Assembly (NCBI GenBank): GCA_916613615.1
Contig: OU744721.1
Coordinates: 84,263,060 to 84,327,059, forward strand
Length of the DNA: 64,000 nucleotides
From: Steromphala cineraria
Taxonomy: Eukaryota > Mollusca > Gastropoda > Trochida > Trochidae
Direction of reading: 5' to 3'
Shown here: positions 1-64,000 of the stretch, piece after piece
How the letters are laid out: every line of letters begins with the position of its first letter
How positions within the stretch are numbered: position 1 is the first letter of the stretch
The notes under the pieces: model-generated
Databases searched by the model: none
Seen by the model: the letters and a program-made list of their open reading frames with translations, nothing else
Told to the model about the DNA's origin: nothing
Made by a program: the position numbers and the translations under genes

Positions 1-1635
1 TCTTGTTTCAAACGGAATTTTATCTGACTTTTGATTTGTGTTGGTTTGGATACTTTGATCTGGAATTTTTGCACTAAAAGAGAACTTTACAGGACAGTGT
101 ACATCAGAAAATAAAGGTGAGTAATCTAAAATTTCGAAATCAGTAAAATATGATAAACAGAGCGGGGTGGTAATAACATAATCTACAACAGATTTATCTT
201 TACATGTTGCCTTTCCAATATTAAGATCTTTTCCTAAGCGACCATTACAAATGAATATATTTAGATGCTTACACATGTCAATAAGTTTTGTTCCAAAATT
301 ATACCTATCCATATCTTTTGTAGACCTCTCGCGAGGTAAATTTAGTTCGTCTAGGTAGGACTGTGGTATAATATCAATGTTCAATTCATTTAGATCAAGT
401 CCAAATTCATCAATAATATGTTCATCTATATTGCTAAAATCACTCATATTCTTTGTTCTTGCGTTAAAATCCCCAAAAAGGGCAATATAGTCACTGGTTG
501 AAGCAATATTAAGAATAGAAGTCTCGAGTTCTGTGAACACATCATCATGCACATATCTTGAACCCTCTGGGGGTATATATACACAACCAAGGTACTGGTC
601 CTGGTCTGTATTTACAAGTGACTTACATACCTTGATCCATAATACATATTCATTGTCATCTTCTACCAAAGATATATAATCTTTAAGGTTATTTCTAATT
701 GCAATCCCGAGGCCTCCAGATTTTCTGACTGCCCTTTGTCTATGTTTTAAATAAACTGTAAAATTTTCAATTTCAATCTCATCAAGAAAGTCAGTTTTAG
801 TTTCCTGAAACCCAACGATGTGATTTTCCTCAATCAGATTAATAAATTCATTATATTCCAAACGTTTTCTAAGTCCACAAACATTTACAGTAAGGCAATT
901 CAAAATATTGATAGGAACAACATTTTTCAGGACGCCATCATTTTGATTATTGTTACAAATATCATCATCACTGTTGTCGTTTTCAGTAATATCAACTAGC
1001 TCTACATCAACGACAGTACCATCAGTGTCAACGTTAGCAATATTGTTACTTAGAGTCAGAGTAGCATTAGAGATAGGGTCATTTTCCATGGTCTTATTAG
1101 TGTCATTATCATTCAATTTATCAACATGGGTATCATTTCTTTGAATAGCTGCATCACCAAGCTCATGGCAAATAACATCAAAACCACATTCAACAGAAAC
1201 ATTGTTGTTGCTTACAACTTCATGGTTATTGTCCTGATCATTTCTGTCATTTACACCAGGAGAGTTAGTAAGGATGACTTTACTATTGACACATAAATAA
1301 TCTGATGCGTTCTGAAAGCTTGGAGAGTTATTACTATCATCCATGTTAGAAAAGTTAGAAATGCTTCCAAGTTCATTAAGAATTGTACTACATATTAATC
1401 TTTCATTTTCTACTTCACTGTTATTGTCAAAATTCTCAGGAAAAAATGTCAAAGTTGTGATAGTTTGTTTACTATTGTTGTAACATCGTTCGCTGTTAGA
1501 CGTTTTATTAGTCCATGGTGTGTCACTGTTGACTCCTTGAATATTTAGAGGACTACATTTAGTTTCAGTTATGTGATGTGGTACATGTCCTTCAGTCTCT
1601 ACACTTGCTTTAGTCTCCTCACTACCAACACACCC
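1..1635 (-). mobile_element. LINE ORF2, N-terminal part (APE-type endonuclease), continues off left edge
   Basis: The minus frame is open without a stop from 1635 to position 1, about 545 codons, and runs out of the window. The first ~245 codons are Asn/Asp/Ser-rich low-complexity linker. From about 903 down it reads as an apurinic-type endonuclease that would nick target DNA for reverse transcription. Motifs in order are LTVNVCGL, QETKT, VYIPPEG, GDFNAR (plus coordinates about 457-474), SVVDY and SDVH near the left edge. The reverse transcriptase would lie beyond position 1. The first in-frame Met is at 1342-1344. The same frame is open upstream as the ORF1-like segment 1636-1965, separated only by one TAG at 1636-1638. 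The endonuclease call is strong; the exact clade is not determined. Confidence 0.85.
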
Positions 1636-1965
1636 CTAGCGGGGACCCGGTCTGTAGGGGGTAGGGCGGTACGGGGGTGGGGGCACTGATGTTTGTAACA
1701 CTTTGTCAATATACAGTTTGTCAATATTGATAAAAGCACTTCTGTTTTGTCTCTTTGCTTCCTTAAGGGCAGGTATCAGGAAATCGCGGCGATACTGGCT
1801 CACCTCGACTGGAAATTGTTCGTAGATGGAGTATGGGGTGTTTCTTAACCGCTTCCCTGCCGATTTAACTAGATCTCTTTCTTGTGTGTACAAGAACTTC
1901 GCTATCAGTGCGCGGGGTCTGCGGGGTGATCCATCAACCTTGCTAGCAAGCATACCTTTTCCCAT
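1636..1965 (-). pseudogene. 5'-truncated LINE ORF1 C-terminus fused to array sequence
   Basis: This is a 109-residue open frame. Residues 1-11 (MGKGMLASKVD) are encoded by array DNA (1933-1965). From residue 12 the sequence is LINE. The part around RPRALIAKFLYTQERDLVK to FINIDKLYID looks like the C-terminal domain of an L1-type ORF1 RNA-binding protein, followed by a Pro/Tyr/Arg-rich end. The junction has the array ATCAACC at 1933-1939. In other units ATAT precedes it, and here LINE sequence does. The fragment is therefore a 5'-truncated insertion or rearrangement whose 5' end meets the array, and the Met start is accidental. Its stop is a TAG directly in frame with ORF2. Confidence 0.7.
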
Positions 1966-1969
1966 TTTT

Positions 1970-2784
1970 GTTGATTATTCTTTTTAATTCACTGACGGAT
2001 AACTTTGCGTACTTTGAGTTAGAATGTCTGAACTTATGATAGTTACAGTAGATTGTACAAACAAACTACTCAGAGATAATCTTGGCCAAATTTGAAAACG
2101 CACATGTCAGATATCTCTTGAGTTGTACTGATTGAGTCAGACAATGTTTGTTTAACTGTCATTGTTTAACTAGAAAAAATACAGTAATAGTTTTTCTCAG
2201 TGTCTGGAGAAGAAATTATTGAGTTATTAGATTTGTGTCATGGCTATGTGGTTGACTTTGAATTACAAATGGGTGTAACTGTATGAATTATATTTTGTGT
2301 TGAATTTTCATTAGCATTCAAATATTTCTGTCGAGGACTATTTCATTGACACTAAAAAATGAATGTCTGAAGCCTTTTGTTTAAATACAAAGAGGGAAAA
2401 CAGAGAAATCACAGGAATTTCAAGTCTCCAAAAATGAAGACTTGTCTTCCGCGTTGTGTATTTAACAATTATTAGCCTTATCACAAAGAAATCTTCACAC
2501 AATAGCAGTGATCTGAGAAGCCAGCGCTTGGAAATGCTGTATGGGCCGAACATAAAATTTTCAAATGCTGATTTTTGTTAAAGCGATTGTTGCTTCCAAG
2601 ATACTTTTTATTATGTTTAAAAAATTGAACTGAGTTATTATGAAGATTTTGTTCAGATCATGCTAAATTTTGTATGTCAAGTGTAGTGTGATTTTTTGGT
2701 TTAAGTAATTTTTGGAAAGATGTGTGACAAGTTAAAATCAAGACATTTGATGAATGTATTTCAAAGGGCTTATGGGCAATTACC
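1970..2784. other. Array spacer (unit 1), representative of all units
   Basis: This AT-rich spacer lies between the poly(A) signal of one gene copy and the upstream region of the next. I see no convincing gene, tRNA, rRNA or snRNA in it. A 71-codon minus frame (2338-2553) recurs in most units, but it has no recognisable motif and is destroyed in some units by 1-bp indels. Each spacer also has the perfect 12-bp palindrome CTTGCTAGCAAG near its left end (here at 1938-1949). Confidence 0.6.
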
Positions 2785-2790
2785 TTTATT
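2785..2790 (-). terminator. Poly(A) signal AATAAA, gene copy 1
   Basis: The minus strand reads AAAATAAAGG, a canonical AATAAA 166-171 nt past the stop codon and about 94 nt beyond the hairpin. It is present at the same offset (171-166 bp left of the stop) in most copies. It is lost in copy 2 (about 10240) and copy 4 (about 13360), where the T-run replaces TTTATT on the plus strand. Confidence 0.55.
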
Positions 2791-2862
2791 TTGGGGGAGG
2801 GGTGGAAGTTGGTGTGCCTTTTGCAGGTGCGAGTTTTAGTGATGTAGTGGCATTGATTCAAG

Positions 2863-2899
2863 TCATCTTTTGTGATATTTGTAAGCTCTGAGAAGAGCT
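2863..2899 (-). terminator. Histone-type 3' hairpin with downstream purine element, gene copy 1
   Basis: On the minus strand AGCTCTTCTCAGAGCT (2899 to 2884) forms a perfect 6-bp stem with a 4-nt TCTC loop. It has an A-rich 5' flank (ACTAAAC) and a TACAAA 3' flank. Replication-dependent histone mRNAs end in a 6-bp/4-nt hairpin of the type GGCTCTTTTCAGAGCC with a UYUN loop. Here the inner five base pairs match, including the important second G-C pair, and only the outer G-C pair is A-U. Ten nt further on, ACAAAAGATGA (2873-2863) resembles the histone downstream element bound by U7 snRNA. The hairpin starts 57 nt after the stop, within the usual histone range. The same hairpin is seen in every copy except copy 4. 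Confidence 0.65.
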
Positions 2900-2955
2900 G
2901 TTTAGTGTTGAAAACACTAGTTTGGAAGAACTGCATGTTGCATGTTCTTGAGTAT

Positions 2956-3267
2956 CTAGTATTCCATCTCTTCACTGTCATACTCCTCAGAGTCCGACTG
3001 GCTGTTGACAGACACATAGTATCTGAGTTCGGCAATCTTCTCAGCCTTTCCATAAGCATACTCGTAGTATGCATTGCGGACACCTTCAACTGTTGCCATT
3101 CTAAGTCGTAGGTTGTATCTGAATGAACGGTGGTTTTCTTGGCGAGCTTTGTCATAACGTTTCTGAAGACCTTCCAATCGGTCGTTGAGGAGGACGACCT
3201 GTTCACATGCCTTCTTGAAGCGAGTCTCGGTCTCGTAGAGTTGAGCGTACAGGTGAAACTTCTCCAT
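2956..3267 (-). CDS. Array gene copy 1: 103-aa helical protein with acidic tail
   Basis: I do not recognise this family. Residues 1-88 are predicted helical and mixed-charge (about 17 K/R against 12 D/E), probably two helices (roughly 5-45 and 48-84) around QENHRSF, with coiled-coil character in LLNDRLEGLQKRYDKA. The RNLRLR-like basic stretch is at 50-56. Eleven tyrosines include a YYEY cluster at 67-70. Residues 89-103 (SQSDSEEYDSEEMEY) hold seven acids and no base and contain CK2-type Ser sites. There is no signal peptide or membrane segment. The start is the first ATG after the TATA box and has a strong context (ACCATGG). Copy 1 differs from consensus by C72Y. TATA is at 3327-3333 and the hairpin at 2884-2899. 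Its upstream dyad is imperfect (GGGTGTCA instead of GCGTGTCA). Confidence 0.8.
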   Translation of the reverse strand: MEKFHLYAQLYETETRFKKACEQVVLLNDRLEGLQKRYDKARQENHRSFRYNLRLRMATVEGVRNAYYEYAYGKAEKIAELRYYVSVNSQSDSEEYDSEEMEY

Positions 3268-3326
3268 GGTATTGATAGTAGAAGCGATTCAGAAGATCTG
3301 ATGCCAAATCCATCAGGCCACGGCCA

Positions 3327-3402
3327 TTTTATACACTGGCCATGACACGCCCTCTGTTGATGGGTGTCAAAACCTTCTCAAATGTGCAGTTGCACTGATT
3401 GG
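3327..3402 (-). promoter_or_regulatory. Promoter of gene copy 1: TATA box and CCAAT box
   Basis: On the minus strand TATAAAA (3333 to 3327) lies 60 bp upstream of the ATG. An initiator-like CATCAGATC has its A at 3299, 34 nt downstream of the first T of the TATA, giving a leader of about 32 nt. A CCAAT box (GGCCAATCAG, CCAAT at 3402-3398) sits about 100 bp upstream of that start. TATAAAATGGCC also overlaps a YY1-like AAAATGGC. The layout repeats in all copies. Confidence 0.65.
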
Positions 3403-4232
3403 CCTGCAATCCAACGCTAGGTCCTGCCACTGGATATGTCAATTACAAGGCAATCAACATTCACTTAACTGTGTACACATGGATGACAAATATCAACCTT
3501 GCTAGCAAGCATACCTTTTCCCATTTTTGTTGATTATTCTTTTTAATTCACTGACGGATAACTTTGCGTACTTTGAGTTAGAATGTCTGAACTTATGATA
3601 GTTACAGTAGATTGTACAAACAAACTACTCAGAGATAATCTTGGCCAAATTTGAAAACGCACATGTCAGATATCTCTTGAGTTGTACTGATTGAGTCAGA
3701 CAATGTTTGTTTAACTGTCATTGTTTAACTAGAAAAAATACAGTAATAGTTTTTCTCAGTGTCTGGAGAAGAAATTATTGAGTTATTAGATTTGTGTCAT
3801 GGCTATGTGGTTGACTTTGAATTACAAATGGGTGTAACTGTATGAATTATATTTTGTGTTGAATTTTCATTAGCATTCAAATATTTCTGTCGAGGACTAT
3901 TTCATTGACACTAAAAAATGAATGTCTGAAGCCTTTTGTTTAAATACAAAGAGGGAAAACAGAGAAATCACAGGAATTTCAAGTCTCCAAAAATTAAGAC
4001 TTGTCTTCCGCGTTTAACAATTATTAGCCTTATCACAAAGAAATTTTCACACAATAGCAGTGATCTGAGAAGCCAGCGCTTGGAAATGCTGTATGGGCCG
4101 AACATAAAATTTTTTCAAATGCTGATTTTTGTTAAAGCGATTGTTGCTTCCAAGATACTTTTTATTATGTTTAAAAAATTGAACTGAGTTATTATGAAGA
4201 TATTGTTCAGATCATGCTAAATTTTGTATGTC

Positions 4233-4247
4233 AAGTGTAATGTGATT
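4233..4247 (+). repeat. Left target-site duplication of the full-length LINE
   Basis: AAGTGTAATGTGATT here matches AAGTGTAGTGTGATT at 10134-10148, 14 of 15 bases. In an uninterrupted unit the sequence occurs once, which proves the insertion and its exact ends. Confidence 0.9.
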
Positions 4248-4325
4248 CACTTCCGGTGGCGCTGTCTACATGAGCGGACGGTAGTAACATCGCTCTCTCC
4301 CTAACCACGTCAAATTCGTAACATA

Positions 4326-5195
4326 ATGGCTACTAAGAAAAGCAATACACCTAAAAACACCACAGAAGCTCAACAAAACCCTACAACAACTAAAATGGAC
4401 GAATTTATCCAGACGAGAGCCCGTTTCAAGACGTCCGACCCAAGTTCAATGAAAAGCGCGACCACGCCGCCCGCCATATTGGACCCGGCCGACACGGACT
4501 CGACTCAACTCAGGTCGTTTATTCTTGGGATTCTCTCGTAACATACTCACACAATTGTAAGTAAAATAGATGAAGCCAATGCCGATTTGAAACAGCTTCA
4601 AACTACAATTAACGATATTTTGTCGTCCGTATCTGACAATTCTCAGCAAATCCAAACACATTCAACTGAGATTGAAAATCTGAAGCAAGATATGTCCGAA
4701 ATGAAAAAGAATTTTGAAGTGAAGCTTCTGACTATCGAACTATATTCCCGACGTAACAATCTGTTACTGTATGGCATCCCTGATACAAGGGACCCGGAGA
4801 CAGCCGCGAGGGAAGTATTCTCCTCTCTTGGAGTGAATGAGAAGATTATGTTTGACAACATTCATCGTCTCCCCCGCAACAGCACCGACCCGGCCAACTT
4901 CAGGGCAGATATGCCGAAGCCCATAGTGATAAAATTTGTTAAAGCCGCTGATAGACAAACCATCTTTAATGCTTCTGTTAAAGGCTGGTCCTATCTGAAG
5001 GAGAACAAAATAAGCATTCGTTCTGATCTTCCGGTCCCCCTGAAGAAATATAGAGGTAAACTTGCTAATCGAGCTTTTCAGCTCAGGAACATGCAGAAGG
5101 TTCAAACCAGGATCTTGGAGAGAGGAGTCAACTTAACTCTTCAAATGAGGAAGAACCCCCAGGAGAGCTGGAAGACTGTAAACTTGGATGAATAA
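4326..5195 (+). pseudogene. LINE ORF1 (coiled coil + RRM-like RNA-binding protein) with internal TAA
   Basis: One frame runs from ATG 4326 to the stop at 5193-5195 and is interrupted only by TAA at 4539-4541. The first part (71 codons) is a Lys/Thr-rich leader. After the stop come a coiled coil (about 4587-4730, NSQQIQTHSTEIENLKQDMS), an RRM-like domain starting LYSRRNNLLLYGIP, and a C-terminal domain with PKPIVIKF and LRNMQKVQ. This is the L1 ORF1p architecture: an RNA-binding trimeric chaperone that packages the element's RNA. A protein started at 4587 (202 codons) would keep part of the coiled coil and both RNA-binding domains, so partial function is possible. Confidence 0.8.
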
Positions 5196-6218
5196 ACTTG
5201 GATGAAGATACGATCGTGGGATGATCACTCTCTGTGCCCCATTTCGAGGACGTGAAGTACAGGTGTTATACAAATTCCTATGGATTCTACTTTTAGCCAC
5301 CCAAGGCAGTGAATAAAGATTTTATATTCTTATGTTTTCTACATTGTTGGAATTATACGGACAATGACTATCAATTATAAAGCTCAACAAAGCAGTGCCA
5401 CAATCGACATGATCAGAACAACGTGCTTTTGTTTAAAAACACTACCACGTGCTTTTGTTTATAATCACTACCACGTGCTAAGCTATTTATAACTATTTAC
5501 TGCGCAACTGTTGCCGATGTGGTTGTAGTACTCGGATATAACTCTTCCGTTCTTATTTGTTGTAATTCAAGATTTGTTTCTGCAACTGTTAATATCCTAA
5601 ACGATTATGGACATGGTTTTTATTTTGTACTCAACTAGAGTGTTATGTTTAATATTGATCAAGATTTTATCTGCGCAACTGTGTCACTAAACCGGATGTA
5701 AACGAGTGTAAGAATTTTGTGACAGACAGTGAGTATCCTCGAAAATTTCTCTTTTAAGTTGATCATATTAATGTACTTGTATACCTATTGAATCTTTTAT
5801 TATATATACACTACAAACATGATACTCCTTTCTGATGGCAAATGGCACTGACCCCAAAACCCGGCCACTATGTCAACATTTACCAGCTCTGCGCTTCTAG
5901 TATACTAGAAAACATGTTTTGTTTAGAAATCTAGAACTATCTTGGCCTATATCTCCTTTTTGAAATGACTGGTCTCGGGGAGGGAAGATTAGAAAACGCC
6001 ACAAATTTTTGTGTTTTTAACCGTCCCTCTCTTTTTTCTTTTCTTTTCCTTTTCTTTATATCTTTCTCCTTTTTTTTATCTTTCTATATTTGTTGAAAAA
6101 ATGTTCCCATGTATTACACTCTACATTCATCGAATTGACAGATTTACTACAATATCAGACCATTATGTCACAAGTGTATTGATCTTTATTCCCCTTAACA
6201 TGAATTTTTTATTTTACA
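5196..6218 (+). other. LINE inter-ORF region, non-coding
   Basis: About 1 kb separates ORF1 from ORF2, which is long for such elements. It contains a 26-bp motif repeated at about 5420-5480, with two CACGTG E-boxes exactly 26 bp apart (5446-5451 and 5472-5477) and a degenerate ACGTG before them. A long T/C-rich tract lies at about 6020-6085. The 71-codon frame at 6011-6226 is low-complexity Phe/Leu/Ser and overlaps the ORF2 start, so I do not call it. Confidence 0.6.
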
Positions 6219-9200
6219 ATGAATAATCACATCAAAAAAGTTAAACTTCTCTCAGCCAATTGTAGAGGACTTGCAAACAAGTCTAAAAGAAAAGAACTAA
6301 TGAATATATATAGAAAAAAATCATACTCAATCATGTGCTTACAAGATATCCACATAGATGAATCTACTTCTAACACTATGAGAAATGAATGGGGCTTGCA
6401 ATCTATAATCGCTCCTTTTAAATCTAATTCCAGAGGAGTAGCTATACTCTTTAACAATAACATTGACATAATAATACATAGAACCATAATTGATGAAAAG
6501 GGAAACTATATCATTGTAGACATTTCAATAGAGGATAAAAGAATGACCCTTACAAATCTATATGGCCCTAATACTGATGACCCTCAATTTTACATTGATC
6601 TTTTTGATAATATTTTAAAATTTGATAATGATTCATTAGTTATAGTCGGTGACTGGAACCTTGTACTTGATCCCTCCATTGATCTAGAGAATTATAAACA
6701 TGTAAACAATCCAAAATCAAGAGAGACTGTTTTAGAATTTATTGAAACATATAACCTTATTGATATTTGGAGACTTTTAAATGATAAATCTAGAAAATAT
6801 ACCTGGTGGAAAAAGAATCCAAGACAACAAGCTAGACTTGACTTCTTTATTGTATCCGATGACATATTTGATATAACATTGGACTCTGATATCCTACCAG
6901 GATATAAAAGTGATCATTCAACAATAACATTAACTTTCTCAAATACTTTAAATCAAGAAAGAGGAAAAGGATACTGGAAATTTAATAATTCTTTATTACT
7001 AAACCCAGAATACGGGAATTTAGTCAGAAATACATTATATGAGACAGTACAGGAATATGCATCAGAAAAGATTGACGACTTCGAAACCCTTGAAGATATT
7101 AACCTTACTATTTCTAATTCTTTATTCCTTGAAACTTTATTGATGAAAATTCGTGGAAAGACTATATCTTTTGCATCTTATATAAAGAAATCCAAAACAA
7201 AACTTACAGAAGAACTTGAGGAAAAAATTAAACAAGTTGAAGATAACATTAGAAGAGACTTTCAAAATATAAATGAGGAAATGCTCTCTGAACTATCAAA
7301 ATATAAAAATCAATTGGAAGAAATAAAAAAAGAAGAAATTAAAGGAATACAAATCAGAAATCGAATCCAATGGTATGAAGAGGGAGAAAAACCATCAAAA
7401 TATTTCTGTAACTTGGAAAATAGAAACTTTTCAAAAAAATCAATTAATAAACTAATAACTAAGGACAAAACTGAAATCACAGACAGTAAATCAATACTTA
7501 ATGAGGTTAAGAATTTCTATGAGAATTTATATGCTTCGCATGATGAAGATAGAGTAAAGGATTGTCTAAGAGATATTAAGACCCCAACTTTACACAGAAC
7601 ACTGAGAGAAAATCTTGAAAAAGAAATCAGTATGGAAGAAATCAGCAAAAATGTTTATAAAATGAAAAATAACAAAAGCCCAGGAATTGACGGGTTTCCA
7701 ATAGATTTCTTTAAATTTTTTTGGAAAGATCTAAAATTTTGGATTTATAGATTTGTTAAAGACGTATCAAATAAGAATGACATGTCCCTAAGTATGAAGA
7801 GAGGTGTAATTACTTGCATACCAAAAGCAAACAAAGACAGAACATTACTAAAGAATTGGAGGCCTATCACATTACTTAATGCAGTTTATAAAATTATCAG
7901 CTCATGTATAGCAAATAGATTAAAGACTACATTAGATGAATTAATTCACTCTAACCAAACCGGTTTTATTCCGGGCAGAACCATCAGTGAAAACACAAGA
8001 CTCTTATATGATATAATTTTTGAAACTAAAAAACAAAACATTCCTGGCCTTCTAATTTTGATTGACTTTGAAAAAGCATTTGACTCTGTTTCTAAAAATT
8101 TCATTAATGAAGTTTTACAAAAATTTGACTTTGGACCTGAAATGATTAGATGGATAAATATTTTGACATATGACACTACCTCATGTGTTATCCAACATGG
8201 CCATATTTCTGAATTTTTCCCTAATGAAAGAGGCTGTAGACAGGGAGATCCCTTGTCTCCATACCTTTTTCTTCTTGTGGCTGAGATTCTGGGTTGTATG
8301 ATTAGAAATAATGACAAAATAAAAGGTATTACTATTAACGATACTGAATATAAGCTTGATCAATATGCTGATGACACAGAATTATTTCTTGATGGTACTG
8401 AATACAGCTTGTATGCTGCTATTGACACAATTAATAAGTTCTACAAAATGTCTGGTTTGAAAATTAATTTAGATAAATCAAAAGCAATTTGGATTGGAGC
8501 AAAAGCTAAATCTATTGACATAATATGTAAAGATCTCAATATCGAGTGGATGACGGGTGAATTTGATGTACTTGGTATTAAATTTACGCCTGATCTTGAA
8601 AACTTATGGGTGATAAACACCCGAAAGAGACTTGAAGAAATTAATAGACTCTTATCATCATGGAGGAAAAGAAATTTAACTCTTATTGGTAAAATTACAG
8701 TGATAAAAACTTTAGCAATTTCTAAATTAGTTCATATCTTTAACTCTTTACCTAATCCCCCTGCTGAATTTATTACTGCTCTTGAGAAATTATTTTTTAA
8801 ATTCATATGGAATGGAAAAAATGATAAAATAAAAAGAAATGTTCTAAAAAATAAATATGATGATGGGGGTTTGAGAATGATTGACAACACTAGATTTATA
8901 GATGCTTTGAAATTATCCACCTTAAGATTGTATCTAAAAAACCCTATGAAGAATAACCCCTGTCAGATACCTTTTGATGATATTTTTAATTTTGGAGCAA
9001 ACTCTGATACTTATTTGAAGATAGAAAATCCTTTTTGGCAAGATGTATTAAAGGCTTGGAAAGTATTCCACAAAAAACATTATGTTGACCCTGACATTTT
9101 AGATAATATTTTACCCCAACCTCTTTGGTTTAATCACAATTTCAAAAACAGATCACACTTTATAAAAGATTGGGCAAATAAAGGAATTATGACTATTAAT

Positions 9201-9998
9201 GACATATGTGATGAAAAAGGTCTACTATCAATGGAATCTATAAAAGATAAATACAGCATCAAAGGTACATTTCTAGATTATAATTACTTACTATATATTT
9301 TGCCTGACTTATGGAAATATACCCTTACCCACTCGTGTACAGAAATAAATGCCAGAAGCATAAATGTTACTGAATGCCAGTTGAATTTAATGAAAACATC
9401 AAAAGGCTCAAGACTTTTTTATGACATACTTATCTCAACAGTCGATTACCCTAACATTTGTAACAAATGGCAACTTTTATTTCCTGAAATGATATTTGAT
9501 TGGAAAAACATATTTACAATATATATGAAGGCATTAAAAGACACTAAATTACTGGATTTTCAATATAGATTTCTTCATGGTATCATCTACACTAAAAGAG
9601 AATTACTCAGAATGAAAAAAGTTGACAATAGCTTATGTTGCTTTTGTAAGAATGTTGATGAAAGTGTCTGTCATGTATACTGGGAATGTGAGGAAACACA
9701 AATCTTTTGGAATAATTTACAAGATTGGCTTAATAACTCATTTCCAACTCCAGTGATATTTTCTAAACTCTTAGTCTGGTTTGGTACTCAACACCAAAAC
9801 AGACTAATTAATCACATCATTATTTCTGCTAAAAGATATATATATCTTAGCAATATCAAAAATACATCACTAAATTTCAATATATATTTACAAATTTTGA
9901 AACAAATATTCTTTGTAGAAAATTTTATTGCAACCAGAAACAATAAAAATCAATATTTTGAAAATAAATGGCGTCTCCTCACTCCAGTTCTTATGTGA
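6219..9998 (+). CDS. LINE ORF2: APE endonuclease + reverse transcriptase, intact
   Basis: This 1259-residue protein nicks target DNA and reverse-transcribes LINE RNA there. The N-terminal endonuclease (about 1-240) shows SANCRGL, CLQDIH, TNLYGPN, GDWN, RLDFF and SDHS. The usual catalytic QE is QD here, a conservative change. The middle, about 300-400, is Lys/Glu-rich and helical. The reverse transcriptase (about 480-780) has SPGIDGFP, WRPITLLN, GFIPGR, DFEKAFDSV, GCRQGDPLSPYLF, the catalytic YADD and GLKINLDKSK. A C-terminal CCFC...H....C zinc knuckle lies near residue 1140. The start ATG follows an A/T-rich stretch, and no stop or frameshift is seen. The length fits the L1/Tx1 group. The element is probably still competent in ORF2, pending ORF1 supply from elsewhere. 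Confidence 0.93.
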   Translation: MNNHIKKVKLLSANCRGLANKSKRKELMNIYRKKSYSIMCLQDIHIDESTSNTMRNEWGLQSIIAPFKSNSRGVAILFNNNIDIIIHRTIIDEKGNYIIVDISIEDKRMTLTNLYGPNTDDPQFYIDLFDNILKFDNDSLVIVGDWNLVLDPSIDLENYKHVNNPKSRETVLEFIETYNLIDIWRLLNDKSRKYTWWKKNPRQQARLDFFIVSDDIFDITLDSDILPGYKSDHSTITLTFSNTLNQERGKGYWKFNNSLLLNPEYGNLVRNTLYETVQEYASEKIDDFETLEDINLTISNSLFLETLLMKIRGKTISFASYIKKSKTKLTEELEEKIKQVEDNIRRDFQNINEEMLSELSKYKNQLEEIKKEEIKGIQIRNRIQWYEEGEKPSKYFCNLENRNFSKKSINKLITKDKTEITDSKSILNEVKNFYENLYASHDEDRVKDCLRDIKTPTLHRTLRENLEKEISMEEISKNVYKMKNNKSPGIDGFPIDFFKFFWKDLKFWIYRFVKDVSNKNDMSLSMKRGVITCIPKANKDRTLLKNWRPITLLNAVYKIISSCIANRLKTTLDELIHSNQTGFIPGRTISENTRLLYDIIFETKKQNIPGLLILIDFEKAFDSVSKNFINEVLQKFDFGPEMIRWINILTYDTTSCVIQHGHISEFFPNERGCRQGDPLSPYLFLLVAEILGCMIRNNDKIKGITINDTEYKLDQYADDTELFLDGTEYSLYAAIDTINKFYKMSGLKINLDKSKAIWIGAKAKSIDIICKDLNIEWMTGEFDVLGIKFTPDLENLWVINTRKRLEEINRLLSSWRKRNLTLIGKITVIKTLAISKLVHIFNSLPNPPAEFITALEKLFFKFIWNGKNDKIKRNVLKNKYDDGGLRMIDNTRFIDALKLSTLRLYLKNPMKNNPCQIPFDDIFNFGANSDTYLKIENPFWQDVLKAWKVFHKKHYVDPDILDNILPQPLWFNHNFKNRSHFIKDWANKGIMTINDICDEKGLLSMESIKDKYSIKGTFLDYNYLLYILPDLWKYTLTHSCTEINARSINVTECQLNLMKTSKGSRLFYDILISTVDYPNICNKWQLLFPEMIFDWKNIFTIYMKALKDTKLLDFQYRFLHGIIYTKRELLRMKKVDNSLCCFCKNVDESVCHVYWECEETQIFWNNLQDWLNNSFPTPVIFSKLLVWFGTQHQNRLINHIIISAKRYIYLSNIKNTSLNFNIYLQILKQIFFVENFIATRNNKNQYFENKWRLLTPVLM

Positions 9999-10133
9999 AC
10001 ACCAATCTATTCCATATTCAAATTGCCTGTTTTACTCTTTATTGTTTAATCTGTTTAACATTGCCTATGTATGTTATTCTATATGTAACTATGTAAACAT
10101 TCGGAACTTATAAAAGAAAAAAAAAAAAAAAAA

Positions 10134-10148
10134 AAGTGTAGTGTGATT
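10134..10148 (+). repeat. Right target-site duplication of the full-length LINE
   Basis: This is the partner of 4233-4247, directly after the A-run. Array sequence resumes here. Confidence 0.9.
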
Positions 10149-10410
10149 TTTTGGTTTAAGTAATTTTTGGAAAGATGTGTGACAAGTTAAAATCAAGACA
10201 TTTGATGAATGTATTTCAAAGGGCTTATGGGCAATTACCTTTTTTTGGGTGGAGGGGTGGAAGTTGGTGTGCCTTTTGCAGGTGCGAGTTTTAGTGATGT
10301 AGTGGCATTGGTTCAAGTCATCTTTTGTGATATTTGTAAGCTCTGAGAAGAGCTGTTTAGTGTTGAAAACACTAGTTTGGAAGAACTGCATGTTGCATGT
10401 TCTTGAGTAT

Positions 10411-10722
10411 CTAGTATTCCATCTCTTCACTGTCATACTCCTCAGAGTCCGACTGGCTGTTGACAGACACATAGTATCTGAGTTCGGCAATCTTCTCAGC
10501 CTTTCCACAAGCATACTCGTAGTATGCATTGCGGACACCTTCAACTGTTGCCATTCTAAGTCGTAGGTTGTATCTGAATGAACGGTGGTTTTCTTGGCGA
10601 GCTTTGTCATAGCGTTTCTGAAGACCTTCCAAGCGGTCGTTGAGGAGGACGACCTGTTCACATGCCTTCTTGAAGCGAGTCTCGGTCTCGTAGAGTTGAG
10701 CGTACAGGTGAAACTTCTCCAT
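10411..10722 (-). CDS. Array gene copy 2
   Basis: Encodes the consensus 103-aa protein. The hairpin is at 10339-10354 and TATA at 10782-10788. The poly(A) signal is mutated (T-run near 10240), and the full-length LINE ends only about 190 bp beyond the hairpin, so any polyadenylated form would have to use other signals. The dyad upstream of TATA is intact here (10798-10805 and 10817-10824). Confidence 0.8.
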   Translation of the reverse strand: MEKFHLYAQLYETETRFKKACEQVVLLNDRLEGLQKRYDKARQENHRSFRYNLRLRMATVEGVRNAYYEYACGKAEKIAELRYYVSVNSQSDSEEYDSEEMEY

Positions 10723-11970
10723 GGTATTGATAGTAGAAGCGATTCAGAAGATCTGATGCCAAATCCATCAGGCCATGGCCATTTTATACACTGGCCATGA
10801 CACGCCCTCTGTTGATGCGTGTCAAAACCTTCTCAAATGTGCAGTTGCACTGATTGGCCTGGAATCCAACGCTAGGTCCTGCCACTGGATATGTCAATTA
10901 CAAGGCAATCAACATTCACTTAACTGTGTACACATGGATGACAAATATCAACCTTGCTAGCAAGCATACCTTTTCCCATTTTTGTTGATTATTCTTTTTA
11001 ATTCACTGACGGATAACTTTGAGTACTTTCAGTTAGAATGTCTGAACTTATGATAGTTACAGTAGATTGTACAAACAAACTACTCAGAGATAATCTTGGC
11101 CAAATTTTGAAAATGCACATGTCAGATATCTCTTGAGTTGTACTGATTGAGTCAGACAATGTTTGTTTAACTGTCATTGTTTAACTAGAAAAAATACAGT
11201 AATAGTTTTTCTCAGTGTCTGGAGAAGAAATTATTGAGTTATTAGATTTGTGTCATGGCTATGTGGTTGACTTTGAATTACAAATGGGTGTAACTGTATG
11301 AATTATATTTTGTGTTGAATTTTCATTAGCATTCAAATATTTCTGTCGAGGACTATTTCATTGACACTAAAAAATGAATGTCTGAAGCCTTTTGTTTAAA
11401 TACAAAGAGGGAAAACAGAGAAATCACAGGAATTTCAAGTCTCCAAAAATGAAGACTTGTCTTCCGCGTTGTGTATTTAACAATTATTAGCCTTATCACA
11501 AAGAAATCTTCACACAATAGCAGTGATCTGAGAAGCCAGCGCTTGGAAATGCTGTATGGGCCGAACATAAAATTTTCAAATGCTGATTTTTGTTAAAGCG
11601 ATTGTTGCTTCCAAGATACTTTTTATTATGTTTAAAAAATTGAACTGAGTTATTATGAAGATTTTGTTCAGATCATGCTAAATTTTGTATGTCAAGTGTA
11701 GTGTGATTTTTTGGTTTAAGTAATTTTTGGAAAGATGTGTGACAAGTTAAAATCAAGACATTTGATGAATGTATTTCAAAGGGCTTATGGGCAATTACCT
11801 TTATTTTGGGGGAGGGGTGGAAGTTGGTGTGCCTTTTGCAGGTGCGAGTTTTAGTGATGTAGTGGCATTGATTCAAGTCATCTTTTGTGATATTTGTAAG
11901 CTCTGAGAAGAGCTGTTTAGTGTTGAAAACACTAGTTTGGAAGAACTGCATGTTGCATGTTCTTGAGTAT

Positions 11971-12282
11971 CTAGTATTCCATCTCTTCACTGTCATACTC
12001 CTCAGAGTCCGACTGGCTGTTGACAGACACATAGTATCTGAGTTCGGCAATCTTCTCAGCCTTTCCACAAGCATACTCGTAGTATGCATTGCGGACACCT
12101 TCAACTGTTGCCATTCTAAGTCGTAGGTTGTATCTGAATGAACGGTGGTTTTCTTGGCGAGCTTTGTCATAGCGTTTCTGAAGACCTTCCAAGCGGTCGT
12201 TGAGGAGGACGACCTGTTCACATGCCTTCTTGAAGCGAGTCTCGGTCTCGTAGAGTTGAGCGTACAGGTGAAACTTCTCCAT
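11971..12282 (-). CDS. Array gene copy 3
   Basis: Consensus protein. The hairpin is at 11899-11914, TATA at 12342-12348, the initiator-like A at 12314 and CCAAT at 12413-12417. AATAAA is present. It is the first copy in an uninterrupted unit and the best reference copy. Confidence 0.82.
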   Translation of the reverse strand: MEKFHLYAQLYETETRFKKACEQVVLLNDRLEGLQKRYDKARQENHRSFRYNLRLRMATVEGVRNAYYEYACGKAEKIAELRYYVSVNSQSDSEEYDSEEMEY

Positions 12283-12357
12283 GGTATTGATAGTAGAAGC
12301 GATTCAGAAGATCTGATGCCAAATCCATCAGGCCACGGCCATTTTATACACTGGCCA

Positions 12358-12384
12358 TGACACGCCCTCTGTTGATGCGTGTCA
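12358..12384. promoter_or_regulatory. Dyad element upstream of TATA (representative, copy 3)
   Basis: TGACACGC (12358-12365) and GCGTGTCA (12377-12384) form a perfect 8-bp inverted repeat with an 11-bp spacer, 9 bp upstream of the TATA box. It also contains CACGCCC, a KLF/Sp-like motif. It recurs at the same offset (76-102 bp upstream of the ATG). It is imperfect in copy 1 and in the displaced upstream region of copy 4 (GCGTGCCA). A dimeric transcription factor site is the natural reading, but no factor is identified. Confidence 0.45.
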
Positions 12385-13501
12385 AAACCTTCTCAAATGT
12401 GCAGTTGCACTGATTGGCCTGCAATCCAACGCTAGGTCCTGCCACTGGATATGTCAATTACAAGGCAATCAACATTCACTTAACTGTGTACACATGGATG
12501 ACAAATATCAACCTTGCTAGCAAGCATACCTTTTCCCATTTTTGTTGATTATTCTTTTTAATTCACTGACGGATAACTTTGCGTACTTTGAGTTAGAATG
12601 TCTGAACTTATGATAGTTACAGTAGATTGTACAAACAAACTACTCAGAGATAATCTTGGCCAAATTTGAAAATGCACATGTCAGATATCTCTTGAGTTGT
12701 ACTGATTGAGTCAGACAATGTTTGTTTAACTGTCATTGTTTAACTAGAAAAAATACAGTAATAGTTTTTCTCAGTGTCTGGAGAAGAAATTATTGAGTTA
12801 TTAGATTTTTGTCATGGCTATGTGGTTGACTTTGAATTACAAATGGGTGTAACTGTATGAATTATATTTTGTGTTGAATTTTCATTAGCATTCAAATATT
12901 TTTGTCGAGGACTATTTCATTGACACTAAAAAATGAATGTCTGAAGCCTTTTGTTTAAATACAAAGAGGGAAAACAGAGAAATCACAGGAATTTCAAGTC
13001 TCCAAAAATGAAGACTTGTCTTCCGCGTTGTGTATTTAACAATTATTAGCCTTATCACAAAGAAATCTTCACACAATAGCAGTGATCTGAGAAGCCAGCG
13101 CTTGGAAATGCTGTATGGGCCGAACATAAAATTTTCAAATGCTGATTTTTGTTAAAGCGATTGTTGCTTCCAAGATACTTTTTATTATGTTTAAAAAATT
13201 GAACTGAGTTATTATGAAGATTTTGTTCAGATCATGCTAAATTTTGTATGTTAAGTGTAGTGTGATTTTTTGGTTTAAGTAATTTTTGGAAAGATGTGTG
13301 ACAAGTTAAAATCAAGACATTTGATGAATGTATTTCAAAGGGCTTATGGGCAATTACCTTTTTTTGGGGGGAGGGGTGGAAGTTGGTGTGCCTTTTGCAG
13401 GTGCGAGTTTTAGTGATGTAGTGGCATTGGTTCAAGTCATCTTTTGTGATATTTGTAAGCTCGAAAACACTAGTTTGGAAGAACTGCATGTTCTTGAGTA
13501 T

Positions 13502-13813
13502 CTAGTATTCCATCTCTTCACTGTCATACTCCTCAGAGTCCGACTGGCTGTTGACAGACACATAGTATCTGAGTTCGGCAATCTTCTCAGCCTTTCCACA
13601 AGCATACTCGTAGTATTCATTTCGGACACCTTCAACTGTTGCCATTCTAAGTCGTAGGTTGTATCTGAATGAACGGTGGTTTTCTTGGCGAGCTTTGTCA
13701 TAACGTTTCTGAAGACCTTCCAAGCGGTCGTTGAGGAGGACGACCTGTTCACATGCCTTCTTGAAGCGAGTCTCGGTCTCGTAGAGTTGAGCGTACAGGT
13801 GAAACTTCTCCAT
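13502..13813 (-). CDS. Array gene copy 4, promoter split by LINE, 3' hairpin deleted
   Basis: The coding frame is intact, with A66E. A 21-bp deletion at 13462/13463 removes one arm and the loop of the 3' hairpin, and a further 7 bp are missing from the GCATGTTGCATG repeat just after the stop. The poly(A) signal is also mutated. The TATA box (13873-13879) survives, but a LINE fragment directly beyond it moves CCAAT and the dyad about 1.25 kb away. Probably poorly expressed or silent despite the open frame. Confidence 0.65.
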   Translation of the reverse strand: MEKFHLYAQLYETETRFKKACEQVVLLNDRLEGLQKRYDKARQENHRSFRYNLRLRMATVEGVRNEYYEYACGKAEKIAELRYYVSVNSQSDSEEYDSEEMEY

Positions 13814-13875
13814 GGTATTGATAGTAGAAGCGATTCAGAAGATCTGATGCCAAATCCATCAGGCCACGGCCATTT

Positions 13876-13881
13876 TATACA
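13876..13881. repeat. Target-site duplication TATACA, left
   Basis: TATACA here and at 15135-15140 flanks the truncated LINE. An uninterrupted unit has it once. It overlaps the TATA box of copy 4. Confidence 0.7.
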
Positions 13882-15134
13882 AGAAGAAGAAGAAGAAGAA
13901 ATATTTATTAAAGTGTCACATAATGTACATAAAATCACAGTATAAATTGCATATATGAACTTAAAAGTAAAATGTACATTATCCGGCCTATGAGACACTA
14001 AAAGCAGTAAAATAGCATAGTATAAGCATATTATAGTAAAATTAACGAACACACACACATATTTTATAACAGCATTGTAACTACTAAAAGAATAAACTAT
14101 GGTTATGACATATACATTCATACACTATAATACATGTATAATAATATAAAAATATATCACAAGTTAAGAATATGCTGGTAAAACATGAAATCTGCGCTGG
14201 AACATGGAGAAAGTCATTGCGGCCAGGGACTTGCTAAGATCAGGACATTGCATAAGAAATATGAATTGGTTGGTATAAGACAGGGAGTTGAACTGGTTAT
14301 GCAATGTGTTGGCTTCTTTCCAGATATTGTAACGGATGTCGGAGTAGAGTGGGCAGACAGTTAGGAAATGGATCTCATCTTCAATAGCATTAAGTTGACA
14401 GTATCGACATATGCGGTCTTGCAAGGGAATCTGAGGTCTGCAGAATCGGCCTAGTTCGATTTCCAGGGGAAGAGAGCCACACCTGAGCTTGGCAAACACG
14501 CTTCTGTGCAGACGATTCAAGTTTCTTGAGACATAGGGATCCACTGTTGTCGATGTTTTGAACAATCTATAAGTTCTAAGTTTGTTGCCGTTCTGTCGCC
14601 CCTTGTCATTCCACAGCTCACTCCACCAGTCAGCAGTGTCAGCGGATATGATGGTGTCTTTGATGATGAGGAACTCATGGTTGCTGAGATTGTGGATGTC
14701 TGTGATAGGAACTGGCAGATACTGGATGAGTTTCAGCGTTGAACTGTACCATGATTTACGGAAGCCAAGTGACCATCTGTTGACGTTGTCCAGTATAGGT
14801 CGATCATCTGTTATCCGAGAAAGCTTCTTCCAGTAGCGAATGACTTCAATACGTTGAACAGCTGATGTAGAGAGCCAGCCCATCTCACCTCGTACTGCTG
14901 CATTAGCACTTTTACTTCCCACACCTAAGAAGTATCTGCAAGCCCGGTGCTGTACCTTGTTGATGCATCTGAATTGCCGAGACCCCCAGATTGCAGAACC
15001 GTATGAAAGAATAGGCTGTACAAGGTTACTGTAAAGGGTGTTGTAGACGTCATAAGCCATTCCTCCGACATACTTGGACTTGCTAATGATAACGCCCAGA
15101 GCTCTGTTTGCAGACTTGTCTAGTTCTCCAGCTG
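13882..15134 (-). mobile_element. 5'-truncated LINE 3' end inserted in array unit 4
   Basis: This insertion of about 1.25 kb is oriented on the minus strand. It comprises the last ~323 codons of an ORF2, a ~280-bp AT-rich 3' UTR (13900-14163) and a 3' tail of TTC repeats (AAG repeats on the plus strand, 13881-13900). It is flanked by TATACA duplications. A microsatellite tail instead of poly(A) and the sequence of the protein set it apart from the L1-like element at 4248-10133. Confidence 0.85.
14164..15134 (-). pseudogene. Truncated LINE ORF2 C-terminus (RT thumb, CCHC)
   Basis: The frame is open to the stop at 14164. It begins inside the protein with ELDKSANRALGVIISKSK and has the post-RT motif LYSNLVQPILSYGSAIWG. 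It ends with a zinc-knuckle-like CRYCQL...H....C followed by LYSDIRYN. The frame continues upstream into array DNA (Met at 15219), but those ~28 residues are not part of the element. There is no RT catalytic core, so it is non-autonomous and dead. Confidence 0.85.
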
Positions 15135-15140
15135 TATACA
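15135..15140. repeat. Target-site duplication TATACA, right
   Basis: Partner of 13876-13881. The array upstream region of gene copy 4 (dyad, CCAAT) resumes from here. Confidence 0.7.
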
Positions 15141-16319
15141 CTGGCCATGACACGCCCTCTGTTGATGCGTGCCAAAACTTTCTCAAATGTGCAGTTGCAC
15201 TGATTGACCTGGAATCCAACGCTAGGTCCTGCCACTGGATATGTCAATTACAAGGCAATCAACATTCACTTAACTGTGTACACATGGATGACAAATATCA
15301 ACCTTGCTAGCAAGCATACCTTTTCCCATTTTTGTTGATTATTCTTTTTAATTCACTGACGGATAACTTTGCGTACTTTGAGTTAGAATGTCTGAACTTA
15401 TGATAGTTACAGTAGATTGTACAAACAAACTACTCAGAGATAATCTTGGCCAAATTTGAAAATGCACATGTCAGATATCTCTTGAGTTGTACTGATTGAG
15501 TCAGACAATGTTTGTTTAACTGTCATTGTTTAACTAGAAAAAATACAGTAATAGTTTTTCTCAGTGTCTGGAGAAGAAATTATTGAGTTATTAGATTTTT
15601 GTCATGGCTATGTGGTTGACTTTGAATTACAAATGGGTGTAACTGTATGAATTATATTCTGTGTTGAATTTTCATTAGCATTCAAATATTTCTGTCGAGG
15701 ACTATTTCATTGACACTAAAAAATGAATGTCTGAAGCCTTCTGTTTAAATACAAAGAGGGAAAACAGAGAAATCACAGGAATTTCAAGTCTACAGAAATG
15801 AAGACTTGTCTTTCGCGTTGTGTATTTAACAATTATTAGCCTTATCACAAAGAAATCTTCACACAATAGCAGTGATCTGAGAAGCCAGCGCTTGGAAATG
15901 CTGTATGGGCCGAACATAAAATTTTCAAATGCTGATTTTTGTTAAAGCGATTGTTGCTTCCAAGATACTTTTTATTATGTTTAAAAAATTGAACTGAGTT
16001 ATTATGAAGATTTTGTTCAGATCATGCTAAATTTTGTATGTTAAGTGTAGTTTGATTTTTTGGTTTAAGTAATTTTTGGAAAGATGTGTGACAAGTTAAA
16101 ATCTAGACATTTGATGAATGTATTTCAAAGGGCTTATGGGCAATTACCTTTATTTTGGGGGAGGGGTGGAAGTTGGTGTGCCTTTTGCAGGTGCGAGTTT
16201 TAGTGATGTAGTGGCATTGATTCAAGTCATCTTTTGTGATATTTGTAAGCTCTGAGAAGAGCTGTTTAGTGTTGAAAACACTAGTTTGGAAGAACTGCAT
16301 GTTGCATGTTCTTGAGTAT

Positions 16320-16631
16320 CTAGTATTCCATCTCTTCACTGTCATACTCCTCAGAGTCCGACTGGCTGTTGACAGAAACATAGTATCTGAGTTCGGCAAT
16401 CTTCTCAGCCTTTCCACAAGCATACTCGTAGTATGCATTTCGGACACCTTCAACTGTTGCAATTCTAAGTCGTAGGTTGTATCTGAATGAACGGTGGTTT
16501 TCTTGGCGAGCTTTGTCATAACGTTTCTGAAGACCTTCCAAGCGGTCGTTGAGGAGGACGACCTGTTCACATGCCTTCTTGAAGCGAGTCTCGGTCTCGT
16601 AGAGTTAAGCGTACAGGTGAAACTTCTCCAT
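16320..16631 (-). pseudogene. Array gene copy 5, nonsense at codon 9
   Basis: CAA to TAA changes Q9 to a stop. The rest of the frame stays open and also has M57I. A later Met (in MEGLQKRY, from a change near codon 31) would give only 73 residues without the first helix half. The hairpin (16248-16263), TATA (16691-16697) and AATAAA are intact, so it is probably transcribed but does not make the normal protein. Confidence 0.75.
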
Positions 16632-17878
16632 GGTATTGATAGTAGAAGCGATTCAGAAGATCTGATGCCAAATCCATCAGGCCACGGCCATTTTATACAC
16701 TGGCCATGACACGCCCTCTGTTGATGCGTGTCAAAACCTTCTCAAATGTGCAGTTGCACTGATTGGCCTGCAATCCAACGCTAGGTCCTGCCACTGGATA
16801 TGTCAATTACAAGGCAATCAACATTCACTTAACTGTGTACACATGGATGACAAATATCAACCTTGCTAGCAAGCATACCTTTTCCCATTTTTGTTGATTA
16901 TTCTTTTTAATTCACTGACGGATAACTTTGCGTACTTTGAGTTAGAATGTCTGAACTTATGATAGTTACAGTAGATTGTACAAACAAACTACTCAGAGAT
17001 AATCTTGGCCAAATTTGAAAATGCACATGTCAGATATCTCTTGAGTTGTACTGATTGAGTCAGACAATGTTTGTTTTACTGTCATTGTTTAACTAGAAAA
17101 AAATACAGTAATAGTTTTTCTCAGTGTCTGGAGAAGAAATTATTGAGTATAAGATTTTTGTCATGGCTATGTGGTTGACTTTGAATTACAAATGGGTGTA
17201 ACTGTATGAATTATATTTTGTGTTGAATTTTCATTAGCATTCAAATATTTCTGTCGAGGACTATTTCATTGACACTAAAAAATGAATGTCTGAAGCCTTC
17301 TGTTTAAATACAAAGAGGGAAAACAGAGAAATCACAGGAATTTCAAGTCTACAGAAATGAAGACTTGTCTTTCGCGTTGTGTATTTAACAATTATTAGCC
17401 TTATCACAAAGAAATCTTCACACAATAGCAGTGATCTGAGAAGCCAGCGCTTGGAAATGCTGTATGGGCCGAACATAACATTTTCAAATGCTGATATTTG
17501 TTAAAGCAATTGTTGCTTCCAAGATACTTTTTATTATGTTTAAAAAATTGAACTGAGTTATTATGAAGATTTTGTTCAGATCATGCTAAATTTTGTATGT
17601 TAAGTGTAGTGTGATTTTTTGGTTTAAGTAATTTTTGGAAAGATGTGTGACAAGTTAAAATCTAGACATTTGATGAATGTATTTCAAAGGGCTTATGGGC
17701 AATTACCTTTATTTTGGGGGAGGGGTGGAAGTTGGTGTGCCTTTTGCAGGTGCGAGTTTTAGTGATGTAGTTGCATTGATTCAAGTCATCTTTTGTGATA
17801 TTTGTAAGCTCTGAGAAGAGCTGTTTAGTGTTGAAAACACTAGTTTGGAAGAACTGCATGTTGCATGTTCTTGAGTAT

Positions 17879-18190
17879 CTAGTATTCCATCTCTTCACTG
17901 TCATACTCCTCAGAGTCCGACTGGCTGTTGACAGAAACATAGTATCTGAGTTCGGCAATCTTCTCAGCCTTTCCACAAGCATACTCGTAGTATTCATTTC
18001 GGACACCTTCAACTGTTGCAATTCTAAGTCGTAGGTTGTATCTGAATGAACGGTGGTTTTCTTGGCGAGCTTTGTCATAACGTTTCTGAAGACCTTCCAA
18101 TCGGTCGTTGAGGAGGACGACCTGTTCACATGCCTTCTTGAAGCGAGTCTCGGTCTCGTAGAGTTGAGCGTACAAGTGAAACTTCTCCAT
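17879..18190 (-). CDS. Array gene copy 6
   Basis: 103 aa with M57I and A66E. The hairpin is at 17807-17822 and TATA at 18250-18256. It shares A66E with copy 4 only. Confidence 0.8.
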   Translation of the reverse strand: MEKFHLYAQLYETETRFKKACEQVVLLNDRLEGLQKRYDKARQENHRSFRYNLRLRIATVEGVRNEYYEYACGKAEKIAELRYYVSVNSQSDSEEYDSEEMEY

Positions 18191-19436
18191 GGTATTGATA
18201 GTAGAAGCGATTCAGAAGATCTGATGCCAAATCCATCAGGCCACGGCCATTTTATACACTGGCCATGACACGCCCTCTGTTGATGCGTGTCAAAACCTTC
18301 TCAAATGTGCAGTTGCACTGATTGGCCTGGAATCCAACGCTAGGTCCTGCCACTGGATATGTCAATTACAAGGCAATCAACATTCACTTAACTGTGTACA
18401 CATGGATGACAAATATCAACCTTGCTAGCAAGCATACCGTTTCCCATTTTTGTTGATTATTCTTTTTAATTCACTGACGGATAACTTTGCGTACTTTGAG
18501 TTAGAATGTCTTAACTTATGATAGTTACAGTAGATTGTACAAACAAACTACTCAGAGATAATCTTGACCAAATTTGAAAATGCACATGTCAGATATCTCT
18601 TGAGTTGTACTGATTGAGTCAGACAATGTTTGTTTAACTGTCATTGTTTAACTAGAAAAAATACAGTAATAGTTTTTCTCAGTGTCTGGAGAAGAAATTA
18701 TTGAGTTATTAGATTTTGTCATGGCTATGTGGTTGACTTTGAATTACAAATGGGTGTAACTGTATGAATTATATTTTGTGTTGAATTTTCATTAGCATTC
18801 AAATATTTCTGTCGAGGACTATTTCATTGACACTAAAAAATGAATGTCTGAAGCCTTCTGTTTAAATACAAAGAGGGAAAACAGAGAAATCACAGGAATT
18901 TCAAGTCTACAGAAATGAAGACTTGTCTTTCGCGTTGTGTATTTAACAATTATTAGCCTTATCACAAAGAAATCTTCACACAATAGCAGTGATCTGAGAA
19001 GCCAGCGCTTGGAAATGCTGTATGGGCCGAACATAAAATTTTCAAATGCTGATTTTTGTTAAAGCGATTGTTGCTTCCAAGATACTTTTTATTATGTTTA
19101 AAAAATTGAACTGAGTTATTATGAAGATTTTGTTCAGATCATGCTAAATTTTGTATGTTAAGTGTAGTGTGATTTTTTGGTTTAAGTAATTTTTGGAAAG
19201 ATGTGTGACAAGTTAAAATCTAGACATTTGATGAATGTATTTCAAAGGGCTTATGGGCAATTACCTTTATTTTGGGGGAGGGGTGGAAGTTGGTGTGCCT
19301 TTTGCAGGTGCGAGTTTTAGTGATGTAGTGGCATTGATTCAAGTCATCTTTTGTGATATTTGTAAGCTCTGAGAAGAGCTGTTTAGTGTTGAAAACACAA
19401 GTTTGGAAGAACTGCATGTTGCATGTTCTTGAGTAT

Positions 19437-19748
19437 CTAGTATTCCATCTCTTCACTGTCATACTCCTCAGAGTCCGACTGGCTGTTGACAGAAACATAG
19501 TATCTGAGTTCGGCAATCTTCTCAACCTTTCCACAAGCATACTCGTAGTATGCATTTCGGACACCTTCAACTGTTGCCATTCTAAGTCGTAGGTTGTATC
19601 TGAATGAACGGTGGTTTTCTTGGCGAGCTTTGTCATAACGTTTCTGAAGACCTTCCAATCGGTCGTTGAGGAGGACGACCTGTTCACATGCCTTCTTGAA
19701 GCGAGTCTCGGTCTCGTAGAGTTGAGCGTACAGGTGAAACTTCTCCAT
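19437..19748 (-). CDS. Array gene copy 7
   Basis: 103 aa with A75V. The hairpin is at 19365-19380 and TATA at 19808-19814. The small inverted repeat beside the hairpin (AGTGTT/AACACT) is intact, and one flanking base differs (CACAAG). Confidence 0.8.
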   Translation of the reverse strand: MEKFHLYAQLYETETRFKKACEQVVLLNDRLEGLQKRYDKARQENHRSFRYNLRLRMATVEGVRNAYYEYACGKVEKIAELRYYVSVNSQSDSEEYDSEEMEY

Positions 19749-20996
19749 GGTATTGATAGTAGAAGCGATTCAGAAGATCTGATGCCAAATCCATCAGGCC
19801 ACGGCCATTTTATACACTGGCCATGACACGCCCTCTGTTGATGCGTGTCAAAACCTTCTCAAATGTGCAGTTGCACTGATTGGCCTGCAATCCAACGCTA
19901 GGTCCTGCCACTGGATATGTCAATTACAAGGCAATCAACATTCACTTAACTGTGTACACATGGATGACAAATATCAACCTTGCTAGCAAGTATACCTTTT
20001 CCCATTTTTGTTGATTATTCTTTTTAATTCACTGACGGATAACTTTGCGTACTTTGAGTTAGAATGTCTGAACTTATGATAGTTACAGTAGATTGTACAA
20101 ACAAACTACTCAGAGATAATCTTGGCCAAATTTGAAAATGCACATGTCAGATATCTCTTGAGTTGTACTGATTGAGTCAGACAATGTTTGTTTTACTGTC
20201 ATTGTTTAACTAGAAAAAAATACAGTAATAGTTTTTCTCAGTGTCTGGAGAAGAAATTATTGAGTTATTAGATTTTTGTCATGGCTATGTGGTTGACTTT
20301 GAATTACAAATGGGTGTAACTGTATGAATTATATTTTGTGTTGAATTTTCATTAGCATTCAAATATTTCTGTCGAGGACTATTTCATTGACACTAAAAAA
20401 TGAATGTCTGAAGCCTTCTGTTTAAATACAAAGAGGGAAAACAGAGAAATCACAGGAATTTCAAGTCTCCAGAAATGAAGACTTGTCTTCCGCGTTGTGT
20501 ATTTAACAATTATTAGCCTTATCACAAAGAAATCTTCACACAATAGCAGTGATCTGAGAAGCCAGCGCTTGGAAATGCTGTATGGGCCGAACATAACATT
20601 TTCAAATGCTGATATTTGTTAAAGCAATTGTTGCTTCCAAGATACTTTTTATTATGTTTAAAAAATTGAACTGAGTTATTATGAAGATTTTGTTCAGATC
20701 ATGCTAAATTTTGTATGTTAAGTGTAGTGTGATTTTTTGGTTTAAGTAATTTTTGGAAAGATGTGTGACAAGTTAAAATCAAGACATTTGATGAATGTAT
20801 TTCAAAGGGCTTATGGGCAATTACCTTTATTTTGGGGGAGGGGTGGAAGTTGGTGTGCCTTTTGCAGGTGCGAGTTTAAGTGATGTAGTGGCATTGATTC
20901 AAGTCATCTTTTGTGATATTTGTAAGCTCTGAGAAGAGCTGTTTAGTGTTGAAAACACTAGTTTGGAAGAACTGCATGTTGCATGTTCTTGAGTAT

Positions 20997-21308
20997 CTAG
21001 TATTCCATCTCTTCACTGTCATACTCCTCAGAGTCCGACTGGCTGTTGACAGAAACATAGTATCTGAGTTCGGCAATCTTCTCAGCCTTTCCACAAGCAT
21101 ACTCGTAGTATGCATTTCGGACACCTTCAACTGTTGCCATTCTAAGTCGTAGGTTGTATCTGAATGAACGGTGGTTTTCTTGGCGAGCTTTGTCATAACG
21201 TTTCTGAAGACCTTCCAAGCGGTCGTTGAGGAGGACGACCTGTTCACATGCCTTCTTGAAGCGAGTCTCGGTCTCGTAGAGTTGAGCGTACAGGTGAAAC
21301 TTCTCCAT
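20997..21308 (-). CDS. Array gene copy 8
   Basis: Consensus protein. Hairpin at 20925-20940, TATA at 21368-21374. Confidence 0.8.
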   Translation of the reverse strand: MEKFHLYAQLYETETRFKKACEQVVLLNDRLEGLQKRYDKARQENHRSFRYNLRLRMATVEGVRNAYYEYACGKAEKIAELRYYVSVNSQSDSEEYDSEEMEY

Positions 21309-22555
21309 GGTATTGATAGTAGAAGCGATTCAGAAGATCTGATGCCAAATCCATCAGGCCACGGCCATTTTATACACTTGCCATGACACGCCCTCTGTTG
21401 ATGCGTGTCAAAACCTTCTCAAATGTACAGTTGCACTGATTGGCCTGCAATCCAACGCTAGGTCCTGCCACTGGATATGTCAATTACAAGGCAATCAACA
21501 TTCACTTAACTGTGTACACATGGATGACAAATATCAACCTTGCTAGCAAGCATACCTTTTCCGATTTTTGTTGATTATTCTTTTTAATTCACTGACGGAA
21601 AACTTTGCGTACTTTGAGTTAGAATGTCTGAACTTATGATAGTTACAGTAGATTGTACAAACAAACTACTCAGAGATAATCTTGGCCAAATTTGAAAATG
21701 CACATGTCAGATATCTCTTGAGTTGTACTGATTGAGTCAGACAATGTTTGTTTAACTGTCATTGTTTAACTAGAAAAAATACAGTAATAGTTTTTCTCAG
21801 TGTCTGGAGAAGAAATTATTGAGTTATTAGATTTTTGTCATGGCTATGTGGTTGACTTTGAATTACAAATGGGTGTAACTGTATGAATTATATTTTGTGT
21901 TGAATTTTCATTAGCATTCAAATATTTCTGTCGAGGTCTATTTCATTGACACTAAACAATGAATGTCTGAAGCCTTCTGTTTAAATACAAAGAGGGAAAA
22001 CAGAGAAATCACAGGAATTTCAAGTCTCCAGAAATGAAGACTTGTCTTCCGCGTTGTGTATTTAACAATTATTAGCCTTATCACAAAGAAATCTTCACAC
22101 AATAGCAGTGATCTGAGAAGCCAGCGCTTGGAAATGCTGTATGGGCCGAACATAACATTTTCAAATGCTGATTTTTGTTAAAGCAATTGTTGCTTCCAAG
22201 ATACTTTTTATTATGTTTAAAAAATTGAACTGAGTTAGTATGAAGATTTTGTTCAGATCATGCTAAATTTTGTATGTTAAGTGTAGTGTGATTTTTTGGT
22301 TTAAGTAATTTTTGGAAAGATGTGTGACAAGTTAAAATCAAGACATTTGATGAATGTATTTCAAAGGGCTTATGGGCAATTACCTTTATTTTGGGGGAGG
22401 GGTGGAAGTTGGTGTGCCTTTTGCAGGTGCGAGTTTTAGTGATGTAGTGGCATTGATTCAAGTCATCTTTTGTGATATTTGTAAGCTCTGAGAAGAGCTG
22501 TTTAGTGTTGAAAACACTAGTTTGGAAGAACTGCATGTTGCATGTTCTTGAGTAT

Positions 22556-22867
22556 CTAGTATTCCATCTCTTCACTGTCATACTCCTCAGAGTCCGACTG
22601 GCTGTTGACAGACACATAGTATCTTAGTTCGGCAATCTTCTCAGCCTTTCCACAAGCATACTCGTAGTATGCATTGCGGACACCTTCAACTGTTGCCATT
22701 CTAAGTCGTAGGTTGTATCTGAATGAACGGTGGTTTTCTTGGCGAGCTTTGTCATAACGTTTCTGAAGACCTTCCAAGCGGTCGTTGAGGAGGACGACCT
22801 GTTCACATGCCTTCTTGAAGCGAGTCTCGGTCTCGTAGAGTTGAGCGTACAGGTGAAACTTCTCCAT
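22556..22867 (-). CDS. Array gene copy 9
   Basis: Consensus protein. Hairpin at 22484-22499, TATA at 22927-22933. A G-to-T change at about 22625 puts a stop in the overlapping 182-codon frame while leaving this protein unchanged, which favours the 103-aa frame as the real one. Confidence 0.8.
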   Translation of the reverse strand: MEKFHLYAQLYETETRFKKACEQVVLLNDRLEGLQKRYDKARQENHRSFRYNLRLRMATVEGVRNAYYEYACGKAEKIAELRYYVSVNSQSDSEEYDSEEMEY

Positions 22868-24146
22868 GGTATTGATAGTAGAAGCGATTCAGAAGATCTG
22901 ATGCCAAATCCATCAGGCCACGGCCATTTTATACACTTGCCATGACACGCCCTCTGTTGATGCGTGTCAAAACCTTCTCAAATGTGCAGTTGCACTGATT
23001 GGCCTGGAATCCAACGCTAGGTCCTGCCACTGGATATGTCAATTACAAGGCAATCAACATTCACTTAACTGTGTACACATGGATGACAAATATCAACCTT
23101 GCTAGCAAGCATACCTTTTCCCATTTTTGTTGATTATTCTTTTTAATTCACTGACGGATAACTTTGCGTTCTTTGAGTTAGAATGTCTGAACTTATGATA
23201 GTTACAGTAGATTGTACAAACAAACTACTCAGAGATAATCTTGGCCAAATTTGAAAATGCACATGTCAGATATCTCTTGAGTTGTACTGATTGAGTCAGA
23301 CAATGTTTGTTTAACTGTCATTGTTTAACTAGAAAAAAATACAGTAATAGTTTTTCTCAGTGTCTGGAGAAGAAATTATTGAGTTATTAGATTTTTGTCA
23401 TGGCTATGTGGTTGACTTTGTATTACAAATGGGTGTAACTGTATGAATTATATTTTGTGTTGAATTTTCATTAGCATTCAAATATTTCTGTCGAGGACTA
23501 TTTCATTGACACTAAAAAATGAATGTCTGAAGCCTTCTGTTTAAATACAAAAGAGGGAAAACAGAGAAATCACAGGAATTTCAAGTCTCCAGAAATGAAG
23601 ACTTGTCTTCCGCGTTGTGTATTTAACAATTATTAGCCTTATCACAAAGAAATCTTCACACAATAGCAGTGATCTGAGAAGCCAGCGCTTGGAAATGCTG
23701 TATGGGCCGAACATAACATTTTCAAATGCTGATTTTTGTTAAAGCAATTGTTGCTTCCAAGATACTTTTTATTATGTTTAAAAAATTGAACTGAGTTATT
23801 ATGAAGATTTTGTTCAGATCATGCTAAATTTTGTATGTCAAGTGTAGTGTGATTTTTTGGTTTAAGTAATTTTTGGAAAGATGTGTGACAAGTTAAAATC
23901 AAGACATTTGATGAATGTATTTCAAAGGGCTTATGGGCAATTACCTTTATTTTGGGGGAGGGGTGGAAGTTGGTGTGCCTTTTGCAGGTGCGAGTTTTAG
24001 TGATGTAGTGGCATTGATTCAAGTCATCTTTTGTGATATTTGTAAGCTCTGAGAAGAGCTGTTTAGTGTTGAAAACACTAGTTTGGAAGAACTGCATGTT
24101 GCATGTTCTTGAGTATCTAGTATTCCATCTCTTCACTGTCATACTC

Positions 24147-24428
24147 CTAAGAGTCCGACTGGCTGTTGACAGACACATAGTATCTGAGTTCGGCAATCTT
24201 CTCAGCCTTTCCACAAGCATACTCGTAGTATGCATTGCGGACACCTTCAACTGTTGCCATTCTAAGTCGTAGGTTGTATCTGAATGAACGGTGGTTTTCT
24301 TGGCGAGCTTTGTCATAACGTTTCTGAAGACCTTCCAAGCGGTCGTTGAGGAGGACGACCTGTTCACATGCCTTCTTGAAGCGAGTCTCGGTCTCGTAGA
24401 GTTGAGCGTACAGGTGAAACTTCTCCAT
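24147..24428 (-). CDS. Array gene copy 10, tail-less (E94stop)
   Basis: GAG to TAG at codon 94 ends the protein at 93 residues and removes the last ten (EEYDSEEMEY), with six of the seven tail acids. The former stop is at 24117. Hairpin at 24045-24060, TATA at 24488-24494. It stands alone, eight units from the block of five copies with the same change. Confidence 0.75.
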   Translation of the reverse strand: MEKFHLYAQLYETETRFKKACEQVVLLNDRLEGLQKRYDKARQENHRSFRYNLRLRMATVEGVRNAYYEYACGKAEKIAELRYYVSVNSQSDS

Positions 24429-25676
24429 GGTATTGATAGTAGAAGCGATTCAGAAGATCTGATGCCAAATCCATCAGGCCACGGCCATTTTATACACTGG
24501 GCATGACACGCCCTCTGTTGATGCGTGTCAAAACCTTCTCAAATGTGCAGTTGCACTGATTGGCCTGGAATCCAACGCTAGGTCCTGCCACTGGATATGT
24601 CAATTACAAGGCAATCAACATTCACTTAACTGTGTACACATGGATGACAAATATCAACCTTGCTAGCAAGCATACCTTTTCCCATTTTTGTTGATTATTC
24701 TTTTTAATTCACTGACGGATAACTTTGCGTACTTTGAGTTAGAATGTCTGAACTTATGATAGTTACAGTAGATTGTACAAACAAACTACTCAGAGATAAT
24801 CTTGGCCAAATTTTGAAAATGCACATGTCAGATATCTCTTGAGTTGTACTGATTGAGTCAGACAATGTTTGTTTAACTGTCATTGTTTAACTAGAAAAAA
24901 TACAGTAATAGTTTTTCTCAGTGTCTGGAGAAGAAATTATTGAGTTATTAGATTTTTGTCATGGCTATGTGGTTGACTTTGAATTACAAATGGGTGTAAC
25001 TGTATGAATTATATTTTGTGTTGAATTTTCATTAGTATTCAAATATTTCTGTCGAGGTCTATTTCATTGACACTAAACAATGAATGTCTGAAGCCTTCTG
25101 TTTAAATACAAAGAGGGAAAACAGAGAAATCACAGGAATTTCAAGTCTCCAGAAATGAAGACTTGTCTTCCGCGTTGAGTATTTAACAATTATTAGCCTT
25201 ATCACAAAGAAATCTTCACACAATAGCAGTGATCTGAGAAGCCAGCGCTTGGAAATGCTGTATGGGCCGAACATAAAATTTTCAAATGCTGATTTTTGTT
25301 AAAGCGATTGTTGCTTCCAAGATACTTTTTATTATGTTTAAAAAATTGAACTGAGTTATTATGAAGATTTTGTTCAGATCATGCTAAATTTTGTATGTTA
25401 AGTGTAGTGTGATTTTTTGGTTTAAGAAATTTTTGGAAAGATGTGTGACAAGTTAAAATCTAGACATTTGATGAATGTATTTCAAAGGGCTTATGGGCAA
25501 TTACCTTTATTTTGGGGGAGGGGTGGAAGTTGGTGTGCCTTTTGCAGGTGCGAGTTTTAGTGATGTAGTGGCATTGATTCAAGTCATCTTTTGTGATATT
25601 TGTAAGCTCTGAGAAGAGCTGTTTAGTGTTGAAAACACTAGTTTGGAAGAACTGCATGTTGCATGTTCTTGAGTAT

Positions 25677-25988
25677 CTAGTATTCCATCTCTTCACTGTC
25701 ATACTCCTCAGAGTCCGACTGGCTGTTGACAGACACATAGTATCTGAGTTCGGCAATCTTCTCAGCCTTTCCACAAGCATACTCGTAGTATGCATTTCGG
25801 ACACCTTCAACTGTTGCAATTCTAAGTCGTAGGTTGTATCTGAATGAACGGTGGTTTTCTTGGCGAGCTTTGTCATAACGTTTCTGAAGACCTTCCAAGC
25901 GGTCGTTGAGGAGGACGACCTGTTCACATGCCTTCTTGAAGCGAGTCTCGGTCTCGTAGAGTTGAGCGTACAGGTGAAACTTCTCCAT
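25677..25988 (-). CDS. Array gene copy 11
   Basis: 103 aa with M57I. Hairpin at 25605-25620, TATA at 26048-26054. Confidence 0.8.
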   Translation of the reverse strand: MEKFHLYAQLYETETRFKKACEQVVLLNDRLEGLQKRYDKARQENHRSFRYNLRLRIATVEGVRNAYYEYACGKAEKIAELRYYVSVNSQSDSEEYDSEEMEY

Positions 25989-27236
25989 GGTATTGATAGT
26001 AGAAGCGATTCAGAAGATCTGATGCCAAATCCATCAGGCCACGGCCATTTTATACACTGGCCATGACACGCCCTCTGTTGATGCGTGTCAAAACCTTCTC
26101 AAATGTGCAGTTGCACTGATTGGCCTGCAATCCAACGCTAGGTCCTGCCACTGGATATGTCAATTACAAGGCAATCAACATTCACTTAACTGTGTACACA
26201 TGGATGACAAATATCAACCTTGCTAGCAAGTATACCTTTTCCCATTTTTGTTGATTATTCTTTTTAATTCACTGACGGATAACTTTGCGTACTTTGAGTT
26301 AGAATGTCTGAACTTATGATAGTTACAGTAGATTGTACAAACAAACTACTCAGAGATAATCTTGGCCAAATTTGAAAATGCACATGTCAGATATCTCTTG
26401 AGTTGTACTGATTGAGTCAGACAATGTTTGTTTAACTGTCATTGTTTAACTAGAAAAAAATACAGTAATAGTTTTTCTCAGTGTCTGGAGAAGAAATTAT
26501 TGAGTTATTAGATTTTTGTCATGGCTATGTGGTTGACTTTGAATTACAAATGGGTGTAACTGTATGAATTATATTCTGTGTTGAATTTTCATTAGCATTC
26601 AAATATTTCTGTCGAGGACTATTTCATTGACACTAAAAAATGAATGTCTGAAGCCTTCTGTTTAAATACAAAGAGGGAAAACAGAGAAATCACAGGAATT
26701 TCAAGTCTCCAGAAATGAAGACTTGTCTTCCGCGTTGTGTATTTAACAATTATTAGCCTTATCACAAAGAAATCTTCACACAATAGCAGTGATCTGAGAA
26801 GCCAGCGCTTGGAAATGCTGTATGGGCCGAACATAACATTTTCAAATGCTGATTTTTGTTAAAGCAATTGTTGCTTCCAAGATACTTTTTATTATGTTTA
26901 AAAAATTGAACTGAGTTATTATGAAGATTTTGTTCAGATCATGCTAAATTTTGTATGTTAAGTGTAGTGTGATTTTTTGGTTTAAGTAATTTTTGGAAAG
27001 ATGTGTGACAAGTTAAAATCAAGACATTTGATGAATGTATTTCAAAGGGCTTATGGGCAATTACCTTTATTTTGGGGGAGGGGTGGAAGTTGGTGTGCCT
27101 TTTGCAGGTGCGAGTTTTAGTGATGTAGTGGCATTGATTCAAGTCATCTTTTGTGATATTTGTAAGCTCTGAGAAGAGCTGTTTAGTGTTGAAAACACTA
27201 GTTTGGAAGAACTGCATGTTGCATGTTCTTGAGTAT

Positions 27237-27548
27237 CTAGTATTCCATCTCTTCACTGTCATACTCCTCAGAGTCCGACTGGCTGTTGACAGAAACATAG
27301 TATCTGAGTTCGGCAATCTTCTCAGCCTTTCCACAAGCATACTCGTAGTATGCATTTCGGACACCTTCAACTGTTGCAATTCTAAGTCGTAGGTTGTATC
27401 TGAATGAACGGTGGTTTTCTTGGCGAGCTTTGTCATAACGTTTCTGAAGACCTTCCAAGCGGTCGTTGAGGAGGACGATCTGTTCACATGCTTTCTTGAA
27501 GCGAGTCTCGGTCTCGTAGAGTTGAGCGTACAGGTGAAACTTCTCCAT
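27237..27548 (-). CDS. Array gene copy 12
   Basis: 103 aa with V24I and M57I. Hairpin at 27165-27180, TATA at 27608-27614. V24I is shared with copies 13 and 15, marking a local subfamily. Confidence 0.8.
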   Translation of the reverse strand: MEKFHLYAQLYETETRFKKACEQIVLLNDRLEGLQKRYDKARQENHRSFRYNLRLRIATVEGVRNAYYEYACGKAEKIAELRYYVSVNSQSDSEEYDSEEMEY

Positions 27549-28796
27549 GGTATTGATAGTAGAAGCGATTCAGAAGATCTGATGCCAAATCCATCAGGCC
27601 ACGGCCATTTTATACACTGGCCATGACACGCCCTCTGTTGATGCGTGTCAAAACCTTCTCAAATGTGCAGTTGCACTGATTGGCCTGCAATCCAACGCTA
27701 GGTCCTGCCACTGGATATGTCAATTACAAGGCAATCAACATTCACTTAACTGTGTACACATGGATGACAAATATCAACCTTGCTAGCAAGTATACCTTTT
27801 CCCATTTTTGTTGATTATTCTTTTTAATTCACTGACGGATAACTTTGCGTACTTTGAGTTAGAATGTCTGAACTAATGATAGTTACAGTAGATTGTACAA
27901 ACAAACTACTCAGAGATAATCTTGGCCAAATTTGAAAATGCACATGTCAGATATCTCTTGAGTTGTACTGATTGAGTCAGACAATGTTTGTTTAACTGTC
28001 ATTGTTTAACTAGAAAAAATACAGTAATAGTTTTTCTCAGTGTCTGGAGAAGAAATTATTGAGTTATTAGATTTTTGTCATGGCTATGTGGTTGACTTTG
28101 AATTACAAATGGGTGTAACTGTATGAATTATATTTTGTGTTGAATTTTCATTAGCATTCAAATATTTCTGTCGAGGACTATTTCATTGACACTAAAAAAT
28201 GAATGTCTGAAGCCTTCTGTTTAAATACAAAGAGGGAAAACAGAGAAATCACAGGAATTTCAAGTCTCCAGAAATGAAGACTTGTCTTCCGCGTTGTGTA
28301 TTTAACAATTATTAGCCTTATCACAAAGAAATCTTCACACAATAGCAGTGATCTGAGAAGCCAGCGCTTGGAAATGCTGTATTGGCCGAACATAAAATTT
28401 TCAAATGCTGATTTTTGTTAAAGCGATTGTTGCTTCCAAGATACTTTTTATTATGTTTAAAAAATTGAACTGAGTTATTATGAAGATTTTGTTCAGATCA
28501 TGCTAAATTTTGTATGTTAAGTGTAGTGTGATTTTTTTGGTTTAAGTAATTTTTGGAAAGATGTGTGACAAGTTAAAATCAAGACATTTGATGAATGTAT
28601 TTCAAAGGGCTTATGGGCAATTACCTTTATTTTGGGGGAGGGGTGGAAGTTGGTGTGCCTTTTGCAGGTGCGAGTTTTAGTGATGTAGTGGCATTGATTC
28701 AAGTCATCTTTTGTGATATTTGTAAGCTCTGAGAAGAGCTGTTTAGTGTTGAAAACACTAGTTTGGAAGAACTGCATGTTGCATGTTCTTGAGTAT

Positions 28797-29108
28797 CTAG
28801 TATTCCATCTCTTCACTGTCATACTCCTCAGAGTCCGACTGGCTGTTGACAGAAACATAGTATCTGAGTTCGGCAATCTTCTCAGCCTTTCCACAAGCAT
28901 ACTCGTAGTATGCATTTCGGACACCTTCAACTGTTGCAATTCTAAGTCGTAGGTTGTATCTGAATGAACGGTGGTTTTCTTGGCGAGCTTTGTCATAACG
29001 TTTCTGAAGACCTTCCAAGCGGTCGTTGAGGAGGACGATCTGTTCACATGCCTTCTTGAAGCGAGTCTCGGTCTCGTAGAGTTGAGCGTACAGGTGAAAC
29101 TTCTCCAT
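28797..29108 (-). CDS. Array gene copy 13
   Basis: 103 aa with V24I and M57I. Hairpin at 28725-28740, TATA at 29168-29174. Confidence 0.8.
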   Translation of the reverse strand: MEKFHLYAQLYETETRFKKACEQIVLLNDRLEGLQKRYDKARQENHRSFRYNLRLRIATVEGVRNAYYEYACGKAEKIAELRYYVSVNSQSDSEEYDSEEMEY

Positions 29109-30356
29109 GGTATTGATAGTAGAAGCGATTCAGAAGATCTGATGCCAAATCCATCAGGCCACGGCCATTTTATACACTGGCCATGACACGCCCTCTGTTG
29201 ATGCGTGTCAAAACCTTCTCAAATGTGCAGTTGCACTGATTGGCCTGCAATCCAACGCTAGGTCCTGCCACTGGATATGTCAATTACAAGGCAATCAACA
29301 TTCACTTAACTGTGTACACATGGATGACAAATATCAACCTTGCTAGCAAGTATACCTTTTCCCATTTTTGTTGATTATTCTTTTTAATTCACTGACGGAT
29401 AACTTTGCGTACTTTGAGTTAGAATGTCTGAACTTATGATAGTTACAGTAGATTGTACAAACAAACTACTCAGAGATAATCTTGGCCAAATTTGAAAATG
29501 CACATGTCAGATATCTCTTGAGTTGTACTGATTGAGTCAGACAATGTTTGTTTTACTGTCATTGTTTAACTAGAAAAAAATACAGTAATAGTTTTTCTCA
29601 GTGTCTGGAGAAGAAATTATTGAGTTATTAGATTTTTGTCATGGCTATGTGGTTGACTTTGAATTACAAATGGGTGTAACTGTATGAATTATATTTTGTG
29701 TTGAATTTTCATTAGCATTCAAATATTTCTGTCGAGGACTATTTCATTGACACTAAAAAATGAATGTCTGAAGCCTTCTGTTTAAATACAAAGAGGGAAA
29801 ACAGAGAAATCACAGGAATTTCAAGTCTCCAGAAATGAAGACTTGTCTTCCGCGTTGTGTATTTAACAATTATTAGCCTTATCACAAAGAAATCTTCACA
29901 CAATAGCAGTGATCTGAGAAGCCAGCGCTTGGAAATGCTGTATGGGCCGAACATAAAATTTTCAAATGCTGATTTTTGTTAAAGCGATTGTTGCTTCCAA
30001 GATACTTTTTATTATGTTTAAAAAATTGAACTGAGTTATTATGAAGATTTTGTTCAGATCATGCTAAATTTTGTATGTTAAGTGTAGAGTGTTTTTTTGG
30101 TTTAAGTAATTTTTGGAAAGATGTGTGACAAGTTAAAATCAAGACATTTGATGAATGTATTTCAAAGGGCTTATGGGCAATTACCTTTATTTTGGGGGAG
30201 GGGTGGAAGTTGGTGTGCCTTTTGCAGGTGCGAGTTTTAGTGATGTAGTGGCATTGATTCAAGTCATCTTTTGTGATATTTGTAAGCTCTGAGAAGAGCT
30301 GTTTAGTGTTGAAAACACTAGTTTGGAAGAACTGCATGTTGCATGTTCTTGAGTAT

Positions 30357-30668
30357 CTAGTATTCCATCTCTTCACTGTCATACTCCTCAGAGTCCGACT
30401 GGCTGTTGACAGACACATAGTATCTGAGTTCGGCAATCTTCTCAGCCTTTCCACAAGCATACTCGTAGTATGCATTGCGGACACCTTCAACTGTTGCCAT
30501 TCTAAGTCGTAGGTTGTATCTGAATGAACGGTGGTTTTCTTGGCGAGCTTTGTCATAACGTTTCTGAAGACCTTCCAAGCGGTCGTTGAGGAGGACGACC
30601 TGTTCACATGCCTTCTTGAAGCGAGTCTCGGTCTCGTAGAGTTGAGCGTACAGGTGAAACTTCTCCAT
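30357..30668 (-). CDS. Array gene copy 14
   Basis: Consensus protein lying between two V24I copies. Hairpin at 30285-30300, TATA at 30728-30734. Confidence 0.8.
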   Translation of the reverse strand: MEKFHLYAQLYETETRFKKACEQVVLLNDRLEGLQKRYDKARQENHRSFRYNLRLRMATVEGVRNAYYEYACGKAEKIAELRYYVSVNSQSDSEEYDSEEMEY

Positions 30669-31916
30669 GGTATTGATAGTAGAAGCGATTCAGAAGATCT
30701 GATGCCAAATCCATCAGGCCACGGCCATTTTATACACTGGCCATGACACGCCCTCTGTTGATGCGTGTCAAAACCTTCTCAAATGTGCAGTTGCACTGAT
30801 TGGCCTGGAATCCAACGCTAGGTCCTGCCACTGGATATGTCAATTACAAGGCAATCAACATTCACTTAACTGTGTACACATGGATGACAAATATCAACCT
30901 TGCTAGCAAGCATACCTTTTCCCATTTTTGTTGATTATTCTTTTTAATTCACTGACGGATAACACTGCGTACTTTGAGTTAGAATGTCTGAACTTATGAT
31001 AGTTACAGTAGATTGTACAAACAAACTACTCAGAGATAATCTTGGCCAAATTTGAAAATGCACATGTCAGATATCTCTTGAGTTGTACTGATTGAGTCAG
31101 ACAATGTTTGTTTTACTGTCATTGTTTAACTAGAAAAAAATACAGTAATAGTTTTTCTCAGTGTCTGGAGAAGAAATTATTGAGTTATTAGATTTTTGTC
31201 ATGGCTATGTGGTTGACTTTGAATTACAAATGGGTGTAACTGTATGAATTATATTTTGTGTTGAATTTTCATTAGCATTCAAATATTTCTGTCGAGGACT
31301 ATTTCATTGACACTAAAAAATGAATGTCTGAAGCCTTCTGTTTAAATACAAAGAGGGAAAACAGAGAAATCACAGGAATTTCAAGTCTCCAGAAATGAAG
31401 ACTTGTCTTCCGCGTTGTGTATTTAACAATTATTAGCCTTATCACAAAGAAATCTTCACACAATAGCAGTGATCTGAGAAGCCAGCGCTTGGAAATGCTG
31501 TATTGGCCGAACATAAAATTTTCAAATGCTGATTTTTGTTAAAGCGATTGTTGCTTCCAAGATACTTTTTATTATGTTTAAAAAATTGAACTGAGTTATT
31601 ATGAAGATTTTGTTCAGATCATGCTAAATTTTGTATGTTAAGTGTAGTGTGATTTTTTGGTTTAAGTAATTTTTGGAAAGATGTGTGACAAGTTAAAATC
31701 AAGACATTTGATGAATGTATTTCAAAGGGCTTATGGGCAATTACCTTTATTTTGGGGGAGGGGTGGAAGTTGGTGTGCCTTTTGCAGGTGCGAGTTTTAG
31801 TGATGTAGTGGCTTTGATTCAAGTCATCTTTTGTGATATTTGTAAGCTCTGAGAAGAGCTGTTTAGTGTTGAAAACACTAGTTTGGAAGAACTGCATGTT
31901 GCATGTTCTTGAGTAT

Positions 31917-32228
31917 CTAGTATTCCATCTCTTCACTGTCATACTCCTCAGAGTCCGACTGGCTGTTGACAGAAACATAGTATCTGAGTTCGGCAATCTT
32001 CTCAGCCTTTCCACAAGCATACTCGTAGTATGCATTTCGGACACCTTCAACTGTTGCAATTCTAAGTCGTAGGTTGTATCTGAATGAACGGTGGTTTTCT
32101 TGGCGAGCTTTGTCATAACGTTTCTGAAGACCTTCCAAGCGGTCGTTGAGGAGGACGATCTGTTCACATGCCTTCTTGAAGCGAGTCTTGGTCTCGTAGA
32201 GTTGAGCGTACAGGTGAAACTTCTCCAT
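31917..32228 (-). CDS. Array gene copy 15
   Basis: 103 aa with E14K, V24I and M57I. Hairpin at 31845-31860, TATA at 32288-32294. Confidence 0.8.
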   Translation of the reverse strand: MEKFHLYAQLYETKTRFKKACEQIVLLNDRLEGLQKRYDKARQENHRSFRYNLRLRIATVEGVRNAYYEYACGKAEKIAELRYYVSVNSQSDSEEYDSEEMEY

Positions 32229-33476
32229 GGTATTGATAGTAGAAGCGATTCAGAAGATCTGATGCCAAATCCATCAGGCCACGGCCATTTTATACACTGG
32301 CCATGACACGCCCTCTGTTGATGCGTGTCAAAACCTTCTCAAATGTGCAGTTGCACTGATTGGCCTGCAATCCAACGCTAGGTCCTGCCACTGGATATGT
32401 CAATTACAAGGCAATCAACATTCACTTAACTGTGTACACATGGATGACAAATATCAACCTTGCTAGCAAGTATACCTTTTCCCATTTTTGTTGATTATTC
32501 TTTTTAATTCACTGACGGATAACTTTGCGTACTTTGAGTTAGAATGTCTGAACTTATGATAGTTACAGTAGATTGTACAAACAAACTACTCAGAGATAAT
32601 CTTGGCCAAATTTGAAAATGCACATGTCAGATATCTCTTGAGTTGTACTGATTGAGTCAGACAATGTTTGTTTTACTGTCATTGTTTAACTAGAAAAAAA
32701 TACAGTAATAGTTTTTCTCAGTGTCTGGAGAAGAAATTATTGAGTTATTAGATTTTTGTCATGGCTATGTGGTTGACTTTGAATTACAAATGGGTGAAAC
32801 TGTATGAATTATATTTTGTGTTGAATTTTCATTAGCATTCAAATATTTCTGTCGAGGACTATTTCATTGACACTAAAAAATGAATGTCTGAAGCCTTCTG
32901 TTTAAATACAAAGAGGGAAAACAGAGAAATCACAGGAATTTCAAGTCTCCAGAAATGAAGACTTGTCTTCCGCGTTGTGTATTTAACAATTATTAGCCTT
33001 ATCACAAAGAAATCTTCACACAATAGCAGTGATCTGAGAAGCCAGCGCTTGGAAATGCTGTATGGGCCGAACATAAAATTTTCAAATGCTGATTTTTGTT
33101 AAAGCGATTGTTGCTTCCAAGATACTTTTTATTATGTTTAAAAAATTGAACTGAGTTATTATGAAGATTTTGTTCAGATCATGCTAAATTTTGTATGTTA
33201 AGTGTAGTGTGATTTTTTGGTTTAAGTAATTTTTGGAAAGATGTGTGACAAGTTAAAATCAAGACATTTGATGAATGTATTTCAAAGGGCTTATGGGCAA
33301 TTACCTTTATTTTGGGGGAGGGGTGGAAGTTGGTGTGCCTTTTGCAGGTGCGAGTTTTAGTGATGTAGTGGCATTGATTCAAGTCATCTTTTGTGATATT
33401 TGTAAGCTCTGAGAAGAGCTGTTTAGTGTTGAAAACACTAGTTTGGAAGAACTGCATGTTGCATGTTCTTGAGTAT

Positions 33477-33788
33477 CTAGTATTCCATCTCTTCACTGTC
33501 ATACTCCTCAGAGTCCGACTGGCTGTTGACAGACACATAGTATCTGAGTTCGGCAATCTTCTCAGCCTTTCCACAAGCATACTCGTAGTATGCATTGCGG
33601 ACACCTTCAACTGTTGCCATTCTAAGTCGTAGGTTGTATCTGAATGAACGGTGGTTTTCTTGGCGAGCTTTGTCATAACGTTTCTGAAGACCTTCCAAGC
33701 GGTCGTTGAGGAGGACGACCTGTTCACATGCCTTCTTGAAGCGAGTCTCGGTCTCGTAGAGTTGAGCGTACAGGTGAAACTTCTCCAT
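33477..33788 (-). CDS. Array gene copy 16
   Basis: Consensus protein. Hairpin at 33405-33420, TATA at 33848-33854. Its unit and the next look identical over long stretches. Confidence 0.8.
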   Translation of the reverse strand: MEKFHLYAQLYETETRFKKACEQVVLLNDRLEGLQKRYDKARQENHRSFRYNLRLRMATVEGVRNAYYEYACGKAEKIAELRYYVSVNSQSDSEEYDSEEMEY

Positions 33789-35036
33789 GGTATTGATAGT
33801 AGAAGCGATTCAGAAGATCTGATGCCAAATCCATCAGGCCACGGCCATTTTATACACTGGCCATGACACGCCCTCTGTTGATGCGTGTCAAAACCTTCTC
33901 AAATGTGCAGTTGCACTGATTGGCCTGCAATCCAACGCTAGGTCCTGCCACTGGATATGTCAATTACAAGGCAATCAACATTCACTTAACTGTGTACACA
34001 TGGATGACAAATATCAACCTTGCTAGCAAGCATACCTTTTCCCATTTTTGTTGATTATTCTTTTTAATTCACTGACGGATAACACTGCGTACTTTGAGTT
34101 AGAATGTCTGAACTTATGATAGTTACAGTAGATTGTACAAACAAACTACTCAGAGATAATCTTGGCCAAATTTGAAAATGCACATGTCAGATATCTCTTG
34201 AGTTGTACTGATTGAGTCAGACAATGTTTGTTTTACTGTCATTGTTTAACTAGAAAAAAATACAGTAATAGTTTTTCTCAGTGTCTGGAGAAGAAATTAT
34301 TGAGTTATTAGATTTTTGTCATGGCTATGTGGTTGACTTTGAATTACAAATGGGTGTAACTGTATGAATTATATTTTGTGTTGAATTTTCATTAGCATTC
34401 AAATATTTCTGTCGAGGACTATTTCATTGACACTAAAAAATGAATGTCTGAAGCCTTCTGTTTAAATACAAAGAGGGAAAACAGAGAAATCACAGGAATT
34501 TCAAGTCTCCAGAAATGAAGACTTGTCTTCCGCGTTGTGTATTTAACAATTATTAGCCTTATCACAAAGAAATCTTCACACAATAGCAGTGATCTGAGAA
34601 GCCAGCGCTTGGAAATGCTGTATGGGCCGAACATAAAATTTTCAAATGCTGATTTTTGTTAAAGCGATTGTTGCTTCCAAGATACTTTTTATTATGTTTA
34701 AAAAATTGAACTGAGTTATTATGAAGATTTTGTTCAGATCATGCTAAATTTTGTATGTTAAGTGTAGTGTGATTTTTTGGTTTAAGTAATTTTTGGAAAG
34801 ATGTGTGACAAGTTAAAATCAAGACATTTGATGAATGTATTTCAAAGGGCTTATGGGCAATTACCTTTATTTTGGGGGAGGGGTGGAAGTTGGTGTGCCT
34901 TTTGCAGGTGCGAGTTTTAGTGATGTAGTGGCATTGATTCAAGTCATCTTTTGTGATATTTGTAAGCTCTGAGAAGAGCTGTTTAGTGTTGAAAACACTA
35001 GTTTGGAAGAACTGCATGTTGCATGTTCTTGAGTAT

Positions 35037-35348
35037 CTAGTATTCCATCTCTTCACTGTCATACTCCTCAGAGTCCGACTGGCTGTTGACAGACACATAG
35101 TATCTGAGTTCGGCAATCTTCTCAGCCTTTCCACAAGCATACTCGTAGTATGCATTGCGGACACCTTCAACTGTTGCCATTCTAAGTCGTAGGTTGTATC
35201 TGAATGAACGGTGGTTTTCTTGGCGAGCTTTGTCATAACGTTTCTGAAGACCTTCCAAGCGGTCGTTGAGGAGGACGACCTGTTCACATGCCTTCTTGAA
35301 GCGAGTCTCGGTCTCGTAGAGTTGAGCGTACAGGTGAAACTTCTCCAT
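35037..35348 (-). CDS. Array gene copy 17
   Basis: Consensus protein. Hairpin at 34965-34980, TATA at 35408-35414. Confidence 0.8.
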   Translation of the reverse strand: MEKFHLYAQLYETETRFKKACEQVVLLNDRLEGLQKRYDKARQENHRSFRYNLRLRMATVEGVRNAYYEYACGKAEKIAELRYYVSVNSQSDSEEYDSEEMEY

Positions 35349-36626
35349 GGTATTGATAGTAGAAGCGATTCAGAAGATCTGATGCCAAATCCATCAGGCC
35401 ACGGCCATTTTATACACTGGCCATGACACGCCCTCTGTTGATGCGTGTCAAAACCTTCTCAAATGTGCAGTTGCACTGATTGGCCTGCAATCCAACGCTA
35501 GGTCCTGCCACTGGATATGTCAATTACAAGGCAATCAACATTCACTTAACTGTGTACACATGGATGACAAATATCAACCTTGCTAGCAAGCATACCTTTT
35601 CCCATTTTTGTTGATTATTCTTTTTAATTCACTGACGGATAACACTGCGTACTTTGAGTTAGAATGTCTGAACTTATGATAGTTACAGTAGATTGTACAA
35701 ACAAACTACTCAGAGATAATCTTGGCCAAATTTGAAAATGCACATGTCAGATATCTCTTGAGTTGTACTGATTGAGTCAGACAATGTTTGTTTTACTGTC
35801 ATTGTTTAACTAGAAAAAAATACAGTAATAGTTTTTCTCAGTGTCTGGAGAAGAAATTATTGAGTTATTAGATTTTTGTCATGGCTATGTGGTTGACTTT
35901 GAATTACAAATGGGTGTAACTGTATGAATTATATTTTGTGTTGAATTTTCATTAGCATTCAAATATTTCTGTCGAGGACTATTTCATTGACACTAAAAAA
36001 TGAATGTCTGAAGCCTTCTGTTTAAATACAAAGAGGGAAAACAGAGAAATCACAGGAATTTCAAGTCTCCAGAAATGAAGACTTGTCTTCCGCGTTGTGT
36101 ATTTAACAATTATTAGCCTTATCACAAAGAAATCTTCACACAATAGCAGTGATCTGAGAAGCCAGCGCTTGGAAATGCTGTATGGGCCGAACATAACATT
36201 TTCAAATGCTGATTTTTGTTAAAGCAATTGTTGCTTCCAAGATACTTTTTATTATGTTTAAAAAATTGAACTGAGTTATTATGAAGATTTTGTTCAGATC
36301 ATGCTAAATTTTGTATGTTAAGTGTAGTGTGATTTTTTGGTTTAAGTAATTTTTGGAAAGATGTGTGACAAGTTAAAATCAAGACATTTGATGAATGTAT
36401 TTCAAAGGGCTTATGGGCAAATACCTTTATTTTGGGGGAGGGGTGGAAGTTGGTGTGCCTTTTGCAGGTGCGAGTTTTAGTGATGTAGTGGCATTGATTC
36501 AAGTCATCTTTTGTGATATTTGTAAGCTCTGAGAAGAGCTGTTTAGTGTTGAAAACACTAGTTTGGAAGAACTGCATGTTGCATGTTCTTGAGTATCTAG
36601 TATTCCATCTCTTCACTGTCATACTC

Positions 36627-36908
36627 CTAAGAGTCCGACTGGCTGTTGACAGACACATAGTATCTGAGTTCGGCAATCTTCTCAGCCTTTCCACAAACAT
36701 ACTCGTAGTATGCATTGCGGACACCTTCAACTGTTGCAATTCTAAGTCGTAGGTTGTATCTGAATGAACGGTGGTTTTCTTGGAGAGCTTTGTCATAACG
36801 TTTCTGAAGACCTTCCAAGCGGTCGTTGAGGAGGACGACCTGTTCACATGCCTTCTTGAAGCGAGTCTCGGTCTCGTAGAGTTGAGCGTACAGGTGAAAC
36901 TTCTCCAT
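36627..36908 (-). CDS. Array gene copy 18, tail-less (E94stop)
   Basis: 93 aa with R42L, M57I, A71V and E94stop. It is the first of five consecutive tail-less copies. Hairpin at 36525-36540, TATA at 36968-36974. The A-to-V change at 71 runs through copies 18-21. Confidence 0.75.
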   Translation of the reverse strand: MEKFHLYAQLYETETRFKKACEQVVLLNDRLEGLQKRYDKALQENHRSFRYNLRLRIATVEGVRNAYYEYVCGKAEKIAELRYYVSVNSQSDS

Positions 36909-38186
36909 GGTATTGATAGTAGAAGCGATTCAGAAGATCTGATGCCAAATCCATCAGGCCACGGCCATTTTATACACTGGCCATGACACGCCCTCTGTTG
37001 ATGCGTGTCAAAACCTTCTCAAATGTGCAGTTGCACTGATTGGCCTGCAATCCAACGCTAGGTCCTGCCACTGGATATGTCAATTACAAGGCAATCAACA
37101 TTCACTTAACTGTGTACACATGGATGACAAATATCAACCTTGCTAGCAAGCATACCTTTTCCCATTTTTGTTGATTATTCTTTTTAATTCACTGACGGAT
37201 AACTTTGCGTACTTTGAGTTAGAATGTCTGAACTTATGATAGTTACAGTAGATTGTACAAACAAACTACTCAGAGATAATCTTGGCCAAATTTGAAAATG
37301 CACATGTCAGATATCTCTTGAGTTGTACTGATTGAGTCAGACAATGTTTGTTTTACTGTCATTGTTTAACTAGAAAAAAATACAGTAATAGTTTTTCTCA
37401 GTGTCTGGAGAAGAAATTATTGAGTTATTAGATTTTTGTCATGGCTATGTGGTTGACTTTGAATTACAAATGGGTGTAACTGTATGAATTATATTTTGTG
37501 TTGAATTTTCATTAGCATTCAAATATTTCTGTCGAGGACTATTTCATTGACACTAAAAAATGAATGTCTGAAGCCTACTGTTTAAATACAAAGAGGGAAA
37601 ACAGAGAAATCACAGGAATTTCAAGTCTCCAGAAATGAAGACTTGTCTTCCGCGTTGTGTATTTAACAATTATTAGCCTTATCACAAAGAAATCTTCACA
37701 CAATAGCAGTGATCTGAGAAGCCAGCGCTTGGAAATGCTGTATGGGCCGAACATAACATTTTCAAATGCTGATTTTTGTTAAAGCAATTGTTGCTTCCAA
37801 GATACTTTTTATTATGTTTAAAAAATTGAACTGAGTTATTATGAAGATTTTGTTCAGATCATGCTAAATTTTGTATGTTAAGTGTAGTGTGATTTTTTGG
37901 TTTAAGTAATTTTTGGAAAGATGTGTGACAAGTTAAAATCAAGACATTTGATGAATGTATTTCAAAGGGCTTATGGGCAATTACCTTTATTTTGGGGGAG
38001 GGGTGGAAGTTGGTGTGCCTTTTGCAGGTGCGAGTTTTAGTGATGTAGTGGCATTGATTCAAGTCATCTTTTGTGATATTTGTAAGCTCTGAGAAGAGCT
38101 GTTTAGTGTTGAAAACACTAGTTTGGAAGAACTGCATGTTGCATGTTCTTGAGTATCTAGTATTCCTTCTCTTCACTGTCATACTC

Positions 38187-38468
38187 CTAAGAGTCCGACT
38201 GGCTGTTGACAGACACATAGTATCTGAGTTCGGCAATCTTCTCAGCCTTTCCACAAACATACTCGTAGTATGCATTGCGGACACCTTCAACTGTTGCCAT
38301 TCTAAGTCGTAGGTTGTATCTGAATGAACGGTGGTTTTCTTGGCGAGCTTTGTCATAACGTTTCTGAAGACCTTCCAAGCGGTCGTTGAGGAGGACGACC
38401 TGTTCACATGCCTTCTTGAAGCGAGTCTCGGTCTCGTAGAGTTGAGCGTACAGGTGAAACTTCTCCAT
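38187..38468 (-). CDS. Array gene copy 19, tail-less (E94stop)
   Basis: 93 aa with A71V. Downstream of the new stop the old frame carries a further change (M101K codon at about 38167), and one A is missing upstream near 38580. Both are shared with copy 21 but not with copy 20. Hairpin at 38085-38100, TATA at 38528-38534. Confidence 0.75.
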   Translation of the reverse strand: MEKFHLYAQLYETETRFKKACEQVVLLNDRLEGLQKRYDKARQENHRSFRYNLRLRMATVEGVRNAYYEYVCGKAEKIAELRYYVSVNSQSDS

Positions 38469-39745
38469 GGTATTGATAGTAGAAGCGATTCAGAAGATCT
38501 GATGCCAAATCCATCAGGCCACGGCCATTTTATACACTGGCCATGACACGCCCTCTGTTGATGCGTGTCAAAACCTTCTCAATGTGCAGTTGCACTGATT
38601 GGCCTGCAATCCAACGCTAGGTCCTGCCACTGGATATGTCAATTACAAGGCAATCAACATTCACTTAACTGTGTACACATGGATGACAAATATCAACCTT
38701 GCTAGCAAGCATACCTTTTCCCATTTTTGTTGATTATTCTTTTTAATTCACTGACGGATAACACTGCGTACTTTGAGTTAGAATGTCTGAACTTATGATA
38801 GTTACAGTAGATTGTACAAACAAACTACTCAGAGATAATCTTGGCCAAATTTGAAAATGCACATGTCAGATATCTCTTGAGTTGTACTGATTGAGTCAGA
38901 CAATGTTTGTTTTACTGTCATTGTTTAACTAGAAAAAAATACAGTAATAGTTTTTCTCAGTGTCTGGAGAAGAAATTATTGAGTTATTAGATTTTTGTCA
39001 TGGCTATGTGGTTGACTTTGAATTACAAATGGGTGTAACTGTATGAATTATATTTTGTGTTGAATTTTCATTAGCATTCAAATATTTCTGTCGAGGACTA
39101 TTTCATTGACACTAAAAAATGAATGTCTGAAGCCTTCTGTTTAAATACAAAGAGGGAAAACAGAGAAATCACAGGAATTTCAAGTCTCCAGAAATGAAGA
39201 CTTGTCTTCCGCGTTGTGTATTTAACAATTATTAGCCTTATCACAAAGAAATCTTCACACAATAGCAGTGATCTGAGAAGCCAGCGCTTGGAAATGCTGT
39301 ATTGGCCGAACATAAAATTTTCAAATGCTGATTTTTGTTAAAACGATTGTTGCTTCCAAGATACTTTTTATTATGTTTAAAAAATTGAACTGAGTTATTA
39401 TGAAGATTTTGTTCAGATCATGCTAAATTTTGTATGTTAAGTGTAGTGTGATTTTTTGGTTTAAGTAATTTTTGGAAAGATGTGTGACAAGTTAAAATCA
39501 AGACATTTGATGAATGTATTTCAAAGGGCTTATGGGCAATTACCTTTATTTTGGGGGAGGGGTGGAAGTTGGTGTGCCTTTTGCAGGTGCGAGTTTTAGT
39601 GATGTAGTGGCATTGATTCAAGTCATCTTTTGTGATATTTGTAAGCTCTGAGAAGAGCTGTTTAGTGTTGAAAACACTAGTTTGGAAGAACTGCATGTTG
39701 CATGTTCTTGAGTATCTAGTATTCCATCTCTTCACTGTCATACTC

Positions 39746-40027
39746 CTAAGAGTCCGACTGGCTGTTGACAGACACATAGTATCTGAGTTCGGCAATCTTC
39801 TCAGCCTTTCCACAAACATACTCGTAGTATGCATTGCGGACACCTTCAACTGTTGCCATTCTAAGTCGTAGGTTGTATCTGAATGAACGGTGGTTTTCTT
39901 GGCGAGCTTTGTCATAACGTTTCTGAAGACCTTCCAAGCGGTCGTTGAGGAGGACGACCTGTTCACATGCCTTCTTGAAGCGAGTCTCGGTCTCGTAGAG
40001 TTGAGCGTACAGGTGAAACTTCTCCAT
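39746..40027 (-). CDS. Array gene copy 20, tail-less (E94stop)
   Basis: 93 aa with A71V. Hairpin at 39644-39659, TATA at 40087-40093. Confidence 0.75.
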   Translation of the reverse strand: MEKFHLYAQLYETETRFKKACEQVVLLNDRLEGLQKRYDKARQENHRSFRYNLRLRMATVEGVRNAYYEYVCGKAEKIAELRYYVSVNSQSDS

Positions 40028-41305
40028 GGTATTGATAGTAGAAGCGATTCAGAAGATCTGATGCCAAATCCATCAGGCCACGGCCATTTTATACACTGGC
40101 CATGACACGCCCTCTGTTGATGCGTGTCAAAACCTTCTCAAATGTGCAGTTGCACTGATTGGCCTGCAATCCAACGCTAGGTCCTGCCACTGGATTTGTC
40201 AATTACAAGGCAATCAACATTCACTTAACTGTGTACACATGGATGACAAATATCAACCTTGCTAGCAAGCATACCTTTTCCCATTTTTGTTGATTATTCT
40301 TTTTAATTCACTGACGGATAACTTTGCGTACTTTGAGTTAGAATGTCTGAACTTATGATAGTTACAGTAGATTGTACAAACAAACTACTCAGAGATAATC
40401 TTGGCCAAATTTGAAAATGCACATGTCAGATATCTCTTGAGTTGTACTGATTGAGTCAGACAATGTTTGTTTTACTGTCATTGTTTAACTAGAAAAAAAT
40501 ACAGTAATAGTTTTTCTCAGTGTCTGGAGAAGAAATTATTGAGTTATTAGATTTTTGTCATGGCTATGTGGTTGACTTTGAATTACAAATGGGTGTAACT
40601 GTATGAATTATATTTTGTGTTGAATTTTCATTAGCATTCAAATATTTCTGTCGAGGACTATTTCATTGACACTAAAAAATGAATGTCTGAAGCCTTCTGT
40701 TTAAATACAAAGAGGGAAAACAGAGAAATCACAGGAATTTCAAGTCTCCAGAAATGAAGACTTGTCTTCCGCGTTGTGTATTTAACAATTATTAGCCTTA
40801 TCACAAAGAAATCTTCACACAATAGCAGTGATCTGAGAAGCCAGCGCTTGGAAATGCTGTATTGGCCGAACATAAAATTTTCAAATGCTGATTTTTGTTA
40901 AAGCGATTGTTGCTTCCAAGATACTTTTTATTATGTTTAAAAAATTGAACTGAGTTATTATGAAGATTTTGTTCAGATCATGCTAAATTTTGTATGTTAA
41001 GTGTAGTGTGATTTTTTGGTTTAAGTAATTTTTGGAAAGATGTGTGACAAGTTAAAATCAAGACATTTGATGAATGTATTTCAAAGGGCTTATGGGCAAT
41101 TACCTTTATTTTGGGGGAGGGGTGGAAGTTGGTGTGCCTTTTGCAGGTGCGAGTTTTAGTGATGTAGTGGCATTGATTTAAGTCATCTTTTGTGATATTT
41201 GTAAGCTCTGAGAAGAGCTGTTTAGTGTTGAAAACACTAGTTTGGAAGAACTGCATGTTGCATGTTCTTGAGTATCTAGTATTCCTTCTCTTCACTGTCA
41301 TACTC

Positions 41306-41587
41306 CTAAGAGTCCGACTGGCTGTTGACAGACACATAGTATCTGAGTTCGGCAATCTTCTCAGCCTTTCCACAAACATACTCGTAGTATGCATTGCGGA
41401 CACCTTCAACTGTTGCCATTCTAAGTCGTAGGTTGTATCTGAATGAACGGTGGTTTTCTTGGCGAGCTTTGTCATAACGTTTCTGAAGACCTTCCAAGCG
41501 GTCGTTGAGGAGGACGACCTGTTCACATGCCTTCTTGAAGCGAGTCTCGGTCTCGTAGAGTTGAGCGTACAGGTGAAACTTCTCCAT
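41306..41587 (-). CDS. Array gene copy 21, tail-less (E94stop)
   Basis: 93 aa with A71V, plus the private changes shared with copy 19 (about 41287 and 41700). Hairpin at 41204-41219, TATA at 41647-41653. Confidence 0.75.
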   Translation of the reverse strand: MEKFHLYAQLYETETRFKKACEQVVLLNDRLEGLQKRYDKARQENHRSFRYNLRLRMATVEGVRNAYYEYVCGKAEKIAELRYYVSVNSQSDS

Positions 41588-42864
41588 GGTATTGATAGTA
41601 GAAGCGATTCAGAAGATCTGATGCCAAATCCATCAGGCCACGGCCATTTTATACACTGGCCATGACACGCCCTCTGTTGATGCGTGTCAAAACCTTCTCA
41701 ATGTGCAGTTGCACTGATTGGCCTGCAATCCAACGCTAGGTCCTGCCACTGGATATGTCAATTACAAGGCAATCAACATTCACTTAACTGTGTACACATG
41801 GATGACAAATATCAACCTTGCTAGCAAGCATACCTTTTCCCATTTTTGTTGATTATTCTTTTTAATTCACTGACGGATAACACTGCGTACTTTGAGTTAG
41901 AATGTCTGAACTTATGATAGTTACAGTAGATTGTACAAACAAACTACTCAGAGATAATCTTGGCCAAATTTGAAAATGCACATGTCAGATATCTCTTGAG
42001 TTGTACTGATTGAGTCAGACAATGTTTGTTTTACTGTCATTGTTTAACTAGAAAAAAATACAGTAATAGTTTTTCTCAGTGTCTGGAGAAGAAATTATTG
42101 AGTTATTAGATTTTTGTCATGGCTATGTGGTTGACTTTGAATTACAAATGGGTGTAACTGTATGAATTATATTTTGTGTTGAATTTTCATTAGCATTCAA
42201 ATATTTCTGTCGAGGACTATTTCATTGACACTAAAAAATGAATGTCTGAAGCCTTCTGTTTAAATACAAAGAGGGAAAACAGAGAAATCACAGGAATTTC
42301 AAGTCTCCAGAAATGAAGACTTGTCTTCCGCGTTGTGTATTTAACAATTATTAGCCTTATCACAAAGAAATCTTCACACAATAGCAGTGATCTGAGAAGC
42401 CAGCGCTTGGAAATGCTGTATGGGCCGAACATAACATTTTCAAATGCTGATTTTTGTTAAAGCAATTGTTGCTTCCAAGATACTTTTTATTATGTTTAAA
42501 AAATTGAACTGAGTTATTATGAAGATTTTGTTCAGATCATGCTAAATTTTGTATGTTAAGTGTAGTGTGATTTTTTGGTTTAAGTAATTTTTGGAAAGAT
42601 GTGTGACAAGTTAAAATCAAGACATTTGATGAATGTATTTCAAAGGGCTTATGGGCAATTACCTTTATTTTGGGGGAGGGGTGGAAGTTGGTGTGCCTTT
42701 TGCAGGTGCGAGTTTTAGTGATGTAGTGGCATTGATTCAAGTCATCTTTTGTGATATTTGTAAGCTCTGAGAAGAGCTGTTTAGTGTTGAAAACACTAGT
42801 TTGGAAGAACTGCATGTTGCATGTTCTTGAGTATCTAGTATTCCATCTCTTCACTGTCATACTC

Positions 42865-43143
42865 CTAAGAGTCCGACTGGCTGTTGACAGACACATAGTA
42901 TCTGAGTTCGGCAATCTTCTCAGCCTTTCCACAAGCATACTCGTATGCATTGCGGACACCTTCAACTGTTGCCATTCTAAGTCGTAGGTTGTATCTGAAT
43001 GAACGGTGGTTTTCTTGGCGAGCTTTGTCATAACGTTTCTGAAGACCTTCCAAGCGGTCGTTGAGGAGGACGACCTGTTCACATGCCTTCTTGAAGCGAG
43101 TCTCGGTCTCGTAGAGTTGAGCGTACAGGTGAAACTTCTCCAT
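42865..43143 (-). CDS. Array gene copy 22, tail-less (E94stop) with 1-residue deletion
   Basis: 92 aa. An in-frame 3-bp deletion removes one Tyr of the YYEY cluster (NAYEYACG). Last of the tail-less block; residue 71 is Ala again. Hairpin at 42763-42778, TATA at 43203-43209. Confidence 0.75.
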   Translation of the reverse strand: MEKFHLYAQLYETETRFKKACEQVVLLNDRLEGLQKRYDKARQENHRSFRYNLRLRMATVEGVRNAYEYACGKAEKIAELRYYVSVNSQSDS

Positions 43144-44391
43144 GGTATTGATAGTAGAAGCGATTCAGAAGATCTGATGCCAAATCCATCAGGCCACGGC
43201 CATTTTATACACTGGCCATGACACGCCCTCTGTTGATGCGTGTCAAAACCTTCTCAAATGTGCAGTTGCACTGATTGGCCTGCAATCCAACGCTAGGTCC
43301 TGCCACTGGATATGTCAATTACAAGGCAATCAACATTCACTTAACTGTGTACACATGGATGACAAATATCAACCTTGCTAGCAAGCATACCTTTTCCCAT
43401 TTTTGTTGATTATTCTTTTTAATTCACTGACGGATAACACTGCGTACTTTGAGTTAGAATGTCTGAACTTATGATAGTTACAGTAGATTGTACAAACAAA
43501 CTACTCAGAGATAATCTTGGCCAAATTTGAAAATGCACATGTCAGATATCTCTTGAGTTGTACTGATTGAGTCAGACAATGTTTGTTTTACTGTCATTGT
43601 TTAACTAGAAAAAAATACAGTAATAGTTTTTCTCAGTGTCTGGAGAAGAAATTATTGAGTTATTAGATTTTTGTCATGGCTATGTGGTTGACTTTGAATT
43701 ACAAATGGGTGTAACTGTATGAATTATATTTTGTGTTGAATTTTCATTAGCATTCAAATATTTCTGTCGAGGACTATTTCATTGACACTAAAAAATGAAT
43801 GTCTGAAGCCTTCTGTTTAAATACAAAGAGGGAAAACAGAGAAATCACAGGAATTTCAAGTCTCCAGAAATGAAGACTTGTCTTCCGCGTTGTGTATTTA
43901 ACAATTATTAGCCTTATCACAAAGAAATCTTCACACAATAGCAGTGATCTGAGAAGCCAGCGCTTGGAAATGCTGTATGGGCCGAACATAAAATTTTCAA
44001 ATGCTGATTTTTGTTAAAGGGATTGTTGCTTCCAAGATACTTTTTATTATGTTTAAAAAATTGAACTGAGTTATTATGAAGATTTTGTTCAGATCATGCT
44101 AAATTTTGTATGTTAAGTGTAGTGTGATTTTTTGGTTTAAGTAATTTTTGGAAAGATGTGTGACAAGTTAAAATCAAGACATTTGATGAATGTATTTCAA
44201 AGGGCTTATGGGCAATTACCTTTATTTTGGGGGAGGGGTGGAAGTTGGTGTGCCTTTTGCAGGTGCGAGTTTTAGTGATGTAGTGGCATTGATTCAAGTC
44301 ATCTTTTGTGATATTTGTAAGCTCTGAGAAGAGCTGTTTAGTGTTGAAAACACTAGTTTGGAAGAACTGCATGTTGCATGTTCTTGAGTAT

Positions 44392-44703
44392 CTAGTATTC
44401 CATCTCTTCACTGTCATACTCCTCAGAGTCCGACTGGCTGTTGACAGACACATAGTATCTGAGTTCGGCAATCTTCTCAGCCTTTCCACAAGCATACTCG
44501 TAGTATGCATTGCGGACACCTTCAACTGTTGACATTCTAAGTCGTAGGTTGTATCTGAATGAACGGTGGTTTTCTTGGCGAGCTTTGTCATAACGTTTCT
44601 GAAGACCTTCCAAGCGGTCGTTGAGGAGGACGACCTGTTCACATGCCTTCTTGAAGCGAGTCTCGGTCTCGTAGAGTTGAGCGTACAGGTGAAACTTCTC
44701 CAT
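44392..44703 (-). CDS. Array gene copy 23
   Basis: 103 aa with A58S. The full acidic tail returns here. Hairpin at 44320-44335, TATA at 44763-44769. Confidence 0.8.
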   Translation of the reverse strand: MEKFHLYAQLYETETRFKKACEQVVLLNDRLEGLQKRYDKARQENHRSFRYNLRLRMSTVEGVRNAYYEYACGKAEKIAELRYYVSVNSQSDSEEYDSEEMEY

Positions 44704-45950
44704 GGTATTGATAGTAGAAGCGATTCAGAAGATCTGATGCCAAATCCATCAGGCCACGGCCATTTTATACACTGGGCATGACACGCCCTCTGTTGATGCG
44801 TGTCAAAACCTTCTCAAATGTGCAGTTGCACTGATTGGCCTCGAATCCAACGCTAGGTCCTGCCACTGGATATGTCAATTACAAGGCAATCAACATTCAC
44901 TTAACTGTGTACACATGGATGACAAATATCAACCTTGCTAGCAAGCATACCTTTTCCCATTTTTGTTGATTATTCTTTTTAATTCACTGACGGATAACAC
45001 TGCGTACTTTGAGTTAGAATGTCTGAACTTATGATAGTTACAGTAGATTGTACAAACAAACTACTCAGAGATAATCTTGGCCAAATTTGAAAACGCACAT
45101 GTCAGATATCTCTTGAGTTGTACTGATTGAGTCAGACAATGTTTGTTTAACTGTCATTGTTTAACTAGAAAAAATACAGTAATAGTTTTTCTCAGTGTCT
45201 GGAGAAGAAATTATTGAGTTATTAGATTTTTGTCATGGCTATGTGGTTGACTTTGAATTACAAATGGGTGTAACTGTATGAATTATATTCTGTGTTGAAT
45301 TTTCATTAGCATTCAAATATTTCTGTCGAGGACTATTTCATTGACACTAAAAAATGAATGTCTGAAGCCTTCTGTTTAAATACAAAGAGGGAAAACAGAG
45401 AAATCACAGGAATTTCAAGTCTCCAGAAATGAAGACTTGTCTTCCGCGTTGTGTATTTAACAATTATTAGCCTTATCACAAAGAAATCTTCACACAATAG
45501 CAGTGATCTGAGAAGCCAGCGCTTGGAAATGCTGTATGGGCCGAACATAACATTTTCAAATGCTGATTTTTGTTAAAGCAATTGTTGCTTCCAAGATACT
45601 TTTTATTATGTTTAAAAAATTGAACTGAGTTATTATGAAGATTTTGTTCAGATCATGCTAAATTTTGTATGTTAAGTGTAGTGTGATTTTTTGGTTTAAG
45701 TAATTTTTGGAAAGATGTGTGACAAGTTAAAATCAAGACATTTGATGAATGTATTTCAAAGGGCTTATGGGCAATTACCTTTATTTTTGGGGAGGGGTGG
45801 AAGTTGGTGTGCCTTTTGCAGGTGCGAGTTTTAGTGATGTAGTGGCATTGATTCAAGTCATCTTTTGTGATATTTGTAAGCTCTGAGAAGAGCTGTTTAG
45901 TGTTGAAAACACTAGTTTGGAAGAACTGCATGTTGCATGTTCTTGAGTAT

Positions 45951-46262
45951 CTAGTATTCCATCTCTTCACTGTCATACTCCTCATAGTCCGACTGGCTGT
46001 TGACAGACACATAGTATCTGAGTTCGGCAATCTTCTCAGCCTTTCCACAAGCATACTCGTAGTATGCATTTCGGACACCTTCAACTGTTGCCATTCTAAG
46101 TCGTAGGTTGTATCTGAATGAACGGTGGTTTTCTTGGCGAGCTTTGTCATAACGTTTCTGAAGACCTTCCAAGCGGTCGTTGAGGAGGACGACCTGTTCA
46201 CATGCCTTCTTGAAGCGAGTCTCGGTCTCGTAGAGTTGAGCGTACAGGTGAAACTTCTCCAT
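45951..46262 (-). CDS. Array gene copy 24
   Basis: 103 aa with S93Y, which removes one CK2-type serine and gives SDYEEYD. Shared only with copy 29. Hairpin at 45879-45894, TATA at 46322-46328. Confidence 0.8.
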   Translation of the reverse strand: MEKFHLYAQLYETETRFKKACEQVVLLNDRLEGLQKRYDKARQENHRSFRYNLRLRMATVEGVRNAYYEYACGKAEKIAELRYYVSVNSQSDYEEYDSEEMEY

Positions 46263-47510
46263 GGTATTGATAGTAGAAGCGATTCAGAAGATCTGATGCC
46301 AAATCCATCAGGCCACGGCCATTTTATACACTGGCCATGACACGCCCTCTGTTGATGCGTGTCAAAACCTTCTCAAATGTGCAGTTTCACTGATTGGCCT
46401 GCAATCCAACGCTAGGTCCTGCCACTGGATATGTCAATTACAAGGCAATCAACATTCACTTAACTGTGTACACATGGATGACAAATATCAACCTTGCTAG
46501 CAAGCATACCTTTTCCCATTTTTGTTGATTATTCTTTTTAATTCACTGACGGATAACTTTGCGTACTTTGAGTTAGAATGTCTGAACTTATGATAGTTAC
46601 AGTAGATTGTACAAACAAACTACTCAGAGATAATCTTGGCCAAATTTGAAAATGCACATGTCAGATATCTCTTGAGTTGTACTGATTGAGTCAGACAATG
46701 TTTGTTTTACTGTCATTGTTTAACTAGAAAAAAATACAGTAATAGTTTTTCTCAGTGTCTGGAGAAGAAATTATTGAGTTATTAGATTTTTGTCATGGCT
46801 ATGTGGTTGACTTTGAATTACAAATGGGTGTAACTGTATGAATTATATTTTGTGTTGAATTTTCATTAGCATTCAAATATTTCTGTCGAGGACTATTTCA
46901 TTGACACTAAAAAATGAATGTCTGAAGCCTTCTGTTTAAATACAAAGAGGGAAAACAGAGAAATCACAGGAATTTCAAGTCTACAGAAATGAAGACTTGT
47001 CTTTCGCGTTGTGTATTTAACAGTTATTAGCCTTATCACAAAGAAATCTTCACACAATAGCAGTGATCTGAGAAGCCAGCGCTTGGAAATGCTGTATGGG
47101 CCGAACATAAAATTTTCAAATGCTGATTTTTGTTAAAGCGATTGTTGCTTCCAAGATACTTTTTATTATGTTTAAAAAATTGAACTGAGTTATTATGAAG
47201 ATTTTGTTCAGATCATGCTAAATTTTGTATGTTAAGTGTAGTGTGATTTTTTGGTTTAAGTAATTTTTTGAAAGATGTGTGACAAGTTAAAATCTAGACA
47301 TTTGATGAATGTATTTCAAAGGGCTTATGGGCAATTACCTTTATTTTGGGGGAGGGGTTGAAGTTGGTGTGCCTTTTGCAGGTGCGAGTTTTAGTGATGT
47401 AGTGGCATTGATTCAAGTCATCTTTTGTGATATTTGTAAGCTCTGAGAAGAGCTGTTTAGTGTTGAAAACACTAGTTTGGAAGAACTGCATGTTGCATGT
47501 TCTTGAGTAT

Positions 47511-47822
47511 CTAGTATTCCATCTCTTCACTGTCATACTCCTCAGAGTCCGACTGGCTGTTGACAGAAACATAGTATCTGAGTTCGGCAATCTTCTCAGC
47601 CTTTCCACAAGCATACTCGTAGTATGCATTTCGGACACCTTCAACTGTTGCAATTCTAAGTCGTAGGTTGTATCTGAATGAACGGTGGTTTTCTTGGCGA
47701 GCTTTGTCATAACGTTTCTGAAGACCTTCCAAGCGGTCGTTGAGGAGGACGACCTGTTCACATGCCTTCTTGAAGCGAGTCTCGGTCTCGTAGAGTTGAG
47801 CGTACAGGTGAAACTTCTCCAT
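47511..47822 (-). CDS. Array gene copy 25
   Basis: 103 aa with M57I. Hairpin at 47439-47454, TATA at 47882-47888. Confidence 0.8.
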   Translation of the reverse strand: MEKFHLYAQLYETETRFKKACEQVVLLNDRLEGLQKRYDKARQENHRSFRYNLRLRIATVEGVRNAYYEYACGKAEKIAELRYYVSVNSQSDSEEYDSEEMEY

Positions 47823-49070
47823 GGTATTGATAGTAGAAGCGATTCAGAAGATCTGATGCCAAATCCATCAGGCCACGGCCATTTTATACACTGGCCATGA
47901 CACGCCCTCTGTTGATGCGTGTCAAAACCTTCTCAAATGTGCAGTTGCACTGATTGGCCTGCAATCCAACGCTAGGTCCTGCCACTGAATATGTCAATTA
48001 CAAGGCAATCAACATTCACTTAACTGTGTACACATGGATGACAAATATCAACCTTGCTAGCAAGTATACCTTTTACCATTTTTGTTGATTATTCTTTTTA
48101 ATTCACTGACGGATAACTTTGCGTACTTTGAGTTAGAATGTCTGAACTTATGATAGTTACAGTAGATTGTACAAACAAACTACTCAGAGATAATCTTGGC
48201 CAAATTTGAAAATGCACATGTCAGATATCTCTTGAGTTGTACTGATTGAGTCAGACAATGTTTGTTTTACTGTCATTGTTTAACTAGAAAAAAATACAGT
48301 AATAGTTTTTCTCAGTGTCTGGAGAAAAAATTATTGAGTTATTAGATTTTTGTCATGGCTATGTGGTTGACTCTGAATTACAAATGGGTGTAACTGTATG
48401 AATTATATTTTGTGTTGAATTTTCATTAGCATTCAAATATTTCTGTCGAGGACTATTTCATTGACACTAAAAAATGAATGTCTGAAGCCTTCTGTTTAAA
48501 TACAAAGAGGGAAAACAGAGAAATCACAGGAATTTCAAGTCTCCAGAAATGAAGACTTGTCTTCCGCGTTGTGTATTTAACAATTATTAGCCTTATCACA
48601 AAGAAATCTTCACACAATAGCAGTGATCTGAGAAGCCAGCGCTTGGAAATGCTGTATGGGCCGAACATAAAATTTTCAAATGCTGATTTTTGTTAAAGCG
48701 ATTGTTGCTTCCAAGATACTTTTTATTATGTTTAAAAAATTGAACTGAGTTATTATGAAGATTTTGTTCAGATCATGCTAAATTTTGTATGTTAAGTGTA
48801 GTGTGATTTTTTGGTTTAAGTAATTTTTGGAAAGATGTGTGACAAGTTAAAATCAAGACATTTGATGAATGTATTTCAAAGGGCTTATGGGCAATTACCT
48901 TTATTTTGGGGGAGGGGTGGAAGTTGGTGTGCCTTTTGCAGGTGCGAGTTTTAGTGATGTAGTGGCATTGATTCAAGTCATCTTTTGTGATATTTGTAAG
49001 CTCTGAGAAGAGCTGTTTAGTGTTGAAAACACTAGTTTGGAAGAACTGCATGTTGCATGTTCTTGAGTAT

Positions 49071-49382
49071 CTAGTATTCCATCTCTTCACTGTCATACTC
49101 CTCAGAGTCCGACTGGCTGTTGACAGACACATAGTATCTGAGTTCGGCAATCTTCTCAGCCTTTCCACAAGCATACTCGTAGTATGCATTGCGGACACCT
49201 TCAACTGTTGCCATTCTAAGTCGTAGGTTGTATCTGAATGAACGGTGGTTTTCTTGGCGAGCTTTGTCATAACGTTTCTGAAGACCTTCCAAGCGGTCGT
49301 TGAGGAGGACGACCTGTTCACATGCCTTCTTGAAGCGAGTCTCGGTCTCGTAGAGTTGAGCGTACAGGTGAAACTTCTCCAT
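49071..49382 (-). CDS. Array gene copy 26
   Basis: Consensus protein. Hairpin at 48999-49014, TATA at 49442-49448. Confidence 0.8.
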   Translation of the reverse strand: MEKFHLYAQLYETETRFKKACEQVVLLNDRLEGLQKRYDKARQENHRSFRYNLRLRMATVEGVRNAYYEYACGKAEKIAELRYYVSVNSQSDSEEYDSEEMEY

Positions 49383-50630
49383 GGTATTGATAGTAGAAGC
49401 GATTCAGAAGATCTGATGCCAAATCCATCAGGCCACGGCCATTTTATACACTGGCCATGACACGCCCTCTGTTGATGCGTGTCAAAACCTTCTCAAATGT
49501 GCAGTTGCACTGATTGGCCTGGAATCCAACGCTAGGTCCTGCCACTGGATATGTCAATTACAAGGCAATCAACATTCACTTAACTGTGTACACATGGATG
49601 ACAAATATCAACCTTGCTAGCAAGCATACCTTTTCCCATTTTTGTTGATTATTCTTTTTAATTCACTGACGGATAACACTGCGTACTTTGAGTTAGAATG
49701 TCTGAACTTATGATAGTTACAGTAGATTGTACAAACAAACTACTCAGAGATAATCTAGGCCAAATTTGAAAATGCACATGTCAGATATCTCTTGAGTTGT
49801 ACTGATTGAGTCAGACAATGTTTGTTTTACTGTCATTGTTTAACTAGAAAAAAATACAGTAATAGTTTTTCTCAGTGTCTGGAGAAAAAATTATTGAGTT
49901 ATTAGATTTTTGTCATGGCTATGTGGTTGACTTTGAATTACAAATGGGTGTAACTGTATGAATTATATTTTGTGTTGAATTTTCATTAGCATTCAAATAT
50001 TTCTGTCGAGGACTATTTCATTGACACTAAAAAATGAATGTCTGAAGCCTTCTGTTTAAATACAAAAAGGGAAAACAGAGAAATCACAGGAATTTCAAGT
50101 CTCCAGAAATGAAGACTTGTCTTCCGCGTTGTGTATTTAACAATTATTAGCCTTATCACAAAGAAATCTTCACACAATAGCAGTGATCTGAGAAGCCAGC
50201 GCTTGGAAATGCTGTATGGGCCGAACATAAAATTTTCAAATGCTGATTTTTGTTAAAGCAATTGTTGCTTCCAAGATACTTTTTATTATGTTTACAAAAT
50301 TGAACTGAGTTATTATGAAGATTTTGTTCAGATCATGCTAAATTTTGTATGTTAAGTGTAGTGTGATTTTTTGGTTTAAGTAATTTTTGGAAAGATGTGT
50401 GACAAGTTAAAATCAAGACATTTGATGAATGTATTTCAAAGGGCTTATGGGCAATTACCTTTATTTTGGGGGAGGGGTGGAAGTTGGTGTGCCTTTTGCA
50501 GGTGCGAGTTTTAGTGATGTAGTGGCATTGATTCAAGTCATCTTTTGTGATATTTGTAAGCTCTGAGAAGAGCTGTTTAGTGTTGAAAACACTAGTTTGG
50601 AAGAACTGCATGTTGCATGTTCTTGAGTAT

Positions 50631-50942
50631 CTAGTATTCCATCTCTTCACTGTCATACTCCTCAGAGTCCGACTGGCTGTTGACAGACACATAGTATCTG
50701 AGTTCGGCAATCTTCTCAGCCTTTCCACAAGCATACTCGTAGTATGCATTTCGGACACCTTCAACTGTTGCCATTCTAAGTCGTAGGTTGTATCTGAATG
50801 AACGGTGGTTTTCTTGGAGAGCTTTGTCATAACGTTTCTGAAGACCTTCCAAGCGGTCGTTGAGGAGGACGACCTGTTCACATGCCTTCTTGAAGCGAGT
50901 CTCGGTCTCGTAGAGTTGAGCATACAGGTGAAACTTCTCCAT
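50631..50942 (-). CDS. Array gene copy 27
   Basis: 103 aa with R42L. Hairpin at 50559-50574, TATA at 51002-51008. It belongs with copies 28 and 32, which share coding and upstream variants. Confidence 0.8.
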   Translation of the reverse strand: MEKFHLYAQLYETETRFKKACEQVVLLNDRLEGLQKRYDKALQENHRSFRYNLRLRMATVEGVRNAYYEYACGKAEKIAELRYYVSVNSQSDSEEYDSEEMEY

Positions 50943-52191
50943 GGTATTGATAGTAGAAGCGATTCAGAAGATCTGATGCCAAATCCATCAGGCCACGGCC
51001 ATTTTATACACTTGCCATGACACGCCCTCTGTTGATGCGTGTCAAAACCTTCTCAAATGTGCAGTTGCACTGATTGGCCTGCAATCCAACGCTAGGTCCT
51101 GCCACTGGATATGTCAATTACAAGGCAATCAACATTCACTTAACTGTGTACACATGGATGACAAATATCAACCTTGCTAGCAAGCATACCTTTTCCCATT
51201 TTTGTTGATTATTCTTTTTAATTCACTGACGGATAACTTTGCGTTCTTTGAGTTAGAATGTCTGAACTTATGATAGTTACAGTAGATTGTACAAACAAAC
51301 TACTCAGAGATAATCTTGGCCAAATTTGAAAATGCACATGTCAGATATCTCTTGAGTTGTACTGATTGAGTCAGACAAATTTTGCTTAACTGTCATTATT
51401 TAACTAGAACAAAATACAGTAATAGTTTTTCTCAGTGTCTGGAGAAGAAATTATTGAGTTATTAGATTTTTGTCATGGCTATGTGGTTGACTTTGAATTA
51501 CAAATGGGTGTAACTGTATGATTTATATTTTGTGTTGAATTTTCATTAGCATTCAAATATTTCTGTCGAGGTCTATTTCATTGACACTAAACAATGAATG
51601 TCTGAAGCCTTCTGTTTAAATACAAAGAGGGAAAACAGAGAAATCACAAGAATTTCAAGTCTCCAGAAATGAAGACTTGTCTTCCGCGTTGTGTATTTAA
51701 CAATTATTAGCCTTATCACAAAGAAATCTTCACACAATAGCAGTGATCTGAGAAGCCAGCCCTTGGAAATGCTGTATGGGCCGAACATAAAATTTTCAAA
51801 TGCTGATTTTTGTTAAAGCGATTGTTGCTTCCAAGATACTTTTTATTATGTTTAAAAAATTGAACTGAGTTATTATGAAGATTTTGTTCAGATCATGCTA
51901 AATTTTGTATGTTAAGTGTAGTGTGATTTTTTTGGTTTAAGTAATTTTTGGAAAGATGTGTGACAAGTTAAAATCAAGACATTTGATGAATGTATTTCAA
52001 AGGGCTTATGGGCAATTACCTTTATTTTGGGGGAGGGGTGGAAGTTGGTGTGCCTTTTGCAGGTGCGAGTTTTAGTGATGTAGTGGCATTGATTCAAGTC
52101 ATCTTTTGTGATATTTGTAAGCTCTGAGAAGAGCTGTTTAGTGTTGAAAACACTAGTTTGGAAGAACTGCATGTTGCATGTTCTTGAGTAT

Positions 52192-52503
52192 CTAGTATTC
52201 CATCTCTTCACTGTCATACTCCTCAGAGTCCGACTGGCTGTTGACAGACACATAGTATCTGAGTTCGGCAATCTTCTCAGCCTTTCCACAAGCATACTCG
52301 TAGTATGCATTTCGGACACCTTCAACTGTTGCCATTCTAAGTCGTAGGTTGTATCTGAATGAACGGTGGTTTTCTTGGAGAGCTTTGTCATAACGTTTCT
52401 GAAGACCTTCCAAGCGGTCGTTGAGGAGGACGACCTGTTCACATGCCTTCTTGAAGCGAGTCTCGGTCTCGTAGAGTTGAGCATACAGGTGAAACTTCTC
52501 CAT
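52192..52503 (-). CDS. Array gene copy 28
   Basis: 103 aa with R42L. Hairpin at 52120-52135, TATA at 52563-52569. The unit is almost identical to the preceding one. Confidence 0.8.
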   Translation of the reverse strand: MEKFHLYAQLYETETRFKKACEQVVLLNDRLEGLQKRYDKALQENHRSFRYNLRLRMATVEGVRNAYYEYACGKAEKIAELRYYVSVNSQSDSEEYDSEEMEY

Positions 52504-53751
52504 GGTATTGATAGTAGAAGCGATTCAGAAGATCTGATGCCAAATCCATCAGGCCACGGCCATTTTATACACTTGCCATGACACGCCCTCTGTTGATGCG
52601 TGTCAAAACCTTCTCAAATGTGCAGTTGCACTGATTGGCCTGCAATCCAACGCTAGGTCCTGCCACTGGATATGTCAATTACAAGGCAATCAACATTCAC
52701 TTAACTGTGTACACATGGATGACAAATATCAACCTTGCTAGCAAGCATACCTTTTCCCATTTTTGTTGATTATTCTTTTTAATTCACTGACGGATAACTT
52801 TGCGTTCTTTGAGTTAGAATGTCTGAACTTATGATAGTTACAGTAGATTGTACAAACAAACTACTCAGAGATAATCTTGGCCAAATTTGAAAATGCACAT
52901 GTCAGATATCTCTTGAGTTGTACTGATTGAGTCAGACAAATTTTGCTTAACTGTCATTATTTAACTAGAACAAAATACAGTAATAGTTTTTCTCAGTGTC
53001 TGGAGAAGAAATTATTGAGTTATTAGATTTTTGTCATGGCTATGTGGTTGACTTTGAATTACAAATGGGTGTAACTGTATGATTTATATTTTGTGTTGAA
53101 TTTTCATTAGCATTCAAATATTTCTGTCGAGGTCTATTTCATTGACACTAAACAATGAATGTCTGAAGCCTTCTGTTTAAATACAAAGAGGGAAAACAGA
53201 GAAATCACAAGAATTTCAAGTCTCCAGAAATGAAGACTTGTCTTCCGCGTTGTGTATTTAACAATTATTAGCCTTATCACAAAGAAATCTTCACACAATA
53301 GCAGTGATCTGAGAAGCCAGCGCTTGGAAATGCTGTATGGGCCGAACATAAAATTTTCAAATGCTGATTTTTGTTAAAGCGATTGTTGCTTCCAAGATAC
53401 TTTTTATTATGTTTAAAAAATTGAACTGAGTTATTATGAAGATTTTGTTCAGATCATGCTAAATTTTGTATGTTAAGTGTAGTGTGATTTTTTGGTTTAA
53501 GTAATTTTTGGAAAGATGTGTGACAAGTTAAAATCAAGACATTTGATGAATGTATTTCAAAGGGCTTATGGGCAATTACCTTTATTTTGGGGGAGGGGTG
53601 GAAGTTGGTGTGCCTTTTGCAGGTGCGAGTTTTAGTGATGTAGTGGCATTGATTCAAGTCATCTTTTGTGATATTTGTAAGCTCTGAGAAGAGCTGTTTA
53701 GTGTTGAAAACACTAGTTTGGAAGAACTGCATGTTGCATGTTCTTGAGTAT

Positions 53752-54063
53752 CTAGTATTCCATCTCTTCACTGTCATACTCCTCATAGTCCGACTGGCTG
53801 TTGACAGACACATAGTATCTGAGTTCGGCAATCTTCTCAGCCTTTCCACAAGCATACTCGTAGTATGCATTTCGGACACCTTCAACTGTTGCCATTCTAA
53901 GTCGTAGGTTGTATCTGAATGAACGGTGGTTTTCTTGGCGAGCTTTGTCATAACGTTTCTGAAGACCTTCCAAGCGGTCGTTGAGGAGGACGACCTGTTC
54001 ACATGCCTTCTTGAAGCGAGTCTCGGTCTCGTAGAGTTGAGCGTACAGGTGAAACTTCTCCAT
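53752..54063 (-). CDS. Array gene copy 29
   Basis: 103 aa with S93Y, as in copy 24 five units away. Hairpin at 53680-53695, TATA at 54123-54129. Confidence 0.8.
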   Translation of the reverse strand: MEKFHLYAQLYETETRFKKACEQVVLLNDRLEGLQKRYDKARQENHRSFRYNLRLRMATVEGVRNAYYEYACGKAEKIAELRYYVSVNSQSDYEEYDSEEMEY

Positions 54064-55311
54064 GGTATTGATAGTAGAAGCGATTCAGAAGATCTGATGC
54101 CAAATCCATCAGGCCACGGCCATTTTATACACTGGCCATGACACGCCCTCTGTTGATGCGTGTCAAAACCTTCTCAAATGTGCAGTTGCACTGATTGGCC
54201 TGGAATCCAACGCTAGGTCCTGCCACTGGATATGTCAATTACAAGGCAATCAACATTCACTTAACTGTGTACACATGGATGACAAATATCAACCTTGCTA
54301 GCAAGCATACCTTTTCCCATTTTTGTTGATTATTCTTTTTAATTCACTGACGGATAACTTTGCGTACTTTGAGTTAGAATGTCTGAACTTATGATAGTTA
54401 CAGTAGATTGTACAAACAAACTACTCAGAGATAATCTTGGCCAAATTTGAAAATGCACATGTCAGATATCTCTTGAGTTGTACTGATTGAGTCAGACAAT
54501 GTTTGTTTTACTGTCATTGTTTAACTAGAAAAAAATACAGTAATAGTTTTTCTCAGTGTCTGGAGAAGAAATTATTGAGTTATTAGATTTTTGTCATGGC
54601 TATGTGGTTGACTTTGAATTACAAATGGGTGTAACTGTATGAATTATATTTTGTGTTGAATTTTCATTAGCATTCAAATATTTCTGTCGAGGACTATTTC
54701 ATTGACACTAAAAAATGAATGTCTGAAGCCTTCTGTTTAAATACAAAGAGGGAAAACAGAGAAATCACAGGAATTTCAAGTCTCCAGAAATGAAGACTTG
54801 TCTTCCGCGTTGTGTATTTAACAATTATTAGCCTTATCACAAAGAAATCTTCACACAATAGCAGTGATCTGAGAAGCCAGCGCTTGGAAATGCTGTATGG
54901 GCCGAACATAAAATTTTCAAATGCTGATTTTTGTTAAAGCGATTGTTGCTTCCAAGATACTTTTTATTATGTTTAAAAAATTGAACTGAGTTATTATGAA
55001 GATTTTGTTCAGATCATGCTAAATTTTGTATGTTAAGTGTAGTGTGATTTTTTGGTTTAAGTAATTTTTGGAAAGATGTGTGACAAGTTAAAATCAAGAC
55101 ATTTGATGAATGTATTTCAAAGGGCTTATGGGCAATTACCTTTATTTTGGGGGAGGGGTGGAAGTTGGTGTGCCTTTTGCAGGTGCGAGTTTTAGTGATG
55201 TAGTGGCATTGATTCAAGTCATCTTTTGTGATATTTGTAAGCTCTGAGAAGAGCTGTTTAGTGTTGAAAACACTAGTTTGGAAGAACTGCATGTTGCATG
55301 TTCTTGAGTAT

Positions 55312-55623
55312 CTAGTATTCCATCTCTTCACTGTCATACTCCTCAGAGTCCGACTGGCTGTTGACAGACACATAGTATCTGAGTTCGGCAATCTTCTCAG
55401 CCTTTCCACAAGCATACTCGTAGTATGCATTGCGGACACCTTCAACTGTTGCCATTCTAAGTCGTAGGTTGTATCTGAATGAACGGTGGTTTTCTTGGCG
55501 AGCTTTGTCATAACGTTTCTGAAGACCTTCCAAGCGGTCGTTGAGGAGGACGACCTGTTCACATGCCTTCTTGAAGCGAGTCTCGGTCTCGTAGAGTTGA
55601 GCGTACAGGTGAAACTTCTCCAT
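55312..55623 (-). CDS. Array gene copy 30
   Basis: Consensus protein. Hairpin at 55240-55255, TATA at 55683-55689. Confidence 0.8.
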   Translation of the reverse strand: MEKFHLYAQLYETETRFKKACEQVVLLNDRLEGLQKRYDKARQENHRSFRYNLRLRMATVEGVRNAYYEYACGKAEKIAELRYYVSVNSQSDSEEYDSEEMEY

Positions 55624-56871
55624 GGTATTGATAGTAGAAGCGATTCAGAAGATCTGATGCCAAATCCATCAGGCCACGGCCATTTTATACACTGGCCATG
55701 ACACGCCCTCTGTTGATGCGTGTCAAAACCTTCTCAAATGTGCAGTTGCACTGATTGGCCTGCAATCCAACGCTAGGTCCTGCCACTGGATATGTCAATT
55801 ACAAGGCAATCAACATTCACTTAACTGTGTACACATGGATGACAAATATCAACCTTGCTAGCAAGCATACCTTTTCCAATTTTTGTTGATTATTCTTTTT
55901 AATTCACTGACGAATAACACTGCGTACTTTGAGTTAGAATGTCTGAACTTATGATAGTTACAGTAGATTGTACAAACAAACTACTCAGAGATAATCTTGG
56001 CCAAATTTGAAAATGCACATGTCAGATATCTCTCGAGTTGTACTGATTGAGTCAGACAATGTTTGTTTTACTGTCATTGTTTAACTAGAAAAAAATACAG
56101 TAATAGTTTTTCTCAGTGTCTGGAGAAGAAATTATTGAGTTATTAGATTTTTGTCATGGCTATGTGGTTGACTTTGAATTACAAATGGGTGTAACTGTAT
56201 GAATTATATTTTGTGTTGAATTTTCATTAGCATTCAAATATTTCTGTCGAGGACTATTTCATTGACACTAAAAATTTAATGTCTGAAGCCTTCTGTTTAA
56301 ATACAAAGAGGGAAAACAGAGAAATCACAGGAATTTCAAGTCTCCAGAAATGAAGACTTGTCTTCCGCGTTGTGTATTTAACAATTATTAGCCTTATCAC
56401 AAAGAAATCTTCACACAATAGCAGTGATCTGAGAAGCCAGCCCTTGGAAATGCTGTATGGGCCGAACATAAATTTTTCAAATGCTGATTTTTGTTAAAGC
56501 GATTGTTGCTTCCAAGATACTTTTTATTATGTTTAAAAAATTGAACTGGGTTATTATGAAGATTTTGTTCAGATCATGCTAAATTTTGTATGTTAAGTGT
56601 AGTGTGATTTTTTGGTTTAAGTAATTTTTGGAAAGATGTGTGACAAGTTAAAATCAAGACATTTGATGAATGTATTTCAAAGGGCTTATGGGCAATTACC
56701 TTTATTTTGGGGGAGGGGTGGAAGTTGGTGTGCCTTTTGCAGGTGCGAGTTTTAGTGATGTAGTGGCATTGATTCAAGTCATCTTTTGTGATATTTGTAA
56801 GCTCTGAGAAGAGCTGTTTAGTGTTGAAAACACTAGTTTGGAAGAACTGCATGTTGCATGTTCTTGAGTAT

Positions 56872-57183
56872 CTAGTATTCCATCTCTTCACTGTCATACT
56901 CCTCAGAGTCCGACTGGCTGTTGACAGACACATAGTATCTGAGTTCGGCAATCTTCTCAGCCTTTCCACAAGCATACTCGTAGTATGCATTGCGGACACC
57001 TTCAACTGTTGCCATTCTAAGTCGTAGGTTGTATCTGAATGAACGGTGGTTTTCTTGGCGAGCTTTGTCATAACGTTTCTGAAGACCTTCCAAGCAGTCG
57101 TTGAGGAGGACGACCTGTTCACATGCCTTCTTGAAGCGAGTCTCGGTCTCGTAGAGTTGAGCGTACAGGTGAAACTTCTCCAT
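56872..57183 (-). CDS. Array gene copy 31
   Basis: 103 aa with R30C in the first helix. Hairpin at 56800-56815, TATA at 57243-57249. Confidence 0.8.
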   Translation of the reverse strand: MEKFHLYAQLYETETRFKKACEQVVLLNDCLEGLQKRYDKARQENHRSFRYNLRLRMATVEGVRNAYYEYACGKAEKIAELRYYVSVNSQSDSEEYDSEEMEY

Positions 57184-58431
57184 GGTATTGATAGTAGAAG
57201 CGATTCAGAAGATCTGATGCCAAATCCATCAGGCCACGGCCATTTTATACACTGGCCATGACACGCCCTCTGTTGATGCGTGTCAAAACCTTCTCAAATG
57301 TGCAGTTGCACTGATTGGCCTGCAATCCAACGCTAGGTCCTGCCACTGGATATGTCAATTACAAGGCAATCAACATTCACTTAACTGTGTACACATGGAT
57401 GACAAATATCAACCTTGCTAGCAAGCATACCTTTTCCAATTTTTGTTGATTATTCTTTTTAATTCACTGACGAATAACACTGCGTACTTTGAGTTAGAAT
57501 GTCTGAACTTATGATAGTTACAGTAGATTGTACAAACAAACTACTCAGAGATAATCTTGGCCAAATTTGAAAATGCACATGTCAGATATCTCTCGAGTTG
57601 TACTGATTGAGTCAGACAATGTTTGTTTTACTGTCATTGTTTAACTAGAAAAAAATACAGTAATAGTTTTTCTCAGTGTCTGGAGAAGAAATTATTGAGT
57701 TATTAGATTTTTGTCATGGCTATGTGGTTGACTTTGAATTACAAATGGGTGTAACTGTATGAATTATATTTTGTGTTGAATTTTCATTAGCATTCAAATA
57801 TTTCTGTCGAGGACTATTTCATTGACACTAAAAATTTAATGTCTGAAGCCTTCTGTTTAAATACAAAGAGGGAAAACAGAGAAATCACAGGAATTTCAAG
57901 TCTCCAGAAATGAAGACTTGTCTTCCGCGTTGTGTATTTAACAATTATTAGCCTTATCACAAAGAAATCTTCACACAATAGCAGTGATCTGAGAAGCCAG
58001 CGCTTGGAAATGCTGTATGGGCCGAACATAAAATTTTCAAATGCTGATTTTTGTTAAAGCGATTGTTGCTTCCAAGATACTTTTTATTATGTTTAAAAAA
58101 TTGAACTGGGTTATTATGAAGATTTTGTTCAGATCATGCTAAATTTTGTATGTTAAGTGTAGTGTGATTTTTTGGTTTAAGTAATTTTTGGAAAGATGTG
58201 TGACAAGTTAAAATCAAGACATTTGATGAATGTATTTCAAAGGGCTTATGGGCAATTACCTTTATTTTGGGGGAGGGGTGGAAGTTGGTGTGCCTTTTGC
58301 AGGTGCGAGTTTTAGTGATGTAGTGGCATTGATTCAAGTCATCTTTTGTGATATTTGTAAGCTCTGAGAAGAGCTGTTTAGTGTTGAAAACACTAGTTTG
58401 GAAGAACTGCATGTTGCATGTTCTTGAGTAT

Positions 58432-58743
58432 CTAGTATTCCATCTCTTCACTGTCATACTCCTCAGAGTCCGACTGGCTGTTGACAGACACATAGTATCT
58501 GAGTTCGGCAATCTTCTCAGCCTTTCCACAAGCATACTCGTAGTATGCATTTCGGACACCTTCAACTGTTGCCATTCTAAGTCGTAGGTTGTATCTGAAT
58601 GAACGGTGGTTTTCTTGGAGAGCTTTGTCATAACGTTTCTGAAGACCTTCCAAGCGGTCGTTGAGGAGGACGACCTGTTCACATGCCTTCTTGAAGCGAG
58701 TCTCGGTCTCGTAGAGTTGAGCATACAGGTGAAACTTCTCCAT
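58432..58743 (-). CDS. Array gene copy 32
   Basis: 103 aa with R42L. Hairpin at 58360-58375, TATA at 58803-58809. Confidence 0.8.
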   Translation of the reverse strand: MEKFHLYAQLYETETRFKKACEQVVLLNDRLEGLQKRYDKALQENHRSFRYNLRLRMATVEGVRNAYYEYACGKAEKIAELRYYVSVNSQSDSEEYDSEEMEY

Positions 58744-59991
58744 GGTATTGATAGTAGAAGCGATTCAGAAGATCTGATGCCAAATCCATCAGGCCACGGC
58801 CATTTTATACACTTGCCATGACACGCCCTCTGTTGATGCGTGTCAAAACCTTCTCAAATGTGCAGTTGCACTGATTGGCCTGCAATCCAACGCTAGGTCC
58901 TGCCACTGGATATGTCAATTACAAGGCAATCAACATTCACTTAACTGTGTACACATGGATGACAAATATCAACCTTGCTAGCAAGCATACCTTTTCCCAT
59001 TTTTGTTGATTATTCTTTTTAATTCACTGACGGATAACTTTGCGTTCTTTGAGTTAGAATGTCTGAACTTATGATAGTTACAGTAGATTGTACAAACAAA
59101 CTACTCAGAGATAATCTTGGCCAAATTTGAAAATGCACATGTCAGATATCTCTTGAGTTGTACTGATTGAGTCAGACAAATTTTGCTTAACTGTCATTAT
59201 TTAACTAGAACAAAATACAGTAATAGTTTTTCTCAGTGTCTGGAGAAGAAATTATTGAGTTATTAGATTTTTGTCATGGCTATGTGGTTGACTTTGAATT
59301 ACAAATGGGTGTAACTGTATGATTTATATTTTGTGTTGAATTTTCATTAGCATTCAAATATTTCTGTCGAGGTCTATTTCATTGACACTAAACAATGAAT
59401 GTCTGAAGCCTTCTGTTTAAATACAAAGAGGGAAAACAGAGAAATCACAAGAATTTCAAGTCTCCAGAAATGAAGACTTGTCTTCCGCGTTGTGTATTTA
59501 ACAATTATTAGCCTTATCACAAAGAAATCTTCACACAATAGCAGTGATCTGAGAAGCCAGCGCTTGGAAATGCTGTATGGGCCGAACATAAAATTTTCAA
59601 ATGCTGATTTTTGTTAAAGCGATTGTTGCTTCCAAGATACTTTTTATTATGTTTAAAAAATTGAACTGAGTTATTATGAAGATTTTGTTCAGATCATGCT
59701 AAATTTTGTATGTTAAGTGTAGTGTGATTTTTTGGTTTAAGTAATTTTTGGAAAGATGTGTGACAAGTTAAAATCAAGACATTTGATGAATGTATTTCAA
59801 AGGGCTTATGGGCAATTACCTTTATTTTGGGGGAGGGGTGGAAGTTGGTGTGCCTTTTGCAGGTGCGAGTTTTAGTGATGTAGTGGCATTGATTCAAGTC
59901 ATCTTTTGTGATATTTGTAAGCTCTGAGAAGAGCTGTTTAGTGTTGAAAACACTAGTTTGGAAGAACTGCATGTTGCATGTTCTTGAGTAT

Positions 59992-60303
59992 CTAGTATTC
60001 CATCTCTTCACTGTCATACTCCTCAGAGTCCGACTGGCTGTTGACAGACACATAGTATCTGAGTTCGGCAATCTTCTCAGCCTTTCCACAAGCATACTCG
60101 TAGTATGCATTGCGGACACCTTCAACTGTTGCCATTCTAAGTCGTAGGTTGTATCTGAATGAACGGTGGTTTTCTTGGCGAGCTTTGTCATAACGTTTCT
60201 GAAGACCTTCCAAGCGGTCGTTGAGGAGGACGACCTGTTCACATGCCTTCTTGAAGCGAGTCTCGGTCTCGTAGAGTTGAGCGTACAGGTGAAACTTCTC
60301 CAT
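59992..60303 (-). CDS. Array gene copy 33
   Basis: Consensus protein; the last complete copy. Hairpin at 59920-59935, TATA at 60363-60369. Confidence 0.8.
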   Translation of the reverse strand: MEKFHLYAQLYETETRFKKACEQVVLLNDRLEGLQKRYDKARQENHRSFRYNLRLRMATVEGVRNAYYEYACGKAEKIAELRYYVSVNSQSDSEEYDSEEMEY

Positions 60304-61551
60304 GGTATTGATAGTAGAAGCGATTCAGAAGATCTGATGCCAAATCCATCAGGCCACGGCCATTTTATACACTGGCCATGACACGCCCTCTGTTGATGCG
60401 TGTCAAAACCTTCTCAAATGTGCAGTTGCACTGATTGGCCTGGAATCCAACGCTAGGTCCTGCCACTGGATATGTCAATTACAAGGCAATCAACATTCAC
60501 TTAACTGTGTACACATGGATGACAAATATCAACCTTGCTAGCAAGCATACCTTTTCCCATTTTTGTTGATTATTCTTTTTAATTCACTGACGGATAACAC
60601 TGCGTACTTTGAGTTAGAATGTCTGAACTTATGATAGTTACAGTAGATTGTACAAACAAACTACTCAGAGATAATCTTGGCCAAATTTGAAAATGCACAT
60701 GTCAGATATCTCTTGAGTTGTACTGATTGAGTCAGACAATGTTTGTTTTACTGTCATTGTTTAACTAGAAAAAAATACAGTAATAGTTTTTCTCAGTGTC
60801 TGGAGAAGAAATGATTGAGTTATTAGATTTTTGTCATGGCTATGTGGTTGACTTTGAATTACAAATGGGTGTAACTGTATGAATTATATTTTGTGTTGAA
60901 TTTTCATTAGCATTCAAATATTTCTGTCGAGGACTATTTCATTGACACTAAAAAATGAATGTCTGAAGCCTTCTGTTTAAATACAAAGAGGGAAAACAGA
61001 GAAATCACAGGAATTTCAAGTCTCCAGAAATGAAGACTTGTCTTCCGCGTTGTGTATTTAACAATTATTAGCCTTATCACAAAGAAATCTTCACACAATA
61101 GCAGTGATCTGAGAAGCCAGCCCTTGGAAATGCTGTATGGGCCGAACATAAATTTTTCAAATGCTGATTTTTGTTAAAGCGATTGTTGCTTCCAAGATAC
61201 TTTTTATTATGTTTAAAAAATTGAACTGAGTTATTATGAAGATTTTGTTCAGATCATGCTAAATTTTGTATGTTAAGTGTAGTGTGATTTTTTGGTTTAA
61301 GTAATTTTTGGAAAGATGTGTGACAAGTTAAAATCAAGACATTTGATGAATGTATTTCAAAGGGCTTATGGGCAATTACCTTTATTTTGGGGGAGGGGTG
61401 GAAGTTGGTGTGCCTTTTGCAGGTGCGAGTTTTAGTGATGTAGTGGCATTGATTCAAGTCATCTTTTGTGATATTTGTAAGCTCTGAGAAGAGCTGTTTA
61501 GTGTTGAAAACACTAGTTTGGAAGAACTGCATGTTGCATGTTCTTGAGTAT

Positions 61552-61643
61552 CTAGTATTCCATCTCTTCACTGTCATACTCCTCAGAGTCCGACTGGCTG
61601 TTGACAGACACATAGTATCTGAGTTCGGCAAGCATACTCGTAG
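61552..61643 (-). pseudogene. Array gene copy 34, 3' remnant
   Basis: The stop codon, acidic tail and preceding residues are normal up to 61630. About 21 bp are then missing, a 13-bp scrap (61631-61643) follows, and the rest of the gene and its promoter are gone. The hairpin at 61480-61495 is intact. Confidence 0.85.
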
Positions 61644-61746
61644 CTTAATTTGGGGGAGGGGTGGAAGTTGGTGTGCCTTTTGCAGGTGCGAGTTTTAGTG
61701 ATGTAGTGGCATTGATTCAAGTCATCTTGTGATATGAGAGGAGCTG
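61644..61746 (-). repeat. Second, degraded copy of the array 3' flank at the right edge
   Basis: Sequence from TTTGGGGGAGGGG to GTGATAT repeats about 61388-61475 in the same orientation. It continues into GAGAGGAGCTG, a deletion-bearing relic of the hairpin. Unique sequence starts directly after it. Confidence 0.75.
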
Positions 61747-62818
61747 AAGCCGTTGACATACAGGAGTTTGTGTAATGATAGCAAAGCAATGAAAACAGAT
61801 ACATAATTACACTTCTGTTTATTTGATTTGATATCAAATTACATATCATAAATACATTACAATGTACATAAATCCTGAAGCTGATATCATCTACTGCTGC
61901 AAGACCACGATAATTTACGTTAGTAAAACATATAAAGATAATTAGAAGTAATACATAAAGTAATTAATTACATGTCAATATTACTACACTATGGCATTGC
62001 TTCCAAAGAAATATCAAGGTTAATAATTCCATTCACCAATAAAAATTTCCCTATGATCATTAACATGTATTTATCAATGAACCTGATAAATTATTAAGCT
62101 TTAACTACAAATATATATCATTTGAACAAAATTGTTATGCAGAAGTAGATGTATTCCACTTCTAACTTTAATAAGTCATAAAAACTAACATTCCTTGATG
62201 CTATCACATTTGGATCACATGTTCTCCTTCTTGAAACATGCAGTCAATTCTGTCCTCACTTTTAACTGTGCCAAACAATGATAGACTTGCCAAATCTTTG
62301 AGGAATCATTCACATAAGGAGTCTCATATTAACATACAACTCTCAAAAGTGTGGACACAAATGTCTTCTTGTTTGACACAAAATCTCATGCAGAACCGCT
62401 TAAATGTTCATAATGATGCATGAAATCCCATCTGCATAATATCGTTATTTGATGTAAGGATGAAACAATTCAATGGGTCATACAGAACAAGGCATGTACA
62501 CACCTAATAATCAGCTTTAGTGTTATTTCAAAATGATCTTATCAGAAGAAAATATTTTGTAAAACATAAATACTTGAAAGTTCTAAAATAAACACAATTT
62601 CAAGCTTTAAGAGATCTTAAATGTAGGGTGGTAAATGAACAAATGATCTCCTTAGAGGGTAATTTCTGTAAAATATACAAAGTATAAGATATTTACAGTT
62701 CAAGATTCAAGAGACCATAGGTTGGTAAATGAATGGATGATCCCCTGAAGGCTGCAGGGGAAGCACGAGGGACGGAATGCTATCACAGATGATTGACGAG
62801 AAGGACGACACGATGAGA
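61747..62818 (-). other. Probable 3' UTR of the right-hand gene
   Basis: AT-rich and non-coding. On the minus strand it runs from the TGA at 62819 to AATAAA at 61823-61818, giving a UTR of about 1 kb that ends just short of the array. It holds an imperfect ~50-bp repeat (about 62597-62650 and 62696-62747, sharing GGTAAATGAA and ATGATC). The 61-codon plus frame at 62238-62423 has no recognisable feature. Confidence 0.5.
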
Positions 62819-62899
62819 TCATCTTTTCTTAGACTTCATCTCTCTCAGCTGCTTTAACTCGTTCTCATGGAAGTGAGACATGGCTGACGTCTCGGCAAG
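62819..62899 (-). CDS. Last coding exon of an unidentified spliced gene
   Basis: On the minus strand a pyrimidine-rich tract and CTACAG (AG at 62901-62900) precede 26 codons and a TGA. Read in the frame without internal stops, the peptide ends HFHENELKQLREMKSKKR, charged and helical with a basic end, typical of a coiled-coil C-terminus. The reading phase is inferred from openness and composition. The remaining exons would lie to the right, beyond the window. I cannot name the gene. Confidence 0.5.
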   Translation of the reverse strand, partial: LAETSAMSHFHENELKQLREMKSKKR

Positions 62900-62901
62900 C
62901 T

Positions 62902-63551
62902 GTAGAAGGAAAATAAACACTTTGAAATTTTTGAGAAAAAAAAAGAAGGAAAAGTACACATTAGAATGTTTAGGTAAATCAACATTGAAATCATTTGAAT
63001 TAAATCACTGTACCTTAGTGATTTAACTCCACTGAAAGTTCCAAACATGTGTAAATGATTTTCATTTTATGTGAATGAGAGAAGTGGAAGAGTCCACTAA
63101 AGTTTCAGTTTTGTATGGCAGTACAGAATCTTGATGAAAGATGGTAAAATTACAAGTTACATGTTTTCTCCTTGCAAATCTAGTTTATTTACAGAAATGC
63201 TGGAGAAAAATAATACAATTCATTAAATGCTTATAACTTAATATGGTTTACAGTTTAAACCATGATAATTTTTTTGTATGTACGGTGCACCAAAACACAC
63301 CACAAGCAAAAGATAAATCCACTGTGAGCAAAGGACTGATGCATTTAGGTGCAATCAATGACCTTCTTCCTCGATAATCTAGAGTAAACATTCTATCAAT
63401 TTTCTACTGTATTCTTAATCCACAGTAGCAATCACTGAGCAAAAGGCAGATGATGATGAAGTCTTTTTCAGAATTAACAATTTTGGCACATTTGATTGGC
63501 TAACAAAAAACTGAGCCAGCCAACAAAGGTAATCAAATTATCTGTACCTAA
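62902..63551 (-). other. Presumed intron, nothing else recognised
   Basis: AT-rich sequence upstream (minus strand) of the splice acceptor. No coding frame, tRNA or obvious repeat was seen. Confidence 0.35.
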
Positions 63552-63797
63552 ATTGAACTAGGCCGCTTTACCCGCCCAACTTCCCCTCTTTTAAACCGCA
63601 TATGTACACACTGTAATTTGAACGTTGTTGAAGATGAATGCCATTTTTTAATTACTTGTCCATTTTATTCCGATTTGAGGTATGAACTCTTTTTGAAAAT
63701 ATCCCATTTTGATCCAACCTTTCTTTCAATGTCCCCGTTAAAGAAGGGCAGCACAACCTTTTTTAAATATATTTTTCAAAAGATATTGGTCAAATAA
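63552..63797 (+). pseudogene. LINE ORF2 C-terminal fragment
   Basis: An 82-codon frame ending in TAA at 63795-63797. It shows ELGRFTRP, LLNRICTHCN and HFLITCPFYSDLRYELF, the C-x2-C...H-x4-C knuckle found at the end of many LINE ORF2 proteins. It is close in type to the element at 13882-15134 (CRYCQL, VCPLYSDIRYN), but it lies on the opposite strand and is truncated on its 5' side. Confidence 0.75.
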
Positions 63798-64000
63798 CTA
63801 TATAACATAAATATTAGGCCAAAACAGCAACGATACACAGTTTCTCAATGAAGCTACAGCTAAGTAAACATTGCGTAACAAGGCGTCTGCTTGTCGCCCT
63901 CCAGCGACAAACCAAAACAAGGCTGAGAGGCCACGGGCAGGGGATGTCGGAAGTGACGTGGCAGTAGGCGAAGCGTTCATCTGCTTATATGGAAAATGAT
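63798..64000. other. Unassigned, GC-richer end of window
   Basis: Possibly the 3' tail of the LINE fragment followed by unrelated DNA. A 60-codon minus frame (63798-63980) has no recognisable motif and is not called. Confidence 0.3.

Follow-up and report, generated by a model that had tools for sequence, protein, structure and literature searches.

A putative histone-type 3' end with a possible poly(A) backup on a tandemly repeated non-histone gene of Steromphala cineraria

Histone 3' elements are characterized by a stem of 6 bp, a 4-nt loop of the form UYUN and a G-C second pair. The locus studied here raises the question of whether an element of this kind can serve a gene whose product is not a histone. 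In the window, i.e., the whole 64-kb stretch of DNA that was analysed, a tandem array lies on the minus strand, with a unit of about 1,560 bp and one gene per unit. The hairpin AGCTCTTCTCAGAGCT occurs in 33 exact copies, all on the minus strand, and a search with three mismatches allowed gave no extra copies in the window. Spacings between neighbouring hairpins were 1,557-1,561 bp in 30 of 32 cases and 4,349 and 7,455 bp in the remaining two. The ORF start ATGGAGAAGTTTC was also found 33 times, and the gene 3' ends numbered 34 in total. In 32 of them the ORF start and the hairpin are both present, one belongs to a 5'-truncated fragment (upstream part gone, hairpin kept at 61480-61495) and one lacks an intact hairpin. 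The last of these, in which the unit sequence is interrupted at the TATA box, is the exception to the hairpin being present in 33 of 34 units, as the first-pass annotation had counted correctly. Because the copies are nearly identical, the 33 hairpins represent one observation and not 33. The features of one unit, and of the other copies concerned, are the following:

2785-2790, minus strand: AATAAA, candidate alternative poly(A) signal, 109 nt from the start of the hairpin
2863-2873, minus strand: purine-rich element ACAAAAGATGA, candidate HDE or U7 site with the core AAAGA, 10 nt past the stem
2880-2883, minus strand: UACA, candidate site of cleavage after CA, 4 nt past the stem, by analogy with human histone pre-mRNA
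2884-2899, minus strand: histone-type hairpin AGCUCU-UCUC-AGAGCU (exact match; RF00032 match at 2860-2904, 19.1 bits)
2900-2955, minus strand: 3' UTR from stop to stem, 56 nt, with two further hairpins predicted from sequence and folding
2956-3267, minus strand: ORF of 103 aa, non-histone, without intron, predicted from sequence and model to form a two-helix hairpin with an acidic tail
3268-3302, minus strand: predicted 5' UTR of 35 nt behind a putative transcription start, with the start codon context ACCATGG
3327-3333, minus strand: TATA box TATAAAA, 66 nt before the ATG (from sequence)
3398-3402, minus strand: CCAAT box (GGCCAATCAG), 135 nt before the ATG (from sequence)
10339-61495, minus strand: the other 32 exact copies of the hairpin, by exact sequence match
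13502-13813, minus strand: the 34th copy, with the 103-aa ORF intact, the 5' arm and loop of the hairpin deleted and AATAAA lost

The geometry that had been claimed at first pass (6-bp stem, UYUN loop, second pair G-C) was borne out by a direct check of the sequence, and so was the histone form of the hairpin as a whole, which is preceded by an A-rich 5' flank. The coordinates given earlier for the hairpin and the purine-rich element were correct, both on the minus strand, as were the two distances, with the element 10 nt downstream at 2863-2873 and the hairpin 57 nt after the stop, the stem beginning at nt 57 behind a gap of 56 nt. Among the 32 units that contain both ORF start and hairpin, 25 have this gap; it was 86 nt in six and 341 nt in one because the ORF stops there at codon 94 and codon 9, respectively. 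The orientation is also the correct one, as the opposite strand would read the loop as GAGA. In the metazoan consensus, the first pair of the histone hairpin is G-C, the loop is UUUC and the 3' flank is ACCCA. The first pair here is A-U, the loop UCUC and the 3' flank UACAA, and 3 of the 16 hairpin positions differ from that consensus, namely both bases of the first pair and the second base of the loop.

When the window was searched in the gathering mode of Rfam, no family reached its threshold. In the E-value mode (E<=10), RF00032 (Histone 3' UTR stem-loop) was the sole family matched, with 33 matches, one exactly at each hairpin, each with 19.1 bits (E 1.7) and thus below the gathering score of 34 bits. 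In one 1,560-bp unit searched with laxer filters against 4,227 families, RF00032 was obtained at E 0.041, which corresponds to roughly 1e-5 per unit when only this family is considered (0.041/4,227); the same search returned mir-1256 (20.9 bits, E 0.29) and sR35 (12.7 bits, E 4.5), both far below gathering. Apart from the score, the first pair, the loop and the 3' flank, the 3' end resembles RF00032 Histone3, the element of SLBP and U7 snRNP, in its stem, UYUN loop, second pair and A-rich 5' flank, and likewise in the CA just past the stem, the AAAGA element downstream and the distance of <60 nt from the stop of the full-length ORF. Unlike the genes that bear RF00032, those in the array do not code for a histone.

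The low score and the A-U first pair, together with the single independent observation that near-identical copies provide, could be taken to mean that a palindrome came to resemble a histone hairpin by chance, all the more as mir-1256 obtained its 20.9 bits, apparently by chance, within a single array unit. The frequencies obtained when one unit was dinucleotide-shuffled 20,000 times, however, speak against such a coincidence. Any perfect 6-bp/4-nt hairpin appeared 0.58 times per strand in these shuffles, and the strict histone form 7 times altogether (0.00035 per unit per strand), that is, in 7 of 11,563 chance hairpins of this size. With AAAGA 6-26 nt downstream, the strict form was absent from all 20,000 shuffles and a looser histone form occurred in three; in 100 shuffles of the window, the exact hairpin had a mean of 0.00. 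Moreover, the hairpin lies on the correct strand and on the correct side of the stop codon of a gene with a CCAAT/TATA promoter, and no Rfam family other than RF00032 was matched in the whole-window search. Chance resemblance is therefore regarded as very improbable.

Past the hairpin, the coding strand reads TACAAATATC and then ACAAAAGATGA, the latter being present at all 34 gene 3' ends, with its AAAGA core beginning 13 nt past the stem. A purine-rich HDE shortly past the stem is usual in Histone3, and the element of the array agrees with this. In mouse H2a, the HDE core AAAGAG pairs with CUCUUU of U7 (PMC7026596), and AAAGA matches five of the six bases of that core. In human histone pre-mRNA, the main cut follows a CA located 5 nt past the stem (PMC6303110), and UACA is the corresponding candidate in the array. 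No U7 snRNA was found in the 64-kb window at the Rfam gathering score.

Upstream of the ORF, 32 of 34 copies have the CCAAT box, at 134-135 nt from the ATG, and 33 of 34 have TATAAAA. If the start of transcription lies 31 nt beyond the first T of the TATA box and the transcript is cut behind the CA at 4 nt past the stem, both of which are predicted positions, the mRNA would have a length of 423 nt. Just upstream of the TATA box there is also an inverted repeat, TGACACGC...GCGTGTCA, which is exact in 31 of 34 copies and has one mismatch in one arm in the copy at 3343-3369; it could possibly be a factor-binding site.

The 103-aa protein (12.5 kDa) has a basic body, with a pI of 9.3 for residues 1-90 and 5.75 for the whole. 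In the AlphaFold2 model made from the single sequence of the copy at 10411-10722 (mean pLDDT 89), two helices extend over residues 2-43 and 47-89, followed by the acidic tail SDSEEYDSEEMEY, which is modelled with low confidence. No family exceeded the cut-off in Pfam, where no histone model was matched, or in NCBIfam; IQ_SEC7_PH in Pfam gave 16.3 and 17.1 bits against a cut-off of 27 and was taken as chance. The PDB sequence search gave no relative below E 0.1, Foldseek returned varied helical hairpins and no match at E<=0.001 in PDB and BFVD, and no relatives were found in viral_contigs, genome_contigs or phages. With two long helices and an acidic tail in the model and no histone model in Pfam, histone identity was ruled out, and the protein, as modelled, is not a histone fold. 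No histone genes were seen by eye among the window ORFs of at least 80 aa. An overlapping open frame of 119-196 aa (2658-3206 and equivalents), mostly with a GTG start and in a different frame from the 103-aa ORF, extends past the hairpin in many copies and was taken as a by-product.

Replication-dependent histone genes, for example those of the Hydractinia echinata cluster, are multicopy and single-exon, with TATA, short UTRs, and a hairpin followed by a downstream element (PMC5011920). Multiple copies, an uninterrupted ORF, a TATA box, short UTRs and a hairpin with a downstream element are shared between the array and the histone genes of H. echinata (PMC5011920) and Caenorhabditis elegans (PMC1924863). 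The intronless ORF, the CCAAT/TATA promoter and the tandem copies of replication-dependent histone genes are all found here, and a histone-fold or H1 product is not. Also unlike such genes, the array has one gene per unit and encodes a protein whose model shows a two-helix hairpin and an acidic tail. Considering the CCAAT and TATA boxes, the uninterrupted 103-aa ORF, the 56-nt 3' UTR, the hairpin, AAAGA and the tandem copies, each unit is probably a whole gene that has the architecture of a replication-dependent histone gene and a non-histone product. Among the matches listed in the literature, as far as titles and the openings of abstracts tell, none reported a non-histone gene with a 3' end of histone type; this negative is weak, as subscription papers are mostly outside that coverage.

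Variation within the array was analysed in a main set of 31 units. These were the 32 that possess an ORF start and the exact hairpin, less u10354, whose flank is interrupted. In this set, 119 of 1,560 positions were variable. None of the 60 nt before the ATG varied, compared with 22 of 312 in the CDS, 1 of 56 in the 3' UTR, none of the 24 nt after the hairpin, 7 of the 100 nt after these (all singletons) and 80 of 860 in the spacer; the hairpin itself has 0/16 by construction, since the units were selected by the exact hairpin. The 3' UTR, hairpin and next 24 nt together contained 1 variable position in 96 versus 87 in 960 downstream (Fisher p 0.0017), and the hairpin with the 24 nt alone none in 40 (p 0.024), both p-values being rough because gene conversion makes the sites non-independent. 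Not one of 865 downstream 96-nt windows had as few as one variable site. The longest invariant runs were those from TATA to ATG (85 nt) and over the A-rich flank, hairpin and downstream element (58 nt); run length was set aside as proof by itself, since the spacer also has an invariant run of 57 nt. A second set consisted of the 33 ORF starts and the fragment, the variants being taken from the former. It gave 1/60 in the leader, 1/56 in the 3' UTR, 0/24 in the next 24 nt and 11 in the next 104 nt, and the hairpin was free of substitutions, with a gap in 11 columns. Around the hairpin, no variant shared by at least two copies was seen between -66 and +158, which is the widest gap of this kind (226, the next being 91). 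As this stretch extends past AATAAA, the constraint cannot be assigned to the hairpin in particular; the array variation speaks for the keeping of both hairpin and AATAAA and makes no choice between them.

AATAAA is separated from ACAAAAGATGA by 72 nt and was kept in 32 of 34 copies, so that polyadenylation of these transcripts could still take place. The mRNAs might accordingly be ordinary polyadenylated ones ending after AATAAA, with the hairpin as a 3' UTR structure for another factor. This explanation would agree with the lack of shared variants up to +158, AATAAA included, and with the folding of the 3' UTR. Three successive hairpins over 101 nt gave a z of -3.3, with none of 200 shuffles equally stable, compared with a z of -2.05 and 7 of 200 shuffles as stable for the histone-type hairpin with its immediate surroundings (50 nt); because the 3' UTR is predicted to form two more hairpins, the histone-type one could belong to some other structure. 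Extra 3' UTR hairpins ahead of the stem-loop are not a known feature of histone mRNAs. Against this explanation, the histone form is rare among 6-bp/4-nt hairpins (7 in 11,563), AAAGA lies 13 nt past the stem, and singleton variants resume right after this element (7 in the next 100 nt). Exclusive polyadenylation is considered rather unlikely.

The presence of AATAAA does not exclude a histone-type end, because both signals are carried by known histone genes. Most C. elegans histone genes have the hairpin and AATAAA downstream, as here (PMC1924863). The human H2AC18 pre-mRNA, with stem-loop/HDE and AATAAA together, can recruit both processing complexes and has two possible 3' ends (PMC9756948), although in H2AC18, which is a histone gene, AATAAA overlaps the HDE, whereas the two are 72 nt apart here. 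A histone-type 3' element on a non-histone gene, as proposed at first pass, is well supported at the sequence level, by RF00032 as the only whole-window match, the rarity in shuffles and the variation-depleted 3' block, to which the CCAAT/TATA promoter, the uninterrupted ORF and the tandem arrangement contribute further. On the other side stand the sub-gathering score, the deviating first pair, loop and 3' flank, the retained AATAAA and the early stops in 7 of 33 ORFs. A histone-type 3' end with a poly(A) backup on a non-histone gene is the reading we favour, and the mRNAs of the array are rather likely to undergo histone-type processing.

A third explanation would be that the array is decaying or satellite-like and that the hairpin is a nonfunctional relic of histone type, acquired for example via recombination with a histone array. 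Seven of 33 ORFs stop early, six at codon 94 and one at codon 9, one copy has lost hairpin and AATAAA, and a non-LTR retrotransposon is situated inside the array. The CDS variants, 8 synonymous and 14 non-synonymous with 2 stops among the latter, give a pN/pS of 0.44 for the 33 ORFs, which is only moderately low and, from 22 variants, suggests mild constraint on few data. Against decay stand the full 103 aa kept in 26 of 33 ORFs, the start codon context ACCATGG, and the TATA-to-ATG stretch and 3' block as the most invariant parts of the unit, and a relic seems improbable.

Under the favoured histone-type processing, transcripts with a short 35-nt leader would be bound by SLBP at the hairpin and paired with U7 snRNP at AAAGA, and a cut behind UACA, at about 4 nt from the stem, would release an mRNA of about 423 nt without poly(A). 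The conserved AATAAA might provide a fallback or alternative site of polyadenylation, as in human H2AC18 and the histone genes of C. elegans. The mRNA would presumably be produced alongside histone mRNAs, in S phase or in the oocyte or early embryo, and large amounts of the protein could be required while the genome replicates or in early cleavage, which would fit the form of the gene. Whether the whole family is expressed like replication-dependent histones, with mRNAs that are processed by SLBP/U7, lack poly(A), are linked to S phase or the oocyte and encode a small helical protein required as DNA is replicated, is judged from the sequence to be an even chance. If true, the histone 3'-end route would be usable by another protein, the existence of a new protein that DNA replication demands in large amounts would be indicated, and the array would offer a natural test of the hairpin positions that SLBP and U7 tolerate (A-U first pair, UCUC loop).

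Some further observations concern the structure of the array. The stop at codon 94 (E94*), which removes most of the acidic tail, is common to the six copies at 24147-24428 and 36627-43143. Five of the six are adjacent, as local unequal exchange or conversion would give, and one of these five also lacks one codon. The unit of the 34th copy is broken at its TATA box by a foreign stretch (about 13882-15130), which starts beside a short CTT repeat and contains most of a 351-aa ORF (14164-15219). The non-LTR retrotransposon lies between two array units on the plus strand at 4587-9998. Its probable ORF1 (4587-5195) had no Pfam family above the cut-off, and its 1,259-aa ORF (6219-9998) contains endonuclease and RT domains.
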